Below are positions 1 to 42,147 of a stretch of 42,147 bases of DNA, piece by piece. Location of the stretch: NCBI GenBank assembly GCA_023249305.1, contig JAHFCU010000018.1, positions 1 to 42,147 on the forward strand, read 5' to 3'. The notes below the pieces were generated by a model, which was not told the DNA's origin, did not search any database, and worked only from the letters and a program-made list of their open reading frames with translations. The position numbers and the translations under genes were made by a program. The number at the start of each line of letters is the position of its first letter. Position 1 is the stretch's first letter. This DNA comes from Gemmatimonadota bacterium (GTDB lineage Bacteria; Gemmatimonadota; Gemmatimonadetes; Gemmatimonadales; Gemmatimonadaceae).

Positions 1-1
1 C

Positions 2-1948
2 GTGAAGACGTACTTCGGAATGCGTACCATCTCGGTGGTCAACCTGCCCGGGACGGAGATTCCGTACGTGGCCATCAACGGCGAACCTGTCTACCTACAG
101 CTCGCGCTCGATCAGGCGTATCATCCCGACGGGTACTACACGTTCCCAACCGACAGCGCGCTGCGCAACGAAATCCTGTTGGCGCGTCAAATCGGGCTGA
201 ACGGCCTGCGCGAACACATCAAGATCGAATTACCGCGTAAACTCTACTGGGCCGACAAGTTGGGCGTGCTGATCATGGCAGACGTGCCCAACTGGTGGGG
301 GCCGCCGGATTCCGCGGCCTTCCGCGAGCACGAGTACGCACTGCGGGGAATGATTGACCGCGACTACAACCATCCCGCCGTCTTCTCGTACGTGATGTTC
401 AACGAGACATGGGGATTACATTCCAAGGTTGGCGACCGCGACCGCTATACGCAGGAGACGCAGCGCAAGGTGGCGAGCGTGTACCGGCTGGCCAAGTCGC
501 TCGACTCGACGCGCCTCATCGAAGACAACTCGATCTGTTGCGGCGTGGGACACACAGAAACCGACCTCAACAGTTGGCACGAGTACCTGCCTGGGTGGCG
601 CTGGTCGAGCTACGTGAAGTGGCTGAGCGACAGCACGTTTACGGGATCGCCGTTCCACTTCCAGCCGGGCTGGGCGCAAGGACGACAGCCGATGCTGAAC
701 TCGGAGTTCGGCAACGTGTGGGGGTATTCCGGCAGCACGGGGGACGTGGACTGGAGCTGGGACTACCACCGCGCGATCGACGCCTTCCGCCGACATCCGA
801 AAGTTGCGGGGTGGTTGTACACGGAACACCACGACGTCATCAACGAGTGGAACGGATACTGGCGCTTCGACCGGACGTGGAAAGAGACAGGGTTAGGTGA
901 CGTGGTCCCCGGCATGTCGCTTCGCGATTTGCATGCGCCGCTGTACATCGCCGTGGGCGATTCGTTGTTGAGCCACGATGTCACGGCGGGCTCGCGCGTG
1001 GAGGTGCCGCTGTATGCGTCGTTCCTGAGCGGGAGCATCGCCCACGGCGATTCACTGACGTTGCGCGCCGAGCTGTATGGGTGGAGTACATTCGGCGAGC
1101 GGCGCACGTACGGCACGTACGCGATGCGGGTGGCGTACAAGCCGTGGATGTCGGCGCCGCTGGCTCCGCTCGTGGTGACGATGCCCAATGAACCGAGCGT
1201 GTCGGTGCTTGCGGTACGCTTGGAGGACGCGGCAGGGGCGGTGCTGCACCGCAACTTCACGTTGTTCGTGGTGGGTGGCGCTGCGCCAACGAACGGTACC
1301 TTGGCTGACGGTCGACGTGTACGCGCGACGAGCGTCGGAGCGACGACGGTGCGCGACGCCAAGTGGTCGCAGAAGCAATGGACCGTGCTGGGCGACAAGA
1401 AGTTCAACGGTGCGGGAAGCGGGTACGTGGAGTACCGTCTGCCATGGCCGGCTGGGCTCAAGGCGAGCGACGTGGCGAGCGCGACATTTCTAGTGGAGGC
1501 GTCGGCCAAGCGGTTGAACGGCAAGGACCGCGACACGACAGCATCCGGCGGCGGCGACTACATGCGCGGCGGCGGCTTCCACGATCGCAGTGCGAACAAG
1601 AACAGCTACCCGATGACGAGCGCGTACAAGTATCCGAGCGCGGTAACGGCGATGGTGAACGGCAGGGTTACCGGCCGATACGAACTACCGGATGATCCGG
1701 CGGATTCACGCGGCGTCCTGAGCTGGCACGCGCAACCATACGACCGGACCCTTCACGAGGCAGGGTCGTATGGAGAACTACTGCGCATTCCCTTGAGCGC
1801 GGCAGCCATCGCCGACGCCGGGCGAACGGGTGAAATCACGATTCGCCTCGACGTGAGCGATGCGCTGCCGGGCGGGCTCGCCATCTATGGATCGCACTTC
1901 GGGCGCTATCCGATTGACCCGACGGTGCTGTTTGTACTACGAGACTAG
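2..1948 (+). CDS. Glycoside hydrolase family 2 protein, 5'-truncated by window edge
   Basis: The reading frame is open at the left edge, so the gene begins outside the window; what is present starts near the junction between the beta-sandwich domains and the TIM barrel (TYFGMR, residue 3 on). Family 2 enzymes are retaining exo-glycosidases (beta-galactosidase, beta-glucuronidase, beta-mannosidase). The catalytic acid/base fits the Glu of FNETWG (residue 135) and the nucleophile fits the Glu of NSEFGNVWG (residue 235), the usual order and spacing. After about residue 320 the chain is beta-rich with accessory sandwich-like sequence and no recognised binding module. The galactose mutarotase gene follows after 27 bp on the same strand, so a beta-galactoside role is plausible, but the substrate cannot be read from sequence. 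No signal peptide can be judged because the N-terminus is missing. Confidence 0.85.
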   Translation: MKTYFGMRTISVVNLPGTEIPYVAINGEPVYLQLALDQAYHPDGYYTFPTDSALRNEILLARQIGLNGLREHIKIELPRKLYWADKLGVLIMADVPNWWGPPDSAAFREHEYALRGMIDRDYNHPAVFSYVMFNETWGLHSKVGDRDRYTQETQRKVASVYRLAKSLDSTRLIEDNSICCGVGHTETDLNSWHEYLPGWRWSSYVKWLSDSTFTGSPFHFQPGWAQGRQPMLNSEFGNVWGYSGSTGDVDWSWDYHRAIDAFRRHPKVAGWLYTEHHDVINEWNGYWRFDRTWKETGLGDVVPGMSLRDLHAPLYIAVGDSLLSHDVTAGSRVEVPLYASFLSGSIAHGDSLTLRAELYGWSTFGERRTYGTYAMRVAYKPWMSAPLAPLVVTMPNEPSVSVLAVRLEDAAGAVLHRNFTLFVVGGAAPTNGTLADGRRVRATSVGATTVRDAKWSQKQWTVLGDKKFNGAGSGYVEYRLPWPAGLKASDVASATFLVEASAKRLNGKDRDTTASGGGDYMRGGGFHDRSANKNSYPMTSAYKYPSAVTAMVNGRVTGRYELPDDPADSRGVLSWHAQPYDRTLHEAGSYGELLRIPLSAAAIADAGRTGEITIRLDVSDALPGGLAIYGSHFGRYPIDPTVLFVLRD

Positions 1949-1975
1949 TCTTACGCCGGAACCGAGGAACCACGC

Positions 1976-3127
1976 ATGCATGCTTTGCAGAGCGCCGGTA
2001 TTCGCCCAGTCCTTCTTTGGTTTGTGCTTGCCGGTACGGCGTGCCGTGCCATCAGCGACACCGCTGCGGGCGCCTCGCCGATGAAATGCGAGCCATTCGG
2101 CACCGCTCCCAGCGGCGAGTCTGTCGAGCTGATCACGCTCACGAACGCGCACGGGGTCGAGCTGCGCGCCATGACGTACGGCGCAATCATCGTATCACTG
2201 AAGGTGCCCGACCGCACTGGCGCGACTGGTGACGTCGTGCTCGGGTACGACTCGCTGGCGGGGTACGTGTCGTCGTCGCCGTACTTTGGCGCCGTGGTAG
2301 GGCGTTACGGCAATCGGATCGCGAACGGGAGGTTCACGCTCGACGGAAAGTCGTACACGCTTGCGGTGAACAATGGGCCGAACGCCTTGCACGGCGGCCT
2401 CAAGGGATTCGACAAGGTGGTGTGGAGCGCAGATACCGCGCACACGGCGCGGGGATCAAAGGTCACGTTCCGGTACGAGAGCAAGGATGGTGAGGAAGGG
2501 TATCCGGGAACGCTGGCCACATCGGTGAGCTACACACTGACCGACGCCAACGAAGTGGAGATCGCGTACGTGGCGACCACCGACAAAACAACACCGCTAA
2601 ACCTCACGCAGCATTCGTATTTCAACCTCGCAGGCCGCGGTGACATACTCGGCCACGTGCTGACGCTGGCCGCAGATCGATACACGCCGGTGGACACGAC
2701 GCTGATTCCCTCCGGGACGCTGGCCCCCGTAGCCGGGACGCCATTCGACTTCACGGCACCGCACGCGATTGGCGAGCGCATCAATGCGGACCACCAGCAG
2801 ATCAGGTTCGGCGGCGGGTACGACCACAACTTCGTCCTCACTCGGCCCGACACTGGACTGGCGTTGGCCGCTGTGCTGAAGGAGCGATCGAGCGGGCGCA
2901 CCCTCGAAGTGCGCACGACGGAACCAGGCGTGCAGTTCTACTCGGGGAACTTCCTCGATGGAACGCTGACGGGCAAAGGAAGACAGGTGTACCAGCGCCG
3001 CAGCGGTCTGTGCCTTGAAACACAGCACTTTCCGAACTCGCCGAACCAAGCGTCGTTCCCCAGCACGATCTTGAGGCCGGGGGAGACATATCGATCGCGG
3101 ACGGTGTGGAAGTTCTGGGCGGAGTAG
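1976..3127 (+). CDS. galM: Aldose 1-epimerase (galactose mutarotase)
   Basis: This enzyme interconverts the alpha and beta anomers of aldoses such as galactose. The 383-residue product has the family hallmarks: GRYGNRIANGRF (109-120), NALHGG with His139, QHSYFNLAG with His213, and EPGVQFYSGN with Glu317, matching the two histidines and the catalytic glutamate of GalM. Residues 1-23 are hydrophobic and end in GTAC, a poor but possible lipobox, so the protein is probably exported rather than cytosolic. The start is supported by GAGGA at 1964-1968, 7 bases before the ATG. It lies 27 bp behind the family 2 hydrolase and is likely co-transcribed with it. It ends 6 bp from the convergent transporter gene. 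Confidence 0.93.
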   Translation: MHALQSAGIRPVLLWFVLAGTACRAISDTAAGASPMKCEPFGTAPSGESVELITLTNAHGVELRAMTYGAIIVSLKVPDRTGATGDVVLGYDSLAGYVSSSPYFGAVVGRYGNRIANGRFTLDGKSYTLAVNNGPNALHGGLKGFDKVVWSADTAHTARGSKVTFRYESKDGEEGYPGTLATSVSYTLTDANEVEIAYVATTDKTTPLNLTQHSYFNLAGRGDILGHVLTLAADRYTPVDTTLIPSGTLAPVAGTPFDFTAPHAIGERINADHQQIRFGGGYDHNFVLTRPDTGLALAAVLKERSSGRTLEVRTTEPGVQFYSGNFLDGTLTGKGRQVYQRRSGLCLETQHFPNSPNQASFPSTILRPGETYRSRTVWKFWAE

Positions 3128-3133
3128 TGGCTG

Positions 3134-4537
3134 TTACCACCAGCCCAGCAACTTCCACCACGCTAGGCCGATTGTCCCGTACACGCCGATTGAAATAAGC
3201 GAGATAATCAGTCCGTACAGCCACCAGTCACGCTGTGTGATGTAGCGCGAGCCGAAGTAAATAGGTGCTGGCGTCGTGCCGTAGTGCGTAAGACACGCGC
3301 TCAAGTTCGACATGTATGCCAGTAACAACACGGCAAGCAACGGCGGCGCGCCAGCGGCGATAACCACCACAAGAAACGGCGTGAACATCGCCGTGGCATG
3401 CGCTGTGATGCTCGCGAATCCGTAGTGCGCGTAGAAATAGATGAGCACGAGCACGGCGAGCGCGGCGCCCCAAGTCCAGCCGACCGTCATTGACGCGGCA
3501 TACTCCGCAAACTTGCGCGTGATGCCAGTTTCTCCGAGTGCCTCAGCCATCCGCACAAGGCCGCCATACCATATGAAGACGTCCCATGCTGGACGCTCTC
3601 CTGTGATGTCATCCCAGGACAGCACGTTGGTGAGGAAGAGCACCGAGATGCCGAGCAGGGCGACGACGGCGTAGTTGATGTGGTGCCAGGCGGTGGTCAT
3701 CCACAAGCCGGCGACGAGCATGAACACCAGCAGCATGGTGCGCTCAGGACGCGACATAGGGCCGAGCCGCGCGAGCTCCTCACGAGCGATCTTCGCCGCA
3801 CCCGGCGTGTGCTTGACATCCGGTGGATACAGCCGATAGAGCGTGAGCGGAACGAGAACCAGCAGGACGAGCCCCGGCACGACGGAGCCGAGGATCCACT
3901 TGCCGTAGGTGAAGTCGATCTTCGCCGTTGTGAAGGCGAACTTGGCGATGAGTGCATTGGAGGCTTGTCCTGTCCACCACATCGAACTCGCGAGCACGTC
4001 GCCCTGATAGATGGCGAAGAGGAGGAACGCGCCAAGCCGCCTGGCAGTCCCACCCGGGTGCGACTCATACGCTTCGGCGAGTGACGTGGCCACAGGGTAG
4101 ATGACGCCGCCGGCACGAGCGCCGTTGCTGGGGACGAAGGCCGCGAGCAGGGTGTCGGTGGAGATGAGCGCGTACGACAGGCCCAGCGACGATTGCCCGA
4201 TAGCACGGATGAACAGGAAGGCGATGCGCCGGCCGAGTCCCGTCTTGAGAACGCCGCGCGACATGAAGAAGGCGCAGAGCACCAGCCAAACGATCGGATC
4301 AGCGAATCCCTCCAGCGCATCCTTCGGCGGCATGACGTTGAAGAGCGCGATGGCGCAGATTCCGAGAAAGACCACCGCACCAGCCGCGACGGGCCGGGCG
4401 ATGGACCCAACGATGGTCGCTGCGAAGATCGCGAGCAGTCCCCACGACTGCGGAGTGATGCCGTCAGGCCGCGGCATCGCCAGCACGAACGCGACGGTGC
4501 CGAGCACGGCGACCCAGCGGAGCGACCGATGCTTCAC
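3134..4537 (-). CDS. DASS (SLC13-type) anion:sodium symporter
   Basis: A polytopic inner-membrane transporter of 467 residues with about 11-12 hydrophobic segments. The segment around residue 138 (PSNGARAGGVIYPV) matches the conserved region of bacterial DASS proteins of the citrate/succinate and 2-oxoglutarate/malate translocator type, which move di- and tricarboxylates or other anions with sodium or by antiport. A second family-like region lies near 415 (LSACLTHYGTTPAPIYFG). The substrate cannot be assigned from sequence. The GTG start overlaps the TGA stop of the upstream propeller gene in a GTGA tetranucleotide (4534-4537), so translation of the two is probably coupled. Confidence 0.85.
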   Translation of the reverse strand: MKHRSLRWVAVLGTVAFVLAMPRPDGITPQSWGLLAIFAATIVGSIARPVAAGAVVFLGICAIALFNVMPPKDALEGFADPIVWLVLCAFFMSRGVLKTGLGRRIAFLFIRAIGQSSLGLSYALISTDTLLAAFVPSNGARAGGVIYPVATSLAEAYESHPGGTARRLGAFLLFAIYQGDVLASSMWWTGQASNALIAKFAFTTAKIDFTYGKWILGSVVPGLVLLVLVPLTLYRLYPPDVKHTPGAAKIAREELARLGPMSRPERTMLLVFMLVAGLWMTTAWHHINYAVVALLGISVLFLTNVLSWDDITGERPAWDVFIWYGGLVRMAEALGETGITRKFAEYAASMTVGWTWGAALAVLVLIYFYAHYGFASITAHATAMFTPFLVVVIAAGAPPLLAVLLLAYMSNLSACLTHYGTTPAPIYFGSRYITQRDWWLYGLIISLISIGVYGTIGLAWWKLLGWW

Positions 4538-7500
4538 GGCACGACCTTATCACGCGCGAAGTTCGGGCCGAGGAGGGCCCGGGCTTTGGCCATGGTGGTG
4601 TCGAGTTCCTTGCGAAGCTGGACGTAACGCGCGGTGGCGTCCCGGCCAATGCGCTGGTCGGCCTGGTTGGTCATGCCGTAGAGGTACTGGATGTGCGACT
4701 GCAGCTCCGGCTTGCTGTAGCGCACCGCCGGCATGACGACTGTGGCGCGGATCTCATTCACCGATCTCGCCGTGTCGACGGCGACGCCGGCGGCCTTCGC
4801 AAGTCGCGTGCGCTGTTCTTCAAGTGCGGCGACGAGCTTGTTCACCTCGCTCACAAGTTCGAGGACCTTGATGTTATGGTCGTACTGCGCTTGCAAGTCG
4901 GCCACGGTGATGCCATCGGCGGCCGAGCGCGGGTCGACGCGCACGGTGAACGGCTGCGTCTGCGCGGTCCCTGCGGTGAGGCGCGCGGTGTACCGGCCTG
5001 GGACGACGGCCGGACCGCCACCACTGCGGCCGCCGCCGGCGCCAACGCCTGCGGTCCACGGACCGTTGGTGGTGAGGTCCCAAATGAAGCGGTTCATCCC
5101 CGCATTCTTCGTGAGACGCGAGGCGACACCGCCGAAGCGGCCGCCGCGCGCAGCAGGGGCGGCTTCGGCATCACTGGCCGAGAACGAACGGACGACAGTA
5201 CCCTTCGCGTCGAGGATGTCAAGCGTGAGCGTCCCCGTGTACGACGTGGGGATGTAGTAATCAATCATCGCACCAGGCGGCGGGTATTGCGGGTCGGCGC
5301 TCGCATCGCGCGTGCTCTCGACGCCGCCGAAAGTGCCAGCATAGCGCACGCGGATCACGTCGCGCGGCGTGAAGAGTGTGACGTTCGATGCCAGGCTGGC
5401 GGTAAGCTGATGCAGCGTGGTGACGTTGTCGAGGATCCAGAACGCGCGCCCCTGCGTGGAGATGACGAGGTCGTGCTGGTGGACCTTGAGGTCGGTGATG
5501 GGGGTATGCGGGAGGTTTTGCTGGAACGAGGCCCACGTGGCGCCGTTGTCGAACGAGATGTACATCCCGAACTCGGTGCCCGCGTAGAGCAGTCCTTCAC
5601 GCCTCGGGTCTTCGCGCACGACGCGTGTGGGTTCGTTGGCGGGAATGCCGTTGCTGCCGTCGGTGAGGAGTGTCCATGACGCGCCGTAGTCGTCGGTACG
5701 CCAGAGGTACGGCTTGAAGTCGCCGAGTAAGTAACAGTAGGCCGCGTAGTAGGCTGAACCGCGACGGTGCGGCGAGGGCTCGATGTTCTGCACTCGGCAA
5801 CCAGCGGGCTGCGCCTTGGGAGTGATGTTCTTCCACGTTTTCCCGTCGTCGCGCGTCACGTAGAACGGGCCGTCATTGGCACCCGTCCAAATGACTCCCT
5901 TCTCCAAGGTCGCTTCGCGGATGGCATAGAGCGTGGAGTACATCTCCTCGCCAGTGCCGTCAATCGTGATGGGTTCGCCGCTGTAGTGGCCGCGCAACTC
6001 GGGCGGGTTGGCGGTAAGGTCGGGCGAGATCGTCTCCCAAGTCACGCCTTCGTCGCGAGTGCGGTGCAGGAACTGCGAGCCGTAGTAAAGAACCCGCGGA
6101 TCATACGGAGAGAACTCCATGGGCGAAACGCGCTGAAAGCGGTAAATCAAATCCTTGGACGCGTTGCCGTAGAGCGACTGGGCGCCCACCCAATACTGCT
6201 TCTCACTGCCACTCTTGATGCGCAGGCGAGAGAACTGGCCCTTGCACGAACCGTACACCGTGTCGGGATTCGTGAGGTGCGGGAAGATCGGGCCCGTTTC
6301 GCAGCCGGGGCCGGTGCGCCACTCCTGCATTGGCGAATCAGGGCGTCCGGACGAGAGCGGAAGCGACGGGACGATGAGCGTGCTGTTGTCTTGCTGCGCA
6401 CCGTAGAGGCGATACGGGAACTGGTTATCGGTGTAGACCTGATAGATCTCAGCCGTGGGTTGATTGTAGAGCGTAGACCAGGTGCGACCGCCATTCAGCG
6501 TGACCGTGACGCCGCCGTCGTTGCTCTGCACCATGATCTGCGGGCTGTCGGGGTTGACCCAGAGATCATGATTGTCGCCGTGCGGCGTGCTGACGGGACG
6601 CCAAGTCTTGCCGCCGTCAGTAGTCTGGTTGAAGCCCTCGGCACCGATCCAGACCGTGTTGGCGTTCTTGGGGTGCGCCGTGATGTTGGTGTAATAGAAC
6701 GGCCGCGTGATGAGTTGGGTGTAGTCGCTGGCGAGCGTGAACGACTCGCCGGCGTCGATGGAGCGATAGAGGCCGTTGCCGGGCTTTGCTTCGATCAGGA
6801 CCCAGACGACGTTCGGATCAGCCGGCGTGACCGCGATGTTGCTCTTGCCGACGAGGTCGCCGGGGAGTCCGTTGGCCAGCTTCTTCCACGTACTGCCGCC
6901 GTCGGTGGACTTGTATACTCCGCCCTCACGTGCGCCCGAGATGATCGTCCACGGCTTGCGCTCGGCGCGCCACATCGAGGCGTAGAGGGTATTCGGGTTG
7001 CCGGGCTGGAACTCCACGTCCACGGCGCCGGTGGAGTCGGAGACGTAGAGGACGCGCTGCCACAACTTGCCGCCATCGGTGGTTCGGTAGAGACCGCGGT
7101 CGTTCGTGGCTTTGAAAGGATTGCCGATGGCGGCTACAAAAGCGATGTCGGGATTAGACGGATGGATGCGGATGCCGCCAATGTTGCCCACAGACCTAAG
7201 GCCGATGTGCGTCCAGGTGCGGCCAGCGTCGGCGGACTTGTAAACGCCATTTCCGATGGAGACGTTCGACCGCAGGCCATCGGAGCCTGTGCCGACGTAG
7301 ATGACGTCGGGGTTCGAGAGCGACACCTCGACGGCGCCCATCGAGCCCACGGCGAAGTAGCGGTCGGAGATGTTAACCCAGTTCTGCCCCGCGTCGGTGG
7401 TTCGCCAGATGCCACCGCCGGTGGAGCCCATATAGAACGTGTGCGGCTGGGATGGAACGCCGGTCACGGTGGTGACGCGTCCACCCCGGGCGGGGCCGAC

Positions 7501-7626
7501 GTTGCGGTACCGCAGGTGCTGAAAGAGGGAAGCGTCCGTCGGTGTTGCCATCGGCTTGGGCTTGGAACCTTGGGCCGAAAGGACGACGGGCAAGGCGAGG
7601 GCGAGGAGTTTGGCGCGGTTCAACAT
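4534..7626 (-). CDS. Secreted Asp-box (sortilin/VPS10-like) propeller protein 1
   Basis: A 1030-residue exported protein of the BNR/Asp-box glycosyl-hydrolase-like type. A signal peptide (about residues 1-20, MLNRAKLLALALPVVLSAQ) is followed by many copies of the S/T-x-D-G-G-x-T-W blade motif from about residue 60 to 750, then a beta-sandwich-like stretch and a helical C-terminal region near 900-1000. No catalytic residues can be assigned; such propellers commonly bind ligands or scaffold. The ATG at 7626 is chosen because GGGAG lies 5-6 bases upstream and the signal peptide starts there. An ATG at 7638 is in frame, and the open frame runs on upstream into the tRNA-Cys gene, which argues against longer starts. 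It is coupled to the DASS transporter downstream. A paralogue lies at 27839-31051. Confidence 0.85.
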   Translation of the reverse strand: MLNRAKLLALALPVVLSAQGSKPKPMATPTDASLFQHLRYRNVGPARGGRVTTVTGVPSQPHTFYMGSTGGGIWRTTDAGQNWVNISDRYFAVGSMGAVEVSLSNPDVIYVGTGSDGLRSNVSIGNGVYKSADAGRTWTHIGLRSVGNIGGIRIHPSNPDIAFVAAIGNPFKATNDRGLYRTTDGGKLWQRVLYVSDSTGAVDVEFQPGNPNTLYASMWRAERKPWTIISGAREGGVYKSTDGGSTWKKLANGLPGDLVGKSNIAVTPADPNVVWVLIEAKPGNGLYRSIDAGESFTLASDYTQLITRPFYYTNITAHPKNANTVWIGAEGFNQTTDGGKTWRPVSTPHGDNHDLWVNPDSPQIMVQSNDGGVTVTLNGGRTWSTLYNQPTAEIYQVYTDNQFPYRLYGAQQDNSTLIVPSLPLSSGRPDSPMQEWRTGPGCETGPIFPHLTNPDTVYGSCKGQFSRLRIKSGSEKQYWVGAQSLYGNASKDLIYRFQRVSPMEFSPYDPRVLYYGSQFLHRTRDEGVTWETISPDLTANPPELRGHYSGEPITIDGTGEEMYSTLYAIREATLEKGVIWTGANDGPFYVTRDDGKTWKNITPKAQPAGCRVQNIEPSPHRRGSAYYAAYCYLLGDFKPYLWRTDDYGASWTLLTDGSNGIPANEPTRVVREDPRREGLLYAGTEFGMYISFDNGATWASFQQNLPHTPITDLKVHQHDLVISTQGRAFWILDNVTTLHQLTASLASNVTLFTPRDVIRVRYAGTFGGVESTRDASADPQYPPPGAMIDYYIPTSYTGTLTLDILDAKGTVVRSFSASDAEAAPAARGGRFGGVASRLTKNAGMNRFIWDLTTNGPWTAGVGAGGGRSGGGPAVVPGRYTARLTAGTAQTQPFTVRVDPRSAADGITVADLQAQYDHNIKVLELVSEVNKLVAALEEQRTRLAKAAGVAVDTARSVNEIRATVVMPAVRYSKPELQSHIQYLYGMTNQADQRIGRDATARYVQLRKELDTTMAKARALLGPNFARDKVVP

Positions 7627-7763
7627 TTGAGCTCCCATAGAGTCAGTCGAGATACTCTCACGGCGCCAAAGATGCTTGCTTATGGGGGACGGGGAAGGGG
7701 GAGGGGTGCGAGGGTTCGGTGAAGGGTGAAGAGTGAGGTGAAGGGGAACACTGGGAGAATTGG

Positions 7764-7793
7764 TTGAATTGACGGGCGCGAGGGAGCTACCTT
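7764..7793 (+). promoter_or_regulatory. Candidate promoter of tRNA-Cys
   Basis: TTGAAT (7764-7769) and TACCTT (7788-7793) are separated by 18 bp and would start transcription just before the tRNA at 7805. The -10 match is only moderate. Upstream, 7683-7750 is an almost pure purine (G/A) tract with repeated GTGAAG units. Confidence 0.3.
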
Positions 7794-7804
7794 TCCCTAT
7801 CGAA

Positions 7805-7876
7805 GGCGCCGTAGCCAAGTGGTAAGGCAGGAGACTGCAAATCTCTCATTCGTCGGTTCGATTCCGACCGGCGCCT
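7805..7876 (+). tRNA. tRNA-Cys (anticodon GCA)
   Basis: The 72-nt sequence folds as a cloverleaf. The acceptor arm is GGCGCCG with CGGCGCC (7805-7811 with 7869-7875), the anticodon loop is CTGCAAA with GCA, and the T arm is GTCGG-TTCGATT-CCGAC. The discriminator base is U (7876), as usual for cysteine tRNAs. The CCA end is not encoded, so it must be added enzymatically. It stands alone on the + strand between two minus-strand genes. Confidence 0.96.
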
Positions 7877-7897
7877 CTCAGCGGCACGCTATACAAC

Positions 7898-7928
7898 GGA
7901 ACGCCCGGGCATCGAGCCCGGGCGTTCC
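7898..7928. terminator. Bidirectional hairpin between tRNA-Cys and the NRPS-like gene
   Basis: A perfect 13-bp inverted repeat (GGAACGCCCGGGC with GCCCGGGCGTTCC) around a 5-nt loop sits 21 bp after the tRNA and 24 bp after the stop of the convergent NRPS-like gene. The T-tracts on either side are weak. Its position suits a shared terminator for both transcripts. Confidence 0.75.
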
Positions 7929-7952
7929 TGTATTCAGCCGACGCGGTTCTGG

Positions 7953-10900
7953 CTACGCCGAAACCGGCCGCGTCGGGAAGCCCGCGTAGCTGAGCCGAGC
8001 CTGCAGATGTTCGTGCTTGAGCACGACGCTGTGCGGTGCCACGCGGGCGCCGGCTCCGATGTCGGCACCATACAGCAACACCGCACTGCTGCCGACGGTT
8101 GCGCCACGGCGGATCGTGATGCGATCCATCTTGAGCACGCGGTCCTCGAACGTGTGCGCTTGGAAGAGACAGTCCACTGTGCAGCCGTCCTCGAACGTGA
8201 GCATGTCCGGATCAGGCAAGTCCTCGGCGAAGCCCGTGCCGAGCACGACGCGGCGGCCGACGTTCACACCCGTCACGCGGAGCAGCGCGTTGAGCAGCAG
8301 CGTGCCGTCGAGTTGTGACACCAACGGACCCGCGCAGATATGCCAAGCAAGGCACATGAGATCCCAGCGCGACGCCCAGCTAGACCACAACGGATGCATG
8401 GCCGGCTGCACTTTCCCAAGGAGAGACCACTTGGTGATGACAACCGCCGCAGTGAAGGCGGCGCCGCAGATGAACGTGGCGGCGGGAAGTGCGACAAGCA
8501 GAAAGAGCGGAAGCGAGATGCCCGACCAGGCGGTCACGAGCGCATACCAGGCGAGCACCACGATAACAGGGAGCGCCGGCACGGTGAAGCGCGCGAGCTC
8601 CCAGAAGATGCGTACGACGTAGCGCCACGGCGTCGGGTCAAACGTGAATTGCGCGTCGTACTCGACGACCTCGCGATGCGGCAGCTCGAACGCGGGGTGA
8701 CCGAACCATGCGCTGCCCGGGCGCATGGAGGACTGTTCAGCCACCGTGCAGATGCCAAGCAGCAGATCATCAGGCAACCGCTGGCCGCCGGGGACAATGA
8801 CACCGTTGCCGAAAAAGGTCGTGTTGCCAAAGGTCGTATGGGTGACGGTGACAACGCCGCGGTGCAGGCGCGGGAAGCCAAGGTAGATCCCGTCGGCGAA
8901 GAAGTTCTTGCGGCCGATCGTCACCGATTCGGGGATAGTGTCAATGAGCGAACTGATTTCGCAATCACGACCGACGCGCATGCCAGCGAGACGCAACCAG
9001 TATGGCCAGAACAACGTTCCGTAGAGCCACTTGCTGGCGTTGTCCACGAGGCCGGGTTTGAGCCAGACGCGCACGTACGCACCGGTCCAGCGCGACGCAC
9101 TGCCGTCGGGAACGCGACCCAAGGCACGGCAGGCGAGGGCGCTGAGCACGAGGCGGGCCGGCACGGCACACGCGAACAATGGCGCGGCCACCAGCACCAA
9201 CCGCACACTGATCGCGCCGCTGAACAACCACGCGAGCACCGCACTGGTGTCAAGAGAGAACACACGCAAGGCGGTCCACGTGCAGATGCCGAGCGGCAGG
9301 GCGAACACAAACGACAGTGCGAGGCGTGTGCCGAACAGACGCGCCGCATAAGCGATGGGCGAAAGGTCGCGCGTACGATCAACAGATGGTGGATCCGGCG
9401 CGCGTCCGGCAGGATGCGCCGGAAGCCCATCCCAGCGTTCGCCAGCCGGCACTCTTGCCCCGTCGTTCAGCGAGGCGTTGTCGGCCAGCATTGCGCCGAC
9501 CTCAAGCACGCAGTGGCCACCAACGCCAGCGTGGACGCCAACAGTGACACCGGCGCCAAGCGTCACCGGAGAATAAACGAGATGTCCATCATCCAATTCA
9601 GCGATGCGCACCGCTGAATCCTGGGCCAGCGTGACGTCATCGCCGAGGTCGAGCAAGTCCCAGCCACCGCGCGTAAGCGCGACGCCGCGATGGATATGCA
9701 CGCGAGCGCCGATCCGCGCACCCAAGGCACGCAATGCCATGATCTGGAACTCGGTGCCCTCGAGAAGCGTCCATGGAATCGCCTTGACCGACTGCTGCGC
9801 CAGCCAGTGCGGTAGATAGTCGGCACTCCACACGCGCACACGACCGGCGGCGTACGTGCCGATCAAGCGACGCTTGCTAAACACCGCCAGCGACACAGCG
9901 ATCGGCGCCCACAACAGGACAGCGAGCAAGGCAACCGGCGGTGCAAGGATCACGGACGGCACGAGGCCGATGCGCAGCACGACCGCTGGTAACAGGTAGA
10001 AGGCGAGTAGCCAGAGGGTGACGGAAACGACCAGCAGAGACCGCAGGAGCGAGAGCGTCTGGCGAAGCGTGACGCCGACGACGGGAATGTCGATGTCAAC
10101 TGCGGAGGCCGCTGCGTCCGCCTCGATGCCACGCGGCCCGCGCTCGCGCACACGCGCCGCCAGCGCTCGCACGGTGCGCGCCTCGTACAGGTCACGCACG
10201 TCGAGCACACCCGCCCGCGCATCATCTCGAAGGCGCGTGATCAACTCGGCGGCGCTAAGCGAGTCGCCACCGAGGCCCGTGAAGAAATCTTCCATGGCGT
10301 CGGGATACTGCGCCATCCGGAGCACGCGCCGCATGGCGTCGGCTATGGTGCGCTCGAGCGGATCGTCAGGTGCCGCGCCGCCCGCGACACTTGGTGTGCC
10401 ATTGATCTTCGGTAGCTGCTTGCGATCGAGCTTACCGCCGATCGTCGTCGGCAAGGCGTCAATGGCCGCGATCTGTGCGGGAATCATGTACGGCGGCAGG
10501 ACGGCGCGCAGCGCGTTCTGTAGGTCGGCCGGCGAAGGCACCGGCACCATCGCCTCAGGGACAAAGAACGCCACGAGCGTCTGTCGGCCGTCGTCGTCCT
10601 GCACGGTGCACACGGCTTCGCGCACGCCATCGCACGCAACAAGCGCGGATTCAATGGCGCCGAGCTCGACCCGATAACCGCGCAGCTTCACCTGCGCGTC
10701 AATGCGTCCGTGGTAGATGAGCGTTCCGTCGGGCTCTCGCTGGGCGAGGTCACCGGAGCGATAGATGCGGCCCAGCCGCGGATGACGCGGGAAACGCTGC
10801 TCGGTGAGTTCGGGTTGCCTCCAATAGCCACGCGCGAGCGCGATTCCACCAAACACCAGTTCTCCCTGCACGCCATCCGCGACGGGCTCCAAGTTCTCGT

Positions 10901-11921
10901 CCACGATCCATGCATGGACGTTTTGGATCGGGAGGCCAATCGTCACCGGCGTTCCCACAATCATGTGCGCGCGCGTGCAGGTGACAGAACATTCGGTGGG
11001 GCCGTACCCATTGACGAGCGAGCGTCCGTGCGCCCATCGGTCATTGAGATCCTGCGGCAGCGCCTCACCGCCAACGTACAGCAGCTTGAGCGCCGGGAGT
11101 TCGCGAGCCGGTTGTTCGCATCCGGTGGCACGTAACATCGTGGGTGGTGCGCAGAAGACAGTGACCTGTTCGTCACGGAGCCAGCGAATCATGTCCGGTC
11201 CGAGGCGAACAGCGTCCTCGTCCATCACGACAACGGTCGCACCGGCCGCGAGCGCGAGAAACAACTCCTCGACCGACGAGTCATACGCCGCCGACGAGTT
11301 CTGCACGGCCCGATCATCCGCGGTGAGCCTGAATGCGTCGAAATCCGACTGCACCTTGTTGCAGATCGAGCGATGCTCGATCATCACGCCCTTAGGGCGG
11401 CCCGTGGTGCCGGACGTGTAGATGACGTATGCGAGTGACGACGGCGTGAGCCACGGCGGCTCCGGCGGTGCAACGACAGGGTGATGTCCGTGCGTGATCT
11501 CGACGACATCAATGATGCGATCGGCAGAGAATCCCGCGGCAATGGCGCGGGTTCTTCCGGGGGCATCAGTCAACAGGGCGACCGGCTGCGCATCGGCGAT
11601 GGTGTCGCGCAGGCGTTCGTCAGGAAAGGCGAGATCGAGGCACGCGTACGCGGCGCCGGCCTTCATCACCCCGAGCTGAGCGGCGTAGAGATGCGCACCC
11701 GTGCGTGTGAGGAGCACGGCGACGATGCATTCGCCATTGACAAACGGGGCCAGCGCGCGCGCCACCGCGTTTGACTGCCGGTCGAGTTCGGCGTAGGTGG
11801 TGCGATGACGCGAGGGACGCAGCCGTCCGGGCGGGACGTCAACCGCGACGCGATGCGGCCAACGCGTGGCCGAGCGCGTGAAGAACTCATGCAGCAGCCA
11901 AGGCGCGACCAGCGGGTTCAT
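7953..11921 (-). CDS. Single-module NRPS-like membrane protein, poly-amino-acid synthetase (Pls) type
   Basis: A 1322-residue protein. The adenylation domain spans about 1-505, with YTSGTTGRPKG (168-178), NGYGPTE (304-310), YRSGD (387-391), RGYRVELGAIE (414-424) and the A10 lysine K497. A carrier domain follows, with phosphopantetheine serine S554 in GGDSL. The rest alternates three pairs of membrane segments (about 622-685, 862-930, 1105-1165) with three left-handed-helix-like acyltransferase segments (about 730-830, 980-1070, 1215-1320). This A-T-(TM, tandem domain)x3 layout is that of epsilon-poly-L-lysine synthetase and related proteins, which make one-amino-acid polymers or short amides at the membrane. 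Aligning by hand to the GrsA pocket gives D-S-E-C-Y-G-G-V-T-K; the acidic residue at the third position would suit a basic amino acid, but this is weak inference. No canonical condensation or thioesterase domain is present. Confidence 0.85.
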   Translation of the reverse strand: MNPLVAPWLLHEFFTRSATRWPHRVAVDVPPGRLRPSRHRTTYAELDRQSNAVARALAPFVNGECIVAVLLTRTGAHLYAAQLGVMKAGAAYACLDLAFPDERLRDTIADAQPVALLTDAPGRTRAIAAGFSADRIIDVVEITHGHHPVVAPPEPPWLTPSSLAYVIYTSGTTGRPKGVMIEHRSICNKVQSDFDAFRLTADDRAVQNSSAAYDSSVEELFLALAAGATVVVMDEDAVRLGPDMIRWLRDEQVTVFCAPPTMLRATGCEQPARELPALKLLYVGGEALPQDLNDRWAHGRSLVNGYGPTECSVTCTRAHMIVGTPVTIGLPIQNVHAWIVDENLEPVADGVQGELVFGGIALARGYWRQPELTEQRFPRHPRLGRIYRSGDLAQREPDGTLIYHGRIDAQVKLRGYRVELGAIESALVACDGVREAVCTVQDDDGRQTLVAFFVPEAMVPVPSPADLQNALRAVLPPYMIPAQIAAIDALPTTIGGKLDRKQLPKINGTPSVAGGAAPDDPLERTIADAMRRVLRMAQYPDAMEDFFTGLGGDSLSAAELITRLRDDARAGVLDVRDLYEARTVRALAARVRERGPRGIEADAAASAVDIDIPVVGVTLRQTLSLLRSLLVVSVTLWLLAFYLLPAVVLRIGLVPSVILAPPVALLAVLLWAPIAVSLAVFSKRRLIGTYAAGRVRVWSADYLPHWLAQQSVKAIPWTLLEGTEFQIMALRALGARIGARVHIHRGVALTRGGWDLLDLGDDVTLAQDSAVRIAELDDGHLVYSPVTLGAGVTVGVHAGVGGHCVLEVGAMLADNASLNDGARVPAGERWDGLPAHPAGRAPDPPSVDRTRDLSPIAYAARLFGTRLALSFVFALPLGICTWTALRVFSLDTSAVLAWLFSGAISVRLVLVAAPLFACAVPARLVLSALACRALGRVPDGSASRWTGAYVRVWLKPGLVDNASKWLYGTLFWPYWLRLAGMRVGRDCEISSLIDTIPESVTIGRKNFFADGIYLGFPRLHRGVVTVTHTTFGNTTFFGNGVIVPGGQRLPDDLLLGICTVAEQSSMRPGSAWFGHPAFELPHREVVEYDAQFTFDPTPWRYVVRIFWELARFTVPALPVIVVLAWYALVTAWSGISLPLFLLVALPAATFICGAAFTAAVVITKWSLLGKVQPAMHPLWSSWASRWDLMCLAWHICAGPLVSQLDGTLLLNALLRVTGVNVGRRVVLGTGFAEDLPDPDMLTFEDGCTVDCLFQAHTFEDRVLKMDRITIRRGATVGSSAVLLYGADIGAGARVAPHSVVLKHEHLQARLSYAGFPTRPVSA

Positions 11922-12010
11922 GGACAGACGTCATGCATGCCATGAAAGATATTGCGAATGTGGCACGCAGGGGCAGGGAATGCGGCGAGTTATTGTCGCA
12001 CGCGCTGGAC

Positions 12011-12370
12011 CTACTGTTCACGTCCCCGAAGCGGCGGCCAACGAAATCTCTCGAATCCGAGATGCCGCGCGTCTCGGGGTTCCAAGACACGCCACGCGAG
12101 CCGTTCGAGCGCTGATCGCGCCTGGACGGTCCAGTCGTCGCGAAGCGGCGGTGATTTCCGACATGCCATGGCCCACGCGGTGTCAACGAGATCGCGGATC
12201 AGCCAACGCTCGAGCGCGTCCGGATCGCGTGCGGTCTTCTCGGGGGGAACAAGGACTTCGGCTGCCAGCAATGCGCGCCACGCCGCCGCCGGCAGGTCAG
12301 CCCACCGCTCGACGAGGGCGTAGACCGCCGGCCATCCCAACTCCGCACGTGCGTCTGGTGTCTGCCGCAT
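12011..12370 (-). CDS. Small protein of unknown function upstream of the NRPS-like gene
   Basis: Not recognised. From the ATG at 12370 the frame encodes 119 residues rich in Trp, Leu, Ala and Arg, without membrane segments or a signal peptide, and likely mostly helical. Codon use looks coding, with G or C common in third positions. The frame is open further upstream to a GTG at 12490 (159 residues), but the longer version would swallow the four-box operator at 12391-12441, whose twin sits 19 bp before kimA. The 20-bp distance from that operator to the ATG at 12370 therefore favours the short form. No Shine-Dalgarno sequence is visible, so a leaderless start is possible. The NRPS-like gene begins 89 bp downstream on the same strand, so the two probably share a transcript. 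Confidence 0.55.
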   Translation of the reverse strand: MRQTPDARAELGWPAVYALVERWADLPAAAWRALLAAEVLVPPEKTARDPDALERWLIRDLVDTAWAMACRKSPPLRDDWTVQARSALERLAWRVLEPRDARHLGFERFRWPPLRGREQ

Positions 12371-12390
12371 GGAGTCACGATGCGCCGCGT

Positions 12391-12441
12391 CGCGTGAAAC
12401 TCGCGTGAACGCGGACGCAAGGGACGTAAACAGGCCGTGAA
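12391..12441 (-). promoter_or_regulatory. Four-box direct-repeat operator, copy 1 (before the small protein and NRPS-like gene)
   Basis: Read on the minus strand, boxes TTCACGGC (12441-12434), TTTACGTC (12430-12423), TTCACGCG (12409-12402) and TTCACGCG (12398-12391) start at relative positions 0, 11, 32 and 43. The pair-to-pair spacer is 13 bp. The last box ends 20 bp before the ATG at 12370. The copy at 14747-14797 has the same geometry. The 11-bp period is typical for OmpR/PhoB-class regulators. The site also lies 82 bp from the KdpE-like start on the other strand, so it could act in both directions. Confidence 0.75.
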
Positions 12442-12523
12442 GATCCCAGAACCATGGCCCCGCCCCTTTCGCAGGCAACGGCGATGTCACAGCGTCATGT
12501 ATGGTCTCTCTCGCAAGGTCCGT

Positions 12524-13270
12524 ATGAACGGCGTTCCCTTCTCTGTGCTTGTGATTGATGACGAACCACAGATCCGTCGGGTCGTCCGAAATGCGCTAAA
12601 CGCGGACGCACTCGCGGCAGGCGATGCGGGGGCACAGCCAGCCGTACGAGCCTTGGAGGCGGCCACCGGGCGTGAGGGCATTGATCTCGCCGCCGCAGAA
12701 TTACCAGCGTTGATCATCTTGGATCTTGGGCTCCCCGACCTGACGGGCATTGCCGTTTGCCGGGAAATCCGCCGTTGGAGCCGCGCGCCAATCATCGTGC
12801 TTTCAGCGCGCCACGAAGACACCGAGAAGGCCGCGCTACTCGATGCAGGCGCTGACGACTACATGACGAAGCCGTTCAGCACCGTCGAACTACTCGCCCG
12901 CGCACGAGCGCAACTTCGGCGAGCGCGCCAACTGACGGAGCCGTCGCCCAAGGAACGCGTCACGATAGGCGATCTCACGGTGGACCTTGGCCTGCGCCGT
13001 GTGGAGCGCAGTGGTGTCCTGGTGCACCTCACACGCACGGAGTGGGCGCTGCTGCGCACGTTCATCGAGAATCCACGCAAGACGCTGACACATCGTCAAC
13101 TGTTCACTGCCGTGTGGGGCAACTCCGAAGGTGATGCACAGCAGTACCTGCGTGTGTATGTCGGACACCTGCGACGGAAGATCGAGCAGGACCCAATACG
13201 CCCACGGTACCTGCAAACCGAGCCCGGAGTGGGATACCGCTTCGAACCCGACGCCGATGCGCAGCGCTGA
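12524..13270 (+). CDS. kdpE: KdpE-like response regulator (OmpR/PhoB class)
   Basis: A 248-residue DNA-binding response regulator. The receiver domain has VIDDEPQIRR near the N-terminus, phosphoacceptor Asp67 in IILDLGLPD, and Lys116 in MTKPFS. A winged-helix output domain follows (about 145-245, ending in the recognition helix and YLQTEPGVGYRF). The VLVIDDEPQIRRVVRNAL start and DLGLPD motif resemble KdpE, which activates potassium uptake genes. The ATG at 12524 is preferred to longer frames because it starts directly at the receiver domain and AAGG lies 5 bases upstream. The kinase gene overlaps its end by 14 bp. Its likely targets are the two four-box operators on either side of this gene pair; that link is inference. 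Confidence 0.88.
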   Translation: MNGVPFSVLVIDDEPQIRRVVRNALNADALAAGDAGAQPAVRALEAATGREGIDLAAAELPALIILDLGLPDLTGIAVCREIRRWSRAPIIVLSARHEDTEKAALLDAGADDYMTKPFSTVELLARARAQLRRARQLTEPSPKERVTIGDLTVDLGLRRVERSGVLVHLTRTEWALLRTFIENPRKTLTHRQLFTAVWGNSEGDAQQYLRVYVGHLRRKIEQDPIRPRYLQTEPGVGYRFEPDADAQR

Positions 13271-14684
13271 TGCTCGAGAGACGGCCGACAGCCGCTCGAC
13301 GCCGCTCCGTACGTGGGTGCTGTGGTTCGCTGCCCTCGTCACGCTGACGGTGGCAATGGTGGCGGCGCGCTCGTTCCTCGACAAGGCGCATGTGGCGTTG
13401 CTGTATCTCCTCGTGGTACTCGGAGCGAGCAGCGCCGGCGGTCGCACGCTGGGTTTCTCCGTTTCGGCGGCTGGGTTTCTCCTGTTCAACTTCTTCTTCC
13501 TGCCGCCGCTTGGCACGCTGACCGTCGCGCACCCACTCGACCTGCTGGTGCTCGCGACGTTCGTGGTGACGAGCGTCGTCGCCGCGCAGTTGATGTACCG
13601 CGCGAATCGCGAGGCGAGCGAAGCGCATGACCGTGCGGCGGAAATCGACCGGCTGGCAGCGCTGGGCGCGGAGACGCTGAACGCCGCGGACGCCAGGGAC
13701 GGCCTGCGGGCAATCGTGGGCGTGATTCAGTCCATTCTTCGCGTCGAGTACTGCGAAGTTGTCGAAGAACTACCCTCAGTGGCGGAGGCGACTGTCAGCG
13801 ACCGCGAACGCGAACTGCTCCTGCCGCTGCGCGTACGGGACAACACCGTCGGTGTCTTGCAGATCGAGGATTCACGAGGCCTCAACCTGACACCGGAGCG
13901 GAGACGACTGCTGGACGCACTGGCGTACTACGCTGCCCTCGGCGTGGAACGCGTGCGACTCACGGAGGCTGCCGAGCGCGCTGAGGCACAGCGGCGCATG
14001 GAGTCGCTGCGCAGCGCCCTGCTGACGTCGGTTTCGCACGATCTTCGCACGCCGCTGACAAGCATCAAGGGCATCGCGCATGAGATTGCGGATGGTGGAG
14101 ACCCGCGCGCCGCTGAGGAGATCGAGGCGGCCGCAGATCGCCTCAACACGCTCATCGGCGACATGCTTGAGCTGTCGCGCATCCAGGCTGGCGCGGTCCG
14201 CATGTCGCCGGCGGTTGAGACGATTGACGATCTCATCGGGGCCGCCCTACGACAGGCGCGCAGTCTCCTGAAAGATCGTTTTGTGGCCATTGACGGCACC
14301 GAGGAGCTGCTGAGCGGCCGTTTCGTGTTCACGGACGCACTCCGGATTCTCGTGAACCTGCTGGAGAATGCGGCCAAGTACTCGCCGCTGGACACACCGA
14401 TTGACCTGCGCGTGCGGCGCGACGGTGCGGTGATCTCGCTGGCGGTCATGGACCGCGGGCCGGGCGTTCCGGAGTCTGAGCACGAGCGGATCTTCGAACC
14501 GTTCTACCGACCCCCGGGGACACCTGCGGATGCAGGCGGAACGGGCCTAGGCCTGTCGATTGCGAGAGGCCTGGCGGAGGCACAGGGCGGCCGAGTGCGC
14601 TATGAGCCGCGGGACGGCGGCGGCGCCGCCTTCATCTTCGAAGTACGCGCCGCGGACACGCCAAACGAGCCGCTCGGTAGCTGA
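13257..14684 (+). CDS. kdpD: Short KdpD-like sensor histidine kinase lacking the N-terminal KdpD/Usp domains
   Basis: A 475-residue membrane kinase. Residues 19-115 form the four-segment DUF4118 membrane domain of KdpD (with LFNFFFLPPLGTLTV). A GAF-like region lies around 130-235, the HisKA helix has His261 in SVSHDLRTPLTSIKG, and the ATPase domain has NLLENAAKYSP, DRGPGVP and GGTGLGLSIARGL. E. coli KdpD has nearly 900 residues and carries a cytoplasmic KdpD domain plus a Usp domain before the membrane part; both are absent here. The frame stays open upstream inside kdpE, but no KdpD-domain sequence is there. The ATG at 13257 overlaps kdpE by 14 bp, implying coupled translation. It presumably phosphorylates the neighbouring regulator in response to potassium or ionic stress. 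Confidence 0.87.
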   Translation: MRSADARETADSRSTPLRTWVLWFAALVTLTVAMVAARSFLDKAHVALLYLLVVLGASSAGGRTLGFSVSAAGFLLFNFFFLPPLGTLTVAHPLDLLVLATFVVTSVVAAQLMYRANREASEAHDRAAEIDRLAALGAETLNAADARDGLRAIVGVIQSILRVEYCEVVEELPSVAEATVSDRERELLLPLRVRDNTVGVLQIEDSRGLNLTPERRRLLDALAYYAALGVERVRLTEAAERAEAQRRMESLRSALLTSVSHDLRTPLTSIKGIAHEIADGGDPRAAEEIEAAADRLNTLIGDMLELSRIQAGAVRMSPAVETIDDLIGAALRQARSLLKDRFVAIDGTEELLSGRFVFTDALRILVNLLENAAKYSPLDTPIDLRVRRDGAVISLAVMDRGPGVPESEHERIFEPFYRPPGTPADAGGTGLGLSIARGLAEAQGGRVRYEPRDGGGAAFIFEVRAADTPNEPLGS

Positions 14685-14746
14685 CGCTCCAGTCAGTTGG
14701 ACGCGGGCGCGTTGTCTCCCGAGAGGGACCGACGCCGCGACGCGTC

Positions 14747-14797
14747 TTTACGCGTTATTTGTGCGTTGTTTGCCGCCGTTCACGCGCGCTTCACGCG
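14747..14797 (+). promoter_or_regulatory. Four-box direct-repeat operator, copy 2 (before kimA)
   Basis: Boxes TTTACGCG (14747-14754), TTTGTGCG (14758-14765), TTCACGCG (14779-14786) and TTCACGCG (14790-14797) start at relative positions 0, 11, 32 and 43. The inner spacer is 13 bp, exactly as in copy 1. The last box ends 19 bp before the kimA GTG. A weak -10-like TGAATT (14804-14809) lies 7 bases before the GTG, so the boxes would replace a -35 element and the mRNA could be leaderless. The unit resembles the 11-nt repeats of actinobacterial PhoP boxes, so a PhoP/PhoB-type regulator is the alternative binder. Confidence 0.75.
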
Positions 14798-14816
14798 AGT
14801 CGGTGAATTGTGCAGC

Positions 14817-16724
14817 GTGACCTCCTCAATTATCGGCTTCAAGCGGCTGCTCTTTGGCAGACCGCTTCCATCGGACCGGCTCGAGCACGAACGACTGAAC
14901 AAGAAGACAGCGCTCGCCGTCTTGTCGTCCGACGCGATCTCGTCCGTCGCCTACGCCACCGAACAGACGCTGCTCGTGCTTGCCGTACTCGGCGCTGCGG
15001 CGCTGAACTACGTCATTCCAATTTCGGCGGTCATCGTTGGCCTGCTGGTCTTGGTGGCGGTCTCCTACCGTCAGACGATTTTCGCGTATCCAGCGGGCGG
15101 TGGTTCGTATACCGTCGCGAGAGACAACCTCGGCGGTTCTCCCGGGCTGATTGCGGCCGCCGCCCTGCTCACCGACTACATCCTGACGGTATCGGTGTCG
15201 ATTTCGAGCGGCGTCGCGGCCATTACCTCGGCGTATCCTTCACTCGCGCCGCACGCGGTGACGCTGTGCATCGGTGCCATCGCCGTGCTGATGCTGGTGA
15301 ACCTGCGGGGCGTCCGTGAGTCGGGCATTGCGTTCAGCGTGCCGACATACGTCTTCATCGCGTTGATGCTCCTGTTGATCGGCACGGGGATTGTGCGCGG
15401 TCTGATGGGTCATGAACTGGCGCCGCTGACAAGCACTCCGCACGTTGACGCGGTCAGTGCGGCGCAACACGGGTTGCGGATCCCCGCCGGATTCGCGTTC
15501 ACGTACCTGCTGTTGCGTGCGTTTGCTGAAGGGTGCGTGGCGATGACCGGCACGGAAGCGATCTCGAATGGAGTCGGCGCATTCCGGAAACCGAGTTCAC
15601 GCAACGCGGCCGCCACGCTGGGATGGATGGCGGCAATTCTCGCGACCTTCTTCCTAGGAACGAGCTATCTGGCGCACCACTACGGCGTGATGCCAGGCGC
15701 AAGCGAGACCGTGCTCTCGCAGATTGGGCGGCACGTCTTGGGCGGCGGCGGGCTCTACTATGCACTGCAGTACGCAACGTTCGCCGTGCTAGTGCTGGCG
15801 GCCAACACCGCCTTCGCCGACTTCCCCCGCTTGTCGAGCATTCTCGCCGCCGACGGCTACATGCCGCGCCAGTTCGCCGCGCGCGGTGACCGCCTGGCAT
15901 TCTCGAACGGCATCATCGTGCTGGCGCTCATGGCCGCACTGCTTGTCTGGCTCTTTCATGGCGACACCAGCGCGCTGATTCCGCTCTATGCGATTGGCGT
16001 GTTCATTTGCTTCACACTGTCACAGGCGGGAATGGTGGTGCATTGGTTCAAGTTGCGCGACGATGGGTGGCAACGCCGCGCCTGGCTGAATGGCATCGGC
16101 GCGGCCGCAACCGCCGCGGTGGCTGTCGTGCAAGTCGTAACCAAATTTACGGCGGGCGCGTGGATCGTCACCATCATTATCCCATTGATCATCGTGATGC
16201 TGCGCACAATCCATCGGCACTACGAACGCTTCTCGAAGGAAGTGGCCTACACCGGCCAGGCGCCACTGATGTTCCTGCATCACACGGTTATCGTGCCGGT
16301 CAACGGCATCTCCAAGCCGACGGCCGGTGCACTCGTGTACGCAACGACGATCTCTGAAGACGTACGCGCAGTGTACGTGGAAGTGGACGGTGCTTCAACA
16401 GAGCGCCTGCAGGCCGAGTGGGAGGCGTGGGACATCGGTGTGCCGCTGGTGGTGATTCCATCCCCCTTCCGTTCGGTACTGCGTCCGATCGTTGACTACG
16501 TGCAGGGACTCGCAGAGCGAGGAGAAACGGACCTGGTGACCATTGTCGTGCCAGAAATCGTGCCACGCCATTGGTGGGAACACTTGCTGCACAACAAGAC
16601 GGCACTCTTCATCCGCACGGCGTTCATATTCCGGCCGAACGTCGTGGTCACGGCGGTGCCGTACCTCGTCGGACGCGCACGGCGCCTGCGCGATCTCGCA
16701 GAATACGATGAGGCGATAGCGTAG
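14817..16724 (+). CDS. kimA: KimA-type high-affinity potassium importer (APC superfamily)
   Basis: A 635-residue inner-membrane protein, close in length to Bacillus subtilis KimA (607). The N-terminus FKRLLFGRPL, the signature VLSSDAISSVAYATEQ, the YPAGGGSYTVARDNLG and LLTDYILTVSVSIS segments, about 12 membrane helices to residue 460, and a cytoplasmic C-terminal domain from about 485 (VIVPVNGISKPTAGALVYA) match KimA proteins, which import potassium with protons and are inhibited by c-di-AMP. The frame is open further upstream, but the GTG at 14817 gives the N-terminus expected for KimA and lies just after the four-box operator. No Shine-Dalgarno is visible. It sits 132 bp after the KdpD-like kinase, and no kdpFABC genes are in the window, so this is the likely potassium uptake target of that system. 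Confidence 0.88.
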   Translation: MTSSIIGFKRLLFGRPLPSDRLEHERLNKKTALAVLSSDAISSVAYATEQTLLVLAVLGAAALNYVIPISAVIVGLLVLVAVSYRQTIFAYPAGGGSYTVARDNLGGSPGLIAAAALLTDYILTVSVSISSGVAAITSAYPSLAPHAVTLCIGAIAVLMLVNLRGVRESGIAFSVPTYVFIALMLLLIGTGIVRGLMGHELAPLTSTPHVDAVSAAQHGLRIPAGFAFTYLLLRAFAEGCVAMTGTEAISNGVGAFRKPSSRNAAATLGWMAAILATFFLGTSYLAHHYGVMPGASETVLSQIGRHVLGGGGLYYALQYATFAVLVLAANTAFADFPRLSSILAADGYMPRQFAARGDRLAFSNGIIVLALMAALLVWLFHGDTSALIPLYAIGVFICFTLSQAGMVVHWFKLRDDGWQRRAWLNGIGAAATAAVAVVQVVTKFTAGAWIVTIIIPLIIVMLRTIHRHYERFSKEVAYTGQAPLMFLHHTVIVPVNGISKPTAGALVYATTISEDVRAVYVEVDGASTERLQAEWEAWDIGVPLVVIPSPFRSVLRPIVDYVQGLAERGETDLVTIVVPEIVPRHWWEHLLHNKTALFIRTAFIFRPNVVVTAVPYLVGRARRLRDLAEYDEAIA

Positions 16725-16777
16725 TTGTGTGGTGATGCGACGCGCGACCACCACGATGCGCGACTGCTGGTGCAGCG

Positions 16778-17944
16778 TCAACTCGAGTAGTACGCCGCGT
16801 TCTCGTCAATGTAACCCTTGGTGAGATCGCAGCCGTACGCCCGCGCCGAAGCGTTGCCCGCCCCGAGCGACACTTCGAGATCAACAATCTCCACCTTCAA
16901 CGCGGTGCGCACCCTAGCGTCATCGAAGTCGAGGCGCTCGCCGCCGCGCACGACCTGATAACCGTTAACCCAAGCGTTCGTGGCCGTCGTGTTCACGGTG
17001 ACGTCCACGCACTTGCCGATAGCCATGAGGATGCGGCCGACGTTCGGATCGGCGCCGTGCACCATCGTCTTGATGAGCGGCGAATTGACCAGCGACTTGG
17101 CGACAGTACGCGCCTCGTGGTCATTGAGGGCGTCGCGTACGGTCACGCGCAGCAGATGCTCGGCGCCTTCGCCATCGTGGGCGAGGGTCTCGGTCATGCG
17201 CACGCACCCGGCGATGAGAACCTCTCGAAACGCATTCTGATCCACAGATCCCGCGCGTCCGTTCGCGAGAATGGCGCAGGTGTCGGACGTGCTCATGTCG
17301 GTGTCGACCGAGAGCATGTTGAACGACACATGCACCGCCTCGCGAAGCAATCGGTCGAGCGTCGCCGCATCGAAAGCAGCGTCGGTGAAGATGTACGCGA
17401 GCATCGTGGCCATGTTGGGCTCAATCATGCCCGAACCCTTTGCCACCCAGGTGATCGTTGCGCTATCCACGGACGCAGACAGTGCTTTTGGATGCGTGTC
17501 GGTGGTCATGATGCCCTCAGCGCCGACGAGCGGATCATCCTGCAAGTCGGCCTTCATGCCACGGATACCAGTTTCAATCTTCTCAACCGGAAGCTGGACG
17601 CCGATGACGCCAGTGGAGCTCACGAGCACCTGGCGTGCATCGGTACCGAATTCCGCCGCGGCCGCGGCGGCCATGCGACGCGCGTTCTCGACGCCGCGCG
17701 CGCCAGTGGCCACGTTGCTGACCTTGCTGTTGGCGATGATCACGCGCAGCACACCGCGCTTGATGGTCTCACGGCCCAGGATGATAGGCGCGCCCGGGAA
17801 CTGATTGCGGGTGAAGACGGCGGCAGCAGCAGCATCCACCTCGCTGACGAACGCAGTCAGGTCACGCGCCTCGGGCTTGAGGCCGACGTTGCGGCTGGCG
17901 CAGCGAAAGCCCTTTGGGAAGCGGGCGCGATCATGGAAGGTCAT
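16778..17944 (-). CDS. argJ: Bifunctional ornithine acetyltransferase / N-acetylglutamate synthase
   Basis: ArgJ transfers the acetyl group from N-acetylornithine to glutamate in the cyclic arginine pathway; many versions also use acetyl-CoA. The 388-residue product self-cleaves at the MATMLA motif (residues 178-183), where Thr180 becomes the nucleophile of the beta chain. The oxyanion region SSTGVIG (109-115) and the C-terminal DLTKGYIDENAAY tail are typical. It is the last gene after the TauE/SafE permease (13-bp gap) and the rhodanese, so it may be transcribed with sulfur genes, an unusual pairing. Other arginine genes are not in the window. It faces kimA tail to tail with 53 bp between stops. 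Confidence 0.95.
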   Translation of the reverse strand: MTFHDRARFPKGFRCASRNVGLKPEARDLTAFVSEVDAAAAAVFTRNQFPGAPIILGRETIKRGVLRVIIANSKVSNVATGARGVENARRMAAAAAAEFGTDARQVLVSSTGVIGVQLPVEKIETGIRGMKADLQDDPLVGAEGIMTTDTHPKALSASVDSATITWVAKGSGMIEPNMATMLAYIFTDAAFDAATLDRLLREAVHVSFNMLSVDTDMSTSDTCAILANGRAGSVDQNAFREVLIAGCVRMTETLAHDGEGAEHLLRVTVRDALNDHEARTVAKSLVNSPLIKTMVHGADPNVGRILMAIGKCVDVTVNTTATNAWVNGYQVVRGGERLDFDDARVRTALKVEIVDLEVSLGAGNASARAYGCDLTKGYIDENAAYYSS

Positions 17945-17957
17945 GGGCGGAGCTCCA

Positions 17958-18707
17958 CTAGAACTGTGCGCGGTTCTGCCAGAGGATGAGCGCGCCGATC
18001 ATGACGAGCAGGAACGCGAAAGCGCGCTTCAGTTGGCGCGTAGAAATGTGGTGGACGAGCGCCGTCCCGGCGAGGATCCCGATGACCGCGACGGCAGCAA
18101 AGCGGGCGACAAAAGCCCACGGAACAACTTCGAGCCCGTGATGACCGAGGTAGCCGGAGGCCGAGTTAAGTGCGATCACGAGCAGCGACGTGCCAACAGC
18201 CGCCTTCATCGGCACGCGACCGAGAATGACAAGCGCGGGAACGATAAGGAATCCACCGCCAATGCCGATAAGGCCAGTGAGTACACCGACAGTGAGTCCT
18301 ACGGCGAGGAGCGGTACGGGGTGCGGTGGAGCATCATCACGCGACGCACTCTCCTCTTGCCTCGCGCTACGCAGCATCGCGACAGCAGCCGCGATCATAA
18401 CGGCGCCGAGTATCAGGAGCTGCACTCGACCGCTGAACCAGACGCTTGCCCGGGCGCCCGTGTACGATCCGACCATTGCGACCGAGCCGAAGATCGCCGC
18501 GGTCTGTAGGCGCACATTGCCAGCACGCCAATGCGACGCGACGCCAACAAGGGCCGCCATGCCCACAACTGGCAGGCTCATTGCAATGGCCAACTTGGGG
18601 TCGAACCCGAGGACGTACACGAAAACGGGGACGGTCAAGATAGACCCGCCCCCGCCGAGTGTACCGAGCGCGAGCCCGATCAGGGCGGCGAAGAGATAGC
18701 CGAGCAC
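17958..18707 (-). CDS. TauE/SafE (TSUP) family sulfite/organosulfonate exporter-like permease
   Basis: A 249-residue inner-membrane protein with about eight hydrophobic segments and the two internal repeats of the TSUP family, seen as ALGTLGGGGSILTVP (14-28) and GVLTGLIGIGGGFLIVP (135-151). TSUP proteins move sulfite, thiosulfate, sulfonates or related anions. The rhodanese gene lies 26 bp upstream in the same direction, a common pairing in sulfide and thiosulfate handling operons, which supports a sulfur oxyanion substrate here. The exact substrate is not readable from sequence. Confidence 0.9.
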   Translation of the reverse strand: MLGYLFAALIGLALGTLGGGGSILTVPVFVYVLGFDPKLAIAMSLPVVGMAALVGVASHWRAGNVRLQTAAIFGSVAMVGSYTGARASVWFSGRVQLLILGAVMIAAAVAMLRSARQEESASRDDAPPHPVPLLAVGLTVGVLTGLIGIGGGFLIVPALVILGRVPMKAAVGTSLLVIALNSASGYLGHHGLEVVPWAFVARFAAVAVIGILAGTALVHHISTRQLKRAFAFLLVMIGALILWQNRAQF

Positions 18708-18733
18708 GCCGAAAGATACGGCGTGCGCGGGTG

Positions 18734-19144
18734 CTACGCGGTAGCGGCCTTCTTCGCTTTCTTGAGCGCGTCGCGAAGCGGGACGTCCTTGGCGCCAGTG
18801 GTCAGCTTCCGACCATAGCTAGCCCAGGACGATACACCGCCGCCGAGGACGTGCACGTCAGCCTTGCCGGCGCGACGGAGGGCCGACGCGGCAGTGGAGG
18901 CGCGGGCGCCGGCGTGGCAGATGACAATGACCGGCGCATCGGCGGCGGCGATCTGTGGCAGCGACGCGGCAAGCTGGTCGAGGGGAACGAGTGTGGAACC
19001 GTCAATGTGGCCCTGCACGTACTCGTTGCGACTGCGGACGTCGAGCAGGATAGCGGCAGGATGTTCGGCGCGCACGGCGTCGAACTCCTCGGGACCGAAG
19101 GAGGCACCGCCGACCAGGGAAGCGAGCGAGGCGAAGAAGCTCAT
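18734..19144 (-). CDS. Rhodanese-like sulfurtransferase
   Basis: A single-domain rhodanese of 136 residues. The active-site loop is CHAGARAS with the persulfide-carrying Cys76, preceded by the family motifs LLDVRSRNEYVQGHIDGS (33-50) and followed by the LGGGVSSW segment. The six-residue loop after the cysteine is typical for sulfur substrates. A Lys/Ala-rich tail ends the protein. It has no clear signal peptide and is probably cytoplasmic. It is the first gene of the rhodanese-TSUP-argJ set and follows an AT-rich palindrome (19165-19193). No Shine-Dalgarno precedes the ATG at 19144. Confidence 0.92.
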   Translation of the reverse strand: MSFFASLASLVGGASFGPEEFDAVRAEHPAAILLDVRSRNEYVQGHIDGSTLVPLDQLAASLPQIAAADAPVIVICHAGARASTAASALRRAGKADVHVLGGGVSSWASYGRKLTTGAKDVPLRDALKKAKKAATA

Positions 19145-19164
19145 TGGCGTGATGGGGTAAGTGT

Positions 19165-19193
19165 ATTACTACATCGAAATATAGTAGACTACT
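19165..19193 (-). promoter_or_regulatory. AT-rich inverted-repeat operator candidate before the rhodanese-TSUP genes
   Basis: TACTA (19167-19171) and TAGTA (19182-19186) form an inverted repeat 10 bp apart. Overlapping it, AGTAG-A-CTACT (19183-19193) is a perfect short palindrome. The region is conspicuously AT-rich for this genome and lies 21-49 bp upstream of the rhodanese start. ArsR-family persulfide sensors (BigR/SqrR type) often bind such sites before these genes, but no such regulator is in the window. Confidence 0.4.
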
Positions 19194-19242
19194 GCCCAAT
19201 GGGAAGGGGGTGTCCGCCACCCGACGCAACGACGAAAGCAAC

Positions 19243-19268
19243 GGGGCGCAAAGGAATCTTCGCGCCCC
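19243..19268 (-). terminator. Hairpin after the amidase gene
   Basis: GGGGCGC (19243-19249) pairs with GCGCCCC (19262-19268). Inside, AAG pairs with CTT after one mismatch, leaving a GAAT loop. It lies 33 bp past the amidase stop. The tail on the minus strand is only modestly T-rich. Confidence 0.5.
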
Positions 19269-19301
19269 TTCGCGCCCTTCACTTGCGCACGCGCAATCAG
19301 C

Positions 19302-20963
19302 CTAGGCTTCGATGGGGGCGCAGTAACGCTGCGGCTTGCGGCGCTCGACGACGGTATCGGCGAAGGCGGCCAGGCGCAGCAACAGTCGCTCGCTCCACCC
19401 CTTACCGATGGCCTGCATGCCGATGGGCAGGCCGTGCGCGTCATATCCCGCCGGGAAGCTAATGGCGGGGTGGCCGGTCACGTTCGAGACGAAGGCGAAG
19501 CGCATGGTCTCCATGGTCCGGCCGATGTCAGAGACGGCGCCGCCGGTCGAGTGCATGCGCGGAGCGGTATTACCGGAGGCCGGCGTGATGATCGCGTCGC
19601 AACGCGCGAATGCGCGTTCGAAGTGCGCCGTGATACGCGTGCGCACACGCTGGGCGTGCACGTACTCCACGGCGGTTGACCGGCGGGCGAGCGTGAGATT
19701 CAACTGCGTCTCGATCCCGAACTCGCCGAACCGATCGCGCACGTGCGGCCAAAGGCCAGTCGACATTTCCGACGTGATGATGATCAACTGGGCGACGCGT
19801 GCGAGTTCGAGTTCTGGGATCTCAACCTCGACGACGGTCGCCCCCTTGGCACGCATCTGCTCGAGCAGGCGTTCGCACGTCGCCACCACCTCGGGCTGCG
19901 CGTGACGGAACCATGGCCAGTAAACGCCGAGCGTCACCCCGTTGAGAGAACGCGGTGCAAGTGTGTCGATGTCGGCGGTGGGGTGACCGAGCGAGTGCGG
20001 ATCTTCGACATCCGCACCGGCCATCACCTCATACGCGAGTGCGGCGTCACGCGCGGAGCTCGCAAGCGGCCCCAGGTAGGCAAGCGACCAGCACAACGGC
20101 GCGGCGCCGCGCTCGGAGATGCGACCGTACGTCGGCTTGAGGCCCACGACGCCGCAGAAGGATGCCGGCAATCGAATTGAGCCCCCACCATCAGCGCCAA
20201 TGGCGACCGGCGCGAGTGCCGCACCGACGACGCACCCCGGCCCGGAGGAGCTGCCGCCGGTATGATGCACGTCGTTGTACGGGTTGCGCGCCGAGCCGTG
20301 GTGCTGGTTATATCCGGTGACGCCGATGCCGATCTCGTGCATGTTGGCCTTGCCGACCATCACCGCACCCGCCGAGCGCATACGGGCGACCGCCGTGCAG
20401 TCGCGCACGGCCGGCGCGGCATCCTTCAGGATCTTCGTGCCGATCGTGGTCGGGTAACCTGCTTGATCAATCTCGTCCTTGGCCGCAACCGGCACGCCGT
20501 CAAACACGCTGATTGGATGTCCAGCCTTCCATCGTTCGGTGGACGCCGTGGCCTGCGCGATGATGTCATCGCGGCGCATCGCGATGAACGCACACAACGG
20601 TCGCGGTCCACACTCGCTTTCCTCCCACTGGGCGAGAAAACGCGACGCGACATCAAGCGGCGTCAGTGCGCCGCGTCGAAAGGCGGCGTGATAATCGGCG
20701 ACGGTGGGATAGCGGAATCCGGCGCGTGCGTCGTCGTCACGCGCGTCCAGCGCGGGCAACGGCGGCGCGATGTCGGGCAAGACTGGCGTGTACGTGGGCG
20801 GTTCATCGATTGGCGTTCTAGTGAGCGCCGCGAGACCGACATCGCGTCTCAACCGGTTGATGATCAAAGGGCCGAGGCCGGGAGTGCCGGCTAGGGCATT
20901 GAGCGCTCGGAGGCCGCCGGGACCGAGTACCGGGAGGTGAATGGACTTGAGGTCGTACGTCAC
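19302..20963 (-). CDS. Amidase-signature family hydrolase
   Basis: A 553-residue amide hydrolase with the Ser-cisSer-Lys triad. Lys162 lies in PVAAKDEID, the cis-serine in TGGSSSGP (about 235-242), and the nucleophile Ser262 in ADGGGSIRLPAS. The family hydrolyses many amides, including short peptides, fatty acid amides and Gln on tRNA; the long N-terminal extension before residue 85 and absence of gat partners argue against GatA. The GTG at 20963 overlaps the TGA of the upstream fusion gene as GTGA, and AAGGGA lies upstream, so this start is preferred to an in-frame ATG at 21014. No signal peptide is clear. Coupling to a secreted peptidase-like fusion suggests peptide or polymer breakdown, which is inference. 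Confidence 0.9.
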   Translation of the reverse strand: MTYDLKSIHLPVLGPGGLRALNALAGTPGLGPLIINRLRRDVGLAALTRTPIDEPPTYTPVLPDIAPPLPALDARDDDARAGFRYPTVADYHAAFRRGALTPLDVASRFLAQWEESECGPRPLCAFIAMRRDDIIAQATASTERWKAGHPISVFDGVPVAAKDEIDQAGYPTTIGTKILKDAAPAVRDCTAVARMRSAGAVMVGKANMHEIGIGVTGYNQHHGSARNPYNDVHHTGGSSSGPGCVVGAALAPVAIGADGGGSIRLPASFCGVVGLKPTYGRISERGAAPLCWSLAYLGPLASSARDAALAYEVMAGADVEDPHSLGHPTADIDTLAPRSLNGVTLGVYWPWFRHAQPEVVATCERLLEQMRAKGATVVEVEIPELELARVAQLIIITSEMSTGLWPHVRDRFGEFGIETQLNLTLARRSTAVEYVHAQRVRTRITAHFERAFARCDAIITPASGNTAPRMHSTGGAVSDIGRTMETMRFAFVSNVTGHPAISFPAGYDAHGLPIGMQAIGKGWSERLLLRLAAFADTVVERRKPQRYCAPIEA

Positions 20964-23815
20964 GGCGTGCTTCCCTTGAATGCAACGATGCGACCGCGCG
21001 GGCCGACGGCCCATCCGCTATCGCGCGTCGCGAAATCAATGGCGTAGAGCGTGAGCGTGTCGCCGCGGGTCCACGTGGTGCCGAAGTCGCTTGAGAACGC
21101 CGTGCCGTACGCACCAACCGCGGCGAAGAGCGGCTTGGCCGCGCCGCGCACAGCCACCACGCCGCCCGTGATGCCCTGCGACGGCCACTTCGATGCGCGC
21201 GTCCAGGTTGCCCCTCCGTCCTGCGTGACCATCGTGACGTCACCGTTGCTTCGAGCGATGGTGTAATCGCCAGCGACCGCAATGCCGCGGTGGGCGTCGG
21301 TGAACGCGATCCCGAAGAACCCGGCGCTCGGTCCCGCAGGAATGCCAGCGCTCGAGACCAGCCACGTGCGGCCCCCGTCGGTGGTCCGGAAGACGCGCGC
21401 CTCAGGCCCACCACCGGTCGCAATCCACGCGTTTCCGCGACCGTGCACCGCGACGGATGTCCCGCTCGCGGCGAAGGCAGCCTCTCCGGGAAGCACGGGC
21501 GGAATGCCGGCGGGATCCACGCGCTCCCACGTGCTGCCGTTCTCCGTGCGCAGAATCACGAGTTTCCCGTCCACTGGGTCGCTAAACGCGAGTCCGTGCG
21601 ACGAATCCCAAAAAGCCATGCCATCGAGAAAGACGCCCTTTGTGGTGTCGCTCCACTGCAGGATCCAGTGCTGCCCGGCGTCCACCGTCCGATAGATGCG
21701 CGCCTGTCCGCGTTCGGCGGGACCAGCGCTCATCGCGTAGGCCACACGCGAACTCACGCCGTACACGTCGCGAAAGTCGAGCGAATCGGCCCCGGAGATC
21801 GAGACGTTCTCCCACGTGATGCCGCCGTTTACCGTGCGCAGGACCGTGCCGCGGCTTCCACCAGCCCACGCGATGAAACCGCTGACCGCACTGAAGCCGC
21901 GGAAGGACGCCGTGACGCCGCTCTGCTGCACGGTCCCGGGCGATACACGCGACACCCTCGTGAGCCGGTCGGCGATCTTGTCAGCCAGCGCCGCGGCGGT
22001 GGCATTGGCGCGATTGGTCAGCACGATGATCGTCGCGCGCAGGGTCGGGTAGCGAATGATTGCGTTCCGAAAGCCGACGGTGGTTCCCGTATGCCGGGTG
22101 CGCGGCAAGGCATGCCTGGTTTCGAGATACCAGCCGAAACCATAGTCCACGCCCGCGCTGTCGGAGCGCGTACCACGCCGAAAGATCAGCGCGCGGATGG
22201 AATCGCTCAGCAGTTCACGGGTCTCGAGCGCGCTGCTCCAGCGATAGAGTTCCGAAACAGACGAATAGATGCCGCCGTCTCCGAGTACAGCGGAGGTGCT
22301 GCTCTGGTCGGTGCGGACCCAGGCGCCGCCGCGGCGTGAGTAGCCATAGGCTCGGCGTTGCACCGGCGTACGCCCTTCCTCGCGCGCGAGCGTCCACGGC
22401 ATGCCGACGCGGTCGAAGATGCGCGACTTGAGAAAGTCGGCGAATCGCGTGCGGGAGCGCTTCTCGACGATCATCGCCAGCATCGCATAGCCGGTGTTGC
22501 TGTAGCGGAAACGCGAGCCAGGCGGAAAGTCGGTGGAATCGAGCGTCATCATGCGTCGCAGGACATCGGCGTCGAGCACCTGCGTGGCCTGCGAGTCGGG
22601 CACGAAGTCTTCGTAGTCACGAAGGCCGCCGTTGTGCGTCAGCAGGTGGCGCACGGTGACACGGCTGCCGTAGGCAGGGAAGCCGGGGAAGATATCCGTG
22701 AGCGATTCGTCGAGGCGCAGTTTCCCGTCCTGCACGAGGAGCATGACTGCCATCGCGGTGAACTGCTTGGTGACCGACGCGAGGCGGAAATTCGTATGCG
22801 GCGTCACGGGCGAGCGCGCCTCGAGATCGGCGAGGCCGTAGCCCTTGGCAACGAGCACCTTACCGTCCATGGCGACGAGCACCGCCGCGCCGGGAGACGC
22901 CGGGGTGTTGAAGTCGGCGAAGAGCGAGTCCACGAACGACTCATCGAGCGGACCGCCGTCTGCTGCGCGCGCGGCGACGTGGCGTGCGGCGAGGTTGTAT
23001 TCGTCGCCTGGGAGCAGTGTGAGATAAGGATGTCCAGGGTCGTTGGTGTCGCGTCCATTGTGCACGAACGCCTTGCCGCGGCCGACGATTTCGCCGTGAT
23101 CGCCGCGCACCACGAGGGCGGTGCCTTCGTCGAGCCCGATGCCCAGTAGGGTTGGATGGGCGGAAATGACTTCCTGCAAGTCGTTCTGCCGGTTGCGCGC
23201 CACGATGTGCTGGTCCACGGCGACGTCGCGCAGATACCCGAAGCCTTGCTCGTATCCCTTGGCCATCATCTGGGTGTTGCCGGCGCGCGCACCGCGCACA
23301 AGGTAACTGGCGAGAATTGACGCACCGGCCGACGTGCCACCGATCACTCCACCGCGCGTGAGCACGGCGCGCAGCTCGCGTTCGGTCTTTGTGCCGAGGT
23401 ATGAATCCACGAGGCGCCACTGCCGGCCGCCCGGAAACCAGACGCCGCGGGCCGCACGAATGGACGCCACAAACGAATCGCCCTCGGCCACGTTGCGGTC
23501 TAACGTGTGCAGGACGGTCAGGTTCGTCGCGCCGACGGCCTTGAGGCCATTGAGTCCGTTCCAGTTCGCGGGGTACGTGGAATCTTCGCCCGCGGTAGGA
23601 ATGATGACGATCGGCGAGGCAGGACCACCAGCGAGCGCAACGAAGCGGGAGAGGATCTCGGGTTCGATGTTCCCGCCACCGACGACAACGAGCGAGCCGT
23701 TCGCGGGGCCGACGCGCGTATGGATGGGCGCTGACCGGCTGGCCGGAGTGCGCGCGCACGCGGCGACAGCGATGATGACCGCGCAGAGAACGACGAGTGA
23801 GCGTCGGAGAGTCAT
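20960..23815 (-). CDS. Three-domain fusion lipoprotein: cyanophycinase-like (S51), beta-lactamase-like and Asp-box propeller
   Basis: A 951-residue exported protein. A lipobox (AVAAC, Cys20) follows a hydrophobic leader. Residues about 40-285 resemble cyanophycinase/peptidase S51, with nucleophile Ser162 in GGTSAGAS. Residues about 295-620 form a serine beta-lactamase/penicillin-binding fold with SVTK (Ser347, Lys350), YSN (Tyr438) and HTG (His575). Residues about 625-951 hold propeller repeats (GGITW, DAGQHW, GGRTW, GGATW) of the YCF48/Asp-box kind. All three catalytic signatures look intact. Each domain is common alone; the fusion is unusual. S51 enzymes cut cyanophycin or aspartyl dipeptides. 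The start at 23815 was chosen because it begins the lipoprotein signal. It is coupled by GTGA to the amidase and diverges from a GHL10 gene. Confidence 0.87.
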   Translation of the reverse strand: MTLRRSLVVLCAVIIAVAACARTPASRSAPIHTRVGPANGSLVVVGGGNIEPEILSRFVALAGGPASPIVIIPTAGEDSTYPANWNGLNGLKAVGATNLTVLHTLDRNVAEGDSFVASIRAARGVWFPGGRQWRLVDSYLGTKTERELRAVLTRGGVIGGTSAGASILASYLVRGARAGNTQMMAKGYEQGFGYLRDVAVDQHIVARNRQNDLQEVISAHPTLLGIGLDEGTALVVRGDHGEIVGRGKAFVHNGRDTNDPGHPYLTLLPGDEYNLAARHVAARAADGGPLDESFVDSLFADFNTPASPGAAVLVAMDGKVLVAKGYGLADLEARSPVTPHTNFRLASVTKQFTAMAVMLLVQDGKLRLDESLTDIFPGFPAYGSRVTVRHLLTHNGGLRDYEDFVPDSQATQVLDADVLRRMMTLDSTDFPPGSRFRYSNTGYAMLAMIVEKRSRTRFADFLKSRIFDRVGMPWTLAREEGRTPVQRRAYGYSRRGGAWVRTDQSSTSAVLGDGGIYSSVSELYRWSSALETRELLSDSIRALIFRRGTRSDSAGVDYGFGWYLETRHALPRTRHTGTTVGFRNAIIRYPTLRATIIVLTNRANATAAALADKIADRLTRVSRVSPGTVQQSGVTASFRGFSAVSGFIAWAGGSRGTVLRTVNGGITWENVSISGADSLDFRDVYGVSSRVAYAMSAGPAERGQARIYRTVDAGQHWILQWSDTTKGVFLDGMAFWDSSHGLAFSDPVDGKLVILRTENGSTWERVDPAGIPPVLPGEAAFAASGTSVAVHGRGNAWIATGGGPEARVFRTTDGGRTWLVSSAGIPAGPSAGFFGIAFTDAHRGIAVAGDYTIARSNGDVTMVTQDGGATWTRASKWPSQGITGGVVAVRGAAKPLFAAVGAYGTAFSSDFGTTWTRGDTLTLYAIDFATRDSGWAVGPRGRIVAFKGSTP

Positions 23816-23935
23816 GACCGGAAGGGCACCGGAGGCAGGAGGTCGGACGTTTGGCGATGGAGAGAATCGCCTTAACATCCCGCTTGAACGTCCGGCGGGC
23901 CAGTGGACCGCCAAGGTGCGCATTAGATTCTGTCC

Positions 23936-25534
23936 ATGCGTTCCCTTCGATTTCTTTCACTCATCGCCACCCTGCCAATGGTGGCGTATGCACAGAAGCC
24001 CACCCGGGTAAAGCGCGTGCCGCCTTCGGCCGCAGTGCCATGCGATGCGGCCGACACCACGTGCGCGGCACCCGAACTTCGTCGTGAATTCCGAGGTGTG
24101 TGGGTAGCGGCAGTCTCAAACATCGACTGGCCCTCCGCGCCGGGCCTCCCGACGGCGGACCAAAAGTCCGAGTTGTTGGCCATCCTTGACCGCGCGCAGG
24201 CACAACACCTAAACGCCGTGATCCTGCAAGTACGGCCGGCAGCAGACGCGCTGTACAAGAGCAGCATCGAACCATGGTCCGAGTACCTGACCGGCCGCCA
24301 AGGTCGCGCCCCCTCGCCGGGGTGGGATCCGTTGGCGTACGCAGTGGAGCAGGCGCATCGTCGCGGTCTTGAACTGCACGCCTGGTTCAACCCGTACCGC
24401 GCGCGCCATCCCAGCGCCAAGGGCCCTCTCTCAAGGCGGCACATCGCCAACACCGCACCGGCGCTCGTGAAGAAGTACGGCACGCACCTGTGGATGGATC
24501 CAGGGGAAAGCGCCGTGCGCAAGCGCACGCTGCGCGTTGTGCTTGATGTGGTAAGGCGCTACGACATCGATGGCGTGCATCTCGACGACTACTTCTACCC
24601 GTACAAGGAACGGACGTCGAACGGCACGACCGAGTTCCCCGATGCCCGCAGCTGGAAGAAGTACGAGAAGGCGGGTGGCACACTCGCGCGCGACGACTGG
24701 CGGCGCGAGAACGTGAATACGCTGGTTCGCCAGTTGAACGAACAGATTCACCGGGCGAAGCCGTGGGTGAAGTTCGGCGTCTCGCCGTTCGGCATCTGGC
24801 GCCCGGGATATCCGGAGCAGATCAAGGGGTTCGACGCGTACGAACAACTGTACGCCGACTCGAAGCTCTGGTGGGCGAGCAGTTGGGTGGACTACTTCAC
24901 GCCGCAGCTCTACTGGCCCATCGCGAAGCCGGAACAGAGTTTCCCCGCGCTGCTCCATTGGTGGGGCGAGCAGAACGCGACGGCGCGTCACCTCTGGCCG
25001 GGACTCTACACCGGACGTGTGCGCGAAGGGGCGTCAGACAGTACATCAGCCGGCGGCACCGCGCCCCAACGCAGCGCGTGGACGGTCGACGAGATCGTGG
25101 CTCAGCTGGACAGCACGCGCGCTTATCCGCGCAGTTCGGGCGCCGTGCACTTCTCAATGAAGGCGTTCCTCACCGACAAGGGCGGCGTGGCGTCGCGCCT
25201 GATGGAGCGCTTGTACGGTGATGTGGCACTCGTGCCGGCATCGCCGTGGCTATCGAAGCAGGCGCCTGCAGCGCCGACCGTACGCGTGCAGAAACACGCC
25301 GCGACGAGCGGGCTGACGCTCACGATGTCGCTGCCGAAGCCGCAAGTGGCGCGCTGGTACCTTGTGCAGTCGCGCATTGGAGGCGCGTGGGGAAGCCGGC
25401 TTGTGGCGTCGTGTGCGTGCAGTGAGGAAATCACGCCAAACGGTGAGGGTCAGCTACCTGACCGTCTTGTGGTGACCGCGTTGGACCGTGCGGGCGTCGC
25501 GTCACCCGCCGTGCGTGTGCTCATCGTTCCGTAG
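23936..25534 (+). CDS. GHL10-family glycoside hydrolase (DUF187, YngK/DigH-like) 1
   Basis: A 532-residue exported protein with a signal peptide (about 1-19, cleavage near AYAQ). Residues about 50-370 are the TIM-barrel GHL10 domain: FRGVWVAAVSNIDWP (52-66), ILQVRPAADALY (96-107), LELHAWFNPYR (145-155) and DGVHLDDYFYPY (212-223) with the acidic pair Asp217/218. E. coli DigH, in this family, cuts peptidoglycan glycan strands stripped of peptides, so a wall role is plausible. The last 120 residues look beta-rich. A -10-like TAGATT ends 6 bases before the ATG with no Shine-Dalgarno, so the mRNA may be leaderless. It is followed by the DUF5916 gene after 69 bp. A second member lies at 39603-40865. 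Confidence 0.9.
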   Translation: MRSLRFLSLIATLPMVAYAQKPTRVKRVPPSAAVPCDAADTTCAAPELRREFRGVWVAAVSNIDWPSAPGLPTADQKSELLAILDRAQAQHLNAVILQVRPAADALYKSSIEPWSEYLTGRQGRAPSPGWDPLAYAVEQAHRRGLELHAWFNPYRARHPSAKGPLSRRHIANTAPALVKKYGTHLWMDPGESAVRKRTLRVVLDVVRRYDIDGVHLDDYFYPYKERTSNGTTEFPDARSWKKYEKAGGTLARDDWRRENVNTLVRQLNEQIHRAKPWVKFGVSPFGIWRPGYPEQIKGFDAYEQLYADSKLWWASSWVDYFTPQLYWPIAKPEQSFPALLHWWGEQNATARHLWPGLYTGRVREGASDSTSAGGTAPQRSAWTVDEIVAQLDSTRAYPRSSGAVHFSMKAFLTDKGGVASRLMERLYGDVALVPASPWLSKQAPAAPTVRVQKHAATSGLTLTMSLPKPQVARWYLVQSRIGGAWGSRLVASCACSEEITPNGEGQLPDRLVVTALDRAGVASPAVRVLIVP

Positions 25535-25603
25535 CGACTCGGCATGCAGGAGTCAGCGGCGGGCGCGCCGCAACAATTGAAGTCGCACTCCGTAATTAGG
25601 GGC

Positions 25604-27760
25604 ATGAATACCGTCCGCCATGTTGTATCGCTGGTCGCAGTGCTTGCGTCCCAGCTTACGTCCCAAATGCCGCGCGTGCATGCCACGCGCGATAACCTGC
25701 GCCTCGATGGCCGACTGACCGAACCGGCGTGGCAGCGCGCCGACAGCATCGACGATTTTCGGCAGCGCGATCCGGTCGAGGGAGCGCCGGCAACCGAGCG
25801 CACGGTCGTGCGATTCCTGTCGACACGCGACGGGCTGTGGGTCGGCGTGCACGCGTATGATCGCGAGCCGGGACGCATCCTGCACGCGCAGCTGCGTCGC
25901 GACACGGACCTCGGAACGGACGATGGCGTGCAGCTCCTGTTGTCGCCGCTGCAGGACAAGCGCACGGCGTTCTGGTTCGCCGTAAACCCGAACGGCGCGA
26001 TGACGGATGCCGAGGTCGTGTCGTTCGAAAGTGAAAACGCGAACTGGGATGCCGTCTGGGATTCGCGCGCGGAGGTCACCGCCGATGGCTGGGTGGCCGA
26101 GTTGTTTATCCCATGGCAAACGCTTCGCTACAGAGCGGGAAGCACGGCATGGGACGTGAATCTGCGGCGCGTGATCCGACGGAAGAACGAGGATGTGCTG
26201 TGGCGAGCGTGGCGCCGCACGGAGGGGATCAGGTTTCTAGAAAAGGCGGGTGTGGTGGACGGGTTCGCCGACCTGCCGCCGCGCGCCACCGCGGAACTGC
26301 GACCGTATGCGTCACTCACCGGGAACGGCACCTCACGCGACTACGCGTCCGACGGCACGTTCAGCACGACGGCCGGTGCGGGCATGAAGGGCGCGTTCGG
26401 GCTCGATGCGAAGGTCGCGCCCACTCGCGGCCTGACGCTCGACCTCACCACGAATGCCGACTTCGCGCAAGCCGAGGTTGACCGGCAGGTTATCAACTTC
26501 ACTCGTTTCCCGTTGTTCCTGCCCGAACGACGCCCGTTCTTCACCGAAGGTGCGGGCATCTTCAATTTCGGGCGCACCGAGGAGACGCAGCTGTTCTACA
26601 GCCGGCGCATCGGACTCGGGCGCGACGGATCGCCGATCCCGCTCCTGGCCGGTGCGCGGCTGTCGGGGCGCATTGGCGAGCAACAGGCGGGAGTAATCGC
26701 GACGCGCACGGGGGGCGACCAGCCGTCCACCGACGCCGTGGTGCGTGTGCGGCGCGACTTGCTGGACCGCGGGTACATTGGCGCGATGTTCACTGGGCAT
26801 GACGAACGCAACGGCGGACTCTCCACCGCGGCGGGCGTGGACGTGGACGTGCCTTTCATCGTGCGCGGCCAGAACCTGATCTTCCTTGCCGCGAGCGCGT
26901 GGACGCACGACAGCGCGGGCGGATCACCAAACTACTCGCGGTTCGTGATCGACTTTCCCAACGACTTTGCGGAAATCTCACAACGCGTGGAGCGGGTTGA
27001 AAAGGGTTTTGATCCGTCTCTTGGTTTCGTGCAGAGCGATGGCATCGTGCGGTGGGGTGGGCAATTGCAAATTGCGCCGCGTCCGAACATTCCGTATGTG
27101 CGCCAACTCGAGTTCAAGCTGATCGACTACCAGTATGTGCAGCGGATCGGCGGCGGGCTGAGCAACGCGGAGTTCGAGGTGAGGCCACTCGGCGTCATCT
27201 TCAACTCCGGGGACCAGGTGGAGTTCAACTTGCAGCGGCAAGGAGACGCGCCGACAGAGGAGTTCGAAGTATTCGAAGGCACGACCATCGCGCCCGGATC
27301 GTATTGGTTCGACCGCTGGGAAGTCCAGTACGAAGGGGCGGCGAACCGGGCCGTGCGCCTCGACGTGACGGCGAACTTCGGGAAGTTCTACACCGGCGGC
27401 GGCGAGGACTACAGCCTGTCGCTGTCGGGACACGTGCAGCCGCACCTGTTGTGGTCGCTGTCATACGGATACACCGACGGCCGCTTCCCCTCGTCACGCT
27501 TCATCGCGCGCACGATGACGACGCGTGTCGACTATGCGCTGACGCCTCGACTGAACACGACGCTGTTTGCGCAGTGGAACAATGAGGCCAGTCGGGGCGC
27601 GCTGAACGCGCGACTTCGGTGGACGCGCACGCCAGGGAGCGACTTGTACGTGGTGCTGAACAGCGCATGGCCGACCGGACTTGAGGGACACCCGATCCCG
27701 TGGTCACGGCCGTCACGCGGCGGGCTGGTCGTGAAGTACGTGCAGTACCTGCGATACTAG
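25604..27760 (+). CDS. DUF5916 outer-membrane barrel protein with CBM9-like N-terminal domain
   Basis: A 718-residue exported protein. A signal peptide precedes a CBM9-like beta-sandwich (about 25-215; LDGRLTEPAWQRAD, DDGVQLLLSP, FWFAVNPNGAMTDAEV, WDAVWDSRAEVTADGW), followed by the DUF5916 region, whose amphipathic strands suggest an outer-membrane barrel (for example ADFAQAEVDRQVINFTRFPLFLPERRPFF near 300). The chain ends in aromatic-rich strands (VVKYVQYLRY), as in barrel proteins. Function is not established for the family; sugar binding or surface display is a guess. The ATG at 25604 is chosen because the signal peptide starts there; an upstream in-frame ATG at 25544 adds 20 unlikely residues. 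It follows the GHL10 gene and ends at a shared hairpin. Confidence 0.85.
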   Translation: MNTVRHVVSLVAVLASQLTSQMPRVHATRDNLRLDGRLTEPAWQRADSIDDFRQRDPVEGAPATERTVVRFLSTRDGLWVGVHAYDREPGRILHAQLRRDTDLGTDDGVQLLLSPLQDKRTAFWFAVNPNGAMTDAEVVSFESENANWDAVWDSRAEVTADGWVAELFIPWQTLRYRAGSTAWDVNLRRVIRRKNEDVLWRAWRRTEGIRFLEKAGVVDGFADLPPRATAELRPYASLTGNGTSRDYASDGTFSTTAGAGMKGAFGLDAKVAPTRGLTLDLTTNADFAQAEVDRQVINFTRFPLFLPERRPFFTEGAGIFNFGRTEETQLFYSRRIGLGRDGSPIPLLAGARLSGRIGEQQAGVIATRTGGDQPSTDAVVRVRRDLLDRGYIGAMFTGHDERNGGLSTAAGVDVDVPFIVRGQNLIFLAASAWTHDSAGGSPNYSRFVIDFPNDFAEISQRVERVEKGFDPSLGFVQSDGIVRWGGQLQIAPRPNIPYVRQLEFKLIDYQYVQRIGGGLSNAEFEVRPLGVIFNSGDQVEFNLQRQGDAPTEEFEVFEGTTIAPGSYWFDRWEVQYEGAANRAVRLDVTANFGKFYTGGGEDYSLSLSGHVQPHLLWSLSYGYTDGRFPSSRFIARTMTTRVDYALTPRLNTTLFAQWNNEASRGALNARLRWTRTPGSDLYVVLNSAWPTGLEGHPIPWSRPSRGGLVVKYVQYLRY

Positions 27761-27784
27761 GCGCGACGCGAACGCCAATGAAGC

Positions 27785-27814
27785 GGGGGAGCTGCGATGG
27801 TCTGCAGCTCCCCC
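27785..27814. terminator. Bidirectional hairpin between convergent genes
   Basis: GGGGGAGCTGC (27785-27795) and GCAGCTCCCCC (27804-27814) form a perfect 11-bp stem with an 8-nt loop. It lies 24 bp after both the DUF5916 stop and the stop of the convergent propeller gene. A modest T-rich run (GTCTCGTCTTGT) follows on the + strand. Confidence 0.8.
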
Positions 27815-27838
27815 GTCTCGTCTTGTCCGTGCACGCGA

Positions 27839-30800
27839 CTATGGATCGCGTCCGTCGTCGTCATCAAATGGGAAGCCGCCACCACCACCGCCGCTAATAC
27901 GCTCGACGTGCAGCACCTGCTTCATGGTCTGAGCGCCGACGGTGATTGAGACGAGGTAATCGCCGGTGCCGACAAACGGCGCACCGCCGCCCCCACGACG
28001 TCCGCCACCACCGAACATCGCGGCCATGCCGCCCGCGCCGCGGCCACCGATGGCTTGGAAAACGCTCATCAACTGGTTCTGATCGGGGGCGGCACCACCA
28101 CTCTCGCCGGCGCCGGGAGCCGGGCGATTGCCGCCGCGGCCCGGACCACCCGCACCCGGTGCAGCGGCCGGTGTCTCACCCGGACGATCCTGCCAGCGGC
28201 CGGCCTGGCCGCCGCCGAAACCGCCGCCACCACCACCGAAGGCGGCGAACTGCGTAATCATCGCCTGCATGGCATCTGGTCCACCGGTAAGCCCCGTCCG
28301 TACGCGGTCGAGGATGGGCTTGGGCATCGTCCCTTCTTTCTCGATCGAATCAAGCGCGACGATGATCTTGCGGATGTTGTTGATCGAATCACGCACCTCG
28401 GCCGGAGTCAGCTTGGGCGACGGCGGCGCCTTGCCACGGAAGTCCCACGTCACACGGTTGATGCCAGCGGCGCCTGCGCCGTTGAGCGTGCGCAGCGTGT
28501 CACCCGACGCGTCCTGGATGACAACCTTCACCTGGCCGGCGTTTGCGGTCGCGAGCTTGTACACGATCTCCGCGCCGTACTGTGCGCTCGGCACCTGGAA
28601 CAACTTCTGTCCGACAGACTCGCCGCCGAATGGCTTCTCACCCCACTGGAAAGCCGGGCGCGGCTTGAAGAGATGCGCGGCCTTGGCGACGACCGCCGCG
28701 TCCATCTGCTGCAGCGCGTTGATGTCCACGATCCAGAACCCGCGTCCATGCGTGGCGGCAATGAGTTCGCCGTCGCGCGGATGAACTGCCAGGTCCATCA
28801 CCGGCGTTGCCGGCAAGCCGGTCATGAACTTCTGCCACGACTTGCCCTTGTCGAGTGACGCGTACGCACCCACGTCGGTGCCGACAAACAGAAGGTTCTG
28901 GTTCTTGGGGTCCTCGCGGACCACGTACGCGTAGTCGGGGCCACCCGTCGGCAAGTTGCCGCTGATCGACGCAAAGGTCTTGCCGCCGTCCTTCGTCATG
29001 AAGACGTACGGGGCAAAGTCGCCACGACGGTGATTGTCGTACGTCACATAGAAGGTGAGCGAGTCGTAATGCGACGGCTCGATGCGCGAGACATACGTGC
29101 CAACTGGCACACCGGTCACGTTCTTGGTGTGCTCGTTCCACGACCCGCCATCGTTCCACGACGACCAAAGACGGCCGTCATCGGTGCCCGCGTACAGAAT
29201 GCCCGGGCGCAGCGGAGACTCGTTGAGCGACACGATGGTACCAAACGTCTCGGCGCCCGTGGCGTCCGTCGTGATGCCGCCGGTGGTCTTGGTGGACACG
29301 CGGATCTTCACCGTGTCGGCATACGACAGGTCGGGCGAAACGAAGAACATGTCGTCGCCCTGCTTGGTGGACTTCAGCACTCGGCTGGCGCCGAAGTACA
29401 TCACCTGTGGGTTGTGCGGCGAGATGAAGAACGGCGTGTTCCAGTTCCAGCGCAGGTCGGTGTCAACTGAGTCTTTCTTCTGCCCGACGCGCAGCGCCGC
29501 CTGGCGCTTGGCCTGCTCCTTCGACATCGGCTTCGTGGTGTCGGGCCGGTCGACGAGGATGGAATCTTCCCACTGTGTGTAGCGCGGACGCCACGAGGGC
29601 TTCACGAGCGCGGTGCGCTCGCCGGTTGACACCCGATAGCGGCCGATGTTGCCGCCCTGCGACTCGCCGTAGATGATGTCGGGGTTCGACGGATCCTGCG
29701 CGCTGACGAAGCCGTCGCCGCCGTTGTACGTGAACCACATCGAGTTGGTGATCGCCCCCTGCTTGCGGCGCGACGGGCCGCACCAGGTGCCGTTGTCCTG
29801 CGCGCCGCCGCACACGGTGTACGGAATCGCGTTGTCGAACGACACGTTGTAGTACTGGCCCACGGGGAGTTGGTTGCCCGCGTCCCAGTTGCCACCGCCG
29901 TCCCAGGTCTGCGACACGCCGCCGTCGTTGCCAACGACGATGTGCTGGGGGTCCTTGGGATCAATCCACATCGCGTGATGGTCCACGTGGATGCCAGCGG
30001 TCGCATTGCCGGCCGTCTTGCCGCCGTCGTTCGAGTACTTCACCGGCGTGGACGACCAGAAGACGCGATCAGGATTGTTCGGCGCGACGCGCACCTGCGA
30101 GTAATAGAACGGGCGAACGTTTTCGTCACTCCGCTTCTCCCATGTCTTGCCGCCGTCCTCCGAGCGGTAGAGTCCACTCGGCGACTTCTGCGCCTTCACG
30201 GCCGGATCCTTCTTGGGATTCGGATTCGTGTCGGCTTCGACCATGGCATACATCACGTCGGGCTTGGAGAGCGCAATTGCGATGCTGATGCGTCCCTTCA
30301 TCGTCTCCGGGAAACCGCCACCCTTCACTTCGGTCCACGTCTCGCCAGCGTCGGTGCTCTTCCAGAGCGCAGAGCCCTTGCCGCCAGACTGCAGGAAGTA
30401 CGGGCCGCGGAGGCGCTGGTAGCTCGACGCCCACACGACCCTCGCGTCGCGGGGGTCGAGCTGCACGTCAACGAAACCGGTGGAGTCGTTGATGAACTTC
30501 TTCAGTTGCCAGGTTTTGCCGCCGTCGACGGTCTTGTAGAGGCCGCGTTCCTTGTTGATCGTCCACGCCGCACCGAGAGCGGCGACGTAGGCGATGTCCT
30601 TGTTGTTCGGGTCCACGACCACGCGGCCAATATGCTGCGTCTCCTTGAGTCCGATGAACTCCCACGTACGGCCGCCATTCGTCGTCTTCCATATGCCGTT
30701 GCCCGGCGACATGGAGTTGCGCGAGTTCGGCTCGCCGGTGCCGTAGTACACGGTGTTGGTATCGGACGGCGCGATGGCAATCATGCCACCGGAGGCGACG

Positions 30801-31051
30801 TGCTCGTTCTCAAAGACGGGACGGAATGTCGTTCCAGCGTTCGTGGTCTTCCACAGGCCGCCACCGGCCGACGACACGTAATACGTGCGCGACGGGAACG
30901 GAATCCCGGCGACATCCACGATGCGGCCCTGATGGTTGGCTGGGCCAATGTTGCGCCAGCGGAAGCCGGCGATGGTCGTCGAGTCGAGCTGGGCGGCCAA
31001 CGGTGCCGCGGCAGCTGCACTCAGGACAACCAATCTTAGAACGAATCTCAT
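27839..31051 (-). CDS. Secreted Asp-box (sortilin/VPS10-like) propeller protein 2
   Basis: A 1070-residue exported protein with a signal peptide (about 1-20). The first 750 residues carry many Asp-box blades (TTNGGRTW, TVDGGKTW, STDAGETW, SEDGGKTW, TKDGGKTF). It shares the start of the mature chain (FRWRNIGPAN, compare YRNVGPAR) and general plan with the protein at 4534-7626. It differs in having a C-terminal 170-residue region very rich in Gly, Pro, Ala and Arg, interrupted by a short beta segment (DYLVSITVGAQTMKQVLHVERI) and ending in an acidic DDDD tail. The low-complexity part may be a flexible spacer. No catalytic residues are recognised. No Shine-Dalgarno is visible before the ATG at 31051. 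The GH20 gene lies 117 bp upstream in the same direction. Confidence 0.87.
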   Translation of the reverse strand: MRFVLRLVVLSAAAAAPLAAQLDSTTIAGFRWRNIGPANHQGRIVDVAGIPFPSRTYYVSSAGGGLWKTTNAGTTFRPVFENEHVASGGMIAIAPSDTNTVYYGTGEPNSRNSMSPGNGIWKTTNGGRTWEFIGLKETQHIGRVVVDPNNKDIAYVAALGAAWTINKERGLYKTVDGGKTWQLKKFINDSTGFVDVQLDPRDARVVWASSYQRLRGPYFLQSGGKGSALWKSTDAGETWTEVKGGGFPETMKGRISIAIALSKPDVMYAMVEADTNPNPKKDPAVKAQKSPSGLYRSEDGGKTWEKRSDENVRPFYYSQVRVAPNNPDRVFWSSTPVKYSNDGGKTAGNATAGIHVDHHAMWIDPKDPQHIVVGNDGGVSQTWDGGGNWDAGNQLPVGQYYNVSFDNAIPYTVCGGAQDNGTWCGPSRRKQGAITNSMWFTYNGGDGFVSAQDPSNPDIIYGESQGGNIGRYRVSTGERTALVKPSWRPRYTQWEDSILVDRPDTTKPMSKEQAKRQAALRVGQKKDSVDTDLRWNWNTPFFISPHNPQVMYFGASRVLKSTKQGDDMFFVSPDLSYADTVKIRVSTKTTGGITTDATGAETFGTIVSLNESPLRPGILYAGTDDGRLWSSWNDGGSWNEHTKNVTGVPVGTYVSRIEPSHYDSLTFYVTYDNHRRGDFAPYVFMTKDGGKTFASISGNLPTGGPDYAYVVREDPKNQNLLFVGTDVGAYASLDKGKSWQKFMTGLPATPVMDLAVHPRDGELIAATHGRGFWIVDINALQQMDAAVVAKAAHLFKPRPAFQWGEKPFGGESVGQKLFQVPSAQYGAEIVYKLATANAGQVKVVIQDASGDTLRTLNGAGAAGINRVTWDFRGKAPPSPKLTPAEVRDSINNIRKIIVALDSIEKEGTMPKPILDRVRTGLTGGPDAMQAMITQFAAFGGGGGGFGGGQAGRWQDRPGETPAAAPGAGGPGRGGNRPAPGAGESGGAAPDQNQLMSVFQAIGGRGAGGMAAMFGGGGRRGGGGAPFVGTGDYLVSITVGAQTMKQVLHVERISGGGGGGFPFDDDDGRDP

Positions 31052-31168
31052 AAAAGTGAGGGCTGAAGGAAGCAGGGTAGCATCACGAACACATCACACG
31101 GCCAATTACGCCGCGCACATCTATAGTGTTGGGGGCGAAGGCCCAGTACGGGCATTCACTTGATCCGC

Positions 31169-33232
31169 TTAGTGCGGCATGCTCGCCGGAATGCCCATCC
31201 GCTCCGGCGGCGGGACCTTCCTGGTGCGGCCGAACTCGCGCCGGGCCGCATCGGCCATCTGCGAACGAGTCCACCACAATTGAATCGCGGCATCGTACCG
31301 CCCAAGCACATTGTGCAGCCAGTATGGGCGATTCTCGGCCCGCCAACTCTTCTCATAGAGTTCGCGACCGAGGACATACGCTTCACGCATGGTTTGCAGG
31401 CGGCCATTGATGCCGGAGATGTCCGAGAGGTCCACCCAGGTCACGGGCGTCGTGCGGGCCGGATCAATGGCGGCGGCGTAGGCCTTCACCATCTCGTCGG
31501 CGAACTGGAACTTCATGCCGATGAGATCTAGGCGGCGCGCCCCCATGTCCATTGCGTCGAGCGCGTCCTGCTCACGCAGCTGCGGCTGAAGCCGGCGCGC
31601 CTGGGCGATGAGCACCGAGGCCGATTCCGCATGGATACGCAACTCGGGCGCAGCGACGCGCATTTTCTTGGCGATTTCCATTCCCTCGGGCGAGTACGGG
31701 TCCACCCAGTAGAGGAAATCGTGTCCGTTGCCAGCGCCGGCTTTCGAAATAGCAGCGTGCGCCATCATCAGGTGCTGCTGCGCAGCGTCAATCTTGCCGG
31801 TGGTGTCGCCATGGAACTGCAGGCCGAACGAACGCTGGTAGTCAGGAATGGACGACTCCCCCTTCTGCCACGACGCCGCGGCGCCGAACAGCACGCCGTA
31901 CCACGTCATATTGAAGATCTCCTCGCCGTCGTCGCCCCAGCTGGTGTTGAGCATGCCGGTGGAACCGAGTTTCTGACCGTCGCGCACGAACCCCTGAATG
32001 TTCTTGAGCGCCGTGTTGTTGTCGGGGTAGGTCATGGACCAGTTGCTCACACCGGGCGCGACCCATGTCTGCATACCGATGCCGCTGAATGGCGTGAGTG
32101 ATCGCTCGAAGCCGCTGGTGCTCCAGTAGTTCCACGCGACGGCGATCATGTCCCTCGGCAGAGAGCCCACGAGGTTGGGCGACTTCTCGGCGATATCGGC
32201 CCAGAAGAGAAACGTCTTCTTGCTTCCCTGCGCTCGGAGGGAACGCTCGATGTCGCCGAGGAACTTCAGGTACACCGGACCGATGCCATCCTTGGTGACG
32301 GCCTCCTTCGTCTGGCCCTTGCCGAGTTCGAAGGTCTCGTCGGCGCCGAGGTGCACGAACTGCGACGGGAAGAGTGAGTCAATCTCGGCGAACCAGCGCC
32401 GGATGATGTTCATGGACTCCGGCTGGCCAGGCGCGAGCACGTGGCCGTGCGGTGTCTCAGCCACCGTGTTGTAGATCTCGTACTTGAGTGCGTGATGCAG
32501 ATGGCCGAACGCCTCCTGCTCGGGGATGATCTCGATGTGGAAGGGCTTGGCGTAGGCGACGAGTTCCTTCACCTGCTCGCGGGTCATCGCGCCGCCCGGC
32601 GGCCCGACAAGCGGATCGCTGTCGTACGCGAGCGTGTGCTCGTAGTACGGTGAATACGCATTCATCTTATAGGCGGCAATGGTGCGGATGATGTGCTTCT
32701 GGAAGTCGAGCGAAGGGACCGGGCCGCGCGAGAGGTCGTCGTGGAAGCCGCGCCAGCGCATGGCCGGCCAATCGCGAACGACGCCTGTTTGGACCGACAT
32801 GGCGCCGGGATGGCCGGTGATGAGTTGCTTTGCGGTCTGCGCACCGTAGAAGACGCCGGCGGCGGACGCGCCAATGACCTTGATCGCCTTGGCTTCGGCG
32901 ACGACGATGTAGCCTTCGTCGGTCATTTCCTTGCTGAAGTCGAGTTTCTTGGCGGAGAGCAATGTCTTCGCCTCGGCGTCCGAGGTGCGCAGCAACCGGA
33001 TGGTAAGTGCGCCGGCGGTGCTGACCTTGCCGCCGCGTTCCTTCACGGCAGCCGCGAGTTCGGTCGCGGCAAACTTGTCGTTCTTGTCGGTGCCGGCGGT
33101 AACGGCAATCGCGCCGGTAAGCTTGACGGCAGGGCCGGCGGTGAACTCTCGGGGAACGGGGATAAGCCGTGGCGCTTGGGCAGCCAAGGCGATGGGGAGG
33201 GCGACGAGGATGGCGAGGCAGGCGCGCTTCAT
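31169..33232 (-). CDS. Family 20 beta-N-acetylhexosaminidase
   Basis: A 687-residue exported enzyme that removes terminal N-acetylhexosamine using the substrate acetamido group. A signal peptide (1-18) is followed by an N-terminal GH20b-like domain (about 20-150) and the TIM barrel. The catalytic pair Asp298-Glu299 lies in HLGADETFELG, preceded by the family elements RWRGFHDD (159-166) and IIPEQEAFGHLHHAL (235-249). The C-terminal 200 residues are helical and not recognised. The ATG at 33232 begins the signal peptide; the longer open frame upstream is rejected as it would overlap the promoter of the divergent gene at 33362. Chitin, peptidoglycan fragments or glycoproteins could be the substrate. 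Confidence 0.9.
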   Translation of the reverse strand: MKRACLAILVALPIALAAQAPRLIPVPREFTAGPAVKLTGAIAVTAGTDKNDKFAATELAAAVKERGGKVSTAGALTIRLLRTSDAEAKTLLSAKKLDFSKEMTDEGYIVVAEAKAIKVIGASAAGVFYGAQTAKQLITGHPGAMSVQTGVVRDWPAMRWRGFHDDLSRGPVPSLDFQKHIIRTIAAYKMNAYSPYYEHTLAYDSDPLVGPPGGAMTREQVKELVAYAKPFHIEIIPEQEAFGHLHHALKYEIYNTVAETPHGHVLAPGQPESMNIIRRWFAEIDSLFPSQFVHLGADETFELGKGQTKEAVTKDGIGPVYLKFLGDIERSLRAQGSKKTFLFWADIAEKSPNLVGSLPRDMIAVAWNYWSTSGFERSLTPFSGIGMQTWVAPGVSNWSMTYPDNNTALKNIQGFVRDGQKLGSTGMLNTSWGDDGEEIFNMTWYGVLFGAAASWQKGESSIPDYQRSFGLQFHGDTTGKIDAAQQHLMMAHAAISKAGAGNGHDFLYWVDPYSPEGMEIAKKMRVAAPELRIHAESASVLIAQARRLQPQLREQDALDAMDMGARRLDLIGMKFQFADEMVKAYAAAIDPARTTPVTWVDLSDISGINGRLQTMREAYVLGRELYEKSWRAENRPYWLHNVLGRYDAAIQLWWTRSQMADAARREFGRTRKVPPPERMGIPASMPH

Positions 33233-33325
33233 ATAGTAGGGAAGACGAGGGAGTGGGAGCAGCGAATTGAATGTCGTCGCGGTCGGGAGAGGACGCCAGC
33301 GGCGCGGCTTGTTGGTCGGTGCCGA

Positions 33326-33354
33326 CTTGCGCGCCTGCACTTTGTAACGTAAAG
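33326..33354 (+). promoter_or_regulatory. Promoter with predicted leaderless start
   Basis: TTGCGC (33326-33331) and TAAAGT (33349-33354) are exactly 17 bp apart. The ATG at 33362 lies 7 bases after the -10 box, where transcription should begin. There is no Shine-Dalgarno sequence, so the transcript probably starts at the start codon. Confidence 0.55.
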
Positions 33355-33361
33355 TAGATCC

Positions 33362-33802
33362 ATGTCCCGGGCGCTGCAGCACCAGCCGACCGCCGTGGAG
33401 AAGTACTTCTTCACGTCGCTGTACTACCCGCGCGGTCCATTCGACGTCGTCTGGTGGTGGGAGCGGCGACGGCTGACCTACAATGCCTGCGTGGGAGCGG
33501 CCGGAGTGCTGTCGCTGGTCGCGCTGGTGATTCTTGATCCGGCGCCCGAGTCGGCGATGCGCGACTTTGGCCTGTTGATCGGCGTCGGCATATACGGCGT
33601 GATGGCCAACGTCTGCTACACGCTTGGATGGGTGGCCGACCTGCTGCTACGGCGCCTTCTTGGCATCCGCGCGCCCGACATCGGACCAGTGCTGTTGCGC
33701 TACGGCTTCGTCTTCTCGATCGGACTGAGCCTGCTTCCGATTCCCGTGGCTGTGATTGGGCGGGTCATGATGGCGCTGTTCGGGCCAAGCGGGCCACAGT
33801 AG
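33362..33802 (+). CDS. Small membrane protein of unknown function
   Basis: Not recognised. The 146-residue product has a polar N-terminus with an aromatic cluster (EKYFFTSLYYPRGPFDVVWWWERRR, about residues 13-37) and three hydrophobic stretches (about 42-60, 68-92 and 107-137). The basic segment LLLRRLLGIRAPD between the last two suggests a cytoplasmic loop. There is no signal peptide. A promoter with a probable leaderless start precedes it. It diverges from the GH20 gene and is followed on the same strand by the DUF362 gene after 125 bp, which has its own strong ribosome binding site. Confidence 0.75.
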   Translation: MSRALQHQPTAVEKYFFTSLYYPRGPFDVVWWWERRRLTYNACVGAAGVLSLVALVILDPAPESAMRDFGLLIGVGIYGVMANVCYTLGWVADLLLRRLLGIRAPDIGPVLLRYGFVFSIGLSLLPIPVAVIGRVMMALFGPSGPQ

Positions 33803-33927
33803 GACTTCTCACGGGGACAGCAACGGGCGCCGACCCGCGAACGACGCATTGAGGTGCGTGAGCGGCGCTGCCCTGATAGAATTGACCGAGATACACGGCC
33901 CCTCGCCGCCCCCATCCGGGAGGATGC

Positions 33928-34920
33928 ATGGTGCTGCGCGCAGGTGAACTCGGTCGGCGCGACTTCATTCGCGTCGTGACCGCAGGCGTTGCCTTGATTC
34001 CCGCGCTCGGCCCAGCGGGTCTCGCCCAAGTCATCGGGCCGCAGCGCAGCCGCGTGGCGCTCGTGAAGACCGGCGATCGCAAGCGCGGCGTCACCGACGT
34101 GCTCAAGCTGATGGACCTCAGCGGCGTTCGGGGCAAGCGGGTGGTGATCAAGCCGAACTTCAACTCAGCGGACGAAACGCCGGGCTCAACGCACAACGAC
34201 ACGCTCTCGCAGCTCGTGACTGAGCTGCACGAGGCCAACGCCCGGAGCGTCACGCTCGGCGAATCGAGCGGCCCGCCGCGCACGCAGGGGGTCATGCAGC
34301 AGAAGGGCACATTCGACCTTTCGAAGGACTTCCGCTTTGACGTGGTGGACTACGAGCAGATCCCTGAATCGGACTGGGTCGCGTTTCCGAGCGAGCACTG
34401 GCCGCAGGGATTCTCACTGCCGCGGCTCGTCGTGAACGCCGACTATAACGTCTCGACGTGCTGTCTGAAGACGCACGGATTCGGCGGGGTCTTCACGATG
34501 TCGCTCAAGTTGTCGGTGGGACTGACGCCGAAGCCGATCCGTCGCACGATGCATTCGTCACCGGACATGCGGCGCATGATCGCCGAACTCAACACCGGCT
34601 ACCGGCCCGACCTCATTGTGCTCGACGGGATCGTCGCGTTCACGGATGGCGGGCCGTCACGGGGGCAGTTGAAACAGGGTGACGTGATGATCGCAGGCAC
34701 GGATCGCGTGGCGGTGGACGCGGTCGGCTTGGCGATGCTCAAGTATCTGGGCGCGAACCAGGCAATCATGGGACGCAAGATCTTCGAGCAGGAGCAAATG
34801 GCGCGCGCGGTGGAGCTGAAGCTCGGGGTGGAGAGCGCGGACGCGATTGACATCGTGACGCGCGACGCGGAAAGCAAGGCGACGGCGGATTCACTGCGGC
34901 AGATCTTGGCGCAGGGGTAG
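33928..34920 (+). CDS. Tat-exported DUF362 protein
   Basis: A 330-residue protein with a twin-arginine signal (GRRDFIRVV, Arg10-Arg11, hydrophobic stretch to about 33), so it is exported folded. The mature part is a DUF362 domain, seen in VVIKPNFNSADETPGSTH (72-89) and LKTHGFGGVFTMSLKLSVG (180-198). DUF362 proteins are often fused to ferredoxins, but no iron-sulfur motif of the CxxCxxC type is present; only a CC pair lies before LKTH. Tat export hints at a bound cofactor. The start is well supported by GGGAGG 5 bases before the ATG at 33928. It converges on the C45 hydrolase gene and a long hairpin separates them. The molecular function is unknown. Confidence 0.85.
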   Translation: MVLRAGELGRRDFIRVVTAGVALIPALGPAGLAQVIGPQRSRVALVKTGDRKRGVTDVLKLMDLSGVRGKRVVIKPNFNSADETPGSTHNDTLSQLVTELHEANARSVTLGESSGPPRTQGVMQQKGTFDLSKDFRFDVVDYEQIPESDWVAFPSEHWPQGFSLPRLVVNADYNVSTCCLKTHGFGGVFTMSLKLSVGLTPKPIRRTMHSSPDMRRMIAELNTGYRPDLIVLDGIVAFTDGGPSRGQLKQGDVMIAGTDRVAVDAVGLAMLKYLGANQAIMGRKIFEQEQMARAVELKLGVESADAIDIVTRDAESKATADSLRQILAQG

Positions 34921-34932
34921 AGAAAGTCGGTA

Positions 34933-34988
34933 AGCACGTCACCCGCGGCGGCCGACATCCAGACGTCAGCCGCTGCGGGCGACGTGCT
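34933..34988. terminator. Long bidirectional hairpin between DUF362 and C45 hydrolase genes
   Basis: Two 20-nt arms (34933-34952 and 34969-34988) pair along their length with one A-C mismatch and one G-U wobble around a 16-nt loop. ATTTG follows on the + strand. It lies 12 bp after the DUF362 stop and 14 bp from the stop of the convergent gene, which suits a shared terminator. Confidence 0.75.
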
Positions 34989-35002
34989 ATTTGACGACTC
35001 GG

Positions 35003-36415
35003 CTACTTGTTCGCGGCCGAGTCCCCGATGCTGAAGACAGTCCACGGGCCACTGGGGACGTCGCGCACGAGCCCCTTTGCCCAGTCGTACTCCGGGTGCT
35101 TCGCGTGCCACGCATCGGCCTTGAAGTCTGGTGCACACGGGCGTCCGACGGCGGCCCACATCTGCAGCTTTGAAATCATCGTCGCGTCGGCCACCTTGGC
35201 TTGCGCAGTGCCACCCGGGAAGTACGGTCCCCAATCCCACTCGGGGACGCCGCGCGGCGAGTCCTCGACCGTACCGCACAAGCTGCGTTCCGTCGGACCG
35301 TCGCGCTTCTCGATGACATCGTACTTGTCGGCCTCGAAGCGCTTGCCCGCCTCGGCGTCAATCTTCCCCTTGAACTCGGCCATCAACTGCTCCCACCGCG
35401 TGCGACGTGCGTTGGGTGAGCTGCCCTTCTTGGTGTAGTCGAAGTTGGTTTCTTCCTTGGCGAGCTTGGGCTTCACGGGGAAGTTCGATCCGATGAAGTA
35501 GCCGTTCATCGTGCGATCCACGGTGTGGTTCTTGAGTCCCAGTTCAAGCAACGCGATCTCGCCCGTCTTATTGTCACCGACAAGCCAGTCGTTCGCGTAC
35601 CCGCCGTTGTTGCGTTCGGTCATGATGCGCACGAAGTCGCCGATGGAATCGGCGTACTGCATGGCTTTGCGGGCGCGGAAGAACTCCGGCGTGCCACTCG
35701 TGTCCCAACCCGCGAAGCCCGTGATGGTCGTTTCGGTGACGACGATGCCTGCATCGTTGATGCCGAAGTCGTCATCGCTGATGATCACGCCCGGCAATCC
35801 GTCCATCAGGATGCGGTGCCCGCTGGACGGCTTGATGTCGAACACGATGTTCCAGCGCGCGCCGGTGACGTAGTTCGTCCACGCGTTGTGTCCGATGACG
35901 ATCTTGTGGTCGGTAGTCCAGTCACCGGTGGCAATGAAGGCGCTGCAGTTGCCGGGCGCCTTGGCAGATGCGGGCTTACCCTGTTGCTTGTCAAGCCACG
36001 GTACGTAGTAGCCGGGAAGCTCTTCAATGGCGTTCAGCGCGACGATATCCCAGCGATCGGCGACGACGTTCTTGGCCTTGAGTCCCTCGACGATGCCATC
36101 AAGCTCGACCCGATACTCACTGTCAATGCCCGGCCATAGCATCTTCTCGGCGGCGTTCCGATAGAACGACCAGTCGCGCTTGGTATCGTGCAACAGGAGG
36201 GGTTTGGTGACACGCAGGTGATCGTCAATCTCGGTCGCGAGCACGTAGCCGTGCTGGAACCCGACCTGCGACGGCGTGCCCTCGAGGTGGACGTAAATCC
36301 AGCCGGCGCGTTCAAACCGTGAACTGCCGGCGAGCCGAGGATCGGTTGTTGGCTCTTTCTTGCATGCCGACACGGCGGTGACGAAAGCGAGGGTGATAAT
36401 GGCGAGGCGGCGCAT
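35003..36415 (-). CDS. C45/phospholipase B-like N-terminal-nucleophile hydrolase, lipoprotein
   Basis: A 470-residue protein with a lipoprotein signal (lipobox VSAC, Cys18), so it is probably anchored in the envelope. It resembles the C45 (acyl-CoA:6-aminopenicillanic acid acyltransferase) and phospholipase B-like group of Ntn hydrolases. Evidence is the GTPSQVGFQHGY segment (46-57), the candidate autoprocessing nucleophile Cys157 in GNCSAFIATGDWT, and the downstream KIVIGHNAWTNY and ISDDDFGINDAGIVVTETTI stretches. These enzymes cut or transfer amide or ester bonds; the substrate here is unknown. AAGGAGC lies 7 bases before the ATG at 36415. It is 35 bp downstream of the DsbB-propeller fusion and probably in one operon with it. 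Confidence 0.8.
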   Translation of the reverse strand: MRRLAIITLAFVTAVSACKKEPTTDPRLAGSSRFERAGWIYVHLEGTPSQVGFQHGYVLATEIDDHLRVTKPLLLHDTKRDWSFYRNAAEKMLWPGIDSEYRVELDGIVEGLKAKNVVADRWDIVALNAIEELPGYYVPWLDKQQGKPASAKAPGNCSAFIATGDWTTDHKIVIGHNAWTNYVTGARWNIVFDIKPSSGHRILMDGLPGVIISDDDFGINDAGIVVTETTITGFAGWDTSGTPEFFRARKAMQYADSIGDFVRIMTERNNGGYANDWLVGDNKTGEIALLELGLKNHTVDRTMNGYFIGSNFPVKPKLAKEETNFDYTKKGSSPNARRTRWEQLMAEFKGKIDAEAGKRFEADKYDVIEKRDGPTERSLCGTVEDSPRGVPEWDWGPYFPGGTAQAKVADATMISKLQMWAAVGRPCAPDFKADAWHAKHPEYDWAKGLVRDVPSGPWTVFSIGDSAANK

Positions 36416-36450
36416 AAGATGCTCCTTCCATTGAAAGTGGAGCGGGTGAA

Positions 36451-38010
36451 TCAGTGTTTGTTTGTGGCGTTCAGTGTTATTTCGACGGCGGGCTTGGTTG
36501 GTCGGGCAACGACATTGACGGTGCCGTCCTCGCTGACGACGTAGAGATCGTCGCCTCTTGCCGCGAGGCCGACAGGTTTGGTAAGACCGGGAATTACGTG
36601 GGCACTGACCACCCGATGCGTCGTAAGATCGAGCGTCAGCAGCGTGCCAAAGGACGCACTCACGGCGTACAGCTGGCCAGCAACGACCGTCGCTCCTGTG
36701 ACCATGTACTCGCCGAGGGAGCGGTCCTTGCCGAGCGTGAGACCCGACTCTTTGGCCAACGTAGGCACGAACTCCGCGGACAGCGTGAGGTCCTTGCGGT
36801 CGAAGCGCGACACGACCATCCGCTTGGCGACGTTGTTGGGCACCGTGACTGTGTACACCGAACTCGACGCCGGGTCGTACGCGGCGGACATGATGTACAG
36901 CATGCGTGCGCGCACGGTGCCGAAGCGCAACCTCGATACTTCGTCGAACTTATCGCGCGACGCGAGGAAATAGCGGAAGTTCGAGTCGGCGTTCGCCTTG
37001 TCGTTGGGCTTGAGCACGACGTAGCTCTTGTTCTCGCCGACGGCGATAAGTTCGCCCTTGTCGAGGAACGCAACGCCGGCGAAGCGGCCAAGGTCCACGG
37101 AATAGCCGGCGTCCACGATGGTATAACGGTCGAGCTTGCTGAGTGTGCTGTCGGTCAGGTACACACCGGTCGCCGTCGTCACGAGGAACCGGCTCGTGGC
37201 GGCATCATAGGCGAAATCGGTGGGCGGGCTGTCGAGTGTGACACCAATGTGCAGCCGCTCCTTCACGACGAGCGACGTGAGGCTTGCAATGGGGCCTTTC
37301 GCTGGATCGGCGATCGCCTGGGCAAGGTCTGGCTTGTCAACCGCCCACCGGCCACGGAAGGCGAGCTTGATCGGCGGTTTCCACTCCTCAGCCGACCAGT
37401 GCCAGTACTTCGGATTGAACGAGAAGCGAATCGGATCGCTCTGGCCCATGAAGGGCGGAGGTCCGGTGCTCGCGAAAGCCTGCACGACGTTCGCGGCCAC
37501 TACGACCACGAACGCGCAGCCAGCAACGCGTTCCAGTGTGGTCAATGTGCGAACGCCCGCGTTGAGTTGGTTCGGCCGCACGAGCAACAGCAACGCGCCC
37601 ATCGCGAGCACGCATACCCAGTAGGTGAACAATGCCCACGTGTAGGTATGCGCTCCCATGATTTCCAGGCTGAAGCCTTGGCCAATGTCGCGCGCACCGT
37701 GCATGCCGACATGACGCAGGCCCATGAGCATGCCCCATGCGGCAATCAGCACCGCCATGCCGACGTACTTTGGTTTTGGCCCGTAGCGCAGTACGAAGAG
37801 CCCGACGAGCGAGATGAGCAGCATCCCGATGCGCTGTTCCCAGCACATCACGCACGGTGAATCACCGCGTACGAAGCCGAGGTAGAAGACGGCGATGCCG
37901 ACGGCGACGACGGTGAGGAAGAGCACCGCGAGGGCTGTGATCGTGAACACGGTATCGCGATCGGCGGATGGCGACCGAACACCCGGGACCATCGACGGAG
38001 AATCAGTCAT
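36451..38010 (-). CDS. DsbB-like disulfide oxidoreductase fused to a beta-propeller-like domain
   Basis: A 519-residue inner-membrane protein. The first 185 residues resemble DsbB, which re-oxidises DsbA with quinone. They have about five hydrophobic segments and a CxxC at Cys53/Cys56 (PCVMCWEQRIGML), as in DsbB. The second periplasmic cysteine pair of DsbB is not seen: the loop around 100-122 (GMHGARDIGQGFSLEIMG) has no cysteine, and later cysteines (133 and about 166) fall in membrane segments. From about 190 to the end lies a soluble, beta-rich, WD40/YVTN-like region without cysteines (VTTATGVYLTDSTLSKLDRY, LVVKERLHIG), presumably periplasmic. A tiny membrane-protein gene ends 2 bp upstream and the C45 hydrolase follows 35 bp downstream. 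Confidence 0.8.
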   Translation of the reverse strand: MTDSPSMVPGVRSPSADRDTVFTITALAVLFLTVVAVGIAVFYLGFVRGDSPCVMCWEQRIGMLLISLVGLFVLRYGPKPKYVGMAVLIAAWGMLMGLRHVGMHGARDIGQGFSLEIMGAHTYTWALFTYWVCVLAMGALLLLVRPNQLNAGVRTLTTLERVAGCAFVVVVAANVVQAFASTGPPPFMGQSDPIRFSFNPKYWHWSAEEWKPPIKLAFRGRWAVDKPDLAQAIADPAKGPIASLTSLVVKERLHIGVTLDSPPTDFAYDAATSRFLVTTATGVYLTDSTLSKLDRYTIVDAGYSVDLGRFAGVAFLDKGELIAVGENKSYVVLKPNDKANADSNFRYFLASRDKFDEVSRLRFGTVRARMLYIMSAAYDPASSSVYTVTVPNNVAKRMVVSRFDRKDLTLSAEFVPTLAKESGLTLGKDRSLGEYMVTGATVVAGQLYAVSASFGTLLTLDLTTHRVVSAHVIPGLTKPVGLAARGDDLYVVSEDGTVNVVARPTKPAVEITLNATNKH

Positions 38011-38012
38011 GG

Positions 38013-38180
38013 TCAGTAGTTCAGGCCGGGGAGGATGCCCGAGCGCGTGGCCAGCGTGAACAAGAAGATCATCAGCACAGTGCTGACGACCAGCACTCGG
38101 AACGCGGCGCGTTCCCGCTCGGGCTTGCGTAGCACAAGCAGGGCGGTGATCAGGATCAACAGCAGATTGAGGAATTCCAC
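38013..38180 (-). CDS. Tiny two-helix membrane protein upstream of the DsbB fusion
   Basis: Not recognised. From the GTG at 38180 it encodes 55 residues: EFLNLLLILITALLVLRKPE (helix 1 ending in a basic anchor), a charged loop, then a second helix (FRVLVVSTVLMIFLFTLAT). A purine-rich AAGAGCGAG lies upstream of this start. An in-frame GTG at 38225 would add 15 Pro/Arg-rich residues, which is less likely. The stop lies 2 bp before the DsbB fusion start, so the two are co-translated or at least co-transcribed. Confidence 0.6.
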   Translation of the reverse strand: MEFLNLLLILITALLVLRKPERERAAFRVLVVSTVLMIFLFTLATRSGILPGLNY

Positions 38181-38259
38181 GACGGCGCTCGCTCTTGGGG
38201 GGCCGATACGCGGGATGGCGGCCACCGAACGTGGTCGCCAGGAGAATGTTGGAGTCGGC

Positions 38260-38406
38260 CTACAGTTTCATCAACCCCAGCGTCACGAGGATCGGAATGA
38301 TCACCGCCACGATCGCCTCGCCGGCGATGAACCCCGACGCGGTGGCAATCGCATAGCGCGTGTGCGAGTCGGCGAACGTCAGCGGGCTTGTGCGGAACGG
38401 GGCCGC
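38260..38406 (-). pseudogene. C-terminal remnant of an OPT-family oligopeptide transporter
   Basis: On the minus strand, 48 in-frame codons before the TAG at 38260-38262 encode FADSHTRYAIATASGFIAGE followed by AIVAVIIPILVTLG, the kind of sequence that ends OPT transporters (the last helices with the ASGxIAGEA signature). A TGA at 38407-38409 cuts this frame upstream, and no continuation was found in the other minus-strand frames up to the YchF-like gene. No start codon fits. The full gene would need about 600 more residues, so this looks like the tail of a deleted gene. Confidence 0.6.
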
Positions 38407-38565
38407 TCACAACAGAACCTCCGCTTGATCCCGAAGAAGGTAGCGCGCGCCGAGGCGACGCGACACCGCGGTGTTGTTCACGGGTACGACAGCGGCCGCT
38501 CGAAAACCACCGCAGCGCACGGAGGCGCGCTGGCAATTCTGCCGCGCTCTTCCGAAATTTCACCT

Positions 38566-39606
38566 ATGCGTATCGGATTGGTTGGTTTCGCGGGGTCCGG
38601 CAAAACAACGGTGTTCAACACGCTCACCGGACTCAATGTCCCCATCGGCTTTGGGGGCGACGTGCACCTCGGTACGGTGAAAGTGCCGGACGCGCGCATT
38701 GACAAGCTCAGCGCGATGTTCTCACCGAAGAAGACGACGTTCGCCGAAATCGTCTTCAGCGACATTCCCGGTGAACACGGCGCCGAACACAAGGGACTCT
38801 CGGGCAAGGCACTGCAGCAAATCCGCGATCAGGACGTGCTGACGCTCGTGCTGCGCGACTTCGACAACCCGGCGATCGAAGGAAAGCCAGACCCGGCGGG
38901 AGACCTCGAGGCATTCACAACCGAATGTCTCTTCGCCGACCTCGCGATGATCGAGCGATGGCTCGACAGGGCGAAGAAGGAGAGGAAGGACGCCCTTGAG
39001 ATCTCGCATTTCGAGATGATGCGGACGACGCTGGAGTTGGAGAAGCCGCTTCGCTCAATTCCGCCGAATCTACTGGATCGCAGCAAGCTGACGAGCTTCG
39101 GATTCCTGACCGATCGGCCGCTGATGGTCGTGCTGAATCGCCGCGAGTCGGAGGCAGCAAAGCCGATGAGCGCCGAGATGCTCAGAAGGCTGGAGTCACT
39201 GCACGCCGCGGGTCTCGTGCTGTCGGCGAGCGTCGAGGCGGAGATCGCCGTGATGGAAGCGGCCGATCAGCAGGCGTTCCTCGACGACCTCGGCCTCACC
39301 GAGTCGGCGCTGACGCGGTTCATCCGCACGGCGTATGGACTGCTGGACCTCATCTCGTTCTTCACGGTCGGCGCGGACGAGGTGCGGGCCTGGCCGATCC
39401 TGCGCGGTACGCACGCGAAGCAAGCTGCCGGAAAGATCCACTCGGATCTCGAACGTGGCTTCATTCGCGCGGAAGTGCTCACATACGAGCACTTCATCCA
39501 GCACGGCTCGGAGCACGCGGCACGCGACGCCGGCCACCTGAAGGTGGAAGGCAAGGACTACATCGTGCAGGACGGTGAGATCCTGCACATCCGGTTCAAC
39601 GTCTAG
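38566..39606 (+). CDS. Divergent YchF/OLA1-like P-loop nucleotidase with TGS domain
   Basis: A 346-residue protein close in size to YchF (about 363). The P-loop GFAGSGKTTVFNTLTG (7-22) replaces the usual LPNVGKST. The SDIPGEHG stretch stands where YchF has its DIAGLVKGAS switch region, and NRRE (in VVLNRRES) sits where YchF has an NxxE in place of NKxD. The C-terminal region (about 275-346) is TGS/DUF933-like: ISFFTVGADEVRAWPILRGTHAKQAAGKIHSDLERGF and the ending DGEILHIRFNV match YchF. YchF proteins hydrolyse ATP and associate with ribosomes. The altered motifs suggest a paralogue rather than the housekeeping copy. The ATG at 38566 begins right at the P-loop strand; the frame is open farther upstream but without homology. 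No clear Shine-Dalgarno is visible. Confidence 0.85.
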   Translation: MRIGLVGFAGSGKTTVFNTLTGLNVPIGFGGDVHLGTVKVPDARIDKLSAMFSPKKTTFAEIVFSDIPGEHGAEHKGLSGKALQQIRDQDVLTLVLRDFDNPAIEGKPDPAGDLEAFTTECLFADLAMIERWLDRAKKERKDALEISHFEMMRTTLELEKPLRSIPPNLLDRSKLTSFGFLTDRPLMVVLNRRESEAAKPMSAEMLRRLESLHAAGLVLSASVEAEIAVMEAADQQAFLDDLGLTESALTRFIRTAYGLLDLISFFTVGADEVRAWPILRGTHAKQAAGKIHSDLERGFIRAEVLTYEHFIQHGSEHAARDAGHLKVEGKDYIVQDGEILHIRFNV

Positions 39607-40865
39607 GGAGACCGGGGGGACCAGTCGGGCCAGGCCGCGCGCTGCACCCGCGCGAGGTACTCGCCTCCGGGATTCAGCTCACTCGGACGCACCATCGAGT
39701 TGTAGGAGAAGAAGGCAATGCCGCGCGCGCCTTCGGCGCGGGCGGCGTTGATCTTTGCGACGGTGGAATCCGCCACCTGACGGTAGGCGCCGAGTCCGGC
39801 CCAGACCTTCGCGCCGCCGCCGGCCTCGACCGCCACACGCACCTGATCGCGCACGACCTGTGTGTTCGTGTTGTACGCCATGAGCACCGCGGCGTCGAGG
39901 AACCCCCGGCGCAGCCAGTTGGTCCACTCCTGGAAGCGGTTCTCGTACGCATCCCGGGCGTTGGCGAACACGTCGGCGGTGACCATGACGTGCGGGTTGC
40001 GCTTCTTCACGGCGAAGTAGATGCGCTCGACGATTTCCGTGACCTGCGCACGCCGGAAGTCATTGTACCGCCCCGGGAAGGAATCCGCGTACACCAGCGG
40101 ATCAGACTCCAGCGCGGCAAAGCGCGCCCGTTCAGCGTCGCCGAGGTGTGGCATCAGCCACAGGCGGAATCGCTGGAGCGAGATCTTCGAGAAATCGTGA
40201 TCCGGTGCCGGCAGGCGCACGTAATCGAAGTTGAGGCCGTCCACGTCGTAGTGCTCGAGAACGTCCATCCACAGGGAGTAGATATGCTCCTTGGACTCCG
40301 GTGCCGCCGGAGACACGTAGATGCCCTCGGAGTGATCGCGGTTGTCCTTTTCGTACTGTTGGATCTTCGCGCGGTACTGCGGATCCCACGGGTCCATGGC
40401 GTACAGTTCGCGCGCCAGCTTGTATGGAACCGCGAGCAGGTCGGGCCGCTTGTTGTACAAATGCGCGGTGTCGGTGGGCGGCGTATCCATGTTCGCGAGG
40501 AAGCTCGTGTTGAGCCACGCGTGCACGGAAATATTCCGCGCGTGGGCCTCGCGGAGCACGAGCGCCAGCGGGTCGAATTCCTTCGTGATGACGAGCCCCG
40601 GCGGGTTCGGTTCCCAGCGCGAGTTGTAATACGCATCGCCGCGGCCGCGGACTTGCACGATAAGCGTGTTGATGCCGTGATCGCTGGCACGCTGCACCAT
40701 GAGCTTGATGCTGTCGGGATTTGTCAGCACGTCGCGGACCACCCAGAGCGCGCGGACCTCCGGCGGCGTAGGCATGGGCGGGCGCACCGCGGGCGGTGCA
40801 TGGGGTGCACAGGCAGCAATCAACAGCGACGCGGCGAGCACGCGTGATGTAGTCGGGATCGACAT
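39603..40865 (-). CDS. GHL10-family glycoside hydrolase (DUF187) lipoprotein 2
   Basis: A 420-residue lipoprotein (lipobox LIAAC, Cys19) with a GHL10 TIM-barrel domain from about residue 30. Motifs are VRALWVVRDVLTN near the start, INTLIVQVRGRGDAYY, ISVHAWLNTSFLANM and DGLNFDYVRLP (the acidic Asp of FDY being the likely catalytic position), then VMVTADVFA and AVLMAYN. It is shorter than the member at 23936-25534 and lacks its C-terminal extension. Anchoring in the envelope fits an action on peptidoglycan glycans, by analogy with E. coli DigH. The ATG at 40865 starts the lipoprotein signal. Its stop codon overlaps that of the convergent YchF-like gene: both share the CTAG at 39603-39606. Confidence 0.88.
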   Translation of the reverse strand: MSIPTTSRVLAASLLIAACAPHAPPAVRPPMPTPPEVRALWVVRDVLTNPDSIKLMVQRASDHGINTLIVQVRGRGDAYYNSRWEPNPPGLVITKEFDPLALVLREAHARNISVHAWLNTSFLANMDTPPTDTAHLYNKRPDLLAVPYKLARELYAMDPWDPQYRAKIQQYEKDNRDHSEGIYVSPAAPESKEHIYSLWMDVLEHYDVDGLNFDYVRLPAPDHDFSKISLQRFRLWLMPHLGDAERARFAALESDPLVYADSFPGRYNDFRRAQVTEIVERIYFAVKKRNPHVMVTADVFANARDAYENRFQEWTNWLRRGFLDAAVLMAYNTNTQVVRDQVRVAVEAGGGAKVWAGLGAYRQVADSTVAKINAARAEGARGIAFFSYNSMVRPSELNPGGEYLARVQRAAWPDWSPRSP

Positions 40866-41000
40866 GATGACGTCCGGGGTGGTGGCCGAGCGAAAGCGCG
40901 GCACGGCGGCGTGCCGCCCGCATGCATATTATAGGACTTCCGGCCATTCTTGGCGCGCCGGTTGCCGCGGATCACCCGACGATTGCGAGGTACACCGCCC

Positions 41001-42147
41001 ATGATGCGACGTCTGCCGCTGTTGCTGCTGGTGTTCGTGCTTGCGCTTCCTGCACGCGGACACGCCCAATATGTCATTGGGACACGCGACTCCCTCAGCT
41101 CACGAGTGGACGCGGTGTTCCGCGTGTTCGACCGGGTGGATTCACCCGGCTGCGCCGTCGGCGTCTACCGCGATGGGCGCATCCTGTATGCGCGCGGATA
41201 CGGCATGGCGAACCTCGAGCTTGGCGTGCCAAACTCACCGCGCACGGTCTTCGACATCGGTTCGGTGTCGAAGGAGTTCACGGCATCGGCCGTGCTGCTG
41301 CTCGCGCAAGAGGGGAAGCTCTCGCTGAGTGATGACGTGCGGAAGTACTTCCCGGAAATGCCGCCGTATGCCGCACAAGTGACGATCCGGAACCTGCTCA
41401 ACCATACCAGCGGTATCCGTGATTACTTCACGATGATGGGCGTGGCCGGTCGCAGCACCGAAGCCACGGGCGACACGCTCGATTTCCTGCGCGTCATCAC
41501 ACGCTCGGCGACCACGAACTTCCCGATTGGATCACGCTACCTGTACAGCAACAGCGGCTTTGCGCTGCTCGGCCAGTTGGTGTACCGCGTGAGCGGCAAG
41601 CCGCTGCCGGTCTTTCTCAAGGAGCGGGTGCTCGGGCCATTGGGGATGACGGACTCACGGTCACTGAGCGACCATGCGGCCATCATCCCGAACCGGGCGC
41701 AAGGATACACGCCGCGCGGGAGCGCGTTCGCCATCGCGGCATCCATGTTTGACGGCACGGGCGGCGCGGGTTCGATGCATACGACTGTGGAAGACTTTCT
41801 GCACTGGGACCACAACTGGGACGATCCCATCGTCGGTGGCAAGGCGCTCGTAGACTCGCTACAAGTTCGCGGCAAGTTGACGAACGACTCGACCATCTCC
41901 TACGCACTCGGCGTGTCCGTTGACACGTATCGTGGACTTCGCCTCATCTCGCACGGTGGCAGCTGGGCCGGATATCGCGCGCACTACCTGCGGTTCCCAG
42001 AACAGCACCTGAGCGTCACGGCGTTCTGCAACCTGACAACCTCCGGGCCCGACACGCTGGCGCAGAAGGTGGCGACGGTCTATTTGGGGCCGCGCATGTC
42101 CGCCGACACGACTGGCGCGTGGGAAGTCGCGCTCACCACCGCGCCCA
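41001..42147 (+). CDS. Serine hydrolase of the beta-lactamase/penicillin-binding family, 3'-truncated by window edge
   Basis: The frame is open to the right edge; 382 residues are visible. A signal peptide (MMRRLPLLLLVFVLALPARGHAQ cleaved about residue 22) is followed by a class C beta-lactamase-like domain: SVSK (nucleophile Ser and general-base Lys, about 96-99) in DIGSVSKEFTASAVLLLAQEGKL, YSN in YLYSNSGFALLGQL, and HGG in SHGGSWAGYRAHY. All three motifs are intact. Such proteins are peptidases, esterases or D-amino acid hydrolases as often as true beta-lactamases. The ATG at 41001 has GAGG ten bases upstream; ATG 41004 is also possible. It diverges from the GHL10 lipoprotein gene with 135 bp between starts. 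Confidence 0.87.
   Translation, partial: MMRRLPLLLLVFVLALPARGHAQYVIGTRDSLSSRVDAVFRVFDRVDSPGCAVGVYRDGRILYARGYGMANLELGVPNSPRTVFDIGSVSKEFTASAVLLLAQEGKLSLSDDVRKYFPEMPPYAAQVTIRNLLNHTSGIRDYFTMMGVAGRSTEATGDTLDFLRVITRSATTNFPIGSRYLYSNSGFALLGQLVYRVSGKPLPVFLKERVLGPLGMTDSRSLSDHAAIIPNRAQGYTPRGSAFAIAASMFDGTGGAGSMHTTVEDFLHWDHNWDDPIVGGKALVDSLQVRGKLTNDSTISYALGVSVDTYRGLRLISHGGSWAGYRAHYLRFPEQHLSVTAFCNLTTSGPDTLAQKVATVYLGPRMSADTTGAWEVALTTAP

Follow-up and report, generated by a model that had tools for sequence, protein, structure and literature searches.

A stretch of Gemmatimonadota DNA of 42,147 nucleotides, which was analysed as a whole and is referred to as the window, carries the same arrangement of four short boxes on both sides of a gene pair resembling kdpE and kdpD, and this locus raises the question of which protein recognizes the boxes and which genes it thereby controls. 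The description given in the sequence-only reading holds letter for letter: in both copies the boxes start at relative positions 0, 11, 32 and 43, the copies flank the KdpE/KdpD-like gene pair, and the last box is separated by 20 bases from ATG 12370 on the minus strand and by 19 bases from GTG 14817 on the plus strand. One statement had to be corrected: the first gene behind copy 1 is not the NRPS but a small ORF (12370-12011, minus strand), and the NRPS begins 89 bases after the end of this ORF. The features relevant to the question are the following:

12391..12441, minus strand: operator 1, directed toward the small ORF, with four boxes (0/11/32/43) in a distal pair at 12423-12441 and a proximal pair at 12391-12409; from the sequence, the genome search and the matrix
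14747..14797, plus strand: operator 2, with four boxes (0/11/32/43) in a distal pair at 14747-14765 and a proximal pair at 14779-14797; from the sequence, the genome search and the matrix
12524..13270, plus strand: KdpE-like response regulator of the OmpR/PhoB class; ATG 12524 from the sequence, assignment from domains and the best PDB match, 4kny
13257..14684, plus strand: KdpD-like histidine kinase with DUF4118, GAF, HisKA and HATPase; ATG 13257 from the sequence
14817..16724, plus strand: KimA-type K+ transporter; GTG start, match to PDB 6s3k
12011..12370, minus strand: small ORF of 119 aa from a KdpE-associated family with the motif W...WxxRDxxxT; predicted leaderless start
7953..11921, minus strand: Pls/PosA-like NRPS, second in order behind operator 1, with adenylation and carrier domains and a match to TIGR02353 in its C-terminal part

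The boxes of operator 1 read TTCACGGC, TTTACGTC, TTCACGCG and TTCACGCG on the minus strand from 12441 to 12391, and those of operator 2 read TTTACGCG, TTTGTGCG, TTCACGCG and TTCACGCG on the plus strand from 14747 to 14797. Single pairs of boxes are not special in the 42-kb window (17 found versus 13.94 expected with at most three mismatches), and for this reason the claim rests on the four-box layout. With the box consensus derived from the window itself and at most three mismatches, this layout occurs at only these two places in the 2.5-Mb assembly (78.56% complete), and the reversed pattern, searched as a control in the same way, has no match there: the four-box layout is far beyond chance. 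An origin by chance or by recent duplication of one intergenic region might be read from the abundance of single pairs, but the spacers and flanks differ between the copies, in line with the earlier view of a shared geometry, the genome holds just two sites and none for the reversed control, and the layout is kept in relatives. Differing flanks, genome count and conservation refute this explanation, whose probability we regard as practically nil.

Upstream regions of the orthologous genes bear out the expected conservation, as both operators keep the 0/11/32/43 layout in members of the genus despite differing spacers, which supports the KdpE-like regulator as their ligand. Distinct copies from the same genus number four on the kimA side and three on the NRPS side: the layout precedes kimA in the window, in genomes G001 and G008 and in the second cluster of G004, where the first box is weak, and it precedes the small ORF in the window, in G001 (13150/13182 of locus L037) and in G004 (7370/7402 of L039). 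Four-box matches were found in 5 of 60 genomes with at most two mismatches and in 7 of 179 family genomes with at most one, the window's own genome being included in both counts and the reversed control giving 0 in both; one of the seven is a microsatellite, and the match in G068 was dropped as a site on this ground. The sites are real and conserved, and each is a real operator. G004 also has a cluster that nearly equals the window and lies on a contig of different coverage; as this may be a binning mix-up, the cluster and the window were treated as one copy. Contig JAHFCT010000060.1 of another MAG (L040, L054) is about 100% identical to the window and has a lower coverage than the second kimA contig of that MAG; near-identity and lower coverage together suggest mixed binning.

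We further analyzed the operator grammar in 71 upstream regions (38 kimA, 30 kdpA and 3 from the NRPS side) with a strict box score, where the kdpA regions are the loci returned from 54 genomes with KdpA, several of them sharing one genus, and where sequences of related genomes are not independent of each other. The box spacing peaks at 11 on the plus strand, with 20 matches in 15/38 kimA regions and 24 in 17/30 kdpA regions against a shuffle mean of 0.23 for each group (40 shuffles); the minus strand holds 5 such pairs for kimA and 0 for kdpA. Three kimA regions that were originally omitted (G011, G017 and G029) have no strict plus-strand pair, which makes the kimA count 15/41, and no pair was found at 8 of the 20 kimA loci with KdpE close by. 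The distance from pair to pair is 32 in 17 sequences and 33 in 5 (shuffles: 0.00, n=20), a distance of 21, corresponding to the inner-box register, occurs in 6 sequences, and the remaining distances occur 0 or 1 times. A double pair, that is, two 11-bp direct repeats 32-33 bp apart, is present in 7/38 kimA regions and in 11/30 kdpA regions, the latter 11 belonging to other genera than that of the window; in G023 it lies 454 bp upstream of kimA before another ORF, the region here having been taken at 480 bp instead of 350 bp. Strict double pairs were also counted in 1.91 Mb of loci, which are not all distinct and were in some cases chosen for their match: a distance of 32 gave 22, the G068 microsatellite included, and a distance of 33 gave 5, compared to 4 at the other 38 distances between 20 and 59 and 0 in the reversed sequences. 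A matrix built from the last pair of each of 18 kdpFABC (kdpA) sites, all outside the window's genus, places the two window sites first and second among 84,194 positions with scores of 36.0 and 31.4, followed by 13.9 for a shifted register of site 1 and by 10.6. At the level of sequence, these analyses show that the window sites and kdpFABC of other genera have an operator in common, and both the double pair before kdpFABC of other genera and the selection of the window sites by the matrix support the assignment to KdpE.

Comparison with the kdpFABC promoter of E. coli points in the same direction. Passages of PMC3264566 give the E. coli KdpE site upstream of kdpFABC as TTTATA-N5-TTTACA, with the 11-bp period and TT heads. 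In the K-12 genome, TTTGCGAAATCTTTGCA stands exactly 32 bp downstream of this known site, TTTATACTTTTTTTACA, and TACCCT comes next at offset 27. The E. coli promoter therefore shares with the window the 11-bp direct repeat with an invariant TT heading each half-site, the spacing between the pairs, as TTTGCG-N5-TTTGCA lies 32 bp downstream of the known pair, and the 59 bp from the start of the distal pair to the start of the -10 element. It differs in its target, kdpFABC instead of kimA and the ORF-NRPS unit, and in its boxes, which are less GC-rich than those of the window (TTYACG). Moreover, the E. coli KdpE footprint from -72 to -50, as reported in the same passages, covers the distal pair only, which leaves a second dimer there hypothetical, whereas in the window both pairs are strong. 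For KdpE of M. smegmatis, passages of PMC5401905 report a footprint on a different sequence. Outside the family, we compared 17 sequences: 15 plasmid kdpA regions from records picked for variety out of 60 listed among 463, E. coli, and the Armatimonadota kimA region L091, which was added after its pair had been found. Four of these 17 (E. coli, Duffyella, Mycetohabitans and Armatimonadota kimA) have the double pair at 32 bp, and all four show TAnnnT at offset 27; a weak double pair at 33 bp is present in Paracoccus, and the remaining 12 have none. Among 40 distant kimA regions, a strict pair within 350 bp was found in one, L091, and on the Ktedonobacteria contig L106 a double pair at 33 bp lies some 490 bp before a kimA match.

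The E. coli footprint also suggests an arrangement in which KdpE acts on both window sites with the distal pair alone being strong, while the proximal pair mainly serves RNA polymerase as a -35-like element. This would agree with a proximal pair that is weaker than the distal one in E. coli, in Mycetohabitans and in the Armatimonadota kimA promoter. In the window, however, the proximal pairs score higher than the distal pairs (20.9 and 17.3 versus 15.1 and 14.1, in a matrix trained on last pairs), and a strong proximal pair is kept in several kdpA regions of the family. We consider this arrangement unlikely and favor the binding of KdpE to both pairs.

The regulator encoded between the operators has a receiver and a winged helix domain, its closest solved structure is that of E. 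coli KdpE (PDB 4kny), and it scores 227.2 bits against NCBIfam NF007820, the E. coli equivalog, which is below the cut-off of 325 and the best among 80 families. The residues aligned with R193, R200 and T215 of E. coli KdpE, which according to passages of PMC3264566 are needed for DNA binding, are conserved, on the inferred assumption that the 4kny chain numbering equals the E. coli number plus 2; their conservation, together with the 11-bp period and the TT heads, supports KdpE as the ligand. The N-terminal KdpD domain PF02702 is absent from the kinase and was not found in the window genome (78.56% complete). In G004, a separate gene of 395 aa (L038, 10002-11186, minus strand) corresponds to this KdpD sensor half (PF02702 plus Usp) and is located between the kdpFABC operon and kimA. 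KdpA was found neither in the window genome nor in the 99%-complete G001, and within the genus G004 alone has it. The transporter gene product matches PDB 6s3k with 488.1 bits (E 3.4e-145) over residues 8-616 of 635, and the record titles of its relatives with at least about 64% identity all name Gemmatimonadota or synonyms (one reads 'Gemmatimonas sp.'), with one exception filed under Acidobacteria. Across 36 family genomes, a KdpE match accompanies KimA of at least 65% in 12/12 cases versus 9/24 among the others; in G017 it lies on a different contig from kimA.

Repeats of about 11 bp are commonly used by OmpR/PhoB-class regulators, and each genome contained many candidate relatives of the regulator at first look, so that a different response regulator of the genome, and not the neighboring KdpE, might own the boxes. 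Against this stand the spacing and TT heads, which are of the KdpE type, the occurrence of the box motif before kdpFABC, and the distribution of the NRPS sites: NRPS homologues exist in at least 13 of the 179 family genomes (best candidates scored), and four members of the genus, G003, G006, G007 and G010 (87, 98, 81 and 85% complete), have the NRPS and no KdpE match at E 1e-60. In all four, the double pair is absent from the NRPS stretches, which adds support for KdpE. We consider ownership by another regulator very unlikely. In G008, the NRPS adjoins kdpE with neither small ORF nor boxes. A strong pair inside the NRPS coding start (e.g., L217 2651) was set aside as coding sequence, since it is also present in a genome lacking a KdpE match. 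The KdpE-like protein, which had been proposed as the binder of the boxes in the sequence-only reading, is accordingly backed by the comparison of sites, genomes and residues and is the best-supported candidate ligand.

On the minus strand, the NRPS was replaced as the first target by the small ORF, which in the window, G001 and G004 is the gene immediately following the operator. Relatives of the small ORF in G024 and G029 also carry the site, with no NRPS match among those listed. The small ORF has no Pfam match; an alignment of eight sequences has W, W, D, T and L in common, and a structure model based on three sequences is helical with a mean pLDDT of 56.7, which is too poor for a fold search. 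A profile of the family matches at least 11 of the 179 family genomes (best candidates scored), 10 of which have a KdpE match; the one profile-positive genome without a listed KdpE match is G149, where the small-ORF match is weak. The 13 distinct loci found with this protein profile comprise seven with a double pair upstream, two with a pair and four with none. L228 and L233 are the same DNA as the profile members L057 and L076, and five loci are new to the profile: L236 and L240 have a double pair, L237 has one pair, and none is present at L238 or L241, which are weak matches; the contig of L236 shows no kdpE match among those listed. The NRPS behind the small ORF scores 341.4 bits against TIGR02353, below the cut-off of 423.1 even though model positions 3-694 of 695 are covered. 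A tRNA gene at 7805-7876 (plus strand) overlaps the start of a long minus-strand ORF (4534-7818), the true start of which is probably further in.

A candidate -10 hexamer was found behind each operator:

12377..12382, minus strand: predicted -10 hexamer CATCGT, at offset 27 relative to the first base of the proximal pair, 6 bases before ATG
14806..14811, plus strand: predicted -10 hexamer AATTGT, at offset 27 relative to the first base of the proximal pair, 5 bases before GTG

Both hexamers match TANNNT at positions 2 and 6 only. Among 78 regions, 42 distinct ones have a strict pair, and with the last pair as anchor xAxxxT occurs at offset 27 in 26 of the 41 that are long enough, compared to 0-4 at every other offset from 17 to 59. 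With the best pair as anchor (58 sequences), peaks appear at 27 (21/58; 28 has 10) and at 59 (14/50; 60 has 5), with 0-5 at the other offsets; two main peaks are expected if the best pair is the proximal one in some sequences and the distal one in others. A double pair in G019 (L030 / L068 11286, minus strand), some kilobases from kimA, is accompanied by CACCCT at offset 27. In PhoB/OmpR-class promoters, the regulator box can take the place of the -35 element. Given the -10-like element at a fixed offset of 27 bp, both window sites look like activator promoters, and the same fixed distance supports the assignment to KdpE. Since the -10 candidates lie just 5 and 6 bases before the start codons, leaderless kimA and small-ORF mRNAs starting at their start codons are predicted. 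The short distance of 19-20 bases between the end of the proximal pair and the start codons could alternatively indicate a repressor operator, at which KdpE or another OmpR-class regulator blocks the promoter with the last box near the start codon. However, the boxes are followed at a fixed offset by the -10-like element, an order also shown by activated promoters that have a box at -35, and this layout recurs ahead of kdpFABC, which in E. coli needs KdpE for expression (passages of PMC3264566); we consider repression very improbable indeed.

Taken together, we hold it to be highly probable that the four-box sites are promoters of kimA and of the small ORF-NRPS unit that are activated by phosphorylated KdpE; from the comparisons above we infer that KdpE binds and activates, that K+ is the signal, and where transcription starts. 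Each site would accommodate two KdpE dimers on two 11-bp direct-repeat pairs that are 32 bp, or about three helical turns, apart, and both dimers would sit on the same side of the helix. The proximal pair would stand in for a -35 element, with the -10 hexamer starting 27 bp from the first base of this pair. Upon K+ scarcity, the truncated KdpD would phosphorylate KdpE, and KdpE~P would induce kimA in one direction and, in the other, the small ORF with the Pls/PosA-like NRPS, transcription presumably starting at the start codon in this genus.

The kind of system is already known: promoters of the PhoB/OmpR class likewise combine 11-bp direct repeats with an activator dimer next to the -10 element, but Pho promoters have tandem boxes of 22 bp whereas the window would have two dimers 32 bp apart. 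KimA of Bacillus is under the control of a c-di-AMP riboswitch. The window encodes the same transporter type (6s3k), here apparently controlled by a two-component system, and an Rfam scan of the window at gathering thresholds gave one tRNA only and no riboswitch before kimA. NRPSs of the Pls/PosA family are of the epsilon-polylysine synthetase type, and the window NRPS resembles them in its adenylation and carrier domains and in the near full-length C-terminal match to TIGR02353; it differs in a score below the curated cut-off and in its position behind a KdpE-type promoter. Among the literature matches listed, titles and abstract starts contained neither KdpE control of KimA nor a Pls-type NRPS under KdpDE, and the matches listed likewise contained neither KdpE sites in Gemmatimonadota, with subscription journals mostly outside the scope, nor the doubled layout with these targets and this promoter spacing.

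These observations can be joined in a reading that we put forward tentatively, as its chances appear slightly short of even: the double-dimer KdpE promoter (32-33 bp between pairs, -10 at 27) would be old and widespread and would have been overlooked in E. coli through its degenerate proximal pair, whereas in Gemmatimonadaceae it would have become symmetric and strong and moved to KimA, a small protein family without an earlier name and a Pls/PosA-like NRPS. In that case, a lack of K+ would induce K+ import together with a peptide product that may be cationic. The operators provide a testable promoter grammar for K+-responsive genes in Gemmatimonadota, predict control of KimA by a two-component system in this phylum, and mark the small protein family and the NRPS as likely members of a K+ regulon. 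Because the E. coli kdp promoter has this spacing as well, the question of a second KdpE dimer also arises for that textbook system.

Finally, three relatives have a small ORF behind the double pair that comes after kdpD (L046, 8766-9047, minus strand; L058, 5511-5996, plus strand; L224, 1177-1791, minus strand). The actuator domain of KdpB usually contains TGES. By eye, the three ORFs resemble this domain, with TGES lacking, and they may represent a relic or a regulator; the one that was scanned, from L224, matches PF00122 weakly with 20.4 bits, below the cut-off.
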